Origin: Streptococcus salivarius
GTDB taxonomy: Bacteria > Bacillota > Bacilli > Lactobacillales > Streptococcaceae
Assembly (NCBI RefSeq): GCF_002094975.1
Contig: NZ_CP015283.1
Coordinates: 2,135,794-2,199,793 of the forward strand
Length of the DNA stretch: 64,000 nucleotides
Reading direction: 5' to 3'
A program made the translations under genes and the position numbers. The notes below the pieces were generated by a model that was given only the letters and a program-made list of their open reading frames with translations, did not search any database and was not told where the DNA came from. The number at the start of each line of letters is the position of its first letter. Positions within the stretch are counted from its first letter, which is position 1. Positions 1-64,000 of the stretch are shown here, one piece after another.

Positions 1-831
1 CTGGTCCTTTGCAAAGCTAGTCGCATAATGCCGCCAGTCCTTCTGGCTAAAACCAGTACCCCCACCATTCGAGACCATCAGTAAGATTGGAATTTGTGAA
101 TCAATGCTAGAAGTAACCTTTTTCGCATTTTCCTTAACAGACAGGCTCTCATTTAACATAGCCTTTGACAAAATTTGACGATAGGCTATCCGTTGATAGA
201 GGCGGTGGTCACTACTACTGAGATTGGCATTAGGCACATATAAGCGACTCGGTAAATACCTTAATAAGCCTAATTGACTTCCCCAACGAGCCATACGTAA
301 AATCTGGGGATGTATTGTTAAATGAGAGTAACTTTCTGGTAGGGCCCAATCTAAACCAATGATAGCTTTCACTTCACTAGGATATTTTTCCTGCCACAGA
401 AGTGTCTCTAAGGAGGCCATCGAATGAGAAAGGATAATATAAGGACCTGAGACATGAGCCCTGGCTAGGGCTTGACGTGTCTCTGAAAGAACCTCAGAAA
501 CATCTCGGGACTTGGATGTGTCCTCACTGTAACCATAGCCAGCCCTTTCAACAACGACTATCTTATACTGCTTCGAAAACCCATCATACAAGTCTTTAAA
601 ATCTAGAATGGGAGAGGCTGTTCCAGCACCAGAAAGAAAAACTAGAGTTTGTGGCCCCTCCCCCTTTACAAAGACACTCATGTCATGACCATTCACAGAC
701 ACCATTTGCCCCACAGGATTGAGAGAAGCCTTCTCTCTTTGCAAGGCCAATCTATGATAGGTAAAGCTCGCCAGTAACAAGAGCAGGACTGCTCCCAGCA
801 GAAATAAGAGTCTTTTCATAAAAACGTGCAT
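1..831 (-). CDS. alpha/beta hydrolase, 3' end outside window
   Basis: An uninterrupted minus-strand reading frame runs from an ATG at 831 (a second in-frame ATG lies at 819) to the window edge, so the C-terminus is missing. The product opens with a lysine/arginine and a strongly hydrophobic stretch (about residues 6-22), which fits a single membrane anchor or uncleaved signal. After it come a FLSGAGTA segment (oxyanion-hole region), a VVERAGYGYS segment and ILSHSMAS, where the serine in SHSMA sits at the nucleophile elbow of the alpha/beta hydrolase fold. The elbow lacks the usual flanking glycines. The substrate cannot be read from the sequence; such streptococcal proteins are usually annotated as membrane-anchored hydrolases or esterases. 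It precedes no obvious partner in the window and sits downstream of thrS in the same direction. Confidence 0.75.
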   Translation of the reverse strand, partial: MHVFMKRLLFLLGAVLLLLLASFTYHRLALQREKASLNPVGQMVSVNGHDMSVFVKGEGPQTLVFLSGAGTASPILDFKDLYDGFSKQYKIVVVERAGYGYSEDTSKSRDVSEVLSETRQALARAHVSGPYIILSHSMASLETLLWQEKYPSEVKAIIGLDWALPESYSHLTIHPQILRMARWGSQLGLLRYLPSRLYVPNANLSSSDHRLYQRIAYRQILSKAMLNESLSVKENAKKVTSSIDSQIPILLMVSNGGGTGFSQKDWRHYATSFAKDQ

Positions 832-880
832 GGTTTATCCTACTAAAAAGTCAGCTAGCTTAGCTAACCGACTTTCTGAT

Positions 881-2827
881 TTATTCGGCATCTGGGCGTG
901 ATTTGCGAGCAATATCAGCAAGGATATTTTCTACAAATTCTGACACAGCTTCAGTGTGTGTTTGTTTTTGTCCATAGCGACGAACGTTAACAGTTCCGTC
1001 TTCCATTTCCTTATCACCAACAATCAATTGGTAAGGGATTTTTTGTGTTTGAGACGCACGAATCTTGTATTGCATTTTCTCGTTACGTTCATCCACTTCA
1101 ACACGGATACCACGGTCACGAAGTTGTTTAGCAACTTCCCAAGCGTAATCTGTGTGGGCTTCATTTGAAACTGGGATAACAGTCACTTGTTGAGGTGCCA
1201 ACCAAGTTGGGAAGGCTCCTTTATAGTTTTCAATAAGGATAGCTGTAAAGCGTTCCATTGTTGAGATAACACCACGGTGAATCATTACTGGACGGTGTTC
1301 TTCCCCATCAGCTCCGATGTATTTAAGGTCAAAGCGTTCTGGAAGCAAGAAGTCCAATTGGATAGTAGAAAGTGTTTCTTCATTACCAAGGGCAGTCTTC
1401 ACTTGGATATCAAGTTTTGGACCGTAGAAGGCAGCTTCACCTTCTGCTTCAAAGTAGTCGAGTTCCATGTCATCCATGGCTGATTTCAACATGCTTTGAG
1501 CATTTTCCCACATTTCATCATTGTCAAAGTATTTGTGAGTATCTTTAGGGTCGCGGTATGACAAACGGAAACGATAGTCAGTCAAGCTGAAATCTTCGTA
1601 TACGTCGATGATCAATTGAAGCGTACGTTGAAACTCATCTTTGATTTGTTCAGGTGTTACGAAGGTATGACCGTCATTAAGTGACATTTCACGCACACGT
1701 TGAAGTCCTGTAAGGGCACCTGATTTTTCATAACGGTGCATCATACCAATTTCAGCGATACGGATAGGCAATTCGCGGTAAGAATGCACATGGTGTTTGT
1801 AAACTTCGATGTGGTGAGGACAGTTCATTGGACGAAGAACAAACTCTTCTCCATCACCCATATCCATTGGTGGGAACATGTCTTCACGGTAGTGATCCCA
1901 GTGACCTGAAGTTTTGTATAACTCAACTGAGGCAATTGGTGGAGTGTATACGTGTTGGTAGCCTGCTGCTACTTCCTTGTCCACGATGTAGCGTTCCAAG
2001 ACACGACGGATTGTCGCACCGTTTGGCAACCAGAATGGAAGACCTTGACCAACCTCTTGAGAAATCATGAACAAATCAAGTTCTTTACCAAGTTTACGGT
2101 GGTCACGTTCTTTAGCTTCTTCAAGACGTTTAAGGTAAGCCTTGAGATCTTTTTTATCGAACCAAGCTGTACCGTAGATACGTTGCATCATAGCATTATC
2201 GCTATTTCCACGCCAGTAAGCACCTGCAACATTCAAAAGGTGGAAGACTTGGATACGACCAGTTGATGGTACGTGTGGGCCACGGCAAAGGTCAACGTAC
2301 TCACCTTGACGGTAGATAGTCAAACCACCTTCGTCTTCTGAGTGCTCTTCAATCAATTCCAATTTATATGGGTCATTTTTGAAGATTTCACGCGCTTCGT
2401 CTTTAGTCACTTCTTCACGGATTGATGGGAAGTTTTCTTTAACGATTTTCTTCATTTCTTCTTCGATACGAGGAAGGTCTTCGTTAGAAATTTGACCAGC
2501 TTCATTGTCAGTATCGTAGTAGAAACCATCTTCGATAGCTGGACCAACACCCAAATGAATATCTGGGAAAAGGCGACGAGCTGCTTGGGCAAACAAGTGA
2601 GCCGCTGAGTGACGCAAGATTGGAAGAGCATCTTCGTGATCAGGTGTCACAATTTCGATGCTTCCATCTTCAGTGATCGCACGAGTTGTGTCAATCAATT
2701 TGCCGTTAAATTTACCAGCAAGTGCCTTTTTAGCCAAAGAGTTGCTGATAGATTGTGCAATTTCAAAAGTTGTAACGCCAGGTTCGAATTCACGAACAGC
2801 GCCATCTGGGAAAGTAATGTTAATCAT
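881..2827 (-). CDS. thrS: threonyl-tRNA synthetase
   Basis: Class II aminoacyl-tRNA synthetase that charges tRNA-Thr with threonine in the cytoplasm. From the ATG at 2827 the protein has 648 residues, the usual bacterial length. It starts [10 protein letters not shown], the TGS domain, followed by the editing/SAD domain with [10 protein letters not shown], then the class II catalytic core (RPMNCPHH, the zinc/active-site cysteine segment, and the MHRYEKSG motif 2) and an anticodon-binding C-terminal domain. The frame extends upstream to 2854, but the ATG at 2827 has an AAAGGAG site 6-7 bases before it and matches the family start, so I prefer it. A T-box leader lies directly upstream, so expression should rise when uncharged tRNA-Thr accumulates. 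Nothing unusual is seen in the protein. Confidence 0.97.
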
Positions 2828-2912
2828 CGTATTCTCCTTTATTATTGTTAGCATGAATATTATCGAGGTGCTCTTGAAATCAGGAACAGAAACGTTTTAC
2901 TATCTTAAATAT

Positions 2913-2942
2913 AAAAAAGCGACATCCTCAAAAGGACGTCGC
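2913..2942 (-). terminator. T-box attenuator terminator of thrS
   Basis: On the minus strand GCGACGTCC and GGATGTCGC form a 9-bp stem with a TTTTGA loop, followed by six T. It lies just downstream of the conserved T-box sequence and upstream of the thrS ribosome site, as expected for the regulated terminator of a T-box leader. Confidence 0.9.
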
Positions 2943-3128
2943 AACGTGGTTCCACCTTAGTTCATGTACGACAAAAAACGAGTCTGTCCTACACCTCTGA
3001 TTGGCTCTAACGTGGCCACCGTTTTATGTTTGCATAAAAAGTTAATCGAGTAGTCCCAATCATGTCCTCTGCGTGATTTCCAGCACCACACGCTCTCTGA
3101 AAGATTTCCCATGACTGATATGTCTCTA
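2913..3128 (-). promoter_or_regulatory. T-box riboswitch leader of thrS
   Basis: The minus strand carries GGTGGAACCACG at 2945-2956, the hallmark T-box motif that pairs with the uncharged tRNA acceptor end. About 170 bases of foldable leader lie upstream (stem I region with AGAGCGTGTGG and its partner), and the terminator hairpin lies downstream. The position before thrS implies a threonine specifier; an ACT within GGGACTACTC near 3044-3053 is a candidate but I could not confirm the specifier loop by folding. Uncharged tRNA-Thr binding should favour the antiterminator. Confidence 0.9.
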
Positions 3129-3134
3129 TGCGTT

Positions 3135-3162
3135 ATTATAGCATGAAACTGTAATTTTTCAA
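3135..3162 (-). promoter_or_regulatory. thrS promoter
   Basis: TTGAAA (-35, 3157-3162) and TATAAT (-10, 3135-3140) are separated by 16 bases on the minus strand, just upstream of the T-box leader. Confidence 0.8.
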
Positions 3163-3227
3163 GCTAATTATCTCTTTTATTAATCAATTCTAAGATTTTA
3201 TCTAACTAGGAAAATCTGGTGGCTTTC

Positions 3228-4550
3228 CTAATCCAAAAGTTTCGTGATATTTCTGATTTTCTTGACCTGTTTGGCTGATCCTTTGAGGATACGAACAGAG
3301 CCATTAACAGGCAAGGTAATAGCCTTAGTTGGCAAATAAGTTACCATACGCGTCAAGCGTTTCATGGTACTATCTTCACCATTCAAATCATTGTGGAAAT
3401 CCTTAGAAATCGTAAGGTCCAAGTAATACTCATAGACACGTTTTCCAAAGTTTTCCGCAGAAATTTCATAAAGCTTGTCAGCCCACTTAGTTTCGTCTTT
3501 TTCTGGTGTTGCAATGGCAGCTTCCAAAATGGCCCCGGCTAAATCATTATCATGATAATAAAGCGTTCCAAACATCTGGTCTGTAATCACATTATCCAAA
3601 TAAGGATTTCCATGAGCAATAATCGGGGTACCGCTAGCCAAGGCTTCCAGATAGGTCAAGCCTTGAGTCTCACTGGTTGATGCCGAAATGAAGAAATCAG
3701 CAGACTTATAATAAAGTGCTGTCTCACTAGGCGCAATCATACCAGTGAAAACCACCTTGTCCTGAATACCTAGTTTTTTGGCTTGAGACTTAAGATCTGG
3801 TAGGTAAGGACCGTCACCAGCCACAACCAAACGCACCTTGTCGTCTTCCTCCAAAACAGAAGGGAGAGCAGCCAGCACAGCCTGGATGTTTTTCTCATAG
3901 GACACACGAGAAAGGCTCAACAACATGGTCTCATCAGTGGCAATACCAAGCTTGGCTCTCAAGTCTGCCACATCATCTTCAGTAATCTCTGGACGTTGGA
4001 ATTTTTCAAGTTCAATTCCAGTTGGAATGACACGTTTTTCAGCTGCAACCTTGTACTTGAGCAAAAGGTCATAAACAATCTCACTCGGACAGATGACTCC
4101 ATCCAAATCGCTCATAAAGCCTCGAACAATGTACTTAACCATACTTGGACGGATAACCATACCTTTGGCAATATAGCGGACATAGTCTTCATACTGAGTA
4201 TGGTAGGTATGCACAACAGGAATCCTAAGTTCGCGTGCAATGGCAATCCCTAGCAGACCTAATGAAAACTCTGTCTGCGTATGAATAATATCAAGCTTAT
4301 ATTGTTTAGCAATCTCTAGTGCCTTGGAAAAGCCACGATAAGCTACACGGCGATCCTTAAAAGCAAAGAAAGGCACACTCGGAATACGGACAATCTGCCA
4401 GTCTTCATAGCGGTCAACATCTCTATCAGTTGTGGTAAAGATAAAGACTGTATGCCCCATTTTTTCCAACTGCGTCTTCAGCGTGCGAATACTAGTCGCA
4501 ACACCTGATACCTGTGGAAAATAGGTATCTGTAAACAATCCGATACGCAT
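3228..4550 (-). CDS. diacylglycerol glucosyltransferase (GT4, first sugar)
   Basis: A 440-residue GT-B glycosyltransferase of family GT4. The N-terminal domain starts MRIGLFTDTYFPQVSGVATS, typical of monoglucosyl-diacylglycerol synthases. The C-terminal domain carries the nucleotide-sugar-binding stretch with SRVSYEKNI, VVAGDGPYLPDL and the EX7E-type ASTSETQGLTYLEALASG. In streptococci a gene of this length paired with a ~335-residue partner makes the alpha-glucosyl-diacylglycerol then diglycosyl-diacylglycerol used as membrane lipid and lipoteichoic-acid anchor (pneumococcal Spr0982/CpoA, enterococcal BgsB/BgsA). It begins on the base after the upstream partner's stop codon, so the two are translationally coupled. 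The sugar donor (UDP-glucose) is inferred from the family. Confidence 0.85.
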   Translation of the reverse strand: MRIGLFTDTYFPQVSGVATSIRTLKTQLEKMGHTVFIFTTTDRDVDRYEDWQIVRIPSVPFFAFKDRRVAYRGFSKALEIAKQYKLDIIHTQTEFSLGLLGIAIARELRIPVVHTYHTQYEDYVRYIAKGMVIRPSMVKYIVRGFMSDLDGVICPSEIVYDLLLKYKVAAEKRVIPTGIELEKFQRPEITEDDVADLRAKLGIATDETMLLSLSRVSYEKNIQAVLAALPSVLEEDDKVRLVVAGDGPYLPDLKSQAKKLGIQDKVVFTGMIAPSETALYYKSADFFISASTSETQGLTYLEALASGTPIIAHGNPYLDNVITDQMFGTLYYHDNDLAGAILEAAIATPEKDETKWADKLYEISAENFGKRVYEYYLDLTISKDFHNDLNGEDSTMKRLTRMVTYLPTKAITLPVNGSVRILKGSAKQVKKIRNITKLLD

Positions 4551-5558
4551 TTAAATCTCCAATACTTCTTTGTAGGCTTCAACAAGCTTTTGGGCGACAT
4601 CATCAATCGAGCGACTTTCTGCAACCTTATAGCCTTCTTCACGTTTGTCCACTTTACCATCGATAATATCTTGCAAGGCTACTACAAATTCGTCCACGTT
4701 GTGCCCAAATGAGGCCGATTTGTCATCAACCCAGCCTTCATAAACAGGAATATCACGCAAGACCACATGCTGGTGACTGGCAAAGGCTTCTAGCACCACA
4801 ATCCCTTCAGTTTCCTCGTAAGATGGAAAAAAGAAAGCATTAGCACCACTCATAGCTCCCTGGAAGACGGCTCCCTTGAAATAACCTGGGAAGCTGACAT
4901 TATCAGGATGCTTACCATTGACAATGTCTCGAATCTTCTTAGGAATTAGCCATTTGCTGATACTACCTAACCAAATGAAACGAACATGAGGCATCTTTTC
5001 GGCAACCTTGACGAAATCTTCAATTCCCTTGCGTTGGAAATAAAGACCCGCACAAATAACCACTGGCTGTCCTTCCTTGATACCAAAGTAGTCTCGGAAA
5101 ACTTCTTCCTTACGTGGATCCTTACCGTATTTTTTCAAATCAATCCCATTTGAAACAGCAATGATTGGCGTGGTAACTCCGTAAGACTGAATCAATTTTT
5201 TGGAATACTCAGATGGCGTAATCACGTAATCGGCCTTTTGGTACATGTGGGCCAAATATTTCCCAAAAAGTGGGGCCAAGAGGTTAGAACCGATGAATGA
5301 ATTTTCAAAGTCCTCACGTGTCGAATGACCATGCATGATGACCTTCTTGCCACGGCGTTTTGCAGCATGCAACAACATCAAGCTGCGTGGCCCATAAGTA
5401 TTAATATGAACGACATCATAATCACCCAAGATGTCCGTTGTATAGGGAATCCCCGCCAAGTCCAAGGCATGCATCTGATGGTGGAGAGCTCGTCCGATTC
5501 CTGATTTTTCAAGAACCGATTTTCCTTCAAGATAAAGTAGAACTTTCATACTCTTCAT
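4551..5558 (-). CDS. glycolipid glycosyltransferase, CpoA/BgsA-like (second sugar)
   Basis: A 335-residue GT4 enzyme, MKVLLYLEGKSVLEKSGIGR at its start, with HGHSTREDFENS, a SEYSKKLI segment, VSNGIDLKKYG, ICAGLYFQRKG and the donor-binding PSYEETEGIVVLEAFASH. It resembles CpoA of pneumococcus, IagA of S. agalactiae and BgsA of enterococci, which add the second sugar to monoglucosyl-diacylglycerol. Whether glucose or galactose is added cannot be told here. Two in-frame starts exist (5558 and 5549); neither has a strong ribosome site, and family members usually begin at the second. It is the first gene of a two-gene operon, ending immediately before the ATG of the partner at 4550. Confidence 0.85.
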   Translation of the reverse strand: MKSMKVLLYLEGKSVLEKSGIGRALHHQMHALDLAGIPYTTDILGDYDVVHINTYGPRSLMLLHAAKRRGKKVIMHGHSTREDFENSFIGSNLLAPLFGKYLAHMYQKADYVITPSEYSKKLIQSYGVTTPIIAVSNGIDLKKYGKDPRKEEVFRDYFGIKEGQPVVICAGLYFQRKGIEDFVKVAEKMPHVRFIWLGSISKWLIPKKIRDIVNGKHPDNVSFPGYFKGAVFQGAMSGANAFFFPSYEETEGIVVLEAFASHQHVVLRDIPVYEGWVDDKSASFGHNVDEFVVALQDIIDGKVDKREEGYKVAESRSIDDVAQKLVEAYKEVLEI

Positions 5559-5640
5559 TATAGCTTAATTTAGTAGAAATTTCATCTTGCAGTTGGCTTT
5601 ATCTTGATTTCTCATTTAATGAGATGGACAGCCAAATACT

Positions 5641-5668
5641 AAAAAAGATCGAGAATACTCGATCTTTT
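5641..5668 (-). terminator. terminator of the LPXTG gene
   Basis: AAAAGATCGAG and CTCGATCTTTT form an 11-bp stem with an AATA-type loop and T tracts in both directions, 12 bases after the stop codon at 5680. It probably works on both strands. Confidence 0.85.
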
Positions 5669-5679
5669 AGGTCATCATC

Positions 5680-8600
5680 TTAAACGTCTTTACGGCGACG
5701 ATGGCTATATGCTACACCCATGACTGCTGCCACTTCTGCTGCCACACCAAGGGCAAGCAAGGCAGTATCGTTTGCTTGACCAGTCTCTGGAAGTTGAGGT
5801 CCTGATTTCTCAGAGGATTGAACTGGCTTAGCTGGTTTTGGAGTCACCGGTGGAGTAGGCGGAGTTGGTGGTGTTGGCGGAACCACTGGTGGTTTAGGTG
5901 GGACACTTGGTGGTGTCGGTGGTGTTGGCGGTGTAGGAGGTTTTGGAGAAATGTAACTATTGTTAAATTCTGTATCCAAAGGAAGGAGAACGGCTGCTAC
6001 AAGTAGATTTTCCTTTTCACCTACAGTCTTAGTAACGGTCACCTGGAATTTAGCCACCATGTTATCATAAACCACGTCAGCTTCATTGCCCTTGACTTCT
6101 TCAACAGTGTAGTAGTAAACACCTGGTTTGTCGTAGACAATATTTCCAAAACTAATATTTCCTTGTGCATTATTGGTCACTGTTTGGATAACATTACCCT
6201 TGTCGTCCTTGAGGACGAAACTAAACTCACCATCTTTGAGGTTACGACCTGTAAGAACCTTGGTCAATTCGAATTTAGCCTTAGCTGGTTGCACGTCTTT
6301 AACATAGTTATTGAAAACAGTGTCTTTTGGATTAGCAACTGTTGATACCAAAGCATCACCATCTCGTGTCACTGTAATCCAGACAGTCGCTTTCATACCA
6401 TCATAGATGATATCTTCGTTAGTTCCCTTAACTTCTTCAACAGTATAAGTGTAAGTTCCTGCCTTATCAAAGTGAAGTTCACTAAACGCAACACGACCAT
6501 CAGCTGTATTACCAACTGTTTCGACAATATGACCGGCACTATCTTTGAGAACAAATTGGAACTCATTAGCAGTCAAAGTTTGGTTGACACCTGCCTTAGT
6601 CAATTCCTTACTGAACTGAATAGTGGCCTTAGCTGGAGTCACAAACTTGTTGTTAAAGATAGTGTCTTTAGGATTAACCACGGTTGAAACAAGAGCATCG
6701 CCATCACGTGTTACCGTGATAGAAACAGCAGCTTTCATGCTGTCATAAACAATTGAGTCATCCTTACCTGTAAGCTCTTCAACAGTGTAGTTGTAAGTAC
6801 CTACCTTGTTAAAGGTTAACTCACTAAAGGCAACCTGACCATCAGCCGTATTACCAACAGTTTCAAGGACTTTTCCAAAACGGTCTTTGAGAACAAATTG
6901 GAATTGATCTGCTTTTAGATCTTGTTTAACGCCTGCCTTGGTCAATTCCTTACCAAATGCAATTTTGGCCTTGGCTGGTGTTACCAATTTATTGTTAAAG
7001 ATAATGTCTTCTGGATAGGCAACCTTAGCAACCAATTTAACTTGGTTATCTACAGTTTCACGAACAACCTGAATGGTGATATTGGCTTCTAGTTTGTCAT
7101 AGACCACATCTTCGTCATTACCTGGAACCTCTGTCACACGATAACGATAGATGCCTGGCTTACTGAGTGAGAGATCTGAAAAAACGATTTTACCCTTGGC
7201 ATCATTAGTGGTTTCCCCTAACTCAACAGGATTGGCACTATCAGTCACATCAACCAATTTGAAGGTAAATTCTTTGTCCTTGAGGTTTCTGCCCGCCAAG
7301 TCCTTCTCAAGTTCAAGATTGAAATACGTTTGTTGTTCACCACCTGCATTTCCACGACCTCCAACTAAACGTACTTCATAATCATAATTTTTTGTCTCAG
7401 CATTCGTGTATAGGTTAACTTTATTCGTAGTATTATTCTGATTAGATGTTAGCTTTCCTAATCGTGTTTGATACCAAATATAAACCATACGGTCTAGCTG
7501 ATTAAGATTAAGTTCGAATTTAGTATCGTCGTGAGAAAAACTCTTGATTAACTCCATAGCAGATCCCTTGTCAATCCAAGGATCTGCTGAATCAATATAG
7601 CGAAGCTGTAGAGATCCATCCACAAATTTTTGGTTATCAGACCAGGTATCAATCAATTGAAGGTTATTTAAAACACGCCTAGCATAATTAACACGCATCC
7701 CCCAATTAATCAAAGTAGGATCATTCTTATCTTGACTACCCCACTTAGAAATAATTTCATCTTCTGGGATAGGATTAGCTTTCCCAACTGTAACATCTAT
7801 AACATGGCCATCAAAATCAAGGTGTAAATGTTCCCCACCTTCAAAATCCTCTGAAAAGAGAGTATCTAACTCTAAATTCATAAATTTCCCGATAGGATAA
7901 TCTTCAAAATAACGATTAAATGTGGTTTCAATTTTGTTTGTCTTGGGATCAACCTGAGCAATCCCTACAACTTCGTTATTAGGATTGTAAACATTAACAC
8001 TATAACCCGTCCTAAACTGTAATGCACTTGGTATAGTGAGAATGACCTTATCACCTGAATTAATAGCTATATCATCAGGAAAAGGAATATTGTGATAAAC
8101 AACCTTGTTAGTCGCGTACTTATTATTACCATTTGGAAATTCCATTTCCACATCAGGATTTTGAATATGGATTTCAGTTCCTATCTTTGTCACCTTGACA
8201 TCCGCTGAGACGGGATTGATCGAGTTGGTAATCTTAAGTCCAAAATTATCAAAAGACGTTGTGCTACTATTCTTTGCTTCTGCAAGAGCACTAGCTTCAC
8301 GTGTCTCATTAACGGCTACAGGTGTCTCACTGAGCCCCTCACTAGTCTTATCTTGTGATGTACTCGTTTGTTCAGAGCTTGCAACCGTTTGCTCTTGAAC
8401 CGCAGCTTCACTAGTAACAGCAGTCACTGAAATAGCACTGATACTTTCTGCATGAACGGTAGGTTCAACTGTCGCTTCATGACTTGAGACACTAGTGCTT
8501 GTCCTTTGGCCCCCACCATCAGACTCGCTAGCTTCCTCAAGTACACTCGTCGCTGGTTGCCCTTTAGGCTCCTCAGCTTGCTCTGCTTTGGCGGTACTCA

Positions 8601-8697
8601 CACCAAAAACTGCAAACGAAAGTAAGACCGATGCAACGCCCACCGTAAACTTACGAATGGAGAAACGTTGCCTCGAATCACCGAATCGGTTATTCAT
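5680..8697 (-). CDS. LPXTG-anchored adhesin with pilin-type repeats
   Basis: A 1005-residue cell-wall protein. Residues 1-39 form a YSIRK-type signal (FSIRKFTVGVASVLLS). Residues ~40-145 are rich in Ser, Thr and Glu, a stalk-like low-complexity region. Residues ~150-455 look like the two-domain MSCRAMM/collagen-binding adhesin fold (INWGMRVNYARR, LIDTWSDNQKF). Four repeats of ~100 residues follow, each with a YTVEE or YRVTE box and VVYD/IIYD, the hallmarks of Spy0128/FctA-like isopeptide pilin domains. A proline-rich wall-spanning segment (~915-960, PPTPPTP repeats) leads to LPETG at 969-973, a hydrophobic segment and HRRRKDV, so sortase A should anchor it. It has its own promoter and terminator and GGGAGGAT ahead of the ATG. 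The ligand is unknown. Confidence 0.92.
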   Translation of the reverse strand: MNNRFGDSRQRFSIRKFTVGVASVLLSFAVFGVSTAKAEQAEEPKGQPATSVLEEASESDGGGQRTSTSVSSHEATVEPTVHAESISAISVTAVTSEAAVQEQTVASSEQTSTSQDKTSEGLSETPVAVNETREASALAEAKNSSTTSFDNFGLKITNSINPVSADVKVTKIGTEIHIQNPDVEMEFPNGNNKYATNKVVYHNIPFPDDIAINSGDKVILTIPSALQFRTGYSVNVYNPNNEVVGIAQVDPKTNKIETTFNRYFEDYPIGKFMNLELDTLFSEDFEGGEHLHLDFDGHVIDVTVGKANPIPEDEIISKWGSQDKNDPTLINWGMRVNYARRVLNNLQLIDTWSDNQKFVDGSLQLRYIDSADPWIDKGSAMELIKSFSHDDTKFELNLNQLDRMVYIWYQTRLGKLTSNQNNTTNKVNLYTNAETKNYDYEVRLVGGRGNAGGEQQTYFNLELEKDLAGRNLKDKEFTFKLVDVTDSANPVELGETTNDAKGKIVFSDLSLSKPGIYRYRVTEVPGNDEDVVYDKLEANITIQVVRETVDNQVKLVAKVAYPEDIIFNNKLVTPAKAKIAFGKELTKAGVKQDLKADQFQFVLKDRFGKVLETVGNTADGQVAFSELTFNKVGTYNYTVEELTGKDDSIVYDSMKAAVSITVTRDGDALVSTVVNPKDTIFNNKFVTPAKATIQFSKELTKAGVNQTLTANEFQFVLKDSAGHIVETVGNTADGRVAFSELHFDKAGTYTYTVEEVKGTNEDIIYDGMKATVWITVTRDGDALVSTVANPKDTVFNNYVKDVQPAKAKFELTKVLTGRNLKDGEFSFVLKDDKGNVIQTVTNNAQGNISFGNIVYDKPGVYYYTVEEVKGNEADVVYDNMVAKFQVTVTKTVGEKENLLVAAVLLPLDTEFNNSYISPKPPTPPTPPTPPSVPPKPPVVPPTPPTPPTPPVTPKPAKPVQSSEKSGPQLPETGQANDTALLALGVAAEVAAVMGVAYSHRRRKDV

Positions 8698-8754
8698 GAT
8701 TCTATCCTCCCATTATTACAAATCTTAACATTTTTGTAACCCTTTTCATTTTGG

Positions 8755-8782
8755 ATTATACACTATTTTCAGAATTTTGCAA
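8755..8782 (-). promoter_or_regulatory. promoter of the LPXTG gene
   Basis: TTGCAA (8777-8782) and TATAAT (8755-8760, preceded by TG) with a 16-base spacer; the leader is about 50 bases and ends in the ribosome site at 8704-8711. The rest of 8783-9007 is AT-rich and shows nothing else I can name. Confidence 0.85.
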
Positions 8783-9007
8783 GAAAATTATTTACCTATT
8801 TGGATGTTTTGTAAAGCTTTCTAAGATATCAATAGATAGTGAATTTTGTAAGCCCTTATATTATAAGCTTTCTTTCGGGACCCCTCTTTTAATATTGTTT
8901 TTATTTCTCATTTTATCGCCATAATTTTAATTCAATTTCCGTCTGAAAAATGCTAAAATTCAGATTTTCTCTTAGAAAAATGAGAAGATTATCTTATCTA
9001 AAAGCAG

Positions 9008-9039
9008 AAAAAAACTGCCATTCTTAAATGAATAGCAGT
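9008..9039 (-). terminator. terminator of the mtnN operon
   Basis: ACTGCTATTC and GAATGGCAGT pair across a short loop, followed on the minus strand by seven T. It lies about 50 bases after the mtnN stop codon. Confidence 0.85.
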
Positions 9040-9089
9040 CGTCTTTAAATTAATTAAGAAAATGAGCATAAACACTCATTTAAAGTATT

Positions 9090-9782
9090 TTAGTCAAGCT
9101 CTTTGAGAAACTCTACTAGAATAGCAGCTGATTGTTTCCCAGCCTGAATAATGAATTCATCAAAGGTAATGTTAGCATCATGAGCCGCTGTATCACTCAT
9201 GGCACGTACAACGATGAAAGGCTTTTTGACACTGTGTGCGGCTTGAGCAATAGCTGCTCCCTCCATCTCTACGGCCAAGACTTCTGGAAAATGCCCTTTA
9301 ATTGCATCAATCTTGTCTTGACCTGCAATGAAGCTATCACCAGTAGCGATAAGCCCAATCTTAGAATCAATGGAAGCCTGAGCCAAGACCTTTTCGAAAG
9401 TCTCTACGAAGGTAGAGTCACTTTCAAAGTATAGTGGTTGCATAGACATTTGCCCATAATCATAGCCAAAGGCTGTCAAATCAACATCGTGATAGGCCAA
9501 TTTTGAAGCTACAACCACATCTCCAATTTTAAGTCCAGGTGCTACTGCTCCTGCAGAACCAGTGTTAATGAGGGCATCAACACCAAAATGGTCTGCCAAG
9601 ACAGCCACAGACATGGCTGACATAACCTTACCAACACCTGATTGCACCAAAACGACGTCGTGTTTGCCTAAGCGTCCTGTGTAGTAGGTATTGCCAAGAA
9701 CAGTTTCTTCAACCTTATTTTCCAATTGCTCCACTAGAAGCACTAACTCCTGCTCCATGGCAGCGATAATTCCGATTTTCAT
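9090..9782 (-). CDS. mtnN: 5'-methylthioadenosine/S-adenosylhomocysteine nucleosidase
   Basis: A 230-residue enzyme that removes adenine from S-adenosylhomocysteine and methylthioadenosine, feeding the activated-methyl cycle and AI-2 synthesis through LuxS. It begins MKIGIIAAMEQELVLL, the catalytic/adenine-pocket N-terminus of the Pfs family. It also has the NTGSAGA loop, the EMEGAAIAQ motif that binds ribose, and the RAMSDTA segment with the catalytic aspartate. Length is normal. It is the last gene of a run glmU-nudix-macP-mtnN, an order also seen in pneumococcus. Confidence 0.96.
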   Translation of the reverse strand: MKIGIIAAMEQELVLLVEQLENKVEETVLGNTYYTGRLGKHDVVLVQSGVGKVMSAMSVAVLADHFGVDALINTGSAGAVAPGLKIGDVVVASKLAYHDVDLTAFGYDYGQMSMQPLYFESDSTFVETFEKVLAQASIDSKIGLIATGDSFIAGQDKIDAIKGHFPEVLAVEMEGAAIAQAAHSVKKPFIVVRAMSDTAAHDANITFDEFIIQAGKQSAAILVEFLKELD

Positions 9783-9848
9783 ATAGTTCCTTTTCAGCTT
9801 GTAATCTTTCCTGAATCAGTAGCTAGGGCTATCTGACTCATAGACTTT

Positions 9849-10109
9849 TTAGAAATAAAAGACAGCAATGAAGAGAAGAATCAAGAGGACCACAACCCAA
9901 AAGAGGATGCGATTAAGCTTGTGTTGAAATTGATTGCGTTTAGCATTCTCAATTCGACGGCTCTTGTAGGCAGAAGGCTGGTAATCAGCCTCATAATCCT
10001 CATCGTAGAACTCTTGATCATAGTCCTCATAATAAGGATGTTCCTCTAAATCGATTTCCCCACGCTTGGCCTGCTCAATGATATCGTCGGTCAAAAGTGG
10101 TTTTCCCAT
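9849..10109 (-). CDS. macP: MacP-like activator of class A penicillin-binding protein
   Basis: An 86-residue protein with an acidic, tyrosine-rich cytoplasmic region (residues 1-48), a basic SRRIENAKRNQFQHKL stretch and one C-terminal membrane span (about 66-85). Composition, topology and position between a nudix gene and mtnN match MacP of S. pneumoniae, which activates the cell-wall synthase PBP2a at the division site. In pneumococcus a threonine near residue 32 is phosphorylated by StkP. Here the only threonine is at residue 7 and residue 32 is glutamine, so that control may differ. Identification rests on synteny and remembered sequence, not on a search. Confidence 0.75.
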   Translation of the reverse strand: MGKPLLTDDIIEQAKRGEIDLEEHPYYEDYDQEFYDEDYEADYQPSAYKSRRIENAKRNQFQHKLNRILFWVVVLLILLFIAVFYF

Positions 10110-10112
10110 AGC

Positions 10113-10661
10113 TTATTTTCCTCCGAAATGAAGTGCATAGTATTGGAGTGCAATGATGGTTTTGGCATCCTGGATAGCCCCTGAAGCTACAAGTTCCATA
10201 CACTCCTCATAGGTCAATTCATAGAGTTCAAGGAACTCATCATCATCAAGTGGACGTGGATTTTCCACAGGTTTAAGGTTAGTCGCTACATAGAGCTTGA
10301 TTCTCTCATTACAAAAGCCAATGGCTGTGTAAAATTCATAAATCAATTCGAGATCACCCTTATATTGAGTCTCCTCTTCAAGTTCACGCGCTGCTGCAGC
10401 CATTTCATCGCCAGCTTCACCGACTTCCAACTTACCCGCAGGAATCTCGTAAGAAACCGCCTCAATAGCCTTACGGTATTGTTTGACGATAATGATTTTT
10501 CCCTCTGGGGTAATCGCTAAAACGGCTACTGCTCCCTTGTGGAAGATGAGCTCACGACCAGCTGTCTTACCGTCTGGTAAGAGGACTTCGTCTACTGCAA
10601 CTTCAAAAATATGTCCCTTAAATTTTGACTCACGTTTGAGTGTTTTTTCTTCAAAATCCAT
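10113..10661 (-). CDS. nudix hydrolase, ADP-ribose pyrophosphatase type
   Basis: A 182-residue NudF-like enzyme predicted to split ADP-ribose or other nucleoside diphosphate compounds. The nudix box is GKLEVGEAGDEM followed by AAARELEEETQY, with the metal-binding REXXEE intact. The glycine usually found after EET is glutamine here. The N-terminal strand pairing (KGHIFEVAVDEVLLPDG) and YEIPAGK are typical of the ADP-ribose subfamily. Only three bases separate its stop from the macP ATG, so the two are co-transcribed. Confidence 0.88.
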   Translation of the reverse strand: MDFEEKTLKRESKFKGHIFEVAVDEVLLPDGKTAGRELIFHKGAVAVLAITPEGKIIIVKQYRKAIEAVSYEIPAGKLEVGEAGDEMAAAARELEEETQYKGDLELIYEFYTAIGFCNERIKLYVATNLKPVENPRPLDDDEFLELYELTYEECMELVASGAIQDAKTIIALQYYALHFGGK

Positions 10662-10740
10662 GAATTGACTCCTTTTACTTCTGACCTCATTCTAAGCTAC
10701 CCCTACTCTACAAGAGAATCTAGCTCAGATAGCCTTAAGC

Positions 10741-12325
<1,585 letters not shown>

Positions 12326-12354
12326 ATTATACCATAAATGAAAAGGTTTTGGCA
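12326..12354 (-). promoter_or_regulatory. glmU promoter
   Basis: TGCCAA (12349-12354), 17 bases, then TATAAT (12326-12331) preceded by TGG, an extended -10 form. Confidence 0.75.
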
Positions 12355-12367
12355 GAATGAAAGGTAA

Positions 12368-12394
12368 TGAAAAAAGAGCTGACGCTCTTTTTTT
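12368..12394 (-). terminator. mgtA terminator
   Basis: AAAGAGCGTCAGCTCTTT hairpin followed by T residues, about 15 bases past the mgtA stop codon. Confidence 0.88.
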
Positions 12395-12409
12395 CTAAGG
12401 ATAGTTATC

Positions 12410-15070
12410 CTATAACCATTCTTTATATTTCTTAATATAGATATGCTTCACAAAGGTAACACTAAGCATATACAAAACGATAATAACAAACAAGAGAATG
12501 AAATAGAGACCATTTAGATGGCTAAGTTTTAAGAGACTAGCCAATGGACTGTAGGGAAGAGAGGTTACAAAGACAGCAGCAAATAGGGTTGTCACAACAA
12601 CAGATAGTGCTGGGTGGCTTTGAATAAATGGTAGTTTTGGTGAACGTAACATGTGGATAACCATGGTTTGAGACCACATAGATTCGATAAACCAACCTGT
12701 TTGGAAAATGATGATAAAGGCTGCTGCTTCTGGTGAACCATGAACATAGCCATGCCCCAAAATCATTGGCACAATGATGAAGTAGAGCAAGATGTAAGTC
12801 AAAATATCAAATACAGACGAAATAGGTCCAAACCAAGCCATGAAACGCATGATAGATTTGGCTTCCCAGATATGTGGCTCTTTAAGAAATTCCTTGTCCA
12901 CATTGTCAAATGGAAGAGCGATACAAGAAATATCATAGACAAGATTAAGGACAATCAAATGCACAGGTGCCATTGGTAGGAATGGTAAGAAGATGCTGGC
13001 AAAGAGGAGAGAAAAGATATTACCGAAATTTGAAGAAACGGTCATCTTGATATACTTGGTCATATTGGCATAGACTTTACGTCCTTCAACAAGACCTTTT
13101 TCCAAGACCATTAGATCCTTATCAAGCAAGATAACATCTGCAGTTTCTTTGGCAATATCAACAGCTGTATCCACAGAGATACCCACATCTGACACCTTCA
13201 TTGATGGGGCATCGTTGATACCATCACCCATATAACCTACCTTGTGGCCATTTTCCTTAAGGCTTAGGATAATTCGTGCCTTTTGGTCTGGGGATAACTT
13301 AGCAAAAACTGTTGTCGTTTCCACAGCCTTAGCCAAATCTTGATCTGACATGGTATCAATATCACTTCCAAGTAGGATGTGTGTCACATCTAGACCAACT
13401 TTTTCACAGACTGCCTGTGTCACCTTATCATTGTCTCCAGTCAAAATCTTTGTGGTCACACCATATTCTGCCAAAGCTTTGATAGCAGGTGCTGCTGATG
13501 GTTTTGGTGGGTCAAGGAAGGCAAGATATCCCGTCAAAATCATGTCACTTTCATCTTCGACACTAAAGACATCATTTTCATTAAGCTGTGATTTGTAGCT
13601 AACACCGAGAACACGCAAACCTTGTTCATTCAACTGTGCGACTTCCGCAAGGACTTCATCACGAACATCGTCGGTCAATGGGATAATGTCACCCTTGTAT
13701 TCCACATAGTTAGAAACAGAGAGCATTTCTTCAAGGGCACCTTTTGTCACCATGCTGACAAAACCATCATTGTCTTTAACAATGACACTCATGCGACGGC
13801 GTTCAAAATCAAAAGGGAGCTCATCAATCTTGTGGAAGGTTTGGTCAAGGTCACGAACAATGTCGTGTTTCTTAGCTTCTCTCTCAGTTCGACTAATAAT
13901 GGCACGGTCCATAAGATTTTTCAAGCCAGTTTGGAAATAAGAGTTAAGATAGGCTCTCCGAAGCACTGAAAGGTCAAGGTCGCCATGGATATCAAGAGGG
14001 TACTCAAGAACGATTTCATCCTGAGTCAGGGTTCCTGTCTTATCCGTACAAAGGATGTCGATAGCCCCTAGGTCTTGAATAGCATTAAGTTTTTTGATGA
14101 CCACCTTTTCCTTGGCCATAATGATAGAACCCTTGGCAAGACTGGCTGTGATAATCATCGGCAACATTTCTGGGGTCAAACCGACTCCCACACTAAGGGC
14201 AAAGACGCCGGCTTCAAGCCAGTCCCCATCTGTTAAACCGTTAATCACAAAAACAACAGGAACCATGACCAACATGAGTCGAATCAAGAGCCAAGAAATG
14301 GAGTTCATCTCACGTTCAAATGAAGTTGGTTCGTCATAAGTATTGATGGTCTGCTCAATTGCTCCCATCATGGTTTCATCACCAACAACTAAAACCAAGG
14401 CTGTTGCACGACCAGAGATAACATTAGTTCCCATGAAAGCGAGGCTCTCACTCTCAAGCAGGCTCTCTAGATTTTGACCATCTGCTTTAGCCAGACAAGC
14501 TTTTTCCACAGCATCGCTTTCACCTGTCAAGCCAGACTGTTGAACAAAGAAATCACGAGAATCTAGTAAGACCACATCAGCCGGAATCATATCTCCCGCA
14601 CTTAGTTTGACCACATCTCCAACCACAATTTCATCAATTGGGATTTCTTGCTCACTGCCATCTCGAAGTACTGTTGCTGTATTGACAATCATGCGAGACA
14701 AATTACTGGCAGCCTTGTCGCTACGAAGTTCTTGAATAAAACGGATACCACCAGATATCAAAACTAGAGTGACAATGATGATAGAAGTCGTTGGGTCTTC
14801 TTCACCTGGTTTAGCAAGCCAGACATTGGTGATAAAGGAAACCAGAGCGATAACTAAGAGAATAACAGTAAAGGGGTTGATGATAGATTCATAAATCTTT
14901 TTGATGATAGAATCCTCTTGTCCTTTGGTAATGACATTTTCCCCATAAAGGTCACGGTTTTCTTCTACTTGGTCTTCCTTCAAGCCATCCAAATGAGTAT
15001 TGTAGCGAGTAAGGGTTGTTTCAAGTGGCTCTTGAAGAGCAGCAATAAGTCTTTCTTTATTTGTTGACAT
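12410..15070 (-). CDS. mgtA: magnesium-transporting P3B-type ATPase
   Basis: An 886-residue P-type ATPase that imports Mg2+ using ATP. It has an N-terminal cytosolic segment, two membrane pairs, the actuator loop (SGLTGESDAVEK), the phosphorylation motif CTDKTGTLT, the nucleotide domain (KGALEEML), the hinge MGDGINDAPS and six C-terminal membrane spans. The PMIITASLAKG region before the phosphorylation site is typical of MgtA/MgtB. It is transcribed behind an M-box riboswitch and an 18-codon leader ORF, so it should be induced at low Mg2+. The ATG at 15070 has AAGGAG six bases upstream. No accessory MgtC or MgtR gene is seen next to it. Confidence 0.94.
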   Translation of the reverse strand: MSTNKERLIAALQEPLETTLTRYNTHLDGLKEDQVEENRDLYGENVITKGQEDSIIKKIYESIINPFTVILLVIALVSFITNVWLAKPGEEDPTTSIIIVTLVLISGGIRFIQELRSDKAASNLSRMIVNTATVLRDGSEQEIPIDEIVVGDVVKLSAGDMIPADVVLLDSRDFFVQQSGLTGESDAVEKACLAKADGQNLESLLESESLAFMGTNVISGRATALVLVVGDETMMGAIEQTINTYDEPTSFEREMNSISWLLIRLMLVMVPVVFVINGLTDGDWLEAGVFALSVGVGLTPEMLPMIITASLAKGSIIMAKEKVVIKKLNAIQDLGAIDILCTDKTGTLTQDEIVLEYPLDIHGDLDLSVLRRAYLNSYFQTGLKNLMDRAIISRTEREAKKHDIVRDLDQTFHKIDELPFDFERRRMSVIVKDNDGFVSMVTKGALEEMLSVSNYVEYKGDIIPLTDDVRDEVLAEVAQLNEQGLRVLGVSYKSQLNENDVFSVEDESDMILTGYLAFLDPPKPSAAPAIKALAEYGVTTKILTGDNDKVTQAVCEKVGLDVTHILLGSDIDTMSDQDLAKAVETTTVFAKLSPDQKARIILSLKENGHKVGYMGDGINDAPSMKVSDVGISVDTAVDIAKETADVILLDKDLMVLEKGLVEGRKVYANMTKYIKMTVSSNFGNIFSLLFASIFLPFLPMAPVHLIVLNLVYDISCIALPFDNVDKEFLKEPHIWEAKSIMRFMAWFGPISSVFDILTYILLYFIIVPMILGHGYVHGSPEAAAFIIIFQTGWFIESMWSQTMVIHMLRSPKLPFIQSHPALSVVVTTLFAAVFVTSLPYSPLASLLKLSHLNGLYFILLFVIIVLYMLSVTFVKHIYIKKYKEWL

Positions 15071-15076
15071 TGGAAT

Positions 15077-15140
15077 CTCCTTATTTAATCAGGAGCCAAT
15101 CACTTATGGAGTCCCTAAGACACTAAATCAGCGATTGACT
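15077..15140 (-). promoter_or_regulatory. candidate translational switch before mgtA
   Basis: Two overlapping pairings are possible in the RNA. AGTCAATCGC (15140-15131, inside the leader ORF) pairs over ten bases, with G-U pairs, to GTGATTGGCT (15103-15094). CTCCT (15095-15091) pairs with AGGAG of the mgtA ribosome site (15081-15077) across a nine-base loop. The two share bases 15094-15095, so they compete. A ribosome finishing the leader ORF would open the first stem and favour hiding the ribosome site. This is inferred from pairing only. Confidence 0.5.
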
Positions 15141-15179
15141 GGTTAGGTGCGGTTCGGGGTGATCGTCGATTAGTCTCAT
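15123..15179 (-). CDS. 18-residue leader peptide of mgtA (MgtL-like in concept)
   Basis: A short ORF, MRLIDDHPEPHLTSQSLI, begins with ATG at 15179, six bases after a strong AAAGGAG (15186-15192), and ends at TAG (15123-15125), 52 bases before the mgtA ATG. It lies after the riboswitch terminator, so it is made only when transcription reads through. The DDHPEPH run mixes acidic residues and prolines, as does the MgtL leader of enterobacteria, where such a run makes ribosomes fall off at low Mg2+. There is no sequence homology claim; the likeness is of composition, place and downstream gene. Its 3' codons overlap the first arm of the candidate switch hairpin. Confidence 0.6.
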   Translation of the reverse strand: MRLIDDHPEPHLTSQSLI

Positions 15180-15221
15180 AGGTTTCTCCTTTCAATTTAC
15201 TAATGGTGGGTGGACCTCAGA

Positions 15222-15260
15222 CAAATGAAAAGAGTCCTACCCATATACAGGTAAGACTCT
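15222..15260 (-). terminator. M-box expression-platform terminator
   Basis: AGAGTCTTAC and GTAGGACTCT pair across a short loop on the minus strand and are followed by TTTTCATTTG. It lies between the M-box core and the leader peptide, where the regulated terminator of the riboswitch is expected. Confidence 0.8.
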
Positions 15261-15299
15261 ATAAACTCGAGGTGGATTTTTTAATAGATTCTGTCAAAA

Positions 15300-15452
15300 A
15301 ATGGACCGTTCAAGCTTTAGCTCCGCAAGGCGATGAAATGAGCTTAGTCTTGACCTTGGCGATCAGGACTGTTGACCAACGAGTAGTGTCTCCACTGCTT
15401 TGCGGTAGTCATCCGTATCCTTGTGGTAGCCTCACCTACCGTATGTCACCGA
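15300..15452 (-). promoter_or_regulatory. M-box (ykoK) magnesium riboswitch
   Basis: The minus strand carries TAGGTGAGGCTACCACA at 15438-15422, then GGATACGG, GGTCAACAGTCC and GGAGCTAAAGC, in the order and spacing of the ykoK/M-box aptamer. Mg2+ binding to this RNA is known to favour a downstream terminator, here at 15222-15260. Its place 230 bases before mgtA supports the call. I did not fold it by computer. Confidence 0.88.
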
Positions 15453-15454
15453 AA

Positions 15455-15483
15455 ATATTACTCCTAAGACAGTGACTTGTCAA
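15455..15483 (-). promoter_or_regulatory. mgtA leader promoter
   Basis: TTGACA (15478-15483), 17-base spacer, TAATAT (15455-15460). Transcription would start just ahead of the M-box. Confidence 0.88.
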
Positions 15484-15516
15484 GGGGAAAGTTGACTTTT
15501 TGCTTGATTGGATAAT

Positions 15517-15540
15517 AAAAAAGAGGTTACGCTCTTTTTT
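15517..15540 (-). terminator. hairpin terminator upstream of mgtA
   Basis: AAAAAAGAG and CTCTTTTTT-type arms form a stem with T tracts on both strands. It isolates the mgtA promoter from repeat copy A and the mevalonate operon. Confidence 0.75.
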
Positions 15541-15557
15541 GTAAAATAATATTTTTT

Positions 15558-15695
15558 GAGACTTTCCTTAAGTGAGTGCGGACGTCAGCGAACTTCTTCG
15601 AAGCTCCATGACTAATTTTTGAGCCTAAGGTCTCAAAAATTCCGAGTTCTAGAAATCCAAGTATTTCTAGAACTTTTCTCACAGCGGAAAGTCTC
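15558..15695 (-). repeat. structured interspersed repeat, copy A
   Basis: A 138-bp unit with inverted ends GAGACTTTCC/GGAAAGTCTC. Read on the minus strand it has, in order, CGCTGTGAGAAA, a perfect hairpin (AGTTCTAGAAAT with its complement), CGGAATTTTTGAG with CTCAAAAATTAGTC, a TTCGAAGAA stretch, TTCGCTGACGTCC, and CTCACTTAAGG. Copies B (21730-21911) and C (59170-59306) keep the frame but not the hairpin sequence. It lies between two terminators. Bases 15696-15825 hold only AT-rich spacer. Confidence 0.8.
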
Positions 15696-15825
15696 GTTAA
15701 GTGCTCGCTTTGCTCGCTAGAAGCAAGGCAAATCAAGAATACAATTATTTTTCTTTGACAGGTGTTAAGATGATGTCTCCATAATATCATCGCCTAGAGA
15801 AATTGTTTTACCATCTTTAAAAATT

Positions 15826-15848
15826 AAAAAAAGAGCACTTAGCTCTTT
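15826..15848 (-). terminator. terminator of the mevalonate operon
   Basis: AAAGAGCTAAGTGCTCTTT on the minus strand with a run of T after it, directly behind the fni stop codon. Confidence 0.88.
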
Positions 15849-15849
15849 C

Positions 15850-16857
<1,008 letters not shown>

Positions 16858-16903
16858 TTATTTCTTTACTTTCTTGCGTGATTATTATCTACTAAGCTGA
16901 TTC

Positions 16904-17899
16904 CTATACCTCATACAAGAGCTCTATTCCTACCTGCTGCCAACGCTCAACTAGAGCATCTCGGCTAGATTGGTCAAAGGAAAAGGCGATACCACAGTCG
17001 CCACCTCCAGCTCCAGAGGACTTAGCAATGGCATCGAGTCCTTGCTCTGCTTCTTTGAGTTTTTTCAGCTTGTCCACATAAATATCTGGACTCAGTGATT
17101 CCAACTGGTCACTGACAGTTTGAAGGTTGCTCTTAAGCAAGTTCTTATCTCCTGTTTCCAGAGCCTTGATGGCAGCTTGAACAGCAACTTCGGTTTCACC
17201 TAGATACTTGCTTGATATACGAGATTTGGCCATCCTAACCATGTCTTTTGAGATAGCAGCTTGCTTGGTCCACCCCACCAAAAAATGAGCTTTGAGAGCT
17301 GGCACTACAGGTCTGATACGATAGCCCCAGTCTTTCTCCAAAAGTTCTGATAGAGTCATTTGGTCTATAAGCTCTGCTATTTTTGCACGGTCAAAAGAGC
17401 GATAGGAAACCAGATCCTCGTATACAATACAAGCTAGGTCCCCCATAGAACCGTTGTCTCCTTGTTTGAGGAGGGTGTAACTAGCTAATTTAAAGAGAAT
17501 GTCTTCGGACAAGTCTTTCTGTAGAGCCGCTGCCAAGGCCTTGAGAGTCAATACCACAACTGAACCAGATGAGCCAATACCAAACTTAACCCCATCTCGC
17601 TCTAATTTTCCTGTGATGGAAAGGTCCAGAGCGGGCAAATTCTCACCACAATAGGCTTCAAAAGTATTCAAGGCCTCTTGAATGAGGGCATAATTTGCGT
17701 CTGGCTCACGGTTAACACTATAGTCAAACATATCAGAAGATAGCTGTGTGCTTGGTGCTTCCTTGACCTCTGCTGACATAAAGATAGGGATGAACTGGAT
17801 TAGGGCTGTCTGCCCAGGTGTTAGAACCGAATATTCTCCAGCAATGTAGAGTTTTCCACCAGTTTTTACCCTGACTCGACTGACCGACTGCTTAGGCAT
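16904..17899 (-). CDS. mvaK2: phosphomevalonate kinase
   Basis: GHMP-family kinase that phosphorylates mevalonate-5-phosphate. From ATG 17899 it starts MPKQSVSRVRVKTGGKLYIA and has GEYSVL, the ATP-binding loop FGIGSSGSVVV and a C-terminal SSGAGGGDCGIAF loop. The open frame extends to 17935, but the ATG at 17899 overlaps the stop codon of mvaD (GATGCCTAA), a coupled arrangement that gives the family-type N-terminus, so I choose it. It is the third gene of the mevalonate operon. Confidence 0.94.
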   Translation of the reverse strand: MPKQSVSRVRVKTGGKLYIAGEYSVLTPGQTALIQFIPIFMSAEVKEAPSTQLSSDMFDYSVNREPDANYALIQEALNTFEAYCGENLPALDLSITGKLERDGVKFGIGSSGSVVVLTLKALAAALQKDLSEDILFKLASYTLLKQGDNGSMGDLACIVYEDLVSYRSFDRAKIAELIDQMTLSELLEKDWGYRIRPVVPALKAHFLVGWTKQAAISKDMVRMAKSRISSKYLGETEVAVQAAIKALETGDKNLLKSNLQTVSDQLESLSPDIYVDKLKKLKEAEQGLDAIAKSSGAGGGDCGIAFSFDQSSRDALVERWQQVGIELLYEV

Positions 17900-18836
17900 C
17901 TGGCAACTCCTTGGTGCGTGAAACAATGACCTCATAGTCCTTACGGAAGTGGTCTGCTAGGCGGTCCAGGTCTTCTTCCAGACAAAGCACCTTAACATTT
18001 GGTCCTGCATCCATAGTGAAATAACACTGTTCACCAGAGGCACGGAGGGCCTTAACCTTGTCCATAGCCTGATAGGAAGCATCCGTCAGATATGAAAATG
18101 GAGGGTTGGCCGTACTTGTGGTTTGGTGCATACGAAGGGCATTTGCTTCAGTGAGCTCACCGACCGCTTGGAAATCATTAGCCTTGAGGTAGCCTAACAT
18201 ATCCTTGTAATCCTGCTCGGACTGTTTAATCCACTCTGGAAAGGATGTCGATGTTTCGGTGCACAATTTCATACCATCACGGCTTGATACGGGTTTCTTT
18301 TGATCTGTCAAAACCAGCATAATCATGGCCAATTTAAGGTCTGTTTCCACTTGGTAAACATCACCACTATCCTTATCCCAAGCTGCCAATGGTCCAAAGA
18401 AAGAACGCGATGATGAGCCTGAAGCAAACTTGGCAATTTGAGCCAATTCAGACTGCGTTTTTCCGACTTGGAAGAGTTCGTTAGCCGCCTTAACTAGGGC
18501 AGAAAGACCTGAGGAACTTGATGATAAACCTGCAGCTGTCGGCATGTTGTTCCAAGTTTCAATCTTGACATGTTGGTTAGGATTTGTACGGAAGAGATCT
18601 AAAACCTTGCTGGCCTTGATTGTTTCTTTTTCCTCTTGGAGCTCGTCATCGATATACATGACATCTCCAGTCGCATCCTCAGGCAGAAAAGACAACTTGG
18701 TTTCCGTATACATATTCTCCAAAGTCAGTGAAATGCTGCTGGTTGAAGGAATCATACGCTCCGCATCCGCCTTACCCCAGTATTTGACTATAGCAATATT
18801 TGCGTACGATTTGACGCTTACAGGCTTTCTATCCAC
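17892..18836 (-). CDS. mvaD: diphosphomevalonate decarboxylase
   Basis: A 314-residue GHMP enzyme that converts mevalonate diphosphate to isopentenyl diphosphate. It starts VSVKSYANIAIVKYWGKAD after a short lead, with the substrate-binding YANIAIVKYWGK, the phosphate loop PTAAGLSSSSSG, and SGSSSRSFFGP. It overlaps mvaK1 by 19 bases and mvaK2 by 8, so the operon is tightly coupled. Confidence 0.96.
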   Translation of the reverse strand: MDRKPVSVKSYANIAIVKYWGKADAERMIPSTSSISLTLENMYTETKLSFLPEDATGDVMYIDDELQEEKETIKASKVLDLFRTNPNQHVKIETWNNMPTAAGLSSSSSGLSALVKAANELFQVGKTQSELAQIAKFASGSSSRSFFGPLAAWDKDSGDVYQVETDLKLAMIMLVLTDQKKPVSSRDGMKLCTETSTSFPEWIKQSEQDYKDMLGYLKANDFQAVGELTEANALRMHQTTSTANPPFSYLTDASYQAMDKVKALRASGEQCYFTMDAGPNVKVLCLEEDLDRLADHFRKDYEVIVSRTKELPDA

Positions 18837-19696
18837 GTGTTTACGGCTCCTTTTTCTTGAAGTTTTTTAACAATCGTTTGGGCTTGATCCTCGGTACTTG
18901 TTAGGGCAATAATGCAACCACCCAGTCCACCGCCTGACATCTTGGCACCCAGTGCACCATGCTCCAGAGCAGTTGCTACTAGAAGGTCCGACAAGTCACA
19001 AGATACCCCTAAAGATTTAAGGTGATTATGGGCTTGAGACATGAGCTGACCAAGAAGCTTTTGATTCTTGGCTTTGAGGGCTCCTTCAGCTTGCTGACTT
19101 AATTCGCCCAGTCGGTTTAGGTCTGATAAGGCATCTAGTCCTATAGCCTCAACCTTTTCCACGGCCTCACGGGTATTTCCATGGATGCCCGTATCAGCAA
19201 TGACTAGATAGGCACCTAGATTAACCTCGATTTCCTTGAAACCAATGTTTCGTGTAAAGCTAATGGCTTGGTCACTCAAGCAGGTCTTAGCATCTAAGCC
19301 GCTAGGTTTACTATGGGCAATAGTCTCCGCCTGATGGACCAGCATTTCCAAGGTCTCCTGGCTAAGCTCCTGGTCGAAATAATCAAAGACCGCACGAATA
19401 GCCGCAATGGCCACTGCAGCAGACGACCCCATACCACGCTTTTCAGGGACACTAGACGAAATATCATAACTGATAGGCTGATTCTTGATTTTCAGATAGT
19501 TAAGAGCTGAAAAAATAGCCGTCGTCAAGGGATCTTGAGCCTTAAGAGTTAAAGGAATCTCAGCCGCCTGAATCTGACAGACAACCTCAATATCCTTAAG
19601 AGGAAGAGCAAGGGCAGGATGACCATAAACAACCGAGTGCTCCCCCATCAAAATAATCTTACTGTGGGCCTTGCCCACTCCTACTTTCTTAGTCAT
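18818..19696 (-). CDS. mvaK1: mevalonate kinase
   Basis: A 292-residue GHMP kinase that makes mevalonate-5-phosphate, first of the four genes in this operon. It carries GKAHSKIILMGEHSVVYG, the ATP loop PEKRGMGSSAAVAIA, SGLDAKT and the C-terminal GALGAKMSGGGLGGC loop. The ribosome site before ATG 19696 is weak. No clear promoter could be assigned in 19697-19860. The HMG-CoA synthase and reductase genes are not in this window. Confidence 0.96.
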   Translation of the reverse strand: MTKKVGVGKAHSKIILMGEHSVVYGHPALALPLKDIEVVCQIQAAEIPLTLKAQDPLTTAIFSALNYLKIKNQPISYDISSSVPEKRGMGSSAAVAIAAIRAVFDYFDQELSQETLEMLVHQAETIAHSKPSGLDAKTCLSDQAISFTRNIGFKEIEVNLGAYLVIADTGIHGNTREAVEKVEAIGLDALSDLNRLGELSQQAEGALKAKNQKLLGQLMSQAHNHLKSLGVSCDLSDLLVATALEHGALGAKMSGGGLGGCIIALTSTEDQAQTIVKKLQEKGAVNTWIESL

Positions 19697-19856
19697 AAGC
19701 TATACACACTCACAGACCAGTTGGCATACGAGTATCTTTCTAAGTTTTTCATACAGTTTCTAGTGGTGACTCAAGGTCTATCAACCTCCCTGAGTGGATT
19801 AAGAGTATCAATCTAAGGAATTTTCCTATGTCACTTCTATCTTATCATCAAAGCGC

Positions 19857-19890
19857 AAAAAAAGCGACATCTAACCTAGAGTGTCGCTTT
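19857..19890 (-). terminator. orphan terminator-like hairpin
   Basis: AAAGCGACA (19861-19869) and TGTCGCTTT (19882-19890) form a 9-bp stem. The T tract is on the minus strand, yet the nearest minus-strand gene upstream is beyond 21961, past the IS30 insertion. It may have served that gene before the insertion or end an unseen small transcript. The rest of 19697-19912 shows nothing I can name. Confidence 0.55.
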
Positions 19891-19912
19891 GCATTAGAGA
19901 TATGATCTTATT

Positions 19913-19941
19913 TTGATATTTCTATCTTAAACTAGTACAAT
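19913..19941 (+). promoter_or_regulatory. promoter of the nucleotidyltransferase gene
   Basis: TTGATA (19913-19918), 17 bases, TACAAT (19936-19941) on the plus strand, 17 bases before the ATG at 19959. The leader is nearly absent and carries only a weak GAGG. Confidence 0.65.
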
Positions 19942-19958
19942 ACCAATGAGGTTTTAAA

Positions 19959-20522
19959 ATGATTAATGTCGAAAAACTAATTAAACAGAACTCCGAACTA
20001 ATGGCACTATTAAAGATTATTCACTCTTTCCAACTAAATGACTGTTGGCTTTGTGCTGGAACTATACGCAATTATATTTGGGACTACTTAAGTACCGGAA
20101 ATACATTTTCAAATATCAATTTATCTGATATCGATGTCATTTTCTTTGATAAAAATATATCATATGAACAAACTCTTGAAATAGAGAATCAAATAAAGAG
20201 AAGACATCCTGAATACAATTGGGAAATAAAAAATCAGTATTATATGAATATACATAGTCCTAATACTGAAAAGTATATCAGCTCTACAGATGCTGTTTCA
20301 AAATTTCCCGAAAAATGTACTGCCATAGCTGCTAGACTAAATGACTATCAGGAACTAGAGGTATTTATTCCTTTTGGAACAGACGATTTGATTAACTTCA
20401 GAGTATCACCCACACCGCATTACTTTTCAGATAAAGAACGACAAACGGTCTATAACGAGAGAGTAAAAAAGAAAAATTGGAATACAATATGGCCAAACAT
20501 TTCTATAGAATTTATCAAATAG
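19959..20522 (+). CDS. nucleotidyltransferase-like protein (NTP_transf_6/DUF925 type)
   Basis: A 187-residue protein resembling the family of small nucleotidyltransferase-fold proteins found widely as single genes. The fold signature is CWLCAGTIRNYIWD followed by LSDIDVIFFD, where the paired aspartates would bind metal. A later EVFIPFGTDDLINFRVSPTP segment is also typical. The real substrate of the family is not established. It is on the plus strand against all its neighbours, has its own promoter and ends in a 13-bp sequence that recurs after the adjoining IS30 element. Its AT content and orientation suggest an acquired gene. Confidence 0.8.
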   Translation: MINVEKLIKQNSELMALLKIIHSFQLNDCWLCAGTIRNYIWDYLSTGNTFSNINLSDIDVIFFDKNISYEQTLEIENQIKRRHPEYNWEIKNQYYMNIHSPNTEKYISSTDAVSKFPEKCTAIAARLNDYQELEVFIPFGTDDLINFRVSPTPHYFSDKERQTVYNERVKKKNWNTIWPNISIEFIK

Positions 20523-20535
20523 ATTATACGCCCTA

Positions 20536-21685
20536 TTGTAAAATGAAGTGCAACACAAAAGACATGTTCATCTGATATACTAGAGTTGCGAAAAACAGTA
20601 TAAAGGAAGATGAACATGTCCACTAATTATTCTACCACAAATCAATCATACAAGCACTTATCTGAAGCTGAGCGAGGGGAAATTGAAGCTTATTTAAGCG
20701 TAGGACTCAAACCTGCTGAGATTGCTCGTAGACTAGGGAGAAATCGCTCTACTATTACTCGTGAAATTAATCGTGGTTCCATAACACAAGTGAAAAAAGT
20801 AAATGGGCAAAAGGTCTATTACCAACACTATTATGCAGATGCTGCTCATAACCGTTATCGTCATGCTAGAGAAGCCAGCTATTATTTGAAACTGGATTCC
20901 GTATCGGATGACTTTCTGAGAGCATTTACAGAAGCAATGAGAGAGAAACCAAGGGTGCATAGCGTGGATACCTTTGTTCATACCTATAGACTCCAACATG
21001 TAGATGCAGTTGTTCCTTCAACCAAGACGCTCTATAACTATATCCATCAAGGATTGTTAGAGATTAAGGTCATTGATTTGCCAAGAGCAGTGCGGATCCG
21101 TAAGAAATTTACCAAGCGCCCCTCTACCAAGAAACATCTAGGAAAGTCAATTGAAGAAAGGCCAGAAGAAATCAATAATCGTTCCCGTTTTGGAGATTGG
21201 GAAATCGATTCTGTTCTGGGTGGAAAGACAATAGGAGAACCTTCTATTCTAACCTTGGTAGAACGACAAACACGCTATGCTGTCACAAAGAAACTCGTGG
21301 AAAAGAAAGCAGAGTATGTCAATCAAGCAGTCTTAGAGTGTATGAAACTTTATCCCATTAAGTCCATAACTGCAGATAATGGAAACGAATTTTCATCATT
21401 GAGTAAGATAGAGGGATTAGATGTTTATTTTGCACATGCCTATTCATCTTATGAACGAGGTACAAATGAGAATTTCAATGGACTACTAAGAGAGTTCATT
21501 CCGAAGGGGTGTTCGTTAAAAGAACTAAATCAGAATCTTTTAGAGGACTATACAAAGGCTATCAATGAAAGACCTAGACGAATTCATGGCTATCAGTCCG
21601 CAAAAAAGCTGTTTGAGCTAACTCAAACAGCTTGAAAGATACTCACTTAATCAGAGGAACATCTTTGTTGCACTTGACTTGACAA
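20536..21685 (+). mobile_element. IS30-family insertion sequence
   Basis: The element is about 1150 bp with imperfect 20-bp inverted ends (20536-20555 and 21666-21685, three mismatches, both ending in AAGTGCAACA toward the inside). One transposase ORF fills it. CCCTA on the left and TAGGG on the right lie just outside and may extend the ends. A 13-bp direct repeat AAATAGATTATAC flanks the whole (20517-20529 and 21692-21704), longer than the 2-3 bp target copies usual for IS30. Confidence 0.88.
20616..21635 (+). CDS. IS30-family transposase
   Basis: A ~339-residue DDE transposase that appears intact. The N-terminal helix-turn-helix is LSEAERGEIEAYLSVGLKPA with IARRLGRNRSTITREI. The integrase core has FGDWEIDSV (first D), SITADNGNEF (second D) and TNENFNGLLREF (E). 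I take the ATG at 20616 rather than 20610 because AAGGAAG is then suitably spaced. No frameshift or stop is seen, so it may still be active. Confidence 0.93.
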   Translation: MSTNYSTTNQSYKHLSEAERGEIEAYLSVGLKPAEIARRLGRNRSTITREINRGSITQVKKVNGQKVYYQHYYADAAHNRYRHAREASYYLKLDSVSDDFLRAFTEAMREKPRVHSVDTFVHTYRLQHVDAVVPSTKTLYNYIHQGLLEIKVIDLPRAVRIRKKFTKRPSTKKHLGKSIEERPEEINNRSRFGDWEIDSVLGGKTIGEPSILTLVERQTRYAVTKKLVEKKAEYVNQAVLECMKLYPIKSITADNGNEFSSLSKIEGLDVYFAHAYSSYERGTNENFNGLLREFIPKGCSLKELNQNLLEDYTKAINERPRRIHGYQSAKKLFELTQTA

Positions 21686-21729
21686 TTAGGGAAATAGATT
21701 ATACTATGACTTGAGATTTATTTTTTACA

Positions 21730-21911
21730 AGACTTTCCGCTGTGGGAAAAGTGCCTGAAGTAGTTTCAGGCACTCGGAATTTTTGAGAGTAAAACAGTTC
21801 GGGGAACTGTTTTAGCCTGAGCCTAAAAATAAAAAAGTGAAGGGGCTCAAAAATTAGTCTTGGAACTTCGAAGAAGGTCGCTGACGACCGTACTCACCTA
21901 AGGAAAGTCTT
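21730..21911 (+). repeat. structured interspersed repeat, copy B
   Basis: A 182-bp unit with ends AAGACTTTCC/GGAAAGTCTT. It has CGCTGTGGGAAA, a perfect hairpin AGTGCCTGAA..TTCAGGCACT, CGGAATTTTTGAG with CTCAAAAATTAGTC, then ACTTCGAAGAAGGT, the hairpin GGTCGCTGACGACC and CTCACCTAAGG. It is longer than copies A and C because a second hairpin (AAAACAGTTC with GAACTGTTTT) is inserted in the TTTTTGAG arm. It lies between the IS30 and a convergent gene. Confidence 0.8.
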
Positions 21912-21932
21912 AAAAAAATTTCTCTTCTACAT

Positions 21933-21956
21933 AAAAAAGAGCCTCTCGGCTCTTTT
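21933..21956 (-). terminator. terminator of the flavoprotein gene
   Basis: AAAAGAGCC and GGCTCTTTT stem followed by T residues on the minus strand, directly behind the stop codon at 21961. Confidence 0.88.
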
Positions 21957-21960
21957 CATT

Positions 21961-23277
21961 TTAAATCGCAAACAAATCGTTTAGGTTCTCAGCCATAGTT
22001 GGGTGAGTGAAAATTTGTTTAGCTAAATCTGTGTATGGAATGTGATGATTCATAGCTAGGGTAATTAGATTGATAATTTCATGAGATTCTTGACCAAAGA
22101 GGGTTACACCCAAGATTTCCTTAGTTTCAGGATTTACCACAGCTTTGAAGGCACCACGCAAATCACCGTTAACATGGCCACGAGGCATGCCAGCAACTGG
22201 AAGTTCCTTGACTGCAACCGGTCCACCTGCTGCTCTGGCTTGATCTTCAGTAAGACCAACCTGTGCCAAAGGTGGGTTGAGGAACATAGCAGTTGGAACA
22301 GCTCCACGTGTTTCAAGGTTATAGCTACCATCACCAGTTAGGTAATTAAAGACAATACGGAAATCGTCTAGTGAGATATAGGTAAATTGAAGGCCACCAT
22401 TAACATCACCAACTGCAAAGACACCAGGAACACTTGTTTCCAAATGCTTATTGACCTGGATGCCACCACGTTCAGTCAAGGCAATATCAGTATTTTCCAA
22501 GTGAAGGGGTTCGATATTAGGCTTGCGTCCTGTCGCATAGAGGAGTGCATCAAAACGGAACTCGCCTTTGTCAGTAACAACGACAACTTCATCACCGTCA
22601 TTTTTCACTTCGGAAGTTTTAACACCTTGCTCAAAGACAATGCCGTCCTCTTCCATGTATTCCTTGGCCAACTTAGCAATAGATGGTTCCACACGTGGCA
22701 AGAAGCTAGTAGCTGCATCCAAAACAGTCACTTGGCTTCCCAAACGGTTATAAAGGCCAGCAAATTCAAGGCCGATATTACCACCACCAAGGACACCTAG
22801 ACGTTTTGGCAAGGCTTCAAGGGTTTGAATACCAGTTGAATCGTAGACATGCTTAGTTGTTGTCAAGCCAGGAATAGGCAAGACATTAGACACGGCACCT
22901 GTGTTAATGACAATAGTCTCAGCTGTTAGCTCTTGGCGGTCATCACCAGCCACTACTTCAATAACCTTATTTGACACAAAATGTGCCTCTGCATCAATGA
23001 CATCAACGCCATTGTCTGCCAACATTTTATAATTCTTAGCATTAAGACGACCAGTCACTGCACCACGTTCTTTCATGGTATCGTCAAATGACCAGCCCTT
23101 CTCAGCCGCAACAATCATAGTCTTAGTTGGGATACAAGCAATATTAATGCAAGTACCACCATACATCGCTTTACTGCGCTCGATGACAGCAACTTTCTTA
23201 CCAGCTGCATTCATCTTAGCAGCCAGAGTTTTACCGGCTTTACCGAAACCGATAACAATCAAATCATAGTTTAACAT
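21961..23277 (-). CDS. FAD/NAD disulfide oxidoreductase, RclA/Har-like
   Basis: A 438-residue class I flavoprotein disulfide reductase. It has the FAD-binding VIGFGKAGKTLAAKM, the redox pair in GGTCINIACIPTK, an NAD(P) motif GVLGGGNIGLEFAGL, the second FAD motif FAVGDVNGGLQFTY and a C-terminal interface with HPTMAEN. The short length and CIN-ACIPTK form resemble E. coli RclA and the streptococcal hypothiocyanous-acid reductase Har, which protect against host oxidants. The C-terminal HPTMAEN lacks the HxxxxEE form of glutathione reductases. Substrate is inferred from this likeness. Single gene with its own terminator. Confidence 0.82.
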   Translation of the reverse strand: MLNYDLIVIGFGKAGKTLAAKMNAAGKKVAVIERSKAMYGGTCINIACIPTKTMIVAAEKGWSFDDTMKERGAVTGRLNAKNYKMLADNGVDVIDAEAHFVSNKVIEVVAGDDRQELTAETIVINTGAVSNVLPIPGLTTTKHVYDSTGIQTLEALPKRLGVLGGGNIGLEFAGLYNRLGSQVTVLDAATSFLPRVEPSIAKLAKEYMEEDGIVFEQGVKTSEVKNDGDEVVVVTDKGEFRFDALLYATGRKPNIEPLHLENTDIALTERGGIQVNKHLETSVPGVFAVGDVNGGLQFTYISLDDFRIVFNYLTGDGSYNLETRGAVPTAMFLNPPLAQVGLTEDQARAAGGPVAVKELPVAGMPRGHVNGDLRGAFKAVVNPETKEILGVTLFGQESHEIINLITLAMNHHIPYTDLAKQIFTHPTMAENLNDLFAI

Positions 23278-23418
23278 TTCTGTATCCTCCTATCTACCGC
23301 CATTCTATCATTTAATTTTTCAGACTGCACATATTTGAACTGGAAATAAAAAGAGGCTACAGCTTTAGTTGAAACCCCTTTCTCATCTGTTTTTAATAGA
23401 TTTCCATAAGTCCATTGC

Positions 23419-24219
23419 CTAAGTGTTTTCTCGCAGAAATTCTAATATCATTTTATTAAATTGCTTACTTTCGATAAAGGCTGCATGCCCCTGTTTGCTA
23501 AATTCATAATAGGAAGCATTTGGAATGCTATTTGCAAGTTCCCTTGCACCATCCACTCCCAGAACCAAATCTTTTTTAGCTCCCAAGACAAGAGTCGGGC
23601 AGGTGATTTTATCAAGGGACTTATGGCAATCAAACTCAAGAATTGACTTGGCTAAACGGACAAATCGTTCTTGTTTTTCAACACTCACAGTCTTCAAAAA
23701 TAGTTTATTAATCACATATAATTTCTTTAACATAGGAGACGAAAATGTTTTACACATTGAATCCTTATTGAGCTTAGCCATCTCACCATTTTCTGCCATC
23801 TCAATCCAGCCTCCGATGGTTTTTCTACTGATATCATTATTTCGAGAGAATGTCAGAGCTAACACCAGACTAGTCAACTTTTGAGGATACTTAATAGCAA
23901 ACAACTGAGCAATCATACCACCTTGTGACATGCCTATGATAGAGGCCTTAGCAATATTTAATTCTTGTAAAGAATGGTAGAGGTCATCATCCATATTCTC
24001 AATTGAAATACCTTCTTCAATATGGTCTTTTCTATCAAAAATATAGACCTTGTACTCCTTAGCATATCGATAAAATAATAAGTAAATGGCAAGGTCAGAC
24101 ATATCACTTAAGCCTTGCAAACTTAATCCCGTAATGATAACGAGAACCTTATCTCCTTGACCAAATGTGACATAGTCAACGCCCTGGTCTGACAAATGAT
24201 TTCTGTGAATGCTAAACAT
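23419..24219 (-). CDS. alpha/beta hydrolase
   Basis: A 266-residue soluble alpha/beta hydrolase. The nucleophile elbow is GMSQGGM (about residues 97-103), the acid likely lies in LVLGAKKDLVLG and the histidine in KQGHAAFIE near the C-terminus, so a complete triad is visible. An N-terminal ITGLSLQGLSDM segment gives the oxyanion region. Homologues act on small esters, amides or lactones; the substrate is not known. It is somewhat AT-rich and sits with a small membrane protein gene and the AAA+ cassette. Confidence 0.82.
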   Translation of the reverse strand: MFSIHRNHLSDQGVDYVTFGQGDKVLVIITGLSLQGLSDMSDLAIYLLFYRYAKEYKVYIFDRKDHIEEGISIENMDDDLYHSLQELNIAKASIIGMSQGGMIAQLFAIKYPQKLTSLVLALTFSRNNDISRKTIGGWIEMAENGEMAKLNKDSMCKTFSSPMLKKLYVINKLFLKTVSVEKQERFVRLAKSILEFDCHKSLDKITCPTLVLGAKKDLVLGVDGARELANSIPNASYYEFSKQGHAAFIESKQFNKMILEFLRENT

Positions 24220-24254
24220 TATCTAAACTCTTTCATTGCAAGATTTAAGTATTA

Positions 24255-24701
24255 TCATGCGTCCGGTGCATTATTTGATGCCATGATGATGATACTTACC
24301 AAGACAACAAAGGTAACTTGCCAAAGAATGAAGGCCATGAAATCCCCACCTTTAAAAATAAGCAGGTCACAAAGTAAAATAGCCAGCAGCACAGCATTTT
24401 TTCTAAAAAGTTGGTCACAGTTTTTCCAAAAAGTCTCAAAAGAAATATTGGCTCCTATCTTACGAACAAGCTTCACATGATAAATAATCTCAACCAGGGA
24501 TGCCACAGCTACTGTAGTTAGCAGTCCGGTCAAAGAGACATCCATACGAAAACCAAAATAAAGAACGACAAGCTGAGAAAAAACAATTGCTGTAATTACA
24601 CGAATATGGTTGGCCACGATAAAACCTCCTAATGGCAAAGAAATTCTATATACTCTTAAAACTTCCGAATCATAGAAAATCATTATGGTATTAATCAACA
24701 T
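24255..24701 (-). CDS. small integral membrane protein, unknown
   Basis: A 148-residue protein with about four hydrophobic spans (near residues 30-50, 55-75, 100-118, 120-140) and few conserved motifs I can recognise. The start is uncertain; an ATG at 24701 lacks a strong ribosome site and later starts are possible. It lies 35 bases before the hydrolase gene and could be co-transcribed with it. I do not recognise the family. Confidence 0.55.
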   Translation of the reverse strand: MLINTIMIFYDSEVLRVYRISLPLGGFIVANHIRVITAIVFSQLVVLYFGFRMDVSLTGLLTTVAVASLVEIIYHVKLVRKIGANISFETFWKNCDQLFRKNAVLLAILLCDLLIFKGGDFMAFILWQVTFVVLVSIIIMASNNAPDA

Positions 24702-24753
24702 TAATAAATTTCAGATGGTGTAAATAATAATATTTATAATTTATGATTATTGT

Positions 24754-26112
24754 TTAACTAATATCAAGATCTGAAGAAACTATTTCTCCTAATTCATCAT
24801 TGCTAATTGTTGCCAAATCTCCCAATCTATTAGCCTGATTAACAATACTACGCTCAAATAAGTTTCTTATCTCTCGAGCATTAGCAAAATTCTCTGTTTT
24901 TTTAGAACATATAGTGCTTAAAAACACCTTTAAATAGCTAGTTGCATCCTCTGATAACCATAAACCATATTTATGACAAAATAAGTTAAAGATGTCTAAC
25001 AATTCCTTTTCGGTATAATCCTCAAATAAAATACTCTTATTAAATCTAGATTTTAGTCCAGGATTTGATAATAAAAATGCTTCCATTTGCTTAGTATAAC
25101 CTGCAACAATAACAACAAAATCATCTCTATTATCTTCCATTGCTTTTAGAAGAGTATCAATAGCTTCTTGACCAAAATCAGTTTCACCCTTTGCTAAGGA
25201 ATAAGCTTCATCAATAAACAGTACCCCGCCCATAGCTTCATTGATTTTTTCTTGAGTTTTAATGGCAGTTTGTCCAACATAACCTGCAACTAGACCAGAA
25301 CGATCAACCTCAATAAGTTGACCTTTTTCTAACACACCCAATTGTTTATAAATCTTCGCAATCAATCTTGCTACTGTTGTCTTTCCTGTTCCTGGATTTC
25401 CTAGGAAAACCAGATGATTAGAAGTCTTAGGTGTACTTAACCCTCTTTCTTTTCGAATCTTATTGACTTTCAATAGATTTATCAAAGACGAAATTTCTTT
25501 CTTTACACTCATAAGTCCAATTAAAGAGTCGAGTTCTTCTTGAAGGTCCTCTAATGATTTCTCTGATTCCATATCCTCAGAGGACTCTCTAGTTAAAGAA
25601 ATATCTGGGGTAATTTTTTCGGCGTTCTTTATGTAATTTTGATTTTTTGAGGAATCTAACTTTTCTTGTTTTTTAGCATCTTCCTTATAATCGTTTACAA
25701 TTGCCAAATATTTAAGAAATTTATTCTTATCAATATGATTCCTATCTAAACTGTTTAAAATGTAGTATTTTCCAATTTCAGCAATGAGTGTCACATACAA
25801 GGATGATAGGGTAATCCCCTTATTGCTGAACATTTTCATATCAAGTAAAGATAAAATTTTAAAAGACACAGGTAATTCATTATTACATGCTCTTGGGAGA
25901 AGTGGACTGTATTTTGCGTCGAGATACATCAATTTGAAGAATGAAATCCTATCTTTAGATTCATCTTTTGAAATATATTCTATAAACGTTAATATATCCA
26001 CGATAACCAATTCATCTATAGATTTTATACTGACATCTCCAGAGGAATGTTTCTTAATGCTATCACAGGCCATCAAAAGATTGTTTACCGCATTTTTAAT
26101 ATCAATATTCAT
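24754..26112 (-). CDS. CbxX/SpoVK-type AAA+ ATPase with unknown N-terminal domain
   Basis: A 452-residue protein. Residues 1-~185 are mostly helical, match nothing I know and end in a charged linker. Residues ~190-450 are a complete CbxX/CfxQ AAA+ domain: LDSLIGLMSVKKEI, Walker A GNPGTGKT (238-245), pore-type GLVAGYVGQTA, Walker B VLFIDEAY (297-304), sensor-1 VVIVAGYT, arginine finger GLKSRFNK and a C-terminal lid with ANAREIRNLFE. Such ATPases remodel protein complexes (RuBisCO activase CbbX, EccA of type VII secretion). It is the last gene of a three-gene AT-rich operon, 14 bases after its neighbour. I infer that it acts on the two unknown partners. Confidence 0.85.
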   Translation of the reverse strand: MNIDIKNAVNNLLMACDSIKKHSSGDVSIKSIDELVIVDILTFIEYISKDESKDRISFFKLMYLDAKYSPLLPRACNNELPVSFKILSLLDMKMFSNKGITLSSLYVTLIAEIGKYYILNSLDRNHIDKNKFLKYLAIVNDYKEDAKKQEKLDSSKNQNYIKNAEKITPDISLTRESSEDMESEKSLEDLQEELDSLIGLMSVKKEISSLINLLKVNKIRKERGLSTPKTSNHLVFLGNPGTGKTTVARLIAKIYKQLGVLEKGQLIEVDRSGLVAGYVGQTAIKTQEKINEAMGGVLFIDEAYSLAKGETDFGQEAIDTLLKAMEDNRDDFVVIVAGYTKQMEAFLLSNPGLKSRFNKSILFEDYTEKELLDIFNLFCHKYGLWLSEDATSYLKVFLSTICSKKTENFANAREIRNLFERSIVNQANRLGDLATISNDELGEIVSSDLDIS

Positions 26113-26126
26113 AAATAAAATCCTAA

Positions 26127-27176
26127 TTATAATAATTCAATTTGCTTATGTATTTCATTATATACTCTTGATATCTCTTCAGTTTGCTTATCTTCAAAAG
26201 CTTCTGCTAAAGCATCTTCCAGATTCTGCTTTAATTCGTTAATATTAAACTCTCGAAGATTATTGAGAATAGCACCGTCCCTAATTGCCATAATTAACTC
26301 TTGATTATCTTCAATTTCTTGTTTTTGATAATTAACTTGATTAAATAATTCCTGACAATAAATATCTACCTCTAGAGTATTAAAACCTACTTCAAAAAAG
26401 GCATGATCCTGAAGTTTTTGTATAAAATCAGGCATCGATAGTTTACTATATATACTCATCCATTTAGAGTGGGACGAATGCCATGCATCACCATCGGATA
26501 AGATTTCCCTATTATTAAGATAATAAAGTTCATCAAAATACTTAATTGAAGTTGTAAACATTGATAAAAGTGAAAAAATTGAAAAGATAGTTTCTTGCTT
26601 ATCTGTGACTATATCTTTTTTTAAACTATCATACAGAAGATTTAAAACATTATATATATTGTCAACCAAAACTCTCATTTTGTCTTCAGAATAAGGTTTT
26701 TGTCTTTTTCTACAATCAAGCATATCCGTGTATTCCGAAAGTACCTTACCAAATTCAAAATTTGTATTAACGTTATTCCCCTGTTTCATTGTATCTTGCA
26801 GTTGATTTAATTGGTTAGTTATATCAAAACTCAGTTTGTCAAGTTTCTCATACATTATAGCAAATCCAGCAGCAGTGGTAGCTAGAGTTAAACCATTGAG
26901 AATCAAACCAAGATTTTGTGATTTAGCAACACTCTGAATTAATTGTAGGTTATTCTGAAGCAAATTATTATTCTGAGCAACTATATTGACAATCTTTTCC
27001 GCAGTCTTTTTAGCCTCACTCTGTTCAAGCCCATTTAATACAACCTTCTGAAATGCCTTGAACTTACTATTTCTGCCACGCATGACGATTTCCATAATAT
27101 TGTCATTATTTAGGAAAGGTTGTAATTGCTCAATTGATTCTATATTTAAAATACCTACCATGGTACTATTCTCCAT
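26127..27176 (-). CDS. unknown protein with coiled coil and one hydrophobic segment
   Basis: A 349-residue protein I do not recognise. Residues 45-85 are helical and rich in Asn and Gln, residues 89-109 are a hydrophobic Gly/Ala/Thr-rich stretch that could enter a membrane, and 112-135 look like coiled coil. The remainder is helical and charged. The layout (amphipathic helices around one hydrophobic hairpin-like segment) would suit a membrane-acting effector, but that is inference. Its start overlaps the upstream gene by 11 bases and the AAA+ gene follows after 14 bases, so the three are one operon. A second start at residue 6 is possible. Confidence 0.7.
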   Translation of the reverse strand: MENSTMVGILNIESIEQLQPFLNNDNIMEIVMRGRNSKFKAFQKVVLNGLEQSEAKKTAEKIVNIVAQNNNLLQNNLQLIQSVAKSQNLGLILNGLTLATTAAGFAIMYEKLDKLSFDITNQLNQLQDTMKQGNNVNTNFEFGKVLSEYTDMLDCRKRQKPYSEDKMRVLVDNIYNVLNLLYDSLKKDIVTDKQETIFSIFSLLSMFTTSIKYFDELYYLNNREILSDGDAWHSSHSKWMSIYSKLSMPDFIQKLQDHAFFEVGFNTLEVDIYCQELFNQVNYQKQEIEDNQELIMAIRDGAILNNLREFNINELKQNLEDALAEAFEDKQTEEISRVYNEIHKQIELL

Positions 27177-27807
27177 CTACATTATGGTTAATAATTTCAA
27201 ATAAAACTATTGTCGCTATGATATAGTTACAAATTTCGAATGAAAAGTCTTTATTTTGAACAAAAAATACATTCTTTGTCTCAAAAATATTTTTAGTGTT
27301 TTTAGGTGTCTTAGATTTTTTCATTGACTGAATTATTTTACTATAATCCAAGCTAGAAATTGAATAATCAAAATTAGTGATAGTATCATTTTGATTAGTT
27401 ATCTCGGCATAGAGACAAAACATAATTCGTGAATAATCTCGTAGTCTATTATAATCAAGATCATTTTGTTTTTTGTACTCAATTATTTTATTATAATATT
27501 TTCTTGCTCTAGGGATATCTTCGATCTCAGCATTCTTTTTCCTAGGACTCTTTTCTATATATTTTGAAACTTTATCATCTAGAGATTGCATAAATTTTTG
27601 TAGTAGAGTAGAAAAATCCTTGTTGTTGCTTAACTCTACTTTTTCAAAGTAATCATAGAGTTTTTCAGCAAAAATATCCCTAGTGACTTCAGAATCATCA
27701 AGAAAATTAAATTCGAAAAATTCGCTAAAGAAATAAGTTTTAAATTCAAAAAAACTATCACTATCAAGAGATAGAATTGTGTTTTTGAGTAATTCTTTTT
27801 TATCCAT
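27166..27807 (-). CDS. unknown acidic helical protein, first gene of AAA+ cassette
   Basis: A 213-residue protein I do not recognise. Residues 1-75 are acidic and rich in Phe, predicted helical, and end in a Lys-rich linker (about 86-100, SPRKKNAEI). Residues 100-210 are helical with many Asn, Ile and Tyr, and close with a hydrophobic helix (ICNYIIATIVLFEII). The N-terminal block loosely recalls small adaptor domains at the front of bacterial conflict proteins, but no motif proves it. The ribosome site is weak. It overlaps the next gene by 11 bases. Confidence 0.68.
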   Translation of the reverse strand: MDKKELLKNTILSLDSDSFFEFKTYFFSEFFEFNFLDDSEVTRDIFAEKLYDYFEKVELSNNKDFSTLLQKFMQSLDDKVSKYIEKSPRKKNAEIEDIPRARKYYNKIIEYKKQNDLDYNRLRDYSRIMFCLYAEITNQNDTITNFDYSISSLDYSKIIQSMKKSKTPKNTKNIFETKNVFFVQNKDFSFEICNYIIATIVLFEIINHNVDGE

Positions 27808-27844
27808 TATTTATCCATTCTTTTCATATATTTTCTATAGCATG

Positions 27845-27913
27845 AAAGCTAATTTTATATAATAATTATACCATGAGAGCACTATCATTAATGACAGAAA
27901 AAAAATTAGCTTT
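27845..27913 (-). promoter_or_regulatory. AAA+ cassette promoter within a 12-bp inverted repeat
   Basis: An extended -10 TGGTATAAT lies on the minus strand (TATAAT at 27865-27870) with no good -35. AAAGCTAATTTT (27845-27856) and AAAATTAGCTTT (27902-27913) are exact inverted copies either side of it. They could be operator halves or a cassette boundary. Confidence 0.6.
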
Positions 27914-27924
27914 ACCCATTATAT

Positions 27925-27964
27925 ACTAAAAGGAGTCACTCCAAATCATGGTGCGACTCCTTTT
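27925..27964 (-). terminator. ald terminator
   Basis: AAAAGGAGTC and GACTCCTTTT stem with T on both sides, 22 bases behind the ald stop codon. Confidence 0.88.
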
Positions 27965-27985
27965 GTTTATGATAAGTTACTCTGT

Positions 27986-29098
27986 TTAGGCCAATTCGTC
28001 AATTGATGTATATTCTCTGTTTAGACCCTTTGCAACTGGTTTGCTAGTGATATGACCTTGGTAGGTTGTAACCCCTTGACGAAGACCTTCGTCGTCGTTA
28101 ATTGCCTTTCTGAATCCTTTTCCTGCAAGGGCTTCGATATAAGGCAAAGTGACGTTGGTAAGGGCAATGGTTGATGTACGTGCCACAGCTCCTGGGATAT
28201 TAGCAACGGCATAGTGAAGGACACCATGTGTTTCATAAACAGGCTCATCGTGAGTAGTCACACGATCCGCAGTTTCAACAACCCCACCTTGGTCAACGGC
28301 AACGTCCACAATAACTGAACCTGGACGCATTTGTTTAACCATATGGTCAGTAACAAGTTTTGGTGCTTTTGCCCCTGGGATAAGAACTGCACCGATAACC
28401 ACGTCAGCATCACGAACGCTCGCTTCAATGTTGAGCGGATTTGACATCAGTGTTTGAATTTGGCTACCAAAGACCTCTTCAAGGACAGACAAACGTTTGG
28501 CACTGATATCAAGGATAGTCACTTGAGCTCCCAGTCCAAGGGCGATACGGGCTGCATGTGTCCCTACGACGCCACCCCCGATAATAGTCACTTTACCTTT
28601 AGGAACACCAGGCACACCACCTAGGAGAACGCCAGAGCCACCCTCTTGTTTGGTCAAGAAATGTGCACCGATTTGAACAGCCATACGTCCTGCTACTTCA
28701 CTCATTGGAACCAAAAGTGGTAGGTGACCTTCTTGGCTACGTACTGTTTCGTAAGCCACACCTGTTGTCTTCGCATTAACCATAGCATCTGCCAATTCTG
28801 GAGCTGCTGCCATGTGCAAGTAGGTAAAGAGTAAAAGGTCTTCACGAAGGAAGCCATATTCTGCAGCAAGAGGCTCCTTTACCTTAACCACGAGCTCAGC
28901 TGCCCATGCTTCTGCAGCAGTAGCAACAATTTTAGCACCTTGTTTTTCGTAGTCTGCATCAGTAAAGCCAGAGCCAAAACCTGCATTGGTTTCAATAAGG
29001 ACTTCATGACCTTTAGCTACAAGACTTTGCACCCCAGCAGGCGTTAGAGCCACACGGTTCTCATTATTTTTGATTTCTTTTGGAATACCAATTAACAT
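27986..29098 (-). CDS. ald: alanine dehydrogenase
   Basis: A 370-residue NAD-dependent enzyme that interconverts L-alanine and pyruvate plus ammonia. It starts [20 protein letters not shown] and has the [10 protein letters not shown] segment with the catalytic histidine and the NAD loop [20 protein letters not shown]. Length matches the family. The promoter has a perfect catabolite-responsive element directly behind the -10, so CcpA should repress it on good sugars. Single-gene unit. Confidence 0.96.
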
Positions 29099-29175
29099 AC
29101 GTTTCTCCTTATTCGGAAGTTATAAGGTAAAACATCATAAAGATGACTTGACCACTTCCTATCTATTTTTTGAAA

Positions 29176-29217
29176 TGATAACGCTTTCATTTTATCTAAA
29201 AAGCTCAAAAATAGCAA
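29176..29217 (-). promoter_or_regulatory. ald promoter with cre site
   Basis: TTGCTA (29212-29217), 17 bases, TAAAAT (29189-29194). The cre TGAAAGCGTTATCA (29176-29189) matches the CcpA consensus at every position and covers the transcription start. Confidence 0.85.
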
Positions 29218-29273
29218 GTGAAAAATTCTTACTCCTTTTTAAGTCCTGAAATCTTGCTTCTAAAATACGACAA

Positions 29274-29302
29274 AAGAACCCAACCAATCGGCTGGGTTCT
29301 TA
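29274..29302 (-). terminator. terminator behind the M20/amidotransferase unit
   Basis: AAGAACCCAGCC and GGTTGGGTTCTT stem followed by TTTG on the minus strand. Between it and 29393 I see no gene. Confidence 0.82.
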
Positions 29303-29393
29303 AGTGTAAACTAAATGATCAAAAGAATATTTCTACTTAGGCACTTCCTCCTTTTCAATTTCAAAAGTGGTATCAATTTAAAGTCCTAAAACC

Positions 29394-29718
29394 TTATTTA
29401 AAACTCTTAACAAAATAATAAAAGAGTCCTTGGTCTGCTAATTGCTTATGTCCCAAGAGAAACTCAAGATGCCACTGAACACCTATAAATGGAGCGTCAG
29501 TGAAACTCTCAACACCCTCTATAACCTCATCCTCGGAACTCCTAGCAGTTACCTTCAAATGCGGAGCTAGTTTTTTCAAACTCTGACGGTGAACAGAATT
29601 GACCTCCTGCTTTCTTAACTCCATCCGCAAATAATGTACTCACAGATAGATGGATGATGGGACTTCCTCCTTCGACAGGTTTTTCATCACTAGTAATACC
29701 GATTAAGGGAATGGTCAT
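29394..29718 (-). pseudogene. decayed gamma-glutamyl-GABA hydrolase (peptidase C26)
   Basis: Remains of a class I glutamine amidotransferase-like hydrolase. The start is intact at 29718 (MTIPLIGITSDEKPVEGG, the family N-terminus), then the frame passes VSTLFADGVKKAGG and is lost. The C-terminal part is open in another frame: NSVHRQSLKKLAP, then FIGVQWHLEFL, where the catalytic HPE has become HLE. About 170 central residues, including the nucleophile cysteine, are deleted. Its ATG overlaps the stop of the upstream amidohydrolase (ATGA), so the pair was once an operon. Confidence 0.85.
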
Positions 29719-30860
29719 TTTTCTTGCTCCTTAAAATAGTCAAGTAGAAAGAGGGCGTTTTCCACATAGTAATTCACAGCTACTGGCAAGGCCTCGTCTT
29801 TCACAAGGAAATCATCATGGTGCCAGTCTGGTGCATTATCTTCACCATTTGAGCCAATAAAGGCAAAGACTCCTGGTATTTCCTTTTGATAAGCCGCAAA
29901 GTCTTCGCCCCCTGTTGATGGCAAGGTTTCAATCACTTCTGCGAAGGCCTTAGAATTTTCAAAGATGAGTGGTGTGAGCGTCTGGTCATTGTAGGTCACG
30001 TAAGGTGAATTGCCCCAAGTAATGTCAACTTGAGCACCGAACTGGTCTGCTGTCGCCTGAACGACCTTTTCAAAACGAGCAATGACATCTTCACGAACCT
30101 TAGGCTCAAAGGTACGAATCGTTCCTTCAAAAAAGCCTGCTGCTGGAAGAACATTCCAAGTATTTCCAACTTCGATATGAGTAACTGACAATACCGCTGA
30201 TTCAAAAGGCGATACCGTACGAGCCACAATCTGTTGCAAATTGTTAATGATAGTCGTAGTGACCAAGACCGTATCTACACCCAAATCAGGACGGGCTGCA
30301 TGGGAAGAAACACCCTTAACATCAACCCTAAACTGCTCCACACCAGCCATGATAGCCCCCGAACGAAGACCAATCTGACCAGGTTTCAAGTGAGGATTAT
30401 TGTGATAACCGATGATAGCTGACACACCGTCAAGACCACCCGCTTCAATGACCTGATAGGCCCCTTGGAAATTCTCCTCGGCTGGTTGGAAAATCAATCG
30501 AACGGTCCCCTTAAGCTCTGCTTCTCTTTCTTTTAAAAGCTGAGCAGCTCCAAGCAGAGAGGTCTGGTGAAAGTCATGACCACAAGCATGCATAGCCCCA
30601 TTATCGCTGGCATAAGGAAGTCCTGTCTTTTCCTTAATCGGTAGGGCATCAATATCAGCACGCAAAGCAATAATCGGATGACCTGACCCAATCTCAGCGA
30701 TGAGTCCCGTCTTCAAGGGATAATTTAAAGGCTCAATACCTAGATTTTTCAAATAACCTTTCAAAAAGACTGTCGTCTCATGCTCCTCCTCAGAAACCTC
30801 TGGATGTTGGTGAATCTGATGACGCGTCTTTGCTAAATGATCATAAAATGCTTCTGTCAT
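29715..30860 (-). CDS. M20 family amidohydrolase
   Basis: About 381 residues from the ATG at 30860 (MTEAFYDHLAKTRHQIHQHP), which has GGAGG six bases upstream; the frame opens eleven codons earlier. It is a zinc-dependent aminoacylase/carboxypeptidase-like enzyme with LRADIDALPI, MHACGHDFHQT, FQPAEENFQGA and the dimerisation-domain SSHAARPDLGVD. Relatives split N-acyl amino acids (N-acetyl-diaminopimelate, hippurate). Its stop codon overlaps the start of the decayed amidotransferase gene. The exact substrate is not determined by these motifs. Confidence 0.88.
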   Translation of the reverse strand: MTEAFYDHLAKTRHQIHQHPEVSEEEHETTVFLKGYLKNLGIEPLNYPLKTGLIAEIGSGHPIIALRADIDALPIKEKTGLPYASDNGAMHACGHDFHQTSLLGAAQLLKEREAELKGTVRLIFQPAEENFQGAYQVIEAGGLDGVSAIIGYHNNPHLKPGQIGLRSGAIMAGVEQFRVDVKGVSSHAARPDLGVDTVLVTTTIINNLQQIVARTVSPFESAVLSVTHIEVGNTWNVLPAAGFFEGTIRTFEPKVREDVIARFEKVVQATADQFGAQVDITWGNSPYVTYNDQTLTPLIFENSKAFAEVIETLPSTGGEDFAAYQKEIPGVFAFIGSNGEDNAPDWHHDDFLVKDEALPVAVNYYVENALFLLDYFKEQEK

Positions 30861-30963
30861 AATGAACCTCCCTCTCTGATTAGACCTGCTCATTGCCCTG
30901 ACTTACTTAAGTTCTCAATCGAATTGATACCATCATACCACCAGAAACAAGGCTTGAAAAATT

Positions 30964-30992
30964 AAAAAAACTTATAGAATGTCATAAGTTTT
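30964..30992 (-). terminator. rsuA-type gene terminator
   Basis: AAAACTTAT and ATAAGTTTT stem followed by T residues on the minus strand. It lies 110 bases after the pseudouridine synthase. A second inverted repeat TGATAGGA/TCCTATCA lies between, at about 31049-31086. Confidence 0.72.
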
Positions 30993-31106
30993 ACTTATAC
31001 CCCTAGAAAAGTCCGTCATTACGGGCCTTACAGTATTAAGCCTAGTGATAGGATGGACCTATAAGGAGATTGAAAGTTCCTATCATACCTTAATAAGAAG
31101 AAATGA

Positions 31107-31826
31107 CTAGCCCAAATAAGTACGCAAAATCTCTTTTTCCGCTTCCGTTAACGCTCGATAGGAACCTACTGCTATCCCTTCATCAAGCTTAAATGCTCCA
31201 AAAGAAATCCGCTTAAGATAGGTCACCTTGACCCCATAAGCCAAGAACATCTTTTTCACTTGATGAAACTTACCTTCCGAAATCGTGATATGAGCACTAC
31301 TCTTGTCCCTCGCAGAACTTAGAATTTCTAGCTGAGCAGATTTACAAACAGTACCATCCTCAAAGACAACACCAGACTCAAAAAATGCAGGTGCATCAGG
31401 CCCAAGAACATCATTGACCTCAACATAATAAGTCTTAGCCACATGATAGCGGGGGTGAAGCATGGCAAAGCCCAGAGGGCCATTGTTGGTAATCAGCACC
31501 AAGCCCTCCGTGTCTCTATCCAATCGGCCCACAAGATAGAGACCGTCTCGCTGATCTTCAGGATTAATCAAATCAATGACTGTTTGGTGTTCCTTGTCCT
31601 TTCGAGCTGACACTACACCTGCTGGCTTATTCATGAGATAGTAAACTTCTGGCGTATGCTCCAGTTCCTTACCAGAAACCGTGATGGTTTGAAGACTAGC
31701 ATCCACATTAAGATTATCTCGATCCGCCAAGATACCATCTACATAAACTTGACGGCTACGAATGAGCTTCTTAACCTGATTTCGAGAACCATAGCCTGCC
31801 TGTCCTAATAATTTATCTAAACGCAT
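31107..31826 (-). CDS. 16S rRNA pseudouridine synthase, RsuA family
   Basis: About 239 residues from ATG 31826 (MRLDKLLGQAGYGSRNQVKK). The frame is open to 31883, but the S4-like RNA-binding domain begins at the second start. The catalytic motif is GRLDRDTEGLVLITNNG, with the conserved aspartate, and the C-terminal FHQVKKMF is typical. RsuA-type enzymes modify uridine in 16S rRNA; a homologue acting on 23S rRNA is less likely given the length. Confidence 0.9.
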   Translation of the reverse strand: MRLDKLLGQAGYGSRNQVKKLIRSRQVYVDGILADRDNLNVDASLQTITVSGKELEHTPEVYYLMNKPAGVVSARKDKEHQTVIDLINPEDQRDGLYLVGRLDRDTEGLVLITNNGPLGFAMLHPRYHVAKTYYVEVNDVLGPDAPAFFESGVVFEDGTVCKSAQLEILSSARDKSSAHITISEGKFHQVKKMFLAYGVKVTYLKRISFGAFKLDEGIAVGSYRALTEAEKEILRTYLG

Positions 31827-31915
31827 AGCCCTATTGTACCACGGATAAGCGTCGTCTAGCAGACTAAAAAGAAAGTACGACATAAGAAAGGTCTCAAAAG
31901 AACACTGTAGAAAAC

Positions 31916-31942
31916 AAAAAGTCTACCTTAAAAGATAGACTT
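31916..31942 (-). terminator. VIT gene terminator
   Basis: AAGTCTATC and GGTAGACTT stem, then TTTTG on the minus strand. Confidence 0.82.
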
Positions 31943-31958
31943 CTCACATTTTTAACAC

Positions 31959-32642
31959 TTACACATTCACATGGAAGACATGCCCGACCAAGAAGGTCAC
32001 AAGCATGGTCAAGAGTCCTACTGTCAAGTTACGCAAAATCGCTTGTTTAACAGGTGCTTTTCCGAGCTTGGCACTGATATATCCAGTTAAGAGCAAGGTA
32101 AGGGCAACCACGACCACTGTTACAGGAATACGATAAGGCTCTGGGAACAGCATGATAGCTAGGGCTGGTGGCAAGGAACCAACTGAAAAAGCCAGGAAAC
32201 TAGATACAGCAGCATGCCATGGATTCGTAATTTCATCCAAATCCACCCCATATTTTTCCTCAACTAAGACCTTAATCGGATTCTTATTGAAGGCTTGATT
32301 AACCTTAACTTCAGCTGCTGTTTCGCAATCCCCCTGACTGAGGAAGGTTTGGTACAAACTCTCTCTAGCTGCTTCAGGTGAGCGTTCCAGGAGAGCTTCT
32401 TCCTTAGCGATGGCAGCTTCTTCGGTATCTTTTTGCGTTGAGACACTGACATATTCGCCACCGGCCATCGAAAAGGCACCGGCAAAAATGGCTGACAAGG
32501 CAGAAATCAAGATGAACCAAATGTTTGATGTCGCACTAGCCACACCGATAACCACTCCTGCAATGGAAATAATGCCATCATTGGCACCCAAAACACCTGC
32601 TCTCAAAATATTCAAACGCTCTGCAAAATTCTTATCTTCCAA
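31959..32642 (-). CDS. VIT1/CCC1-type iron/manganese transporter
   Basis: A 227-residue membrane protein that begins with TTG at 32642, with AAGGAG eight bases before. It has GVLGANDGIISIAGVVIGV in the first span, GAFSMAGGEYVSVSTQKD with the conserved metal-path residues, an acidic cytoplasmic segment rich in Glu, and three further C-terminal spans. VIT family members move Fe2+ or Mn2+ out of the cytoplasm in bacteria. The promoter is framed by two 7-1-7 boxes like PerR/Fur sites, which fits a metal or peroxide response. Confidence 0.88.
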   Translation of the reverse strand: MEDKNFAERLNILRAGVLGANDGIISIAGVVIGVASATSNIWFILISALSAIFAGAFSMAGGEYVSVSTQKDTEEAAIAKEEALLERSPEAARESLYQTFLSQGDCETAAEVKVNQAFNKNPIKVLVEEKYGVDLDEITNPWHAAVSSFLAFSVGSLPPALAIMLFPEPYRIPVTVVVVALTLLLTGYISAKLGKAPVKQAILRNLTVGLLTMLVTFLVGHVFHVNV

Positions 32643-32658
32643 TTTATTTACTCCTTAT

Positions 32659-32707
32659 TTAGAATGATTCTAAATAGTATTATAACAGTTATTTAGAATG
32701 ATTACAA
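32659..32707 (-). promoter_or_regulatory. VIT promoter with two PerR/Fur-like boxes
   Basis: TTGTAA (32702-32707), 17 bases, TATAAT (32679-32684). Box 1, TTAGAATGATTCTAA (32659-32673), is a perfect 7-1-7 palindrome just after the -10. Box 2 (32693-32707), TTGTAATCATTCTAA on the minus strand, overlaps the -35. Confidence 0.8.
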
Positions 32708-32732
32708 ATAAGAAATCTAAAAAGTAGAATTT

Positions 32733-33503
32733 TTAAGGTTTACTCCAGTCACACGCAAACTCCAAAGCTAATAAAGCCACCTTGTCCTTTTCATCCAAGT
32801 CCATATGATTCATCAGGTTACGAGCGTCCCAATTACCTTCAGAAAGGTGATCCGCAGCATAGAAGAAGTGGCAGACCTCAACACCTCTAAACTTTGCTAA
32901 AGCTGCAACTGCAGAGCACTCCATATCCACACAAATGGCCCTTGCTGCCTTTCGAGCTTTGAGTTTAGCACTCGTCTCACGGTAAATACCATCAGTTGTC
33001 CAGACCTTGCCTTCCTTATGAGGAATCTGACGCTCATTGAGATAGGAACGAAAACAAGCTAAAACACCCACATTTACCGCAATCTCATTGCTAGCTTCCA
33101 CATAGTGAAAACTCGTTCCTTCATCTCTAAGAGCATGACTAGGGATAATAATAGAAGTCTCTTTAATATCTTTATCAAGCACCCCACAAGTCCCAAAGAG
33201 CACCAGTTTATCAGTTCCCAAAGCAAAAATATCCTCTAAAATAGCCACACAGGCAGAGGCACCTACAGGTGCATTAAAAAGAGCCAACTCCTGCTCATCA
33301 ATAACAAGCTTATATATCGGAATAGCCACATTCGCCATGGACGTTTCATAGATAAGTTCATGAGGAAACATCTCAAGCATTCGTTGAAAGGTCGAACGAG
33401 AAAAACAGGATACAGCTATTTTAGGAAACCCCTCAAGAGGCTCATTCAAGTCCTCGGGATTGATAATCGCTTGTCTATTGGCATCAAATTCAGTTAGTAG
33501 CAT
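32733..33503 (-). CDS. nucleoside phosphorylase
   Basis: A 256-residue member of the purine/uridine phosphorylase family, which cleaves nucleosides to base and ribose-1-phosphate. The fold shows NAPVGASACVAILEDI, LVLFGTCGVLDKDI, and VDMECSAVAALAKFRGV where the Met-Glu pair binds ribose, then FFYAADHLSEGNW. The sequence is divergent from classic DeoD and Udp, so the base is not assigned. It has no close operon partner. Confidence 0.85.
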   Translation of the reverse strand: MLLTEFDANRQAIINPEDLNEPLEGFPKIAVSCFSRSTFQRMLEMFPHELIYETSMANVAIPIYKLVIDEQELALFNAPVGASACVAILEDIFALGTDKLVLFGTCGVLDKDIKETSIIIPSHALRDEGTSFHYVEASNEIAVNVGVLACFRSYLNERQIPHKEGKVWTTDGIYRETSAKLKARKAARAICVDMECSAVAALAKFRGVEVCHFFYAADHLSEGNWDARNLMNHMDLDEKDKVALLALEFACDWSKP

Positions 33504-33540
33504 ACGTGACCTCCTTAGTTTCAGGACCCATTATAACATA

Positions 33541-33569
33541 ATAAAATCAGACCCAAGTCTGGTCTGATT
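33541..33569 (-). terminator. terminator of the XRE/membrane protein pair
   Basis: AATCAGACC and GGTCTGATT stem with TTTAT behind it on the minus strand. Confidence 0.82.
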
Positions 33570-33579
33570 CTAACACTAT

Positions 33580-34074
33580 TTAGTCTTCATTCTCCAAATC
33601 GTCCAGCTGTTTTTCAAGACGTCTTCTCTCATATCTTCCCAGTGCTGTGAGAGCCCAATTCATAAAAAAGACAAAGGGAATATACAAAATATAAGTAAGT
33701 GGCCAAGCCATGAGATATCTAGGATCCAGGGGATTATTATGATAGACATTGTGGTTAAACTGATAGTTAGCTGACATTATCATAAGAGTGATAAGCGCAG
33801 TCACCAGTAAACAACCTAAGACTGTCATTCCGGAACCCCCAAATGTGTTAACACTAAGTCGTTCAGATCTATAAATAGACCAAATCCATGCTATAAATAA
33901 TGGAAAGGCCAAGTAATTAGAGGTAATAACCCCCTTGTTAAAGAAGGAACTATAGACCAAGCACGCAAGCGTCCCAGCAATCATTATGTAAAAACATTCT
34001 GCACCAACTTTATTATTTAGAGCTTTTTCTCGTTCATCTGTAACTTTATTATTAACAAGCTTAAATTTCATCAT
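33580..34074 (-). CDS. membrane protein paired with XRE regulator
   Basis: About 164 residues from ATG 34074 (MMKFKLVNNKVTDEREKALNNK), which has GGAAGGAAG before it; the open frame runs to 34143 inside the regulator gene. Four hydrophobic spans are visible (about 30-48, 56-70, 82-100, 122-145). The N-terminal NKVTDEREKALNNKVGAE and the following regulator gene 14 bases upstream match a common Firmicute pair of a small XRE repressor and a DUF-type membrane protein of unknown function. Confidence 0.75.
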   Translation of the reverse strand: MMKFKLVNNKVTDEREKALNNKVGAECFYIMIAGTLACLVYSSFFNKGVITSNYLAFPLFIAWIWSIYRSERLSVNTFGGSGMTVLGCLLVTALITLMIMSANYQFNHNVYHNNPLDPRYLMAWPLTYILYIPFVFFMNWALTALGRYERRRLEKQLDDLENED

Positions 34075-34087
34075 CTTTACTTCCTTC

Positions 34088-34285
34088 CTAATTCTCCCAA
34101 AACAGTTGATCCAAGGTCCTGTCCAGTGTCTTGCAAATGGCAATGCATAAACCTAGGCTGGGATTGTACTTTCCAGCTTCAATCAACCCTATGGTTTGTC
34201 TTGTTGCACCTACCGCTTCTGCCAAGTCACCCTGGGTCATATCATGCTCTGCTCGAGCTGCTTTTAAGCGTAAATTCTTTGCCAC
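34088..34285 (-). CDS. XRE-family repressor
   Basis: A 65-residue DNA-binding protein beginning with GTG at 34285 (VAKNLRLKAARAEHDMTQ), with AAAGGAGG six bases before. The frame also opens at an ATG at 34327, but that lacks a ribosome site. The helix-turn-helix is MTQGDLAEAVGATRQTIGLIEAG with YNPSLGLC, the YozG/HipB-like short form with no extra domain. It probably controls itself and the membrane protein gene that follows. Confidence 0.88.
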   Translation of the reverse strand: MAKNLRLKAARAEHDMTQGDLAEAVGATRQTIGLIEAGKYNPSLGLCIAICKTLDRTLDQLFWEN

Positions 34286-34421
34286 ATGCCCCCTCCTTTT
34301 CATCTTATCTGATATTATCGTCGACATTGATTAGGTTCACCATCTGTTTTCATCTTAATTATACACTATATATTTCTAATTGCAATATATATCTGTTATT
34401 ATTTTAGAAATAAATTGCAAA

Positions 34422-34445
34422 ATAAAAAACCGAGATTTCTCTCAG
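34422..34445 (-). terminator. trhO terminator
   Basis: CTGAGA gaaa TCTCGG hairpin followed by TTTTTTATT on the minus strand. Confidence 0.85.
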
Positions 34446-34463
34446 CTTCTTCACTATTTAAAC

Positions 34464-35447
34464 TTAAGCAGGGGTTACATCCAAGCTTTCACCAATTGCC
34501 GCAAGACGTTCGACAACTTCTTCTTGTCTCAAACCATTTTCAGAGACATAACGGTTGCGTGGGTGAACACGGCATTCATGTGAGCAGCCACGGAGGTATT
34601 TATCTTCATTTTCCTCTGAAGCAAGGATACGACGGTTACAGAATGGATTACCGCAGTTGACATAGCGTTCGCAAGGCGTCCCATCGAACCAATCCTTACC
34701 GACAACGACAGGGTCTACATGGTTGATATCAACGGCAATACGCTCGTCAAAGACATACATCTTACCATCCCAAAGCTCCCCTTGAACCTCTGGATCTTTT
34801 CCGTAAGTCGCGATACCGCCATGCAATTGACCAACATCTTTGTAGCCTTCACGGACCATCCAACCTGAGAATTTCTCACAGCGGACACCACCAGTACAGT
34901 AAACAACCACGCGCTTGTCCATGAACTCTTCTTTATGGTCGCGGACCCATTGTGGCAATTCACGGAAGTTACGAATGTCTGGACGAATGGCTCCACGGAA
35001 GTGACCAAGGTCATACTCATAGTCGTTACGTGTATCGAGGACAACAGTGTCCTCATCTAAAAGGGCGTCTTTAAACTCCTTTGGTGACAAGTAAGCACCC
35101 GTTGTTTCAAGCGGATTGATGTCGCTGTCAAAGTTATCATCCTCTAAACCAAGGTGAACGATTTCCTTCTTGTAACGAACAAACATCTTCTTGAAGGCTT
35201 GCTCTTCTTCCTCATCAATCTTGAACCAAAGGTCCTCCATACCTGGAAGGCTGTGAACGTAGTCCATGTATTTTTGAGTGGTTTCATAGTCACCAGAAAC
35301 CGTTCCATTGATTCCCTCGTCAGCGACCAAGATACGTCCTTTCAGACCGATTGACTTACAGAAAGCCAAGTGGTCAGCCGCAAATTGCTCAGCATTTTCG
35401 ATGGGAAGGTATTTATAATAAAGCAATACTCGAATAGGTTTTGCCAT
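34464..35447 (-). CDS. trhO: tRNA uridine-34 hydroxylase, rhodanese family
   Basis: A 327-residue protein of the YbfJ/UPF0176 family, shown in E. coli and B. subtilis to hydroxylate U34 of tRNAs. It has an N-terminal acylphosphatase-like domain ([29 protein letters not shown]), a rhodanese domain with the active loop [14 protein letters not shown], and a C-terminal zinc-like cysteine cluster ([29 protein letters not shown]). All conserved cysteines are present. Single gene. Confidence 0.92.
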
Positions 35448-35511
35448 TGTATGTCCTCTTTCTTTATGAAATATCTATATCTGTTGTTTGATAGTCAAAG
35501 TCAACTTAACT

Positions 35512-35541
35512 ATTATAGCGCTATCAAAGAGAGCTAAGCAA
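35512..35541 (-). promoter_or_regulatory. trhO promoter
   Basis: TTGCTT (35536-35541), 18 bases, TATAAT (35512-35517). Confidence 0.7.
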
Positions 35542-35569
35542 TTGATTTGCTTGGAAGTGACTTTTCACA

Positions 35570-35598
35570 AAAGAAAAAGCTGAGCGCCAAATAGCTCA
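35570..35598 (-). terminator. nagB terminator
   Basis: TGAGC and GCTCA stem with an eight-base loop, then GCTTTTTCTTTTG on the minus strand. Confidence 0.7.
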
Positions 35599-35643
35599 AC
35601 CTGTTTTTTTCTATACTCGCCTCTTCTTGACTCATGTATTATC

Positions 35644-36345
35644 TTACAATTTTGCAGCAGCTGCCTCATCCAAGATAAGAGTCACATCTGGATGATTTTG
35701 CAAGACACTAGCTGGTACTTCCTCTGTCACAGGACCCTTGACCATTTTGAAAATGGCATCTGCCTTCTTGTCACCATAGGCAAACAAGATAATCTTCTTA
35801 GCAGCCATAATGGAAGCAATTCCCATTGAAATAGCCTTCGTAGGGACTTGGTCACGACTGGCAAAGAAACGGCTATTGGCTTCAATGGTGCTGTCCGTCA
35901 AGTCGACCACATGAGTTTGACTATCAAAAGGTGTACCTGGCTCATTAAAGCCAATATGCCCATTACTTCCGATTCCTAGGATTTGCAAATCAATGGCATG
36001 TTGTGCCAAGACGTCATCATAATCCTTAGCCGCCTGCTCCAAGTCCTCAGCCATACCGTCAGGCAAGAAGCTCTCCTTAAATGGCTTGGCATCAAAGAGT
36101 TGAGCCTTCATAAAGGCATGATAGCTCTGCTCATGGTCTGGTGCTAGTCCGACGTACTCATCCAAATTGACACTATAAAGCTCCGAAAAATCCACGTCGC
36201 TTTCAACCATCTCTTGGTAAAGAGCGATAGGTGAACTACCTGTCGCCAAGCCCAAGGTTTGAGCACCTGCTGCAAGGCTCTCTTTAAGAAGATCAAAGGC
36301 AACTTGTCCTCCCTCAACTTGATTCTTAACTAAAATCTTTTTCAT
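35644..36345 (-). CDS. nagB: glucosamine-6-phosphate deaminase
   Basis: About 233 residues from ATG 36345 ([20 protein letters not shown]) with GAGGTG upstream; the frame opens ten codons earlier inside the operator. The enzyme converts glucosamine-6-phosphate to fructose-6-phosphate and ammonia in amino-sugar catabolism. It shows [26 protein letters not shown] with the catalytic aspartate, [14 protein letters not shown] and a short C-terminus without the E. coli allosteric extension. Expression is probably under CcpA and a NagR-type repressor. Confidence 0.95.
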
Positions 36346-36362
36346 TCTATTCACCTCGATAT

Positions 36363-36424
36363 TGGTATATACCATTTTTCTTTATTATCTCTTTTTTTAA
36401 CCTTTTTGTCAAGCGCTTTCACTC
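36363..36424 (-). promoter_or_regulatory. nagB promoter with NagR-type operator and cre-like site
   Basis: TTGACA (36407-36412), 17 bases, GATAAT (36384-36389). TGGTATATACCA (36363-36374) is a perfect palindrome between the -10 and the gene, of the GntR/NagR dre type. TGAAAGCGCTTGAC overlaps the -35 and resembles a cre with one or two mismatches. Confidence 0.78.
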
Positions 36425-36434
36425 AACTCCTTTA

Positions 36435-36463
36435 ATGACTGTCATCCTATATCGTGCTATAAT
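36435..36463 (+). promoter_or_regulatory. queA promoter
   Basis: ATGACT (36435-36440, weak), 17 bases, TATAAT (36458-36463). Confidence 0.65.
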
Positions 36464-36496
36464 AAAAAGGCTGAAAATTTTTAAACGAGGAAAGAA

Positions 36497-37540
36497 ATGA
36501 ATACAAACGATTTTGATTTTGAACTACCAGAGGAACTGATTGCCCAAACCCCATTGGAACAACGTGATGCCTCTAAACTCTTGGTCATTGATCCTGTAAC
36601 CAAGGAAATGACTGATACCCACTTCGACCACATCATTGACCAGCTTAACCCTGGCGATGCCTTGGTCATGAACAATACGCGCGTGCTTCCTGCCCGCCTC
36701 TATGGTGAAAAGCCTGATACCCACGGCCATGTGGAATTTCTCCTTTTGAAAAATACCCAAGGGGATCAATGGGAAGTTTTAGCCAAACCAGCCAAACGCC
36801 TTAAAGTAGGTGCTAAAGTCAGTTTTGGTGATGGCCGTTTGACTGCCACTGTTACTGAGGAACTAGATCACGGTGGACGAATCGTAGAATTTAACTACGA
36901 CGGTATCTTCCTTGAGGTTTTGGAAAGCTTGGGTGAGATGCCATTGCCACCTTATATCCATGAAAAATTGGAAGACCGCGACCGTTACCAAACAGTCTAT
37001 GCCAAGGAAAATGGCTCTGCCGCTGCTCCAACAGCTGGCCTCCATTTCACTCCTGAATTACTTCAAAAGATTGAAGCTAAAGGCGTAAAATTGGTCTACC
37101 TCACCCTCCACGTTGGACTGGGAACCTTCCGACCTGTTTCTGTTGAGAATGTCGACGAACATGAGATGCACTCAGAGTTTTACACCCTCAGTCAAGACGC
37201 TGCCGATACCCTTAATAGCGTCAAAGCCGCTGGAGGCCGCATCATTGCAGTAGGAACTACTTCAATACGAACACTTGAGACAATCGGCAATAAATACGAT
37301 GGTCAACTCCAAGCCGACTCAGGCTGGACTAATATCTTTATCAAACCAGGCTACCAATTCACAGTCGTAGACGCCTTTTCAACCAACTTCCACCTTCCAA
37401 AATCAACTTTGGTCATGTTGGTTTCAGCCTTTGCTGGCCGTGAATTTGTCCTCGATGCCTACAAACACGCCGTCCAAGAACGCTACCGCTTCTTCAGTTT
37501 CGGAGATGCCATGTTCGTCACACGACCTGCTGAGAAATAA
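36497..37540 (+). CDS. queA: S-adenosylmethionine:tRNA ribosyltransferase-isomerase
   Basis: A 347-residue enzyme that transfers ribose from SAM to preQ1-tRNA, making epoxyqueuosine at position 34. It starts [14 protein letters not shown] and has [29 protein letters not shown] and [10 protein letters not shown]. It is divergent from nagB, with about 150 bases between the two starts, an arrangement common in streptococci. Length is normal and a terminator follows. Confidence 0.96.
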
Positions 37541-37551
37541 ATATTAATTTT

Positions 37552-37584
37552 GAGACTTCTCTCACTGGGGAAGTCTCTTTTATT
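37552..37584 (+). terminator. queA terminator
   Basis: GAGACTTC and GAAGTCTC stem followed by TTTTATT on the plus strand. Confidence 0.85.
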
Positions 37585-37600
37585 GCTCGTTAAAATCAGC

Positions 37601-37630
37601 AAAAATCCACCAGTTATGAACTGATGGATT
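37601..37630 (-). terminator. terminator of the ABC exporter pair
   Basis: AATCCATCAG and CTGGTGGATT stem with TTTTT behind it on the minus strand. Confidence 0.85.
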
Positions 37631-37637
37631 ATTTTGT

Positions 37638-39425
37638 TTATTTCTCTGCAAACTGGCTATTATACAAATCGTAATAGAAGCCTTTATCTGCAAGAAGGGA
37701 TTCATGGTTCCCTTGTTCGATGATTTGACCATCTTTAAGGACCAAAATCTTGTCTGCCTCTTGGATAGTTGACAGACGGTGAGCAATGACAAAGCTTGTT
37801 CGACCCTGCATGAGAGTCTTCATAGCCTTTTGAATCAAGAGTTCCAGACGGGTATCAACTGATGAGGTTGCCTCGTCCAAAATCAAGATTTTAGGATCAG
37901 CCAAAAGCGCACGCGCAATGGTCAAAAGTTGCTTTTGTCCCAGTGAAATGTTACTTGATTCCTGGTTCATTTCCATGTTGTAACCGCCAGGTAGCGTACG
38001 GATAAAGTGGTCCACATTGGCAGCCTTAGCGGCTTCAACAATTTCTTCATCAGTTGCCTCAAGATTACCAAAACGAAGATTTTCCTTGATAGTTCCTTCA
38101 AAGAGCCAAGCATCCTGAAGCACCATACCAAACTGTTTACGATAATCCTGACGTGATAAGTTACGAATATCATGACCATCAACCGAGATAGAACCAGCCG
38201 TCACATCATAGAAACGCATGAGAAGATTGATAATCGTTGATTTTCCGGCACCAGTTGGGCCGACAATAGCGACCATTTCGCCAGGATTGACTTCAAGATT
38301 AAAGTCACGAATCAAAGGTTTATCAGCCACATACTGGAAGTCTACATGCTTAAAGCTAACCTGACCGGTCAAATCTCCTTCAAGCACTTCAGTAGCATCA
38401 TTAGCCTCGTCTGGTTCATCCATCAGTTGGAAAATACGGTCCAAAGAAGACTTAGCACTCTGCAATTGTCCAGCTAACTGAGTCAAGTTCTGAATAGGTT
38501 GATTAATCTGCCAAACGTACTGAACAAAGGCCTGCATATTACCAATCGTCAAGCGACCAGCCAAAACTTGCAAACCACCTAGAACAGCGACAATGAGATA
38601 GGTCAAGTCAGATAAACCATTAAGGACAGGCATCATGAGGCCTGAAATGAAATTGGCCTTAAAACCTACCTTCTGAAGGTCTTCCGTAATCTCTTTAAAG
38701 TCGTCTAAAGATCTATCCTCACGGCCAAAAAGTTTAAGCACATTGAAACCAGTCAGATTTTCCTGAACAAAACCATTAAGAGTACCTAGAGCATCAGCCT
38801 GCTGCTTAAAGTAAGGTTGAGACTTACTCATGATAAAACGGGCACCAAAGAAAGTAATGGGAATAGTGACGACAACTATAGCTCCCAATTGAAGATTAAG
38901 GTAAAGCACTGTTCCAATAACTAAGACTAGAGTAAAGACGGCATTAACAATCTGCAAGAATGACTGCTGCAAGGCATTAGATACTGTCTCAACGTCACTA
39001 GTAAAGCGGCCCAAGAGGTCCCCAAACTGGTGCTTATCAAAGTATGACACTGAGGTACGATTGATTTTATCGGTCATCTCATTTCGCATATCTTGAACCG
39101 TTGCTTGCACAGCATTGGTCATGAAATAGTTGGAATAGTAGGCAGCCAACTCATAAATAAGACCACGCAAGAGATAAACAACCAGAACCAAACCAACATA
39201 GGATACATTGATATGGGCGCCTTCTACCCCCTTAATGATATCCAGCGTATTTTTGGTCAGCTCTGTAATAGCTAAACCAATGACTACGGGTTCAATGACA
39301 CTCATGATGACACTAACAATTTTCAAGAAAATGGCTAGGTAAAGTGGGAAACGATAAGCCTGCAAGTATGACCAAAGACGGCCAAAACTTGAGGAATGGT
39401 TTGTTTTCTTTTTATTATTCTTCAT
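37638..39425 (-). CDS. heterodimeric ABC exporter, subunit with canonical Walker B
   Basis: A 595-residue fused permease/ATPase. Six spans occupy residues ~25-330. The ATPase has Walker A GPTGAGKST, Walker B ILILDEATSSVD with the catalytic glutamate, but a signature ISLGQKQ in place of LSGGQ. It pairs with the 578-residue gene 12 bases upstream to form a LmrCD/EfrAB-like multidrug exporter. In such pairs the variant signature forms the non-hydrolysing site with the partner's Walker B. The transported compound is not known. Confidence 0.88.
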   Translation of the reverse strand: MKNNKKKTNHSSSFGRLWSYLQAYRFPLYLAIFLKIVSVIMSVIEPVVIGLAITELTKNTLDIIKGVEGAHINVSYVGLVLVVYLLRGLIYELAAYYSNYFMTNAVQATVQDMRNEMTDKINRTSVSYFDKHQFGDLLGRFTSDVETVSNALQQSFLQIVNAVFTLVLVIGTVLYLNLQLGAIVVVTIPITFFGARFIMSKSQPYFKQQADALGTLNGFVQENLTGFNVLKLFGREDRSLDDFKEITEDLQKVGFKANFISGLMMPVLNGLSDLTYLIVAVLGGLQVLAGRLTIGNMQAFVQYVWQINQPIQNLTQLAGQLQSAKSSLDRIFQLMDEPDEANDATEVLEGDLTGQVSFKHVDFQYVADKPLIRDFNLEVNPGEMVAIVGPTGAGKSTIINLLMRFYDVTAGSISVDGHDIRNLSRQDYRKQFGMVLQDAWLFEGTIKENLRFGNLEATDEEIVEAAKAANVDHFIRTLPGGYNMEMNQESSNISLGQKQLLTIARALLADPKILILDEATSSVDTRLELLIQKAMKTLMQGRTSFVIAHRLSTIQEADKILVLKDGQIIEQGNHESLLADKGFYYDLYNSQFAEK

Positions 39426-39437
39426 TTTGACCTCCTT

Positions 39438-41174
39438 CTAGTCTTCCGTAAGACTCTTTTGATTCAATTGTGAATTAGCAATTTCACGGTAAATATCATT
39501 GCTTTCCATAAGCTCTTCATGACGGCCACGACCAACGATTTCACCTTCATCCAAAACAATGATTTGATCAGCATCCATGATAGTTCCCACACGTTGGGCT
39601 ACAATCAGGACTGTCGCATCTTGAGTCACTTCTTTTAGACGACGGCGCAAGGTCGCATCAGTCTTGTAGTCCAAGGCAGAGAAGGAATCATCAAAGATAT
39701 AAAGATCAGGACGTTTAACCACCGCACGTGCAATTGACAAACGCTGCTTCTGTCCACCAGAAAGGTTGCTACCACCCTCAGCCAAATGAGAATCATAGCG
39801 TTCTTCCTTACTTTCGATAAATTCCTTGGCTTGAGCCACATCAGTAGCTTGATTCAATTCTTCATGACTGGCATTTTCCTTACCATAACGGATATTTTCA
39901 CCGATAGTTCCAGTAAAGAGTAGAGCTTTTTGTGGAATAAAGCCAATCTTACGACGAAGAGCCTTAAGATTGTAATCACGGACATCTACACCATCAACAA
40001 GAATGCGTCCAAGTGTTACATCATAAAAGCGTGGAATCAACTGTACAAGTGATGATTTTCCTGAACCCGTTGATCCGATAAAGGCAATGGTTTCACCAGG
40101 TTTTGCCTTGAAAGAAATGTTGTGTAGGACAGGACTTTCAGTTTCACCAGGATAGGCAAAGGTCACATTGTCAAATTCCAAATATCCCTTAGTCTCGGTT
40201 TCTGTCACGCCATCTTCATTTGGATTGATAGAAATCGGCATGTCCATAATTTCCTGCAGACGTTCACTAGATACCGCTGTACGAGGATACATGGTAAAGA
40301 GATTGGCTAGGAAAAGGAAGGACAATAGTGCATGGAAGCTGTACTCAATAAAAGCAACCAAGTCACCGATTGCTAAAGTCCCAGAACCTAATGGCTCAAG
40401 AGCAAACCAAACAATTGCCACAATCATAGCGATGATGATTTGCACAAAAAGTGGCTCGGTCAAACCAGTTAATTTAAAGAGCTTGTTTGAATTATCCGCA
40501 TAGACAGCATTTTCAGAAGCGAACTTCTTCTCTTGAAAATCTTCTCTAGCGAAAGCTCGGATGACACGAAGTCCAGTCAGATTTTCACGAGCATACTGGT
40601 TAATCTTGTCGAGAGTTGCCTGTTGTTTTTCAGAAAGCGGACGCGTTTTTACCGCCACATACCAGACTACTACGGCTAGGAAAGGCAAGGAGATTGCCAC
40701 AATCCAAGCCAAAGATGGACTTGTCGTCAAAATCAAAAAGACACTGGAAACCATCATCAAAGGAGTGATAACCCCTAGCTTAAGAACCTGATCCGCAAAC
40801 TGCATAAGCACAAAAGCATCTGATGTAATACGAGTCACCAAAGAGGATACCCCAATCTGCTCATACTCGTAGTGGGAATACTCCTGAAGCTTAGCATAAA
40901 TGTCATTACGCATGACTTGCACCATAGTAGTGGTCAACTTACCAACCGCATAGGACAGAAGTATACGACCAACAATCCCAGTCAAAACTACACCAAACAT
41001 GACCCAAGCATAAGCGTAAAGCTTATCAACATCACCACGGTTTATTCCCTCATCAATCATTCTGGCAAGAACCGTCGGCAAACCCAAGTTAGCAATAACA
41101 AATAAAATGGCCGCCGTAAAATTCATTGCTAGCCACTTAGGATAACGTCTGAGATAAGACCAAATATAAGCCAT
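39438..41174 (-). CDS. heterodimeric ABC exporter, subunit with degenerate Walker B
   Basis: A 578-residue fused permease/ATPase, first of the pair. The ATPase has Walker A GSTGSGKSS and a normal signature LSGGQKQR, but Walker B reads LYIFDDSFSALD, with Asp where the catalytic Glu would be. Together with the ISLGQ signature of the partner this gives one degenerate and one working site, as in TM287/288 and LmrCD. Upstream, at 41259-41281, a hairpin with T tract may attenuate transcription. Confidence 0.88.
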   Translation of the reverse strand: MAYIWSYLRRYPKWLAMNFTAAILFVIANLGLPTVLARMIDEGINRGDVDKLYAYAWVMFGVVLTGIVGRILLSYAVGKLTTTMVQVMRNDIYAKLQEYSHYEYEQIGVSSLVTRITSDAFVLMQFADQVLKLGVITPLMMVSSVFLILTTSPSLAWIVAISLPFLAVVVWYVAVKTRPLSEKQQATLDKINQYARENLTGLRVIRAFAREDFQEKKFASENAVYADNSNKLFKLTGLTEPLFVQIIIAMIVAIVWFALEPLGSGTLAIGDLVAFIEYSFHALLSFLFLANLFTMYPRTAVSSERLQEIMDMPISINPNEDGVTETETKGYLEFDNVTFAYPGETESPVLHNISFKAKPGETIAFIGSTGSGKSSLVQLIPRFYDVTLGRILVDGVDVRDYNLKALRRKIGFIPQKALLFTGTIGENIRYGKENASHEELNQATDVAQAKEFIESKEERYDSHLAEGGSNLSGGQKQRLSIARAVVKRPDLYIFDDSFSALDYKTDATLRRRLKEVTQDATVLIVAQRVGTIMDADQIIVLDEGEIVGRGRHEELMESNDIYREIANSQLNQKSLTED

Positions 41175-41258
41175 AAATTTCTCCTTTTCTTTTTAGCATT
41201 TACCATACCTTTAAGATTTTTATAGTTATTTACAACCACTAAAGCCGTAAAAGACACA

Positions 41259-41281
41259 GAAAAAGGGCGTGACAAGCACGC
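41259..41281 (-). promoter_or_regulatory. attenuator-like hairpin in ABC exporter leader
   Basis: GCGTG cttgt CACGC is followed by CCTTTTTC on the minus strand, 85 bases before the first exporter gene. It may be a simple terminator for read-through or a regulated one. Confidence 0.45.
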
Positions 41282-41324
41282 ACATCACCTACATTCTAAC
41301 AAATGAAAATATTAAAAGCAATAG

Positions 41325-41370
41325 AAAAAACCAGAGCTGATGCCCTGGTTTTCTTTATTAAGCGACTTGA
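41325..41370 (-). repeat. copy of the rplL terminator region
   Basis: These 46 bases match 43482-43527 with one difference. They contain the hairpin AACCAGGGCAT..AGCTCTGGTT with a T tract and part of the rplL 3' untranslated region. The copy ends exactly where the lysR remnant stops resembling LysR. Confidence 0.88.
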
Positions 41371-41527
41371 TATGTTCACGGATAAAAAGAGGTTCACCAA
41401 GTTCCTGCTCCAAATCTTTTAACTGACGACTGAGTGTCGGCTAAGTAATCATCAGCTTCTCAGCTGCCTTGGAGATACTCCCCTCCTCAGCAATAGTAAT
41501 AAAATAACGAAGCACTCTTAACTCCAT
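41371..41527 (-). pseudogene. LysR-family regulator remnant
   Basis: From ATG 41527 (with AGGAGG before it) the frame reads MELRVLRYFITIAEEGSISK, then AAEKLMIT, a TAG stop at 41443-41441, and PTLSRQLKDLEQELGEPLFI. This is the N-terminal helix-turn-helix of a LysR regulator with a Gln codon changed to stop, cut after about 52 codons by the copied rplL terminator. No effector domain remains. It lies directly behind the BCCT transporter gene, which it may once have controlled. Confidence 0.88.
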
Positions 41528-41536
41528 GCCATCCTC

Positions 41537-43090
41537 CTAATTTTCCTCATAAGATTTAAACGGTTGATTCTTCTCAGGATATCGGTCTGGTGTAATGGCG
41601 AGTCCCATTTGCTCTTTTTCGTGATATAACTCTTTCATAAGCGACCACATCATCAACACTAGTACTATAGAAAATGGAAAAGCGACAATAATGAGCGTGT
41701 TTTGTAAAGCTGTCAATCCACCAGAAAACATGAGTGCAATAGCAATCAAGGCCAGCATGACACCCCAAATCACCTTTTTACGATTACTTGGATTTAGATT
41801 GCCATCTTCAGACAACATGGCCAAAACATAGGTGGCAGAATCCGCCGAGGTCACAAAGAAGGTTAAAACTAAAATAATTGCCAGGAGTGAAAGGACACTT
41901 CCCAGAGGATATTCATTAAAAGAGGCAAAAAGAATTTCTTCTGTGGCAAAACGTATCAAATTAACCCCCGAATCTTGTAGTGAAGTAGATAAGGTACCAA
42001 AAGCAGAAAACCAGATAAAACTAAGGACTGTTGGTGCCAAAAGCACTACTGTCAAAAATTCGCGAATAGTCCGACCTTTTGAGATACGGGCAATAAAGAC
42101 GCCCACAAAAGGTGACCAGGAAATCCACCATGCCCAGTAAAAAATGGTCCATTGGTTAATCCAAGCCCGCTTGGTCTCATCAAAAGCCGCCGCCCGAAAA
42201 CTCATACGGAAGAAGTTTTGAAAATAAAGGCCGATAGAGTCTGTCATGGTGTCAAATATCTTAACCGTTGGCCCCAAAACTATGACTCCAGCAAGCAAGA
42301 CAATAGCTAAAATCAAGTTTGTATTAGATAGGATTTTAACACCCTTTCCTAAACCTGATAAGGCAGAAATAAGAAAAAGAATTGTCGCAATGATGATAAT
42401 GATGACTTGCACAAGACTATTATTAGGAATACCAAAGACATAGGAGAGACCACCATTGATTTGTGAGGCACCAAAGCCGAGCGTTGTCGCTACCCCAATC
42501 ACTGTCGCAATAATGGTGATGGTATCGATAATGGTTGCTATTGGTCCGTCCGCATATTTTCCAAAAAGAGGCTTAAAGACGACTGAGAGCTGATATTTCT
42601 CCCGTTTACGAAAGCCAAAATAAGCCAAAGACAATCCCACCAGGGCATAGACCGCCCAAGCATGAAATCCCCAGTGAAAAAAAGTAAAACGAAAAGCATC
42701 TGCGAGAGCATCCGCACTGCCTATTTCTGCATTGGGCGTCGAGATAGCAAAGTGACTCAAAGGCTCTGCTGCCCCATAAAAGACCAGACCAATCCCCATT
42801 CCAGCAGAAAACATCATAGCAATCCATGACGTCGTCGAATGCTCTGGCCGACTCGTGGGATTACCCAAGCGAATCTGCCCTATCGGACTTACAATTAAAA
42901 AGACACAAAAAATTAAAATCCCCGTAACCAATAACAAGTAAAACCAGCCAACACTAGTTGTTAAGAGATTTTTTAAGTAAAAACTAATATTTTGAAACTG
43001 CTGGGGAACAAAGAGCCCTAACAAGACTAAAATAAATATGATGACGAGTGAAAGCTGAAAAACTTTTGTTATTTTAGAATACTTCACCAT
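41537..43090 (-). CDS. BCCT-family betaine/choline/carnitine transporter
   Basis: A 517-residue membrane protein with about twelve spans. It shows FSAGMGIGLVFYGAAEPLSH, the tryptophan-rich FYWAWWISWSPFVGVFIARIS signature of betaine/choline/carnitine transporters, and SADSATYVLAML. These carriers take up compatible solutes for osmotic protection. The C-terminal tail is short. It sits in a 2.1 kb stretch bounded by two copies of the rplL terminator. AAGGAGG precedes the ATG at 43090; TACAAT near 43160 may be its -10. Confidence 0.92.
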   Translation of the reverse strand: MVKYSKITKVFQLSLVIIFILVLLGLFVPQQFQNISFYLKNLLTTSVGWFYLLLVTGILIFCVFLIVSPIGQIRLGNPTSRPEHSTTSWIAMMFSAGMGIGLVFYGAAEPLSHFAISTPNAEIGSADALADAFRFTFFHWGFHAWAVYALVGLSLAYFGFRKREKYQLSVVFKPLFGKYADGPIATIIDTITIIATVIGVATTLGFGASQINGGLSYVFGIPNNSLVQVIIIIIATILFLISALSGLGKGVKILSNTNLILAIVLLAGVIVLGPTVKIFDTMTDSIGLYFQNFFRMSFRAAAFDETKRAWINQWTIFYWAWWISWSPFVGVFIARISKGRTIREFLTVVLLAPTVLSFIWFSAFGTLSTSLQDSGVNLIRFATEEILFASFNEYPLGSVLSLLAIILVLTFFVTSADSATYVLAMLSEDGNLNPSNRKKVIWGVMLALIAIALMFSGGLTALQNTLIIVAFPFSIVLVLMMWSLMKELYHEKEQMGLAITPDRYPEKNQPFKSYEEN

Positions 43091-43206
43091 TTTACCTCCT
43101 TATGTGTTCTTAGTTATAGAAAGTTTTTGAGAAAACTTAAAATTCTATATGGTTTCATTGTAACACAATTGTTTAATTTATACATATAACAACCGAATTC
43201 ATCAAA

Positions 43207-43329
43207 TCAGATTAAACCTGTTTGTTCCATTTCATTTACCAGTTGAGTTGCTTTTAGATTATCAACTCCCATGATGGTCATGATATGGCTCTTCACGATT
43301 TGACGTGATGACTGTTCTTCCTTTTGCAT
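43207..43329 (-). CDS. 40-residue small protein, unknown
   Basis: A short ORF with ATG at 43327-43329 and GGAGGT eight bases before; it encodes MQKEEQSSRQIVKSHIMTIM and ends NEMEQTGLI. The C-terminal LKATQLVNEMEQTGLI looks like the recognition helix and turn of a winged-helix domain such as the FtsK gamma domain, but it is too short for certainty and may be a remnant. A strong terminator ends about 17 bases before its start codon, so expression would need read-through or a promoter I have not found. Confidence 0.55.
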   Translation of the reverse strand: MQKEEQSSRQIVKSHIMTIMGVDNLKATQLVNEMEQTGLI

Positions 43330-43346
43330 AATTACCTCCAAAACGC

Positions 43347-43378
43347 AAAAAAAAGGGTAGACAATCTAGTGTCTACCC
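43347..43378 (-). terminator. strong terminator before the 40-residue ORF
   Basis: GGGTAGACAC and GTCTACCC arms with eight T behind them on the minus strand. Confidence 0.88.
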
Positions 43379-43394
43379 CCGATAGTTTATTAAA

Positions 43395-43428
43395 ACAAAA
43401 ATCCTGCCAAAGAATTTTTGGCAGGATT
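43395..43428 (-). terminator. second terminator behind rplL
   Basis: AATCCTGCCAAA and TTTGGCAGGATT arms followed by TTTG on the minus strand; a partial third TCCTGCCAAAAA copy lies next to it. Confidence 0.8.
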
Positions 43429-43481
43429 TTTGGCAGGAAACCAAATCAATTTATCAGTTTCTATCAATCGCTTATCGTAAA

Positions 43482-43527
43482 AAAAAACCAGAGCTTATGC
43501 CCTGGTTTTCTTTATTAAGCGACTTGA
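43482..43527 (-). terminator. rplL terminator (original copy of the 46-bp repeat)
   Basis: AACCAGGGCATAAGCTCTGGTT with a long T tract directly after rplL. The same 46 bases recur at 41325-41370. Confidence 0.88.
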
Positions 43528-43539
43528 GTCGTTACCTTA

Positions 43540-43908
43540 TTATTTAAGAGTAACTGAAGCTCCAGCTTCTTCAAGTTTAGCTTTGATTTCTTCAGCTTCA
43601 GCTGCAGCAACACCTTCTTTAAGAACTGATGGTGCACCGTCAACGATAGCTTTAGCTTCTTTAAGACCTTCGCCTGTGATTTCACGTACAACTTTGATAA
43701 CGCCAACTTTTTTGTCGCCTGCAGATGTCAACTCAACGTCGAATGAATCTTTAGCAGCACCAGCGTCAGCAGCACCAGCTGCAGCAGCAGCTACAGGAGC
43801 AGCAGCAGTTACGCCAAACTCTTCTTTGATAGCTTTTACAAGGTCGTTCAATTCAAGGATTGAAGCTTCTTTAATTTCAGCAATAATGTTTTCAATGTTC
43901 AATGCCAT
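43540..43908 (-). CDS. rplL: ribosomal protein L7/L12
   Basis: 122 residues from ATG 43908 ([20 protein letters not shown]), the stalk protein that binds elongation factors. It has the N-terminal dimerisation helix, an alanine-rich hinge ([16 protein letters not shown]) and the globular [20 protein letters not shown] domain. The frame opens five codons earlier, but GGAGG supports the shorter start. It follows rplJ by about 74 bases, with its own strong ribosome site, in the usual order. Confidence 0.97.
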
Positions 43909-43982
43909 TGTGATTTCCTCCAAATGTGTTTTTTAATATAATTTTTTAAACGTAGCTTAGGCTACGAGTTGTGAAGATGGGC

Positions 43983-44486
43983 TTACGCAGCACCGTCTTC
44001 TTTGCTTTCTGCAACCGCTTTGACAGCGTATGCAACGTTGCGCACTGGCGCTTGAAGTACAGAAAGGAGCATAGAAAGCATACCTTCTTTGTTTGGAAGT
44101 GATGCAAGAGCGTTGATTTCTTCGACTGAAGTGAACGCGCCGTCAACAACACCACCTTTGATTTCAAGAGCTTCTGCGTCTTTAGCAAATTCGCTAATAA
44201 CTTTCGCTGGTGCGATAACATCTTCGTTTGAGAATGCTACGGCAGATGGACCAACGAAGAGTCCTTTAAGGTCTTCAAGACCTGCTTCTTCAGCTGCACG
44301 AGTCAAGATTGAGTTTTTGATAACTTTAAATTCAACGCCTGATTCACGAAGATTACGACGAAGAACTGTATCTTGGTCAACTGTAAGTCCACGAGAGTCA
44401 ACAACAACGATAGATGCTGCTGCTTTCATTTTCTCAGCGACAATCGCAACCTGTTCAGCTTTCTTAGCAATAATAGCTTCACTCAT
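43983..44486 (-). CDS. rplJ: ribosomal protein L10
   Basis: About 167 residues from ATG 44486 ([20 protein letters not shown]), base of the ribosomal stalk. It shows [28 protein letters not shown] and the C-terminal helix that binds L12 dimers. The frame is open to 44552 through the leader; the GGAGG site fixes the start. L10 or the L10-L12 complex normally binds the mRNA leader and lowers its own translation. Confidence 0.97.
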
Positions 44487-44658
44487 TAGTAGTTTTACCT
44501 CCGTTTTTATTTTTGGGCTAGGCACAAAAAAATCGTACCTAAACCTAGACACGAAAGTACAATACGTTCCAAAAAAATAGTTACGTTTTGTGCCTCGGTT
44601 GGATGTTTATGAGTTTAACTCCCCAACTGTCTTAGGTCAGTTTTTTCAAACCTCATTT
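44487..44658 (-). promoter_or_regulatory. L10 (rplJL) autoregulatory leader
   Basis: The 170-base leader between promoter and rplJ has paired segments (GGACTGACC-like, AGTTGGGGAGTT, GAGGCACAAAACG) in the place of the known L10 leader of Firmicutes. I assign it mainly by position. Confidence 0.65.
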
Positions 44659-44687
44659 ATAATATCATGACCTAAATCAGACGTCAA
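44659..44687 (-). promoter_or_regulatory. rplJL promoter
   Basis: TTGACG (44682-44687), 17 bases, TATTAT (44659-44664). Confidence 0.82.
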
Positions 44688-44743
44688 GAAAAAAATGCAA
44701 CTTTTTTTGATTTTTTTCGCTATCTTTTTTGAAAAGCATAAAA

Positions 44744-44771
44744 CCTCTCAAAATCCAAAGATTTCAAGAGG
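44744..44771 (-). terminator. terminator behind the macB fragment
   Basis: CCTCTTGAAATC and GATTTTGAGAGG arms, 12 bp with wobble pairs, followed by TTTTATG. It is probably the ancestral terminator of the MacB-type operon, left beside the fragment. Confidence 0.82.
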
Positions 44772-44776
44772 TGATG

Positions 44777-44870
44777 TCTAATCATATCTAAGAGCTTCGA
44801 TAGGATCGAGTTTCGAAGCTTTATTAGCCGGTAGGAGACCAAAGATAATCCCTACAGCTGCTGAGAAGGC
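44777..44870 (-). repeat. left 94-bp direct repeat: 3' fragment of the MacB-type gene
   Basis: Identical to 55012-55105 except one base. On the minus strand it encodes the last 30 residues of the permease ([21 protein letters not shown] and stop). It has no start and is a remnant. It forms the left edge of the restriction island. Bases 44871-45024, between it and the Res stop codon, contain nothing I can name. Confidence 0.92.
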
Positions 44871-45024
44871 TATGAACTTAATTCAAGTATTACCTTTCAA
44901 AATAATGGAACTAGCCACACTAGTTTGAGGATGATAGGAATAGCACAAAGTTCATCTATAAATATAATGGTCAGTAATCCTTTTTTACTATCGGATATAA
45001 ATTTATTATGAAGGTTACTGCCTA

Positions 45025-48000
45025 TTATTTAACGAGTCCTAGTAATTCTTCATAACTAGAAACAACACCATAAATATATTGATCACTAATCAGACCAGCT
45101 TCAGCAAGTGCTCTAAAATGCGCTTTTGCACACTCGATCTTTGCTTTTTCGGCTTGTTTCAGCTGAAGGCTAGACATGGAGCCTTTAGTCTCTGCCACGA
45201 AGTAGATATGTTTCACACTTCCCTCGCGAAAAGCTATTGCCCAGTCTGGATTGTAATTTCCAAGAGGTGTACGAATGCTGAACTTCCCAGGTAGTTTCAC
45301 GTACACACGAACGTCTTCATACTGCTCCAGGGATTCTTTAAACTTACGCTCGATATTCGAGTCAACCTTTACAAAGTTATAGATACCTTTTTTTGATTCT
45401 AGCAAATGCTCATCTGAAAGTTTCGCAGTTTCTGCATTATCATAGAATAGATCCATATCATATTCATCTTCTAAAATATTGTATTGAATATGTTTGATAA
45501 TTTGAGCTGCTTTTTGCTCATTAATCAGCTTCGATACTTTTAGAATGAATTCTTCTGGATTTTGTTTAAACTTTTCAAACTGATAAACATGAATCTTACT
45601 TAGAATTTCTGCTACTACTTTCCGAGTTAGACCCGTATAATCCGCTACTTCCCCTAACAAATCATACTGAGTTGTAATTTGGCTATTTTCGACATACTCC
45701 TGTTGACGATCATTTTCTCCAACAACTAATCCTAGACCTTCTTTGGTCATTTGGCTTGCACTAGCCTGCGTAATATTATATATTGGTTGACTAACCACTA
45801 GCTTCTCATTAATATAAGCAACAGACTGTTCTACTAACTCAGCATCATCAAAAGTAACTTGATAAGCTGTTTTGCGATTAATCTGATTCCAAAGTGACAA
45901 GAATTCTTTTCGAGCGATATTTTCTCTATTTACTTCCTTAGAGAACTGCACTGTTGTATTGTTTTCATTTTCAATCTCATATTTTCCAGGTTGGTAAATA
46001 CTTTCTAGAACTTCAACAACTTGTTTCTCATATCCAGGAAGTGTATCTGATAAGTTCAACTGGTTATTTTCTTTATCAGTAAAATAATTGGTAGTTAATT
46101 GACCGTTCTTATCAATATAACCCTGACGAATCAAATCAAACTGGATAGACTCTGCCTGTTCTTTGGTGATTCTGATCCTTCCCCCTGCTTCGTTTTCGAT
46201 TACTTTATTTTCAAATAAGGCAACATCGACTTTTACAGGACGATCAGCTAACAGCTCTTTTAACTCTGCTTGTAAACCACGCGCAAATTGGTCATAGCTT
46301 TCATTTGCAATAACCGTCAGTTTATTAATTTCATGAACATCATTCCCTAGGAGTTCCAAGTCCTGACGAATTCCATTTTGGTCCACAGCTAAACGCATCC
46401 CACGGCCAATTTCTTGTCGCTTTCTAGTTTCTGCCGAAGACTGTTTAAGAGTGCAAATTTGAAACACATTGGGATTGTCCCAACCTTCTTTTAAGGCTGA
46501 GTGCGAGAATAGAAAGCGTACTGGTTCCTCAAAACTCAACAAGCGTTCCTTATCTTTCATGATCAAATCATAGGCATCTTTATCGTTTGATGAGTTGCTT
46601 TTCTTTTCACTAGCAGATTTATAATCCACAAATACCGTCTTATCTGACTTTTTCACTTTATCGACTGAAAAGTAACCCGCATGAACTGCGTTGCCTTCAA
46701 GATGAGATTCCAGATAACGATAATAAGGAGAAGGTTCTTGAGTACGTAAGAACTGTCTAACTTGACTTTCATACTCTTCTTCAAAGATTTGAGCATACTC
46801 CCCATTGTGAGGATCATTTTGAGCGTCGTATTGCTTATATTTTGCAACCTCATCAATGAAGAATAGAGAAAGAACCTTGATTCTACGATTATATAGTCTA
46901 CTTTCCTTCTCTAGGTGGCTCTTAATGGTCTCACGAATTTGAATTCTTCGCATGCTAGACTCATCCACTTCACCCATGACCTCTCCAACATATAATTCCT
47001 GTGTCGCACCGACCTGGATTTTATTGTCTCTTGCGTTAAATTGACTCAATGTCATACTTTGATAGGAGGACAGATTCCCGGATTCAGCATATAGATCAAA
47101 AGGTTCTTCAACGATTCTTGTTTTACGTTTCACTCCCGACTGATTTCTTACTTCGAACTCTATCTTAGCCTTTGGAGAACCAGATTTCTGAGGAAGGATT
47201 TCTTGCAAATACAGATAACCTTGTGTCCCAGTTGTTCCAGTTTGTTCGATAGCCTTCACAGCAATCTTCTTAACCAATTTTTGGTTATAAGCATCCATAG
47301 CATCCAATCGATAAACCATATCATACTTTTCTTTATGGGTAGCCGAATATCGAAGGGTAAAGAGGGGGGTAAAGTCTTTTAATCGTTCTTTTGTCTTCTT
47401 ACCTTCAACAGACTGAGGCTCATCAATAATCATGATTGGATTCATGGCTGCTAAAACATCAATCGGACGCCGCCAACGAAAACTTTCCTGTTTCGCATGG
47501 ATACGGCGTGCATCTTTACCTCTTGCATTAAAAGCCTGAGAGTTGATGACCATGATTTGAAGGTCCGACGAGTTAGCAAAACTATCTAAATCTCCTAGAC
47601 GGGAGGAATCATAGACAAAATAGCGTGGTTGCTTCCCATACTCCATCTGAAAGTGACTTATCATAATCTGCAAAGACTTGAGAACTCCTTCACGTATGGC
47701 AACACTTGGAACAACAATAACAAATTTGAGCCAGCCATAACGTTTATTTAACTCCATAATGGTACGGATATAGGTATAAGTTTTCCCCGTCCCTGTCTCC
47801 ATCTCTATAGAAAAATTATAGGCTGGACGACCTGCAACCATATCGACCGACAAACTGTCAGAAGGCCGTAAACCAAAACGAGTCTGTACGGCATGAACAT
47901 TCCGTCGAATACCTTCCGGTTCCAAACGGATAGGAGCATTACGATAAGCATCCAATACCAAATCCACCTCATCTGACTTTTGACGACCTGGATCAGCCAT

Positions 48001-48108
48001 ATACCTAATTCCAGTTTGTTTGGCTTGCCCTTGAAATAAGTCTGCAATGGCACTAACTGCATCCAACTGGAATGGTTGTTTTTTAAATTGTAGTTTCATA
48101 TTGTACAT
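45025..48108 (-). CDS. type III restriction enzyme, Res subunit
   Basis: A 1027-residue helicase-nuclease. Motif I METGTGKTY is at 103-111, motif II is IIDEPQSVEG, motif III-like LRYSATHKEKYDM, and motif VI-type RQEIGRGMRLAVD. The C-terminal PD-(D/E)XK nuclease is seen as NPDWAIAFREG at ~953 and VAETKG at ~971-976. With Mod it would cut DNA carrying two inversely oriented unmethylated sites. All motifs look intact. It starts directly after the stop of the 276-residue gene; a second start lies three codons on. Confidence 0.94.
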   Translation of the reverse strand: MYNMKLQFKKQPFQLDAVSAIADLFQGQAKQTGIRYMADPGRQKSDEVDLVLDAYRNAPIRLEPEGIRRNVHAVQTRFGLRPSDSLSVDMVAGRPAYNFSIEMETGTGKTYTYIRTIMELNKRYGWLKFVIVVPSVAIREGVLKSLQIMISHFQMEYGKQPRYFVYDSSRLGDLDSFANSSDLQIMVINSQAFNARGKDARRIHAKQESFRWRRPIDVLAAMNPIMIIDEPQSVEGKKTKERLKDFTPLFTLRYSATHKEKYDMVYRLDAMDAYNQKLVKKIAVKAIEQTGTTGTQGYLYLQEILPQKSGSPKAKIEFEVRNQSGVKRKTRIVEEPFDLYAESGNLSSYQSMTLSQFNARDNKIQVGATQELYVGEVMGEVDESSMRRIQIRETIKSHLEKESRLYNRRIKVLSLFFIDEVAKYKQYDAQNDPHNGEYAQIFEEEYESQVRQFLRTQEPSPYYRYLESHLEGNAVHAGYFSVDKVKKSDKTVFVDYKSASEKKSNSSNDKDAYDLIMKDKERLLSFEEPVRFLFSHSALKEGWDNPNVFQICTLKQSSAETRKRQEIGRGMRLAVDQNGIRQDLELLGNDVHEINKLTVIANESYDQFARGLQAELKELLADRPVKVDVALFENKVIENEAGGRIRITKEQAESIQFDLIRQGYIDKNGQLTTNYFTDKENNQLNLSDTLPGYEKQVVEVLESIYQPGKYEIENENNTTVQFSKEVNRENIARKEFLSLWNQINRKTAYQVTFDDAELVEQSVAYINEKLVVSQPIYNITQASASQMTKEGLGLVVGENDRQQEYVENSQITTQYDLLGEVADYTGLTRKVVAEILSKIHVYQFEKFKQNPEEFILKVSKLINEQKAAQIIKHIQYNILEDEYDMDLFYDNAETAKLSDEHLLESKKGIYNFVKVDSNIERKFKESLEQYEDVRVYVKLPGKFSIRTPLGNYNPDWAIAFREGSVKHIYFVAETKGSMSSLQLKQAEKAKIECAKAHFRALAEAGLISDQYIYGVVSSYEELLGLVK

Positions 48109-48939
48109 TTACCTTTCTGAAACCTTCCCAAAGAAATCTATCATTGATTTTCCAAAATTAGATAATACTAACTTATTTCTAGCTTTGAGTTTTGGTACTT
48201 TCGATTTTGTTCGAGATTTTATTGGATGAATTCTAGTTTTAGGTTTTTCTAATCGTTCTTGAACCTCAATAATTGCATCACGGTATTCAGAAATAGCTAC
48301 ATTTATTTTTTCGATATCTTTCCCAACGTCCAATATAAATTGATTCTCAATTAATCCCATTCTTTCTAAATTAGACTTAACAGCTCTCAATTGTTCAGGA
48401 GAAATATCTATACTTGGTGTCTCTTCTGGATTTAAATAATAATAAGAAAATCCACGTTGCATTTCAAAAAGCACTTTCAGATCTAGTACAGTAAGAGTAG
48501 AAAGAGTATCGTAATAAATATAACTAATATCAACATCTATGCTCTGAAATTCTGACAGTTTCACAAAACTACTTGCAAAAAATTTTATCTTTTCCTCTTG
48601 TTTTTCCTCAACAGTCTTTTCAAGCATATAGGTAAATACTGAATCTATATCTCTCTTAACCTCAACACTCATAACGTTGAGATTCCGTTTAATAGCATCA
48701 AAATCATCTTGAAGTTCAGCCACCAGTAGTTCAAGATTTTTTATTGATCTAGTTAATTTAAAATTTGAAATAGCATTACCTAAAACCGGAATAGAAGAAA
48801 GTCCTAAAGAAAATGTAGTTTCTGTAATTGCAGAAAGTCCTTGCTCCTTAATCCAGTCTTTTCCCGCATCAATCATAACATCTAAAAACGTTTCAACAAA
48901 AGTATCTTTACTGAGTTGACTGATTTCCTGTTTATCCAC
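48109..48939 (-). CDS. unknown protein inside the type III restriction operon
   Basis: A 276-residue protein starting with GTG at 48939, one base after the mod stop, and ending against the res start. Residues 15-60 contain amphipathic helix and a hydrophobic Gly/Ser/Pro-containing stretch (SLGLSSIPVLGNAISNF). Residues 64-130 are predicted coiled coil. A middle region has IDVDISYIYYDTLSTLTVLD, and the C-terminus is strongly basic (about 230-255, rich in Lys and Arg). I do not recognise the family. Being fixed between mod and res, it may guard, inhibit or tether the complex. That is inference. Confidence 0.72.
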   Translation of the reverse strand: MDKQEISQLSKDTFVETFLDVMIDAGKDWIKEQGLSAITETTFSLGLSSIPVLGNAISNFKLTRSIKNLELLVAELQDDFDAIKRNLNVMSVEVKRDIDSVFTYMLEKTVEEKQEEKIKFFASSFVKLSEFQSIDVDISYIYYDTLSTLTVLDLKVLFEMQRGFSYYYLNPEETPSIDISPEQLRAVKSNLERMGLIENQFILDVGKDIEKINVAISEYRDAIIEVQERLEKPKTRIHPIKSRTKSKVPKLKARNKLVLSNFGKSMIDFFGKVSER

Positions 48940-48940
48940 C

Positions 48941-50869
48941 CTACACTACCTTCACTTTCGTATTAGGTGATAATTCTTTGAAGATTTCACTAACATTTAT
49001 TTTATCTGCTGAATTGGCAAATGAGCTATCACGGAAAACAGCACGGAGTGGTTGTTGTTGAGCAATGTATCGGATGACTTCTTCCGATATATCATCTTCA
49101 AAGGAGGCTATAAGGGAGGCCTGATCTACATCGTAGATTTCTGCTCCTGCTACTTTTTTCAAATCAATCGCCAAAGACAACTCCATCCCCCATGTCAACA
49201 TAACTTGGAAGAGCAAATCAAGTCCAGAACGTCCTTCCTTGATATTGGATACACTATCAAAAAGTTCCCCTTGGATGAATTGATCTGGTCGAGCTGAAAC
49301 ATCCTTGAAATTTGAAGAGTCTAGTTTGTAAGCTTTAAAACCAAAGTCTTGCTTGCCAACCAACTCTGGGTGTTCTTCCTGAATCTTAGCAGCAGCACGA
49401 CGAATCCGCTCACGTGAAATTTGGTCAATAGTTTCATATCCTGCTTCTTTAGCAGCAGACTTGTCAGCTACTTCCTCATCTAAAGTACACAAGATAAACT
49501 TACGATTGCCTCCATCTTCCGCATTCAGTTGCATGACTGCATCAGCTGTCGTAGCAGAACCACCGAAGAAGTCTAGTATAACTCCTTCTCCAATCCCAGA
49601 CAATTTAATCAATTGTTGAATTACCTCAGCACTCTTAGGACTATCGAAAGGTATATCTAATCCAGTTGGTTTCGAGATCAATAAATCAGACCAATTGCTT
49701 GTTCTTAGTATTCCACTCGATGGTGCTACCCAATGTTCTACACCTTTATTTTTACCATTTCCATTTAGGTTTCTTCGTAAAAATTTTTTGTTTTCACCTG
49801 TTAATTTCCAGTATTCTTCTAACGTCATTTTTGAAGAATACTCTTGTTCAAATGTTCTATAATTTTCAATCGCCTCCCTTGCGGACTCTTCTTTCCATTT
49901 CCATTGTCCTTCTTTAGGAGTATATCCAAGGATATCATATCTCATTGTTGGTCTATCAGCATTATTCCAAAAACCTTTCCAATATCCTTTATTAGAGCGA
50001 TCGTCTGTTGCTTTTCTAAACACTGGAGATAATTTTGCTGCTTCTGTTTTTGAATATATATAAATATATTCCAAACCGATATTTAAAGACTGTAAACCGT
50101 CTTCCATAAATTGACGATTAAGATTTTTATCATATCGTCTAACCGAAAGAATATTTCTAAAATTCTCTTCCCCAAATATCTCATCACACATGACCTTTAG
50201 GTTCGCTTGTTCGTTATCATCAATAGAAATAAAGATGATACCCGAATCCTTGAGAAGATTACGTGCTAGACGGAGGCGTGGATACATCATATTGAGCCAG
50301 TCTGAGTGATAACGAGCCGAACTCTTTTCATTTTTAGTAAGACCAACGACTTGGCGTCCTTCTTCATCCAAGAGGTCCATTTCTTCTTTCAACTCTTGGT
50401 CCGTTTTTTGGAACTTATCAGAGTATACAAAATCTTTCCCTGTATTATAGGGTGGATCGATATAGATCATATCAATTTTTCCAAGATAGGACTCTTGCAA
50501 AATTTTCAAAACTTCTAAGTTATCCCCAGTGATAAAGATATTTTCACTCTTATCAAAGTCAACACTCTCATCAAGGTCTGGTCGCAAGGTTTTAGTCGTT
50601 GGTCGCCCAGCTTCTGCGATGGCTTCGCGCTTTCCAACCCAGGTAAACTCATAGGATTCTCGACCATCCACGATTTCCTCTGATAAAAACTGTTTTAGTT
50701 TCTCAAAGTCAATTGCAGGGCGAAGTCTTCCATGTTCATCTCTTTTTTCTGTCAAGACTTCTGGAAAGAGTTGCCCAATTTTGGAAATATTATCTGTGAA
50801 GACATCTTTTGATCCTACTTTTAAAAGATCGAGGCCAGTATGTTCCCCTTTGTATTGTTCTGTAGTCAT
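48941..50869 (-). CDS. type III DNA methyltransferase, Mod subunit
   Basis: A 642-residue beta-class adenine methyltransferase. The catalytic DPPYNTGKDF is at 138-147, the target-recognition region lies between ~250 and 420, and the SAM-binding motif LDFFGGSATTADAV follows near 440. This order is that of type III Mod proteins. It sets the recognition sequence for both methylation and cutting. I see no simple repeat tract that would make it phase variable. The ATG at 50869 has AAAGGGTAG before it. Confidence 0.94.
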   Translation of the reverse strand: MTTEQYKGEHTGLDLLKVGSKDVFTDNISKIGQLFPEVLTEKRDEHGRLRPAIDFEKLKQFLSEEIVDGRESYEFTWVGKREAIAEAGRPTTKTLRPDLDESVDFDKSENIFITGDNLEVLKILQESYLGKIDMIYIDPPYNTGKDFVYSDKFQKTDQELKEEMDLLDEEGRQVVGLTKNEKSSARYHSDWLNMMYPRLRLARNLLKDSGIIFISIDDNEQANLKVMCDEIFGEENFRNILSVRRYDKNLNRQFMEDGLQSLNIGLEYIYIYSKTEAAKLSPVFRKATDDRSNKGYWKGFWNNADRPTMRYDILGYTPKEGQWKWKEESAREAIENYRTFEQEYSSKMTLEEYWKLTGENKKFLRRNLNGNGKNKGVEHWVAPSSGILRTSNWSDLLISKPTGLDIPFDSPKSAEVIQQLIKLSGIGEGVILDFFGGSATTADAVMQLNAEDGGNRKFILCTLDEEVADKSAAKEAGYETIDQISRERIRRAAAKIQEEHPELVGKQDFGFKAYKLDSSNFKDVSARPDQFIQGELFDSVSNIKEGRSGLDLLFQVMLTWGMELSLAIDLKKVAGAEIYDVDQASLIASFEDDISEEVIRYIAQQQPLRAVFRDSSFANSADKINVSEIFKELSPNTKVKVV

Positions 50870-50925
50870 ATCTACCCTTTCTTATAATGGTTTCTGTGTA
50901 CTTGTCTATAGTATACAAGTAATCC

Positions 50926-51600
50926 CTATTTTAATTCTTGGATTTGTTTGAGAACTGCTTGGTAGGCTTTCTTCACTTCCATCTGCTTTCTCATCGATTT
51001 TTCTGCATACATTTGCTTCTTAAGACGTTGAGCTTGCTTCTCCAGATTTTCTAGTTTTTTCGTCAGCTCAACCGACTCTTTCAAGTTACCGTCCAACTTA
51101 CTTTGAAGCTGATTTTTACCCATTTCCTTAATCAGCATTTCATAGACTTGGTCTAAGTCATTGCCTTCAAGTTGGATTTGACAATCCTCTTTTGTACGGA
51201 AACGGCGGATAATTTTGAAATGCCGTCCATCTTTTTCTTGTGCCAGAGCTTCCTTGTAATGAATCAAGAGCTCTTCCTTTCCCAAAGGAAACTTAAGAAC
51301 AAAGACTGTATAAAGACCAAGTCGTTCATCCATTTTTTCTAGCAAACTGGTTGTGAACTCTTGCTGATTGAGGTGAATTTCTAAGACCATGATCTGCTTA
51401 ACGATATTTCCCCCAGGAATATTCGTCGTTTGCGAATCTATCTGATGGGTGACTTGAATGAGTCGAATCTGATTGCGTAATGCTTGCTTTTCCTGTTTTG
51501 TCAGAGCTAGGTTATCAAAGAAATCACGATTGCCCTTTTTGTGGGGTCTGTAGAGCACATGAGGAGTTGGCAAACAAGTATAATCAGGAAACTGTATCAT
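50926..51600 (-). CDS. DUF4391-type protein of the restriction operon
   Basis: A 224-residue protein. The N-terminal two thirds (LPTPHVLYRPHKKGNRDFFD, QIRLIQVTHQIDSQTTNIP, EIHVLEI-type strands) fit the DUF4391 family that accompanies helicase and methylase genes in defence loci. The C-terminal 50 residues are a Lys/Glu/Gln-rich coiled coil. It overlaps the helicase gene by 17 bases and precedes mod by 57 bases. Its biochemical role is not known. Family assignment is from memory. Confidence 0.7.
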   Translation of the reverse strand: MIQFPDYTCLPTPHVLYRPHKKGNRDFFDNLALTKQEKQALRNQIRLIQVTHQIDSQTTNIPGGNIVKQIMVLEIHLNQQEFTTSLLEKMDERLGLYTVFVLKFPLGKEELLIHYKEALAQEKDGRHFKIIRRFRTKEDCQIQLEGNDLDQVYEMLIKEMGKNQLQSKLDGNLKESVELTKKLENLEKQAQRLKKQMYAEKSMRKQMEVKKAYQAVLKQIQELK

Positions 51601-54600
51601 AATTCTCTCCTTTTAGCAGGGCAAAGAAACAAATCAGTTCAAAATCATCCATCCCTTCAATGCTGGTATTCATCAAATTAACCGTTCCAAAATTGAAGAG
51701 TGCATCCATAGTAGACAGTTGATCCTGTTCCATCAGTTGCTCAATGGCCTGCTGTAATAGCTTGGAATATCCAGACATCTCTTTCCCGTCTTTTGTTTGA
51801 CGGTTATACTGATTCACCAGAGATTGCAATGGCTGGTTCTTTCCTCTACATAGACTCCCCAGGAGATCTAAAATCTTCTTACTCTCTTCTGGAGAAACCA
51901 CTAAATCTCCTGCACTATTTACATAGAGGATATAATATGGATGAAGTTGATTCTTCTGATTCTTACCTCTAAGTTCGTCTTTATTTTTTAAAACAAAGAT
52001 TGCTCCTTCAGCTTCCTTATTCTCAACCGACAAGATGGCTTGCAGACCTTTTGGTACTTTTTCCAATTCAGGATGGCTTTCAAGATACTTCAGAAAATCC
52101 ATTCGATAGTCTTCCAATCCTAGATCCATAATAGAAATTCCTTCACTCATCTCTTCTAAGTCGACAACTTCATTTCTAAGACGCTCTAGTTGTTTCTTCC
52201 GATAGTTATTGTCTTCTATCTCTTCACTAGAAAGAACATTATCATCTGCGGTAGATGTGAGAACGGATATTTTCATGCGTGATTCAACACGAGATTTAAG
52301 ATCGATATACTCATCTAACTCGATATTTGGCCAAAAGTTTACAAGCTGAATAAACTTATTTTTGCTACCAATTCGATCCACGCGGCCAAAGCGTTGAATG
52401 ATTCGAACAGGATTCCAATGGATATCATAATTGACCATCATGTCTGCATCCTGCAGGTTTTGTCCTTCAGAAATAACATCTGTTGCAATCAAGACATCAA
52501 TCTCTCTTTGATCATCCGGAAATAGGAGATTCCTATCTTTTGATTGTGGTGAAAAATAGGTCAAAAGGGAATTAAGGTCTCGATGGTTTGTTTTTAGCGT
52601 TGTTTCAAATCCTTTTGTACCTGAAATTTGTGCCGTATGAAGTCCGTATTTATCTAGTACATATTGGCTAATATGTTTATAGAGATAGTTAGTGGTCGTC
52701 GCAAAGGCAGAAAAGATAATGAGTTTATTATTGCCTGCATTGATTGGATGAGTCATTTTTTCATCGATCAACCGATAGAGTGTTTGCAATTTTTTATCTT
52801 CTGTAGGAGTGATTTGATCGATCAGTTCTTCTAATTCCAGCAAAATTGCTTGATCTTTCTCTAACTCTAATTTCCAACTGCGATAGTCCATATCTTTCAA
52901 AGCAATTCTATTCTTCTTCCCGATAAAGACATCCAAGTTGCTATCTTCTATATCGAAATCATCTTCATTTAAGACAGGCACTCCAGATAAAGCATCTAAA
53001 CCAGTTTGCTCATATGTTGAAATAGCTTTTAAAGTCTCATCTACATACGATTTAACGACATCGATCAAGGTATAACGAAAAGCTGCTACAGAACTTTCTA
53101 AGCGTTTAAGCAGATTGATCATCATCAGCTTTTTCATCCCCGACTCACGACCCAGTTGAGTAAGGTTGGCTTTATTCCCTGCTAATGTTATTTCGTATTT
53201 CTCACGCTTTGAGGGATAGATATAAAGTGAAGGTTGGTAAATGGTTAACTGTAACTGATCTAACAACTGGTATAACTTTTTATAGGTCACATCTAGATTC
53301 GACACTGTCAAATCAGGCTCAAAGTTTCTTGGTTTCAGACGTTCTGGAAAATCTCCAATCGCTTTTCGATCATAAAATTCTCGGATGTGTTTACGACTAC
53401 GAGCAATCGTCACACTATCCAGAATTTTAAAGAAATCAAAGTCTAAGGTCGATAATAGTTTATCTGTCGTTCGCTCTTCAGCTGGTAAGTCTGCCCATTT
53501 GTTATAGGCCAACTGAGCATTCCGAAAAATATCATTAATGGACGACTGTGTATCTAATTTTCCATCTATCTGCTCTACATCCCCTTCATAGGCTAAAGCG
53601 ATCTGATTTTTCAGATCATTAAAGCGATTATTAACTGGAGTAGCTGATAACATCAGTACCTTAGTAGGAACACCTGACTTGATAATTCGATTCATTAATC
53701 GACTATAACGATTTTCACGTCCCTCCGCTTGATCACTTTCGCTGGATCCACCATTACGGAAATTATGAGATTCATCAATAACCACTAAGTCATAATTCTC
53801 CCATTTATTTAATGCAAGGTCTATTCCATTTGAAATCCCTTTATCTCGACTTAAATCGGTATGATATAAAACATCGTAAATGAGATGACGGTCATAAATA
53901 GGGTTGTTGACATAGTCATGTCGGTACATGTTCCAGTTGTTTTCTAACTTTTTCGGACACAAGACTAAAATTCGTTTCCCACGATAGGCATAGTAAGTCA
54001 TGACAGCTAAAGCTGTAAAAGTTTTTCCTAACCCCACTGAATCTGCTAAAATACAGCCGTTATACTTTTCAAGTTTTGAAATGATTGATTTTACAGCATC
54101 TTGTTGGAAATCATAAAGAAGATTCCACAACTTGGTATTTTTATAGCCCACCTGTTCATTTGGGGTATAGTCATCATTGATATCCTCAAGAAATTCACTA
54201 AAGAGATTATAGAGCATGACATAGTAGAGAAATTCAGGTGAGTGTTCTTTATGAGCTAAATTGAGAGTTTCCAAGAACTCTTCTGTCACATCCCGAAAAT
54301 ACTCATCATTTTGCCAGAGGCTATCAAATTCATCTAGATAGGATAAACTTAATGGAGCATGATAGATATGCCGTGTGGTTTTGAACAACGAAGAATCATA
54401 GCCTAATTCTTTTCGATCGAAGTTTTTGAGGCGATCCACAGCGACAGCATCATCATCCGTTTCTATCCGCATACCATTTGGCATATCATCGGTTTCAATG
54501 TTGATAGATTTAAAACGAGCCTTTTTCCTAATCCATTCAGCACATTCTCTCGCAATTGCTTTTTGGGTTAATTCATTCATTAACTTCAGCTCATAACGTC

Positions 54601-54853
54601 CTCCAAAAATAGACTGCTCTCGTTCTTTTTTAGGGATCGTATATTCACGATATCCAATTCTCGTCTCATCAGTCACAAAGGTTGGATTTGTAAAGATAAA
54701 TTTCAACTCCTCGATCGTTTCAAGTTCTTCTTTTAACTGTTGAAAGGCAAACATCGAAAAAGTCGCTGCAGCAATTTTGACCTTGCTTCCAGGCTTTATT
54801 TCCTTCTTTAATTCATCTCCAAGACGAATACTCCGATTATCAATCTCCATCAT
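51584..54853 (-). CDS. SNF2-type helicase with PLD-like N-terminus
   Basis: A 1089-residue protein and first gene of the island operon. Residues 1-~230 resemble the phospholipase-D-like region found ahead of bacterial SNF2 helicases (KVKIAAATFSMFAFQQL). Walker A ADSVGLGKT is at 270-278, motif II VVIDESHNF, motif III MLSATPVNN, and motifs V-VI read VLIATDVISEGQNLQD and QRFGRVDRIGS. It could move on or remodel DNA for the Mod/Res complex or act as a separate sensor. Start may be either of two adjoining ATGs. It has its own extended -10 promoter and a palindromic operator-like site. Confidence 0.9.
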   Translation of the reverse strand: MMEIDNRSIRLGDELKKEIKPGSKVKIAAATFSMFAFQQLKEELETIEELKFIFTNPTFVTDETRIGYREYTIPKKEREQSIFGGRYELKLMNELTQKAIARECAEWIRKKARFKSINIETDDMPNGMRIETDDDAVAVDRLKNFDRKELGYDSSLFKTTRHIYHAPLSLSYLDEFDSLWQNDEYFRDVTEEFLETLNLAHKEHSPEFLYYVMLYNLFSEFLEDINDDYTPNEQVGYKNTKLWNLLYDFQQDAVKSIISKLEKYNGCILADSVGLGKTFTALAVMTYYAYRGKRILVLCPKKLENNWNMYRHDYVNNPIYDRHLIYDVLYHTDLSRDKGISNGIDLALNKWENYDLVVIDESHNFRNGGSSESDQAEGRENRYSRLMNRIIKSGVPTKVLMLSATPVNNRFNDLKNQIALAYEGDVEQIDGKLDTQSSINDIFRNAQLAYNKWADLPAEERTTDKLLSTLDFDFFKILDSVTIARSRKHIREFYDRKAIGDFPERLKPRNFEPDLTVSNLDVTYKKLYQLLDQLQLTIYQPSLYIYPSKREKYEITLAGNKANLTQLGRESGMKKLMMINLLKRLESSVAAFRYTLIDVVKSYVDETLKAISTYEQTGLDALSGVPVLNEDDFDIEDSNLDVFIGKKNRIALKDMDYRSWKLELEKDQAILLELEELIDQITPTEDKKLQTLYRLIDEKMTHPINAGNNKLIIFSAFATTTNYLYKHISQYVLDKYGLHTAQISGTKGFETTLKTNHRDLNSLLTYFSPQSKDRNLLFPDDQREIDVLIATDVISEGQNLQDADMMVNYDIHWNPVRIIQRFGRVDRIGSKNKFIQLVNFWPNIELDEYIDLKSRVESRMKISVLTSTADDNVLSSEEIEDNNYRKKQLERLRNEVVDLEEMSEGISIMDLGLEDYRMDFLKYLESHPELEKVPKGLQAILSVENKEAEGAIFVLKNKDELRGKNQKNQLHPYYILYVNSAGDLVVSPEESKKILDLLGSLCRGKNQPLQSLVNQYNRQTKDGKEMSGYSKLLQQAIEQLMEQDQLSTMDALFNFGTVNLMNTSIEGMDDFELICFFALLKGENYDTVS

Positions 54854-54881
54854 AATCTCCTAAAATTAATTAGATAATATA

Positions 54882-54923
54882 ATTATACCATGTAAACACT
54901 TTATTGTTTCTTGAAAGAAACAA
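54882..54923 (-). promoter_or_regulatory. island operon promoter with palindrome over -35
   Basis: TGGTATAAT (TATAAT at 54882-54887) is an extended -10. TTGTTTCTT..AAGAAACAA (54904-54923) is a perfect 9+9 inverted repeat with a two-base centre covering the place of the -35, so a bound dimer would block transcription. No regulator gene is in the operon. Confidence 0.65.
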
Positions 54924-54973
54924 GTTATTGCCCCATTTATCGGGACAAGTTCAATTATCTATCGTATAAAGTT

Positions 54974-55004
54974 AAAAACATCTATAATCTAAGATTACAG
55001 ATGT
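54974..55004 (-). terminator. terminator of the MacB-type operon
   Basis: ACATCTGTAATC and GATTATAGATGT arms with TTTTT behind them, directly after the permease stop. Confidence 0.85.
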
Positions 55005-55011
55005 TCTCTTT

Positions 55012-55105
55012 TCTAATCATATCTAAGTGCTTCGATAGGATCGAGTTTCGAAGCTTTATTAGCCGGTAGGAGACCAAAGATAATCCCTACAGCTGCTGAG
55101 AAGGC
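55012..55105. repeat. right 94-bp direct repeat of the restriction island
   Basis: Matches 44777-44870 with one base different (near 55027). It is the 3' end of the intact MacB-type permease gene. Confidence 0.92.
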
Positions 55106-56221
55106 AATACTTCCCATGGCTACGCCAAGAGAGACTGTCGCTTTAAGGTCCATGGCATTCCCGATTGGTCCAACGACTAGGGCCGCAAAGCCCAGCCCAA
55201 TCAAACCTCCCAGAATGGTCAAAACCATGGACTCAATCAGAAACTGTGTCAAGATTTTACGGCGTGTGGCTCCTAAAGCCTTACGAAGACCAATCTCTCG
55301 TGTCCGCTCAGTTACCGAAACTAGCATGATATTCATAACACCGATTCCACCAACTAAGAGTGAAATCCCAGCAATAGCTCCGACAACGGTGGTAATGGTT
55401 CCAAAGATCGTGTTCACCTGATCTAAGGTCGAGCTCATATCTGCTGCCTTGTACTCCCCGTTATCATCTTGGGCCAACTGGGTCAAGCGTTTGGCAGCAT
55501 CCTTAGCGACACTACTACTATTTTTCACATCGGTCACATGGAAAAAAATCTGGCCAATAGCATCAGTGTTATTTTCAGCTGCTAACTGGGTATTGGCCAC
55601 AAGAGCTGTTCCAATTTCACCATAGGCACCGATTGCGGTGTCTTTATTCTTATAAACACCAATCACACGATAATCATTGTTACCAATAGTAACCACTTGG
55701 TTAAGGGCATCCTCATTCGTCTCAAAGAGTTTTTTAGCCACCATCTGATCAATGACAATGACGCGTGAAAAGTTTTTATAATCATTGTCTTGCAAGGAAC
55801 GTCCTGTCAACATCTCTAACTTTTTAGCTTTAAAATAGCCCTGACTGGCACCTGTGATATTAACATTCTTCACAGTCTTTTTTTGGAGGGAGATAGAAGA
55901 AGTTAGGCTGTTAGTCACAAAATAACTATCAATACCAGGCGTCTGCCTAGCCACTTGCTCCAACCAAACTTCTTTAACCGGTTTGGTCGGTTGTGACAAG
56001 TCCGCATAGGCAGGATCTATCTCCTCACCCTTGGCTTCATAGTAGACTTGAACGGTATCCTTATCACCGGTCACACTATCGGTAACACTCTGACGCATCC
56101 CATTTCCTAGCCCCATGATAAGTACTACCGCAGCAACACCAATGATAATCCCCAACATGGTCAGGAAGGACCGCATCTTGTGTGAACGAATAGAACTAAG
56201 AGCAAATTTCCAATTTTCCAT
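55013..56221 (-). CDS. MacB-type ABC transporter permease
   Basis: A 402-residue permease with an N-terminal span (SHKMRSFLTMLGIIIGVAAVV), a large extracellular domain (residues ~50-270) and three C-terminal spans with ERTREIGLRKALGATRR, the FtsX-like coupling motif. It works with the adaptor and ATPase genes upstream as a tripartite-like efflux or peptide-export unit (YknXYZ type). The last 94 bases of the gene form the right copy of the direct repeat that bounds the restriction island; the gene itself is intact. Confidence 0.92.
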   Translation of the reverse strand: MENWKFALSSIRSHKMRSFLTMLGIIIGVAAVVLIMGLGNGMRQSVTDSVTGDKDTVQVYYEAKGEEIDPAYADLSQPTKPVKEVWLEQVARQTPGIDSYFVTNSLTSSISLQKKTVKNVNITGASQGYFKAKKLEMLTGRSLQDNDYKNFSRVIVIDQMVAKKLFETNEDALNQVVTIGNNDYRVIGVYKNKDTAIGAYGEIGTALVANTQLAAENNTDAIGQIFFHVTDVKNSSSVAKDAAKRLTQLAQDDNGEYKAADMSSTLDQVNTIFGTITTVVGAIAGISLLVGGIGVMNIMLVSVTERTREIGLRKALGATRRKILTQFLIESMVLTILGGLIGLGFAALVVGPIGNAMDLKATVSLGVAMGSIAFSAAVGIIFGLLPANKASKLDPIEALRYD

Positions 56222-56230
56222 TCTTACCTC

Positions 56231-56935
56231 CTAGTCTATCCGAACGCTGTCCGTTGTGTCTTGGGTGATTTCCCCATCACGGATGACAATCTTACGTCGG
56301 GCATAATCCGCAATCTCAGGTTCATGGGTAACCATGACAATGGTCTTCCCTTCTCGGTTTAGCTGGGTTAAGAGATCCATAATCTGGGTTCCTGTCTTGG
56401 TATCAAGCGCACCCGTAGGTTCATCCGCCAAAATGATTGCTGGATCGTTAGACAGTGCACGCGCAATAGCCACCCTTTGCTTCTGTCCACCAGACAGCTC
56501 TGACGGCAAATGATGGCTGCGGTCTGACAAGCCGACTTTTTCCAAGAATTGTTGTGACCTTTGCTTACGTTCACGTGGAGATTTCCCCGCATAAATCAGG
56601 GGAAGCTCTACATTCTTTTGGGCACTTAACTTTGGCAAGAGAAAAAACTGCTGAAAGATAAAGCCAATCTGGTCATTTCTTACCTTGGCCAAGCGGTTTT
56701 CAGAGAGCTCAGCTACATTCTCTCCCTCGAGTTGATAGGAACCTGTAGTCGGTTGATCAAGAAGGCCGATAATATTCATGAGGGTTGATTTTCCTGAACC
56801 AGAAGGGCCCATGATTGCCACGAAGTCACCTTCTTCAACTGATAAGTCAATCCCCTTAAGGACCTGCAAGGACTCCTGACCATTTTTGAAAGACTTGGTG
56901 ATGCCTTTTAAGACCATAAGTGCTGGCTTAGTCAC
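56231..56935 (-). CDS. MacB/LolD-type ABC transporter ATPase
   Basis: A 234-residue ATPase with Walker A GPSGSGKSTLMNIIG, Q-loop IFQQFFLLP, signature ELSGGQKQRVAIARAL, Walker B ILADEPTGALD and the H-loop MVTHEPE. All catalytic residues are present. It overlaps the adaptor gene by eight bases and precedes the permease by nine, so the three make one operon. Confidence 0.94.
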   Translation of the reverse strand: MTKPALMVLKGITKSFKNGQESLQVLKGIDLSVEEGDFVAIMGPSGSGKSTLMNIIGLLDQPTTGSYQLEGENVAELSENRLAKVRNDQIGFIFQQFFLLPKLSAQKNVELPLIYAGKSPRERKQRSQQFLEKVGLSDRSHHLPSELSGGQKQRVAIARALSNDPAIILADEPTGALDTKTGTQIMDLLTQLNREGKTIVMVTHEPEIADYARRKIVIRDGEITQDTTDSVRID

Positions 56936-58181
56936 TAGACCTCACCTCTTCTCCACTAGTCTCTTTTGATTTTTTGCTATCGGCATCCGTCACATCCTTC
57001 AGGGTCTCGCCATCCTTAAAGGATTTTTCAGCCTTAGTAATAACCTTTTGACCTTCTTTAAGTCCTGAGGCAATTTCTTGTTGCTTAGCATCTGCATTAC
57101 CAAGTTTAACCTTGACTTGCTTGATTTTTTGACTCTCGTCATCGTAAACCCAGACGTAGTTGTCAGATCCTTTCTTGGTCACAGCAGTTACTGGAACTAA
57201 CAGGGCATCATCATCTTTGGTCACTTCAAGGGATACATTGAAACCTTGCTTGAGCTTACCGATAGGGCTGGTCAATTGAACCTTGTATTCATACTGGGAA
57301 CCTGTCTGTCCTGAATTGCTAGATGTACCCGCCGACTGACTGGCATTTTGCTTAGGATAATTGGAAACGTAGCTGACTTTACCTGTCCAAGTTTGATCTG
57401 GGTAGACTTTGGATGTAATCTTGACCTTTTGACCAACTGAAATATTTGGAATGTCATATTCCGTTAAGGTTCCTTGAATCTCAAATTGGCCTTCACTGGT
57501 CACATGAACTAGAGTCTGGCTCTCTTTTGAAGCAGGGTCCACAGAGTCCGCAACTTCCACAACTGTCCCATTAACATCTGAAACAATGACTGTTTGGTTG
57601 AGAACGTCTTGTGCCTTTTCTAGCTCTGAGGCTGCGTTAGCAACGGCATCATTATAATCTTGCAAGGTTTGGTAATTACTTGCCTCGGTTTGCTGACGCT
57701 GTTGAGGGCTAACGGTAGTCGTCGAATCATCCTCATCCGAATCACTACTTGTTTGTGCCGAAGCCACAGGAGCTGTCCCATACTGTTGGAAATAATTACG
57801 GTCACGAACTGCCTTATTATAGGCACGACTAGCCGTATCATATGCTGCTTGGGCAGAGGTACTGTCGTATTGGACCAGTTGCTGACCAACGCTAACTTCC
57901 TCACCAACAGAAACTGTCACAGTGGCATTGCGTCCAATGGTATTGTCAAAATAAACGTACTGTTCCGACTGAGCCTTCACCATGCCAGTCAGAAGGGTGG
58001 ACGAGGCCAACTGCCCCTTGGTTACCTTACTTGCTGTAGGGGACTCGGAAGCCTTATCATCTTTGCCACCACCTGCAAAAAGGTTAAAACCTAGGACCAA
58101 AAGGACAAGGAAGCCAATTCCTCCAATGATCCAAACCCTTTTTTTATTTTTAAATAACTTTGGACTGATTTTTTTTCGCAT
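56928..58181 (-). CDS. membrane-fusion (adaptor) protein of ABC efflux
   Basis: About 417 residues from ATG 58181 (MRKKISPKLFKNKKRVWIIGG); the open frame starts 22 codons earlier without support. One N-terminal span (about 18-38), a lipoyl-like hairpin with a Gln/Ser/Asp-rich loop, a beta-barrel and a C-terminal SFKDGETL segment are seen. It matches YknX/MacA-like adaptors that link the permease to substrate outside the membrane. The C-terminus is Lys/Ser-rich. First gene of the operon. Confidence 0.88.
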   Translation of the reverse strand: MRKKISPKLFKNKKRVWIIGGIGFLVLLVLGFNLFAGGGKDDKASESPTASKVTKGQLASSTLLTGMVKAQSEQYVYFDNTIGRNATVTVSVGEEVSVGQQLVQYDSTSAQAAYDTASRAYNKAVRDRNYFQQYGTAPVASAQTSSDSDEDDSTTTVSPQQRQQTEASNYQTLQDYNDAVANAASELEKAQDVLNQTVIVSDVNGTVVEVADSVDPASKESQTLVHVTSEGQFEIQGTLTEYDIPNISVGQKVKITSKVYPDQTWTGKVSYVSNYPKQNASQSAGTSSNSGQTGSQYEYKVQLTSPIGKLKQGFNVSLEVTKDDDALLVPVTAVTKKGSDNYVWVYDDESQKIKQVKVKLGNADAKQQEIASGLKEGQKVITKAEKSFKDGETLKDVTDADSKKSKETSGEEVRSSD

Positions 58182-58243
58182 AGGTCTCTCTTTTCTTTTG
58201 TATCGTATAAATAAAACAATTGTAATACTTTTAACTTTCAGTG

Positions 58244-58999
58244 TCAATGGCCTTCGCTTAAATCCATAACACCATAGTGCAGCTTTTGATTGGGACGAAC
58301 CTGGCGTTCGAACCCTAGTTCCTCAAAAACGGTATCTCGAAAATGCGCCTTGATGATAATTTTTTCTCGTGCGACACGCTTAGCCTCATTTAACCATTCT
58401 TCAGTCAGACGGCTGCCATTAGCTAGAGGTTTGATAGCTTGTAGATTTTCCGATTCCTTGATAGTCTCTGAAAACATAGGATCGGCATAGATGATATCAA
58501 AAGAGTGATCAGCCTGGTATTTCAAAAAGGATAAGCTATCGCTCTTAATAGCCTTAATAGAACGCATCGCTTTTTCAAGCTGCTTGTCATCTGTCTGATA
58601 TGTGGCCAGACCACGAGAAACCACCTGAAAAATCACTTCTTGACTCTCAAGGGCTGTCACCTTATTTCCCGCTGCCGCCATAACTAGACTATCGGAAGCC
58701 AAACCCATAGTCGTGTCTAGAATAGACTTGGTAGACGAACCTAAAAGATTGACTAGAGCATCGTGTGGCGCCTTAATCCGAAGAACTGCCGTATCTGGAT
58801 GAAAGGACAGCTCACTGACATCCGCATTGACAAAAGACAATCTGTCTTTATATAGAAGATAAAAAGCTCCAAATCGCTCTAAACATTTTGCCAAGGATAA
58901 CTTGCGACGAGGCTGGTAGTCAACTCCTAACTCGTGAGCTAGTTCTTGGGCACGCGTAATCAAGGTCTCATTTTCACGTAAAGATGTGGTAATAATCAT
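58244..58999 (-). CDS. SAM-dependent methyltransferase, RsmJ-like
   Basis: A 251-residue class I methyltransferase. The SAM-binding loop is ILDTTMGLASDSLVMAAAGNKV, followed by ALESQEVIF, and the catalytic-region motif is FDIIYADPMF. These features match the RsmJ/UPF0341 family, which in E. coli methylates G1516 of 16S rRNA. Firmicute members are shorter at the N-terminus, so the target is inferred. It lies 60 bases before the efflux operon and may be transcribed with it. Confidence 0.82.
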   Translation of the reverse strand: MIITTSLRENETLITRAQELAHELGVDYQPRRKLSLAKCLERFGAFYLLYKDRLSFVNADVSELSFHPDTAVLRIKAPHDALVNLLGSSTKSILDTTMGLASDSLVMAAAGNKVTALESQEVIFQVVSRGLATYQTDDKQLEKAMRSIKAIKSDSLSFLKYQADHSFDIIYADPMFSETIKESENLQAIKPLANGSRLTEEWLNEAKRVAREKIIIKAHFRDTVFEELGFERQVRPNQKLHYGVMDLSEGH

Positions 59000-59080
59000 G
59001 TTTCTAGTATAGCAGAATCTTAGGAAACAAAACCATAGTCTTAGCTTTCATTTTAATTTGTTAGCTTACATTTGTGTAAG

Positions 59081-59106
59081 AAAAAAGCCCCAGCAAGGCT
59101 GAGACT
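59081..59106 (-). terminator. second copy of the carB terminator
   Basis: CTCAGC cTT GCTGGG followed by GCTTTTTT on the minus strand, almost the same as the carB terminator at 59328-59353. The two copies lie either side of repeat C. Bases 59107-59169 show nothing more. Confidence 0.8.
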
Positions 59107-59169
59107 CAGAACATAATTAAACTATTTTTAAATATGAAATAGATTTTGCGAACCTAGTAAGCTTATACC

Positions 59170-59306
59170 GAGATTTTTCGCAGTGATAAAAACGTCTGAA
59201 ACGATTAGTTTCAGACGTTCGGAAGTTTTGAGACTTTCGGCTCAAAACTTAGTCATGGAACTTCGCAGAAGGTCGCTGACGTCCGCCATCACTTAAGAAA
59301 AGTCTC
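59170..59306 (+). repeat. structured interspersed repeat, copy C
   Basis: A 137-bp unit with ends GAGATTTTTC/GAAAAGTCTC. It has CGCAGTGATAAA, a perfect hairpin AACGTCTGAAAC..GTTTCAGACGTT, CGGAAGTTTTGAG with CTCAAAACTTAGTC, ACTTCGCAGAAGGT, GGTCGCTGACGTCC and ATCACTTAAG. The AGTGAT/ATCACT pair replaces GTGAG/CTCAC of copy A, a compensatory change. Confidence 0.8.
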
Positions 59307-59327
59307 AAAAGAAAACTTTGTCTTCAA

Positions 59328-59353
59328 TAAAAAAGCCCCAGCAAAGCTGAGAC
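59328..59353 (-). terminator. carB terminator
   Basis: CTCAGC TTT GCTGGG then GCTTTTTTATT on the minus strand, close behind the carB stop. Confidence 0.88.
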
Positions 59354-59365
59354 TTTATTTCGTGA

Positions 59366-62300
59366 TTAGATAGCTTCTGTTGTAAAGCTACGGCTTTCAA
59401 GCACACGCACCATAGCATCTGCTGTATCAAGCGCTGTGAAGAGTGGAATTCCAGCTTCAATAGCTGAGCTACGGATAGCTGCTCCGTCTTCGTCATAAGT
59501 ACGTTTGTTACCAACCGTATTGATAATGGCTTGCGCTTTACCTGTACGAACGAGGGCTGGAATGTCATTATCATCATTTTCACCCAATTTGTTAACAAGC
59601 GTTGCGTGAACCCCGTGTTCATTCAAGAACTTAGCAGTTCCTTCAGTCGCGTAGATACCATAACCGATAGCATCGAAACGACGGGCCAAGTCAAGGGCTT
59701 CTTCTTTAGTATCATCATGAATAGTAAAGATAACATTACCAAAGGTTGGCAAGTGGAGGTACGAAGCTTCAAAGGCTTTATAGAGCGCTTTTTCAAGAGT
59801 CGCATCTGTACCCATAACTTCACCAGTTGATTTCATTTCAGGTCCAAGGAGGCTATCTACCTTAGCCAATTTTGTGAATGAGAAGACTGGTGCTTTGACA
59901 TGGACATGGTTACTTTCTGAGTAAAGACCATCTTTGTAACCTTGCTCAGCCAATGATTTACCAAGAATCAAGTTTGTAGCAACTTGAGCCATTGGGATAT
60001 CAGTCACCTTAGACAAGAATGGTACGGTACGACTGGCACGTGGGTTAACCTCGATAACATAGACCGTTTCATCCTTAATAACGAACTGAATGTTCATCAT
60101 ACCGATACAGTTAAGACCAATAGCCAAGCGTTTAGTGTAGTCAGCGATAGTCTCTTGGATTTTCTTAGAAAGGGTTTGTGGTGGGTAAACTGCCATTGAG
60201 TCCCCTGAGTGAACCCCTGCACGTTCGATGTGTTCCATGATACCTGGAATCAAGACATCCTTACCATCAGAGATGGCATCCACTTCACACTCGCGTCCGA
60301 TGATATAGCTATCAACAAGGACTGGGTGGTCTGGACTTGCCTTAACGGCTGTACGCATGTAAGAACGAAGGTCATCTTCATTTTCAACGATTTCCATGGC
60401 ACGTCCACCCAAAACGTATGACGGACGAACAAGAACTGGGAAGCCAATCTTACGAGCTGCTTCAACCGCTTCTTCTTCATTTGTCGCTGTTTGTCCTGGT
60501 GGTTGTGGGATATCAAGGTCTTTAAGGGCTTGTTCAAAGAGGTCAAGGTCAGCAACCTGTGTACCCAAGATTTTCACACCAGCTTTAGATAATGGCTCTG
60601 CCAAGTTGATAGCTGTTTGTCCACCAAACTGAACCACGACACCCTTAGGTTGTTCCAATTCGATAACGTTCATCACGTCTTCGAAAGTCAATGGTTCGAA
60701 GTAAAGTTTATCTGAAACTGAGAAGTCTGTTGAAACTGTCTCAGGGTTAGAGTTCATGATGATAGCTTCGTAACCTGCAGCCTGGATAGCTTTTACAGAG
60801 TGAACTGTCGCATAGTCAAACTCAACCCCTTGCCCGATACGGATAGGACCTGAACCAAGAACGATGACAGATTCTTTATCAGATTTGATTGATTCATTTT
60901 CCCACTCATAAGTTGAGTAGAAATATGGTGTTGATGACTCGAACTCAGCAGCACAGGTATCGACCATCTTGTAAACAGGAACAATATTATTTTCCAAACG
61001 TGTCGCACGAACTTGGTCGGCTGTTTGATTCCAAAGATCAGCAATCTTACGATCAGAGAAACCGTTACGTTTAGCTTCTTTCAGAACATCAACATCGCCT
61101 ACGTGAGTAGCCAATTCTTGTTCCAATTCAAAGAGATGGAGCAATTTATCAAGGAAGAAGATATCAATCTTAGTCAACTCTGACAATTCTTCAATAGTGT
61201 ATCCACGACGGATGGCTTCAGAAAGGTAGAAGAGACGGTCGTCTTGAGCTTTGACAATCTTTTCAACCAAGGCGTCGTCTGTGACGTCCGCAAGCTCAGA
61301 CATTTCATTGTGGTAAACACCGATTTCAAGTGAACGGCAGGCTTTAAGAAGTGACTCTTCGATGTTACGACCGATAGCCATAACTTCACCTGTTGCTTTC
61401 ATCTGAGTACCAAGGCGACGTTCACCGTGTTCAAATTTATCAAATGGGAAACGTGGAATCTTAGCAACCACATAGTCAAGAGCTGGTTCAAACATAGCGT
61501 AAGTTGTACCAGTGACTGGGTTAATCATTTCATCAAGTGTCAAACCAACAGCGATCTTGGCTGCTAATTTGGCGATTGGGTAACCAGTTGCTTTTGAGGC
61601 AAGGGCTGATGAACGTGATACACGAGGGTTTACTTCGATAACATAGTACTTGAAGCTATTAGGGTCAAGAGCCAACTGTACGTTACAGCCACCCTCAATT
61701 TTAAGGGCACGGATAATCTTCAAGCTGGCATCACGAAGCATTTGGTTTTCAATATCTGACAAGGTTTGCGTTGGGGCAAATACGATTGAGTCCCCTGTGT
61801 GAATACCAACTGGGTCAAAGTTTTCCATGTTACATACCACAAGAGCATTGTCTGCGGCATCACGCATAACTTCGTATTCGATTTCCTTGAAACCAGCGAT
61901 AGAACGCTCAATCAAACATTGTGTTACTGGTGACAATTTCAAGCCATTTTCAGCGATTTCACGAAGTTCTTCTTCGTTGGCACACATACCACCACCAGTA
62001 CCACCAAGGGTAAAGGCAGGACGCACGATAACTGGGTAACCAATTTCTGACGCAAAGGCAACTGCTTCTTCAACTGTATTGACGATTTCAGATTCTGGAA
62101 TTGGTTGTTCCAAATCTTCCATCAATTGTTTGAAGAGGTCACGGTCTTCGGCTTGGTCAATGGCAGACAATTTTGTTCCCAAAAGCTCTACTCCAAGCTC
62201 TTCAAGAATACCAGCTTTTGACAATTCCATTGCCATGTTCAAACCAGTTTGTCCACCAAGTGTTGGCAAGAGAGCATCAGGACGCTCTTTACGAAGAATA

Positions 62301-62527
62301 CGTGTGACAAATTCAAGCGTAATTGGTTCAATGTAAACCTTGTCTGCGATTTCTTTATCAGTCATGATTGTCGCAGGGTTAGAGTTGACAAGGACAACAC
62401 TGTAACCTTCTTCTTTCAAGGCCAAGCAGGCTTGCGTACCAGCATAGTCGAACTCAGCAGCCTGACCGATGATGATAGGACCAGACCCGATAACCATAAT
62501 TTTTTTAATATCAGAACGTTTAGGCAT
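59366..62527 (-). CDS. carB: carbamoyl-phosphate synthase large chain
   Basis: A 1053-residue enzyme that makes carbamoyl phosphate from bicarbonate, ATP and ammonia supplied by CarA, for pyrimidine and arginine synthesis. It begins [20 protein letters not shown] and has two homologous ATP-grasp halves ([18 protein letters not shown] and [18 protein letters not shown]), the ammonia tunnel and a C-terminal regulatory MGS-like domain. The start codon is preceded by no ribosome site at normal distance: the AAAGGAG lies 132 bases upstream, with a folded element between. Start is fixed by family alignment. Confidence 0.97.
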
Positions 62528-62534
62528 AATTTAT

Positions 62535-62657
62535 GATACAAAGCCCGTTAAGGACCCAGTGAAAATAGGAAACGTGACGACGACGCCCAAGCGTCTAGTC
62601 ACCGTTTATCTTTTTCACATAGTCCTTAGGGCGTGTTCACTTCCGTGAACCTGTATC
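62535..62657 (-). other. structured element between SD and start codon of carB
   Basis: A 123-base RNA element with nested stems. From outside in: GATACA/TGTATC, GCCC/GGGC, TAAGGAC/GTCCTTA, GTGAAAA/TTTTCAC, GTGAC/GTCAC and GACGC/GCGTC; a side hairpin GTTCAC ggaa GTGAAC lies after the first stem. The carB ribosome site ends two bases before it and the ATG is seven bases after it, so folding would leave a nine-base spacing. It is related to the element before carA. Confidence 0.72.
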
Positions 62658-62659
62658 TT

Positions 62660-62691
62660 CTCCTTTCTATTTGACAACTCTCTGGTTGTCA
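62660..62691 (-). promoter_or_regulatory. carB ribosome site and a CCAGAGAG hairpin
   Basis: AAAGGAG lies at 62660-62666. Just upstream, TGACAAC cagaga GTTGTCA (62672-62691) is a 7-bp hairpin whose loop CCAGAGAG is like the PyrR-binding loop of pyr attenuators. The rest of the carA-carB gap (62692-62756) contains a TGGGG/CCCCA pairing and little else. Confidence 0.55.
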
Positions 62692-62756
62692 TTAAATAAG
62701 GTAGTAGACTGGGGCGAACAAGAGTCATCCCCACTATAGTCACTAGACAGTTGCAA

Positions 62757-63845
62757 TTAACGACGTGCTTTTTCAGCTTGGAAAGCATCAATCAATTCCA
62801 AAAACTCATCAAAGAGATAGCTAGCATCGTGTGGACCAGGAGCTGCATCTGGGTGGAATTGCACTGAAAATGCTGGGAAGTCACGGTGACGAACACCTTC
62901 AACTGACTTATCGTTAATTTCTTCGTGTGTTACCATGAGGCAATCTGGAAGTGACTCACGGTCAATAGCATAACCATGGTTTTGGCTGGTAAAGTCAACA
63001 CGACCAGTCGCAATTTCACGAACCGCGTGGTTAAATCCACGGTGACCGAACTTCATCTTGTAGGCCTTGGCACCATTAGCCAAACTAAACAACTGGTGAC
63101 CCATACAAATACCAAAGATTGGAATTTTACCTTGGATGCCACGAATCATATCAAGTGCATACGGTACATCTTCAGGGTTACCTGGACCATTTGACAACAT
63201 CACACCATCTGGATTAAGGTGGAGAATTTCTTCAGCAGTGATATCATGTGGCACAACAGTCACGTTACAATCACGTTTTGAAAACTCACGCAAGATAGAG
63301 TGCTTGAGACCAAAGTCAACCAAAACGATATTTTTACCAACACCTGGTGCTGGGTAGGCTGTCTTAGTTGATACCTGCTCAATATTATTCGTTGGCAAAA
63401 CAGTCGCACGCAATTGATCTTGCAAGTGCTCGATACTGTCACCAGGGCTGGCCAAAGTGGCTTTCATGGTACCGTGTTGACGGATAATCTTAGTCAAGGC
63501 ACGTGTATCAATACCAGAGATACCAGGGATGTTTTTCGCCTTCAAAAACTCATCCAAGGTCATTTGGTTACGCCAGTTGCTGGCACGACGGCTAGCCTCT
63601 GACACAACGACACCCTTAGTCGTTGGCTTAATTGACTCATAGTCGTCACGGTTAACACCGTAGTTACCAACAAGTGGATAAGTAAAAGTCAAAATTTGAC
63701 CATTGTAAGACTGGTCTGTGATAGATTCTTGATAACCTGTCATACCAGTATTAAAGACGATTTCACCCGTCACATCCACATCAGCACCGAAGGCCTGACC
63801 TTCAAAAATAGTGCCGTCTTCCAAAATAAGTAAACGTTTTGCCAT
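62757..63845 (-). CDS. carA: carbamoyl-phosphate synthase small chain
   Basis: A 362-residue glutamine amidotransferase that supplies ammonia to CarB. It starts [19 protein letters not shown] and ends in a class I GATase domain with the nucleophile in [15 protein letters not shown] and the [10 protein letters not shown] segment with the catalytic histidine. Length is normal. It precedes carB after a 229-base gap, long for this pair. pyrB is expected upstream but lies outside the window. Confidence 0.96.
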
Positions 63846-63870
63846 TATAGTAAATTGTTCCTTTCACTAA

Positions 63871-64000
63871 GATACAAAGGGCGTTAAACATCTGATTGAA
63901 AAGCAAATCCAACAGAGAAGCTCTAGCCTCTAGGAAGATTTGTCTCTTTTCAAAGATTTAGCCCATGTTCTTTTTCGTCTGATTCTCTCAGGAATCGGTT
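63871..64000 (-). other. structured element before carA (cut by window edge)
   Basis: On the plus strand it opens with GATACAAAGGGCGTTAA, against GATACAAAGCCCGTTAA before carB, and later has TTTAGCCCATGTTC against CTTAGGGCGTGTTC. The outer GC stem has changed on both arms, so pairing is kept. TTGAAAAGCAAATC and GATTTG..CTTTTCAA make the next stem. A side hairpin GATTC/GAATC follows. The partner of GATACA lies beyond 64000. Confidence 0.65.

Follow-up and report, generated by a model that had tools for sequence, protein, structure and literature searches.

We examined the carA-carB region in a window of 64,000 nt (the whole stretch of Streptococcus salivarius DNA that was analysed), where the Shine-Dalgarno (SD) motif of carB is separated from the start codon by a folded element. 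The features are given below in the order in which they are transcribed; R1 is the covariance model described further on.

63869-63970, minus strand: diverged second copy of the repeat, before carA and 5' of an ordinary SD, GAAAGGA (R1, 73 bits, E 2.5e-17)
62757-63845, minus strand: carA (Pfam CPSase_sm_chain and GATase)
62673-62690, minus strand: hairpin GACAACCAGAGAGTTGTC, directly 5' of the carB SD (sequence)
62660-62666, minus strand: SD of carB, AAAGGAG, 5' of the folded element (sequence)
62535-62657, minus strand: folded element of 123 nt closed by GATACA/TGTATC (sequence and predicted fold)
62635-62650, minus strand: side hairpin GTTCAC-CGGA..GTGAAC, which captures the 5' GAAC of the core and gives a three-way junction (predicted fold)
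62533-62638, minus strand: core repeat GAACACG...TGTATCAT (R1, 108 bits, E 6e-27; this copy belongs to the R1 seed)
62525-62534, minus strand: 7-nt linker (62528-62534) and carB ATG (62525-62527) (sequence)
59366-62527, minus strand: carB (Pfam CPSase_L domains)

The order AAAGGAG, 123-base element, seven bases and ATG is, base for base in the sequence, the layout described in the original prediction. The distance from SD to ATG is 132 nt in linear sequence and 2 + 7 = 9 nt when the element is taken as a point, the same nine-base spacing that had been claimed for the gap without the element. The carB linker 3' of the element contains no SD motif, so no SD is nearer to the start than the distant one. 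The real carB start is very probably the ATG at 62525-62527, because the CPSase large-chain domains are in frame from residue 7 and the N-terminus recurs in relatives. The region 62528-62670 has a predicted folding energy of -55.4 kcal/mol, compared with -31.9 (sd 3.8) in 200 dinucleotide shuffles, none of which was as low (z -6.1). The nested stems and the side hairpin noticed earlier by eye were recovered in the predicted fold, which is a single closed domain made of a nested series of stems and one 6-bp side hairpin; the length of this side hairpin varies widely across carB leaders. The original prediction had also pointed to a promoter inside the gap as a possible source of a new ribosome site, and a search of 62450-62860 on the coding strand found nothing resembling a sigma-70 promoter. 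Hairpins similar to GACAACCAGAGAGTTGTC, but with differing stem letters, recur in several carB leaders, both those that carry the element and those that lack it. We take GACAACCAGAGAGTTGTC to resemble the PyrR binding loop, and through it carB may be under separate translational control by PyrR; the Rfam search gave no PyrR model match for it at E up to 10. At three other loci (L071-L073) carA itself is arranged as SD-element-ATG.

The carB element belongs to a repeat family. A blastn search with the carB-gap region gave four matches in its own genome at E ≤ 1, and at E ≤ 0.01 the 143-base region matched 181 of the 197 genus genomes. A seed alignment of 35 diverse cores (A1) was folded to a consensus by RNAalifold, and R1 was built from the relatives. 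The A1 consensus contains 29 pairs, of which 21 show compensating double changes, and 93.9% of positions in these pairs are paired; on each of the five measures all 500 shuffles fell short, and with the partners slid against each other 34-53% were paired. The closing helix covaries as well: position 5 of GAAC[A/C/U] changes together with [U/G/A]GUAUC, with both sides changed in 7 of 35 cores and the position unpaired in 3 of 35. The internal loops are conserved across the seed, with the loop letters AAAAAGA/CCTATTTT.

R1 found 14 matches in the S. salivarius genome, including the carB element and the copy before carA, and the GC content of these copies is 36-52%. In a search of 148 genomes of the order, 45 had matches at E ≤ 1e-4, consisting of 20 Streptococcus genomes and 25 from nine other genera; among the non-Streptococcus copies, the 23 that were inspected by eye all lay outside an SD-AUG gap. 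Long tandem arrays of diverged relatives, with a period of about 121, were seen in another Lactobacillales genus (G205:C1:3175-4143, 52040-52744 and 55934-56642). The element pattern was found in 63 named records, 62 of them Streptococcus, and in five records of viral contigs; five matches in phage records lay at the carB end of the query and took in 15-20% of it. A pattern match in a Halanaerobiales MAG (L234), which lacks an SD motif and has a frame of 6 codons, was set aside as probably due to chance.

For the placement of the repeat relative to genes, 203 distinct copies (core plus 30-nt flanks) were taken from R1 alignments, the sources being carB-like blast hits and the matches listed for four genomes; this selection is independent of start codons. 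Among the 196 copies with enough downstream flank, 72 lie 1-10 nt before an ATG that opens at least 40 codons, compared with 5 of 200 on the antisense side (Fisher p about 7e-20, which is overstated since related copies were treated as independent). carB accounts for 22 of the 72; with carB starts excluded, 50 remain among the 171 copies that have both flanks. Of the 72 start-adjacent copies, 68 carry an SD motif no more than 90 nt 5' of the core, as do 24 of the 131 others, and the remaining four start-adjacent copies have no listed SD motif within that distance. By strict counting the SD-element-ATG order holds for 8 of 14 copies in the S. salivarius genome and for 5 of 26, 10 of 25 and 6 of 17 in the other three genomes. 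A ninth S. salivarius case, a methyltransferase gene (L079), has the SD AGGAAGGA, which is outside the motif list.

Addition of loci found with a pattern that demands an ATG, a biased sample, brought the collection to 121 SD-class and 149 other distinct cores. Grouped by start peptide, 118 of the 121 SD-class cores fall into 29 gene groups. The ten groups tested were confirmed by NCBIfam as deoD, purB, pheT, dnaJ, purN, uvrA, thrS, dnaK, parC and prmA (S. pneumoniae 19F record); from their start peptides we take further groups to be alaS, prfA, groEL, glmM, hisA, proS, nusA and so on. Beyond the single locus of the original prediction, the arrangement recurs across the genus Streptococcus. Two neighbouring S. 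salivarius genes with the same lipoyl-type N-terminus, MAFEIIMPKLGVDMQEG, have near-identical SD-element-ATG leaders (L084 and L085, C1:1707377 and 1705824).

In the SD class the linear spacing is 108-166 nt (median 132). The SD motif lies exactly 3 nt from the core in 21 of the 121 copies; the other 100 carry a 5' segment of 14-56 nt, which in the examples shown is usually predicted to form a hairpin that captures the 5' strand of the core, as at carB. After removal of the MFE helices the collapsed spacing was 7-12 nt in 51 copies, 13-17 nt in 59 and outside these ranges in 11. Of the 22 carB leaders, 17 collapsed to 9 nt and 20 to 8-10 nt, despite linear spacings of 130-166 nt in which one arm varies; the two leaders that do not fit gave 1 and 12 nt. 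All three carA leaders collapsed to 9 nt. Collapse alone is weak evidence, because shuffled spacers (random 130-mers) collapse as well: the median of means was 13.6 nt for dinucleotide shuffles versus a real median of 10. The real spacers differ from the shuffled ones in stability (z -2.7 to -11.0; 68 copies, 20 shuffles each) and in the constancy of the carB value. In 65 of the 121 copies, a constraint that makes the final C of GUAUC pair cost more than 2 kcal/mol. At carB the fold is thus predicted to shorten the spacing to a functional 9 nt, as in a split ribosome binding site (RBS); family-wide the shortening is less clear.

An alignment of carB leaders only (19 of 35, with the sub-type of L169, L224 and L229 excluded) gave 36 pairs with 96.3% of cells paired and 14 pairs with double changes. 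None of 500 shuffles scored as high, and sliding partners gave 36-49% paired. The closing helix is paired in all 19 aligned leaders, the sole changes being A-U to G-U. If selection acted on the sense RNA only, G-U pairs should exceed A-C mismatches. Counted by cluster, G-U versus A-C was 37 v 25 in the SD class (p 0.08) and 57 v 55 in the free class; counted by site it was 26 v 20 and 29 v 34, respectively, and a first count by cells gave 21 v 11 and 41 v 41. In the carB-only alignment 16 pair columns contain G-U and 3 contain A-C, the structure having been predicted with G-U allowed, and carB on the R1 alignment gave 6 v 2. A G-U excess was dropped as proof of RNA-level selection, being not significant family-wide. 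Because pairing across the family shows no clear G-U preference, the constraint on structure may in part be exerted on DNA, and judging from these sequences strict pairing may be kept at the DNA level by mobility; RNA-level selection is at most hinted at, and for carB only.

Genome G228 contains two identical 105-nt cores (L188 and L189) with unrelated flanks, that is, near-identical copies at unrelated loci as looked for in MITE-like elements; because the flanks are unrelated, the mobile unit can be delimited as about GAAC...TATCTTA. Tandem arrays of the repeat occur at several loci. Dispersed identical copies together with tandem arrays indicate a mobile repeat at the level of sequence. No target-site duplication was evident by eye in the carB and uvrA leaders compared or at the G228 pair. 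In double copies (L144, L192, L245, L310 and L317) the first copy ends in GTATCTTA or similar and is followed by GAAAGGA, three bases, the second copy and the ATG. Divergent copy pairs 18 and 45 nt apart were seen at L134 (G228) and L149 (G125).

The original prediction proposed a comparison with relatives that lack the element, and such relatives were found. Thirty genus genomes were chosen for having no or weak blast hits, and 16 of them gave a carB match. In 12 of the 16 the element is absent and, by eye, an SD-like motif lies within about 14 nt of the ATG. Three of the remaining carB leaders (L158, L169 and L170) have R1 matches; the leader of L165 resembles a diverged copy that R1 does not support. 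The upstream hairpin is kept at L160-L162 and is followed by AAATAGGAGAAAATA-ATG or nearly so. Before the carB ATG of L159 stands AAAGGATTTGTATCATCATT-ATG, i.e., an SD and then the apparent last bases of the repeat, and this AAAGGATTTGTATCATCATT may be a deletion remnant of the 3' end of the element. L169, L224 and L229 carry another sub-type of the repeat at the same carB site. For uvrA, 22 leaders out of 30 loci were read, with the element before the ATG in 6 (SD visible in 5) and absent in 16. The earlier idea of a small mobile unit that landed before carB and is tolerated on account of its fold agrees well with the dispersed family, the identical cores at unrelated sites, the tandem arrays and the element-free carB genes.

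We think it likely that this small structured mobile repeat (core of about 106 nt), many copies of which lie in the SD-AUG gap, is bridged there by the 30S subunit. The transcript would fold, and at carB the fold would be a closed domain in which the 3' strand, UGUAUC, stops a few nt short of the AUG. The 30S subunit would base-pair with the far SD while keeping the AUG in its P site, with the fold protruding as a side domain. In this way the streptococcal ribosome probably initiates across a folded RNA of more than 100 bases at carB and at many housekeeping genes. Ribosomes crossing a structured spacer, with phage T4 as the parallel, had been proposed for carB and this is still the best mechanism, now with recurrence at about 30 genes. 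The arrangement, its recurrence, the covariation, the dispersal and the element-free sites are read directly from the sequences, and use of the distant SD across the fold in vivo is the step that we infer.

The main rivals are initiation on leaderless mRNA and a repeat that is simply tolerated. In the first, TATCTT/TATCAT at the 3' end of the element might serve as a -10 box, or the RNA might be cleaved beside the AUG, so that translation begins on a leaderless or near-leaderless mRNA and the SD is unneeded. At carB TATCAT is -10-like and at a plausible distance, and the rival is a real one because streptococci possess and translate leaderless genes: leaderless transcripts are described for 9% of the operons of S. 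pneumoniae D39, one such gene being efficiently translated (PMC6212727), and for 8% of S. agalactiae mRNAs (PMC4448216). However, the coding strand around the carB gap has no promoter-like site in the region searched, the ATGs of purN, prmA and most dnaJ genes lie 1-2 nt past the core, too close for a transcript start at the A, and leaderless starts would not need the SD motif that accompanies nearly all start-adjacent copies and stands at a fixed 3 nt in a part of the SD class. We regard leaderless initiation as rather improbable. A neutral mobile repeat has a somewhat better chance, although we still consider it unlikely. Its arms would be kept at the DNA level, as a transposition substrate or by hairpin-templated repair, and copies between SD and AUG would be tolerated with translation poor or coupled. 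The near equality of G-U and A-C in free copies, the identical dispersed cores and the arrays in other Lactobacillales are what such a repeat should leave behind; the start-codon enrichment far above the antisense side, the occurrence at genes that presumably depend on good expression (pheT, thrS, dnaK and parC) and the lean of carB to G-U are not, and repair of the arms should have erased the internal loops that are conserved across the seed.

The element might instead be a regulatory RNA switch, in which the closing helix has its 5' strand in common with the side hairpin and a protein, an RNA or temperature alters the effective SD-AUG spacing. The 5' strand of the core does pair with either the upstream arm or its 3' partner in the predicted folds of carB, deoD, purB and thrS, and the conserved loop letters could be read in the same sense. 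Against this, neither a ligand nor a regulator is indicated, the target genes have no one pathway in common and the element has no Rfam family, and a dedicated switch seems to us improbable; that refolding of the 5' strand between hairpin and closing helix regulates output is speculative. Intron-like removal of the element from the mRNA, joining SD to AUG, would give the 9-nt spacing at carB, but the element is of about 106 nt with no Rfam match over it, we know of no splicing architecture that it contains, and we give this reading almost no weight.

Initiation across the fold has a described precedent. In T4 genes 38 and 25, structure cuts the SD-AUG distance from 22 to 5 nt and from 27 to 11 nt; the bridging works, and destabilising changes lower initiation, as described in PMC3014915. 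RNA structure between SD and AUG, predicted in the present case, gives a functional distance in both systems. The streptococcal element would work like these split sites, but it is a dispersed repeat found genus-wide at about 30 genes, with a spacer several times longer (108-166 nt), and common ancestry is not implied. Like BOX, RUP and SPRITE of S. pneumoniae and RepSU1, the BOX-type repeat of S. suis, it is a small structured interspersed streptococcal repeat, some of which affect neighbouring genes (PMC3049150). Identity with BOX, RUP or SPRITE was rejected on distribution and composition as described in that source, where these repeats scarcely occur outside S. pneumoniae and S. mitis (apart from the S. 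suis type), RUP and SPRITE have about 28% GC and SPRITE is terminator-like; the carB-type repeat is spread through nearly the whole genus, is richer in GC in its own genome and often lies between SD and AUG. We recognised no prior description of the repeat in the open-licence PMC literature searched or in Rfam, and it may be published elsewhere.

Two other systems invite comparison. EFAR repeats of Enterococcus faecalis are also stem-loop repeats in Lactobacillales, a likeness by description only. The byps (mobile translational bypass elements) of Magnusiomyces mitochondria are mobile hairpin sequences passed over by ribosomes, lying in coding sequence and skipped in elongation, whereas the streptococcal element would by analogy be passed at initiation. 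It is conceivable, and we offer it tentatively, that genus-wide mobile repeats colonised the SD-AUG gap, hidden by their fold from initiating ribosomes, and in essential genes now work as a possibly switchable RBS spacer, an initiation-stage counterpart of bypass. If a fold of 108-166 nt is crossed at dozens of genes, SD-AUG spacing would be a matter of three-dimensional distance and not of nucleotide count, on a scale far above the T4 cases. This could account for some genes annotated without a nearby SD and could correct the prediction of start sites in a genus of medical and industrial importance, and it would provide natural spacing switches with element-free relatives for comparison.

Rfam 15 gave no match over the carB element at gathering or permissive thresholds, and over 20 loci with copies the only match overlapping a copy was a chance-level microRNA (E 0.13, in L101). 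A Srn266 sRNA was found at L003:2596-2704, downstream of deoD and separate from the element. Elsewhere in the window the Rfam search identified a ribosomal protein L10 leader (44518-44654, minus strand) and an M-box magnesium riboswitch (15297-15450, minus strand).
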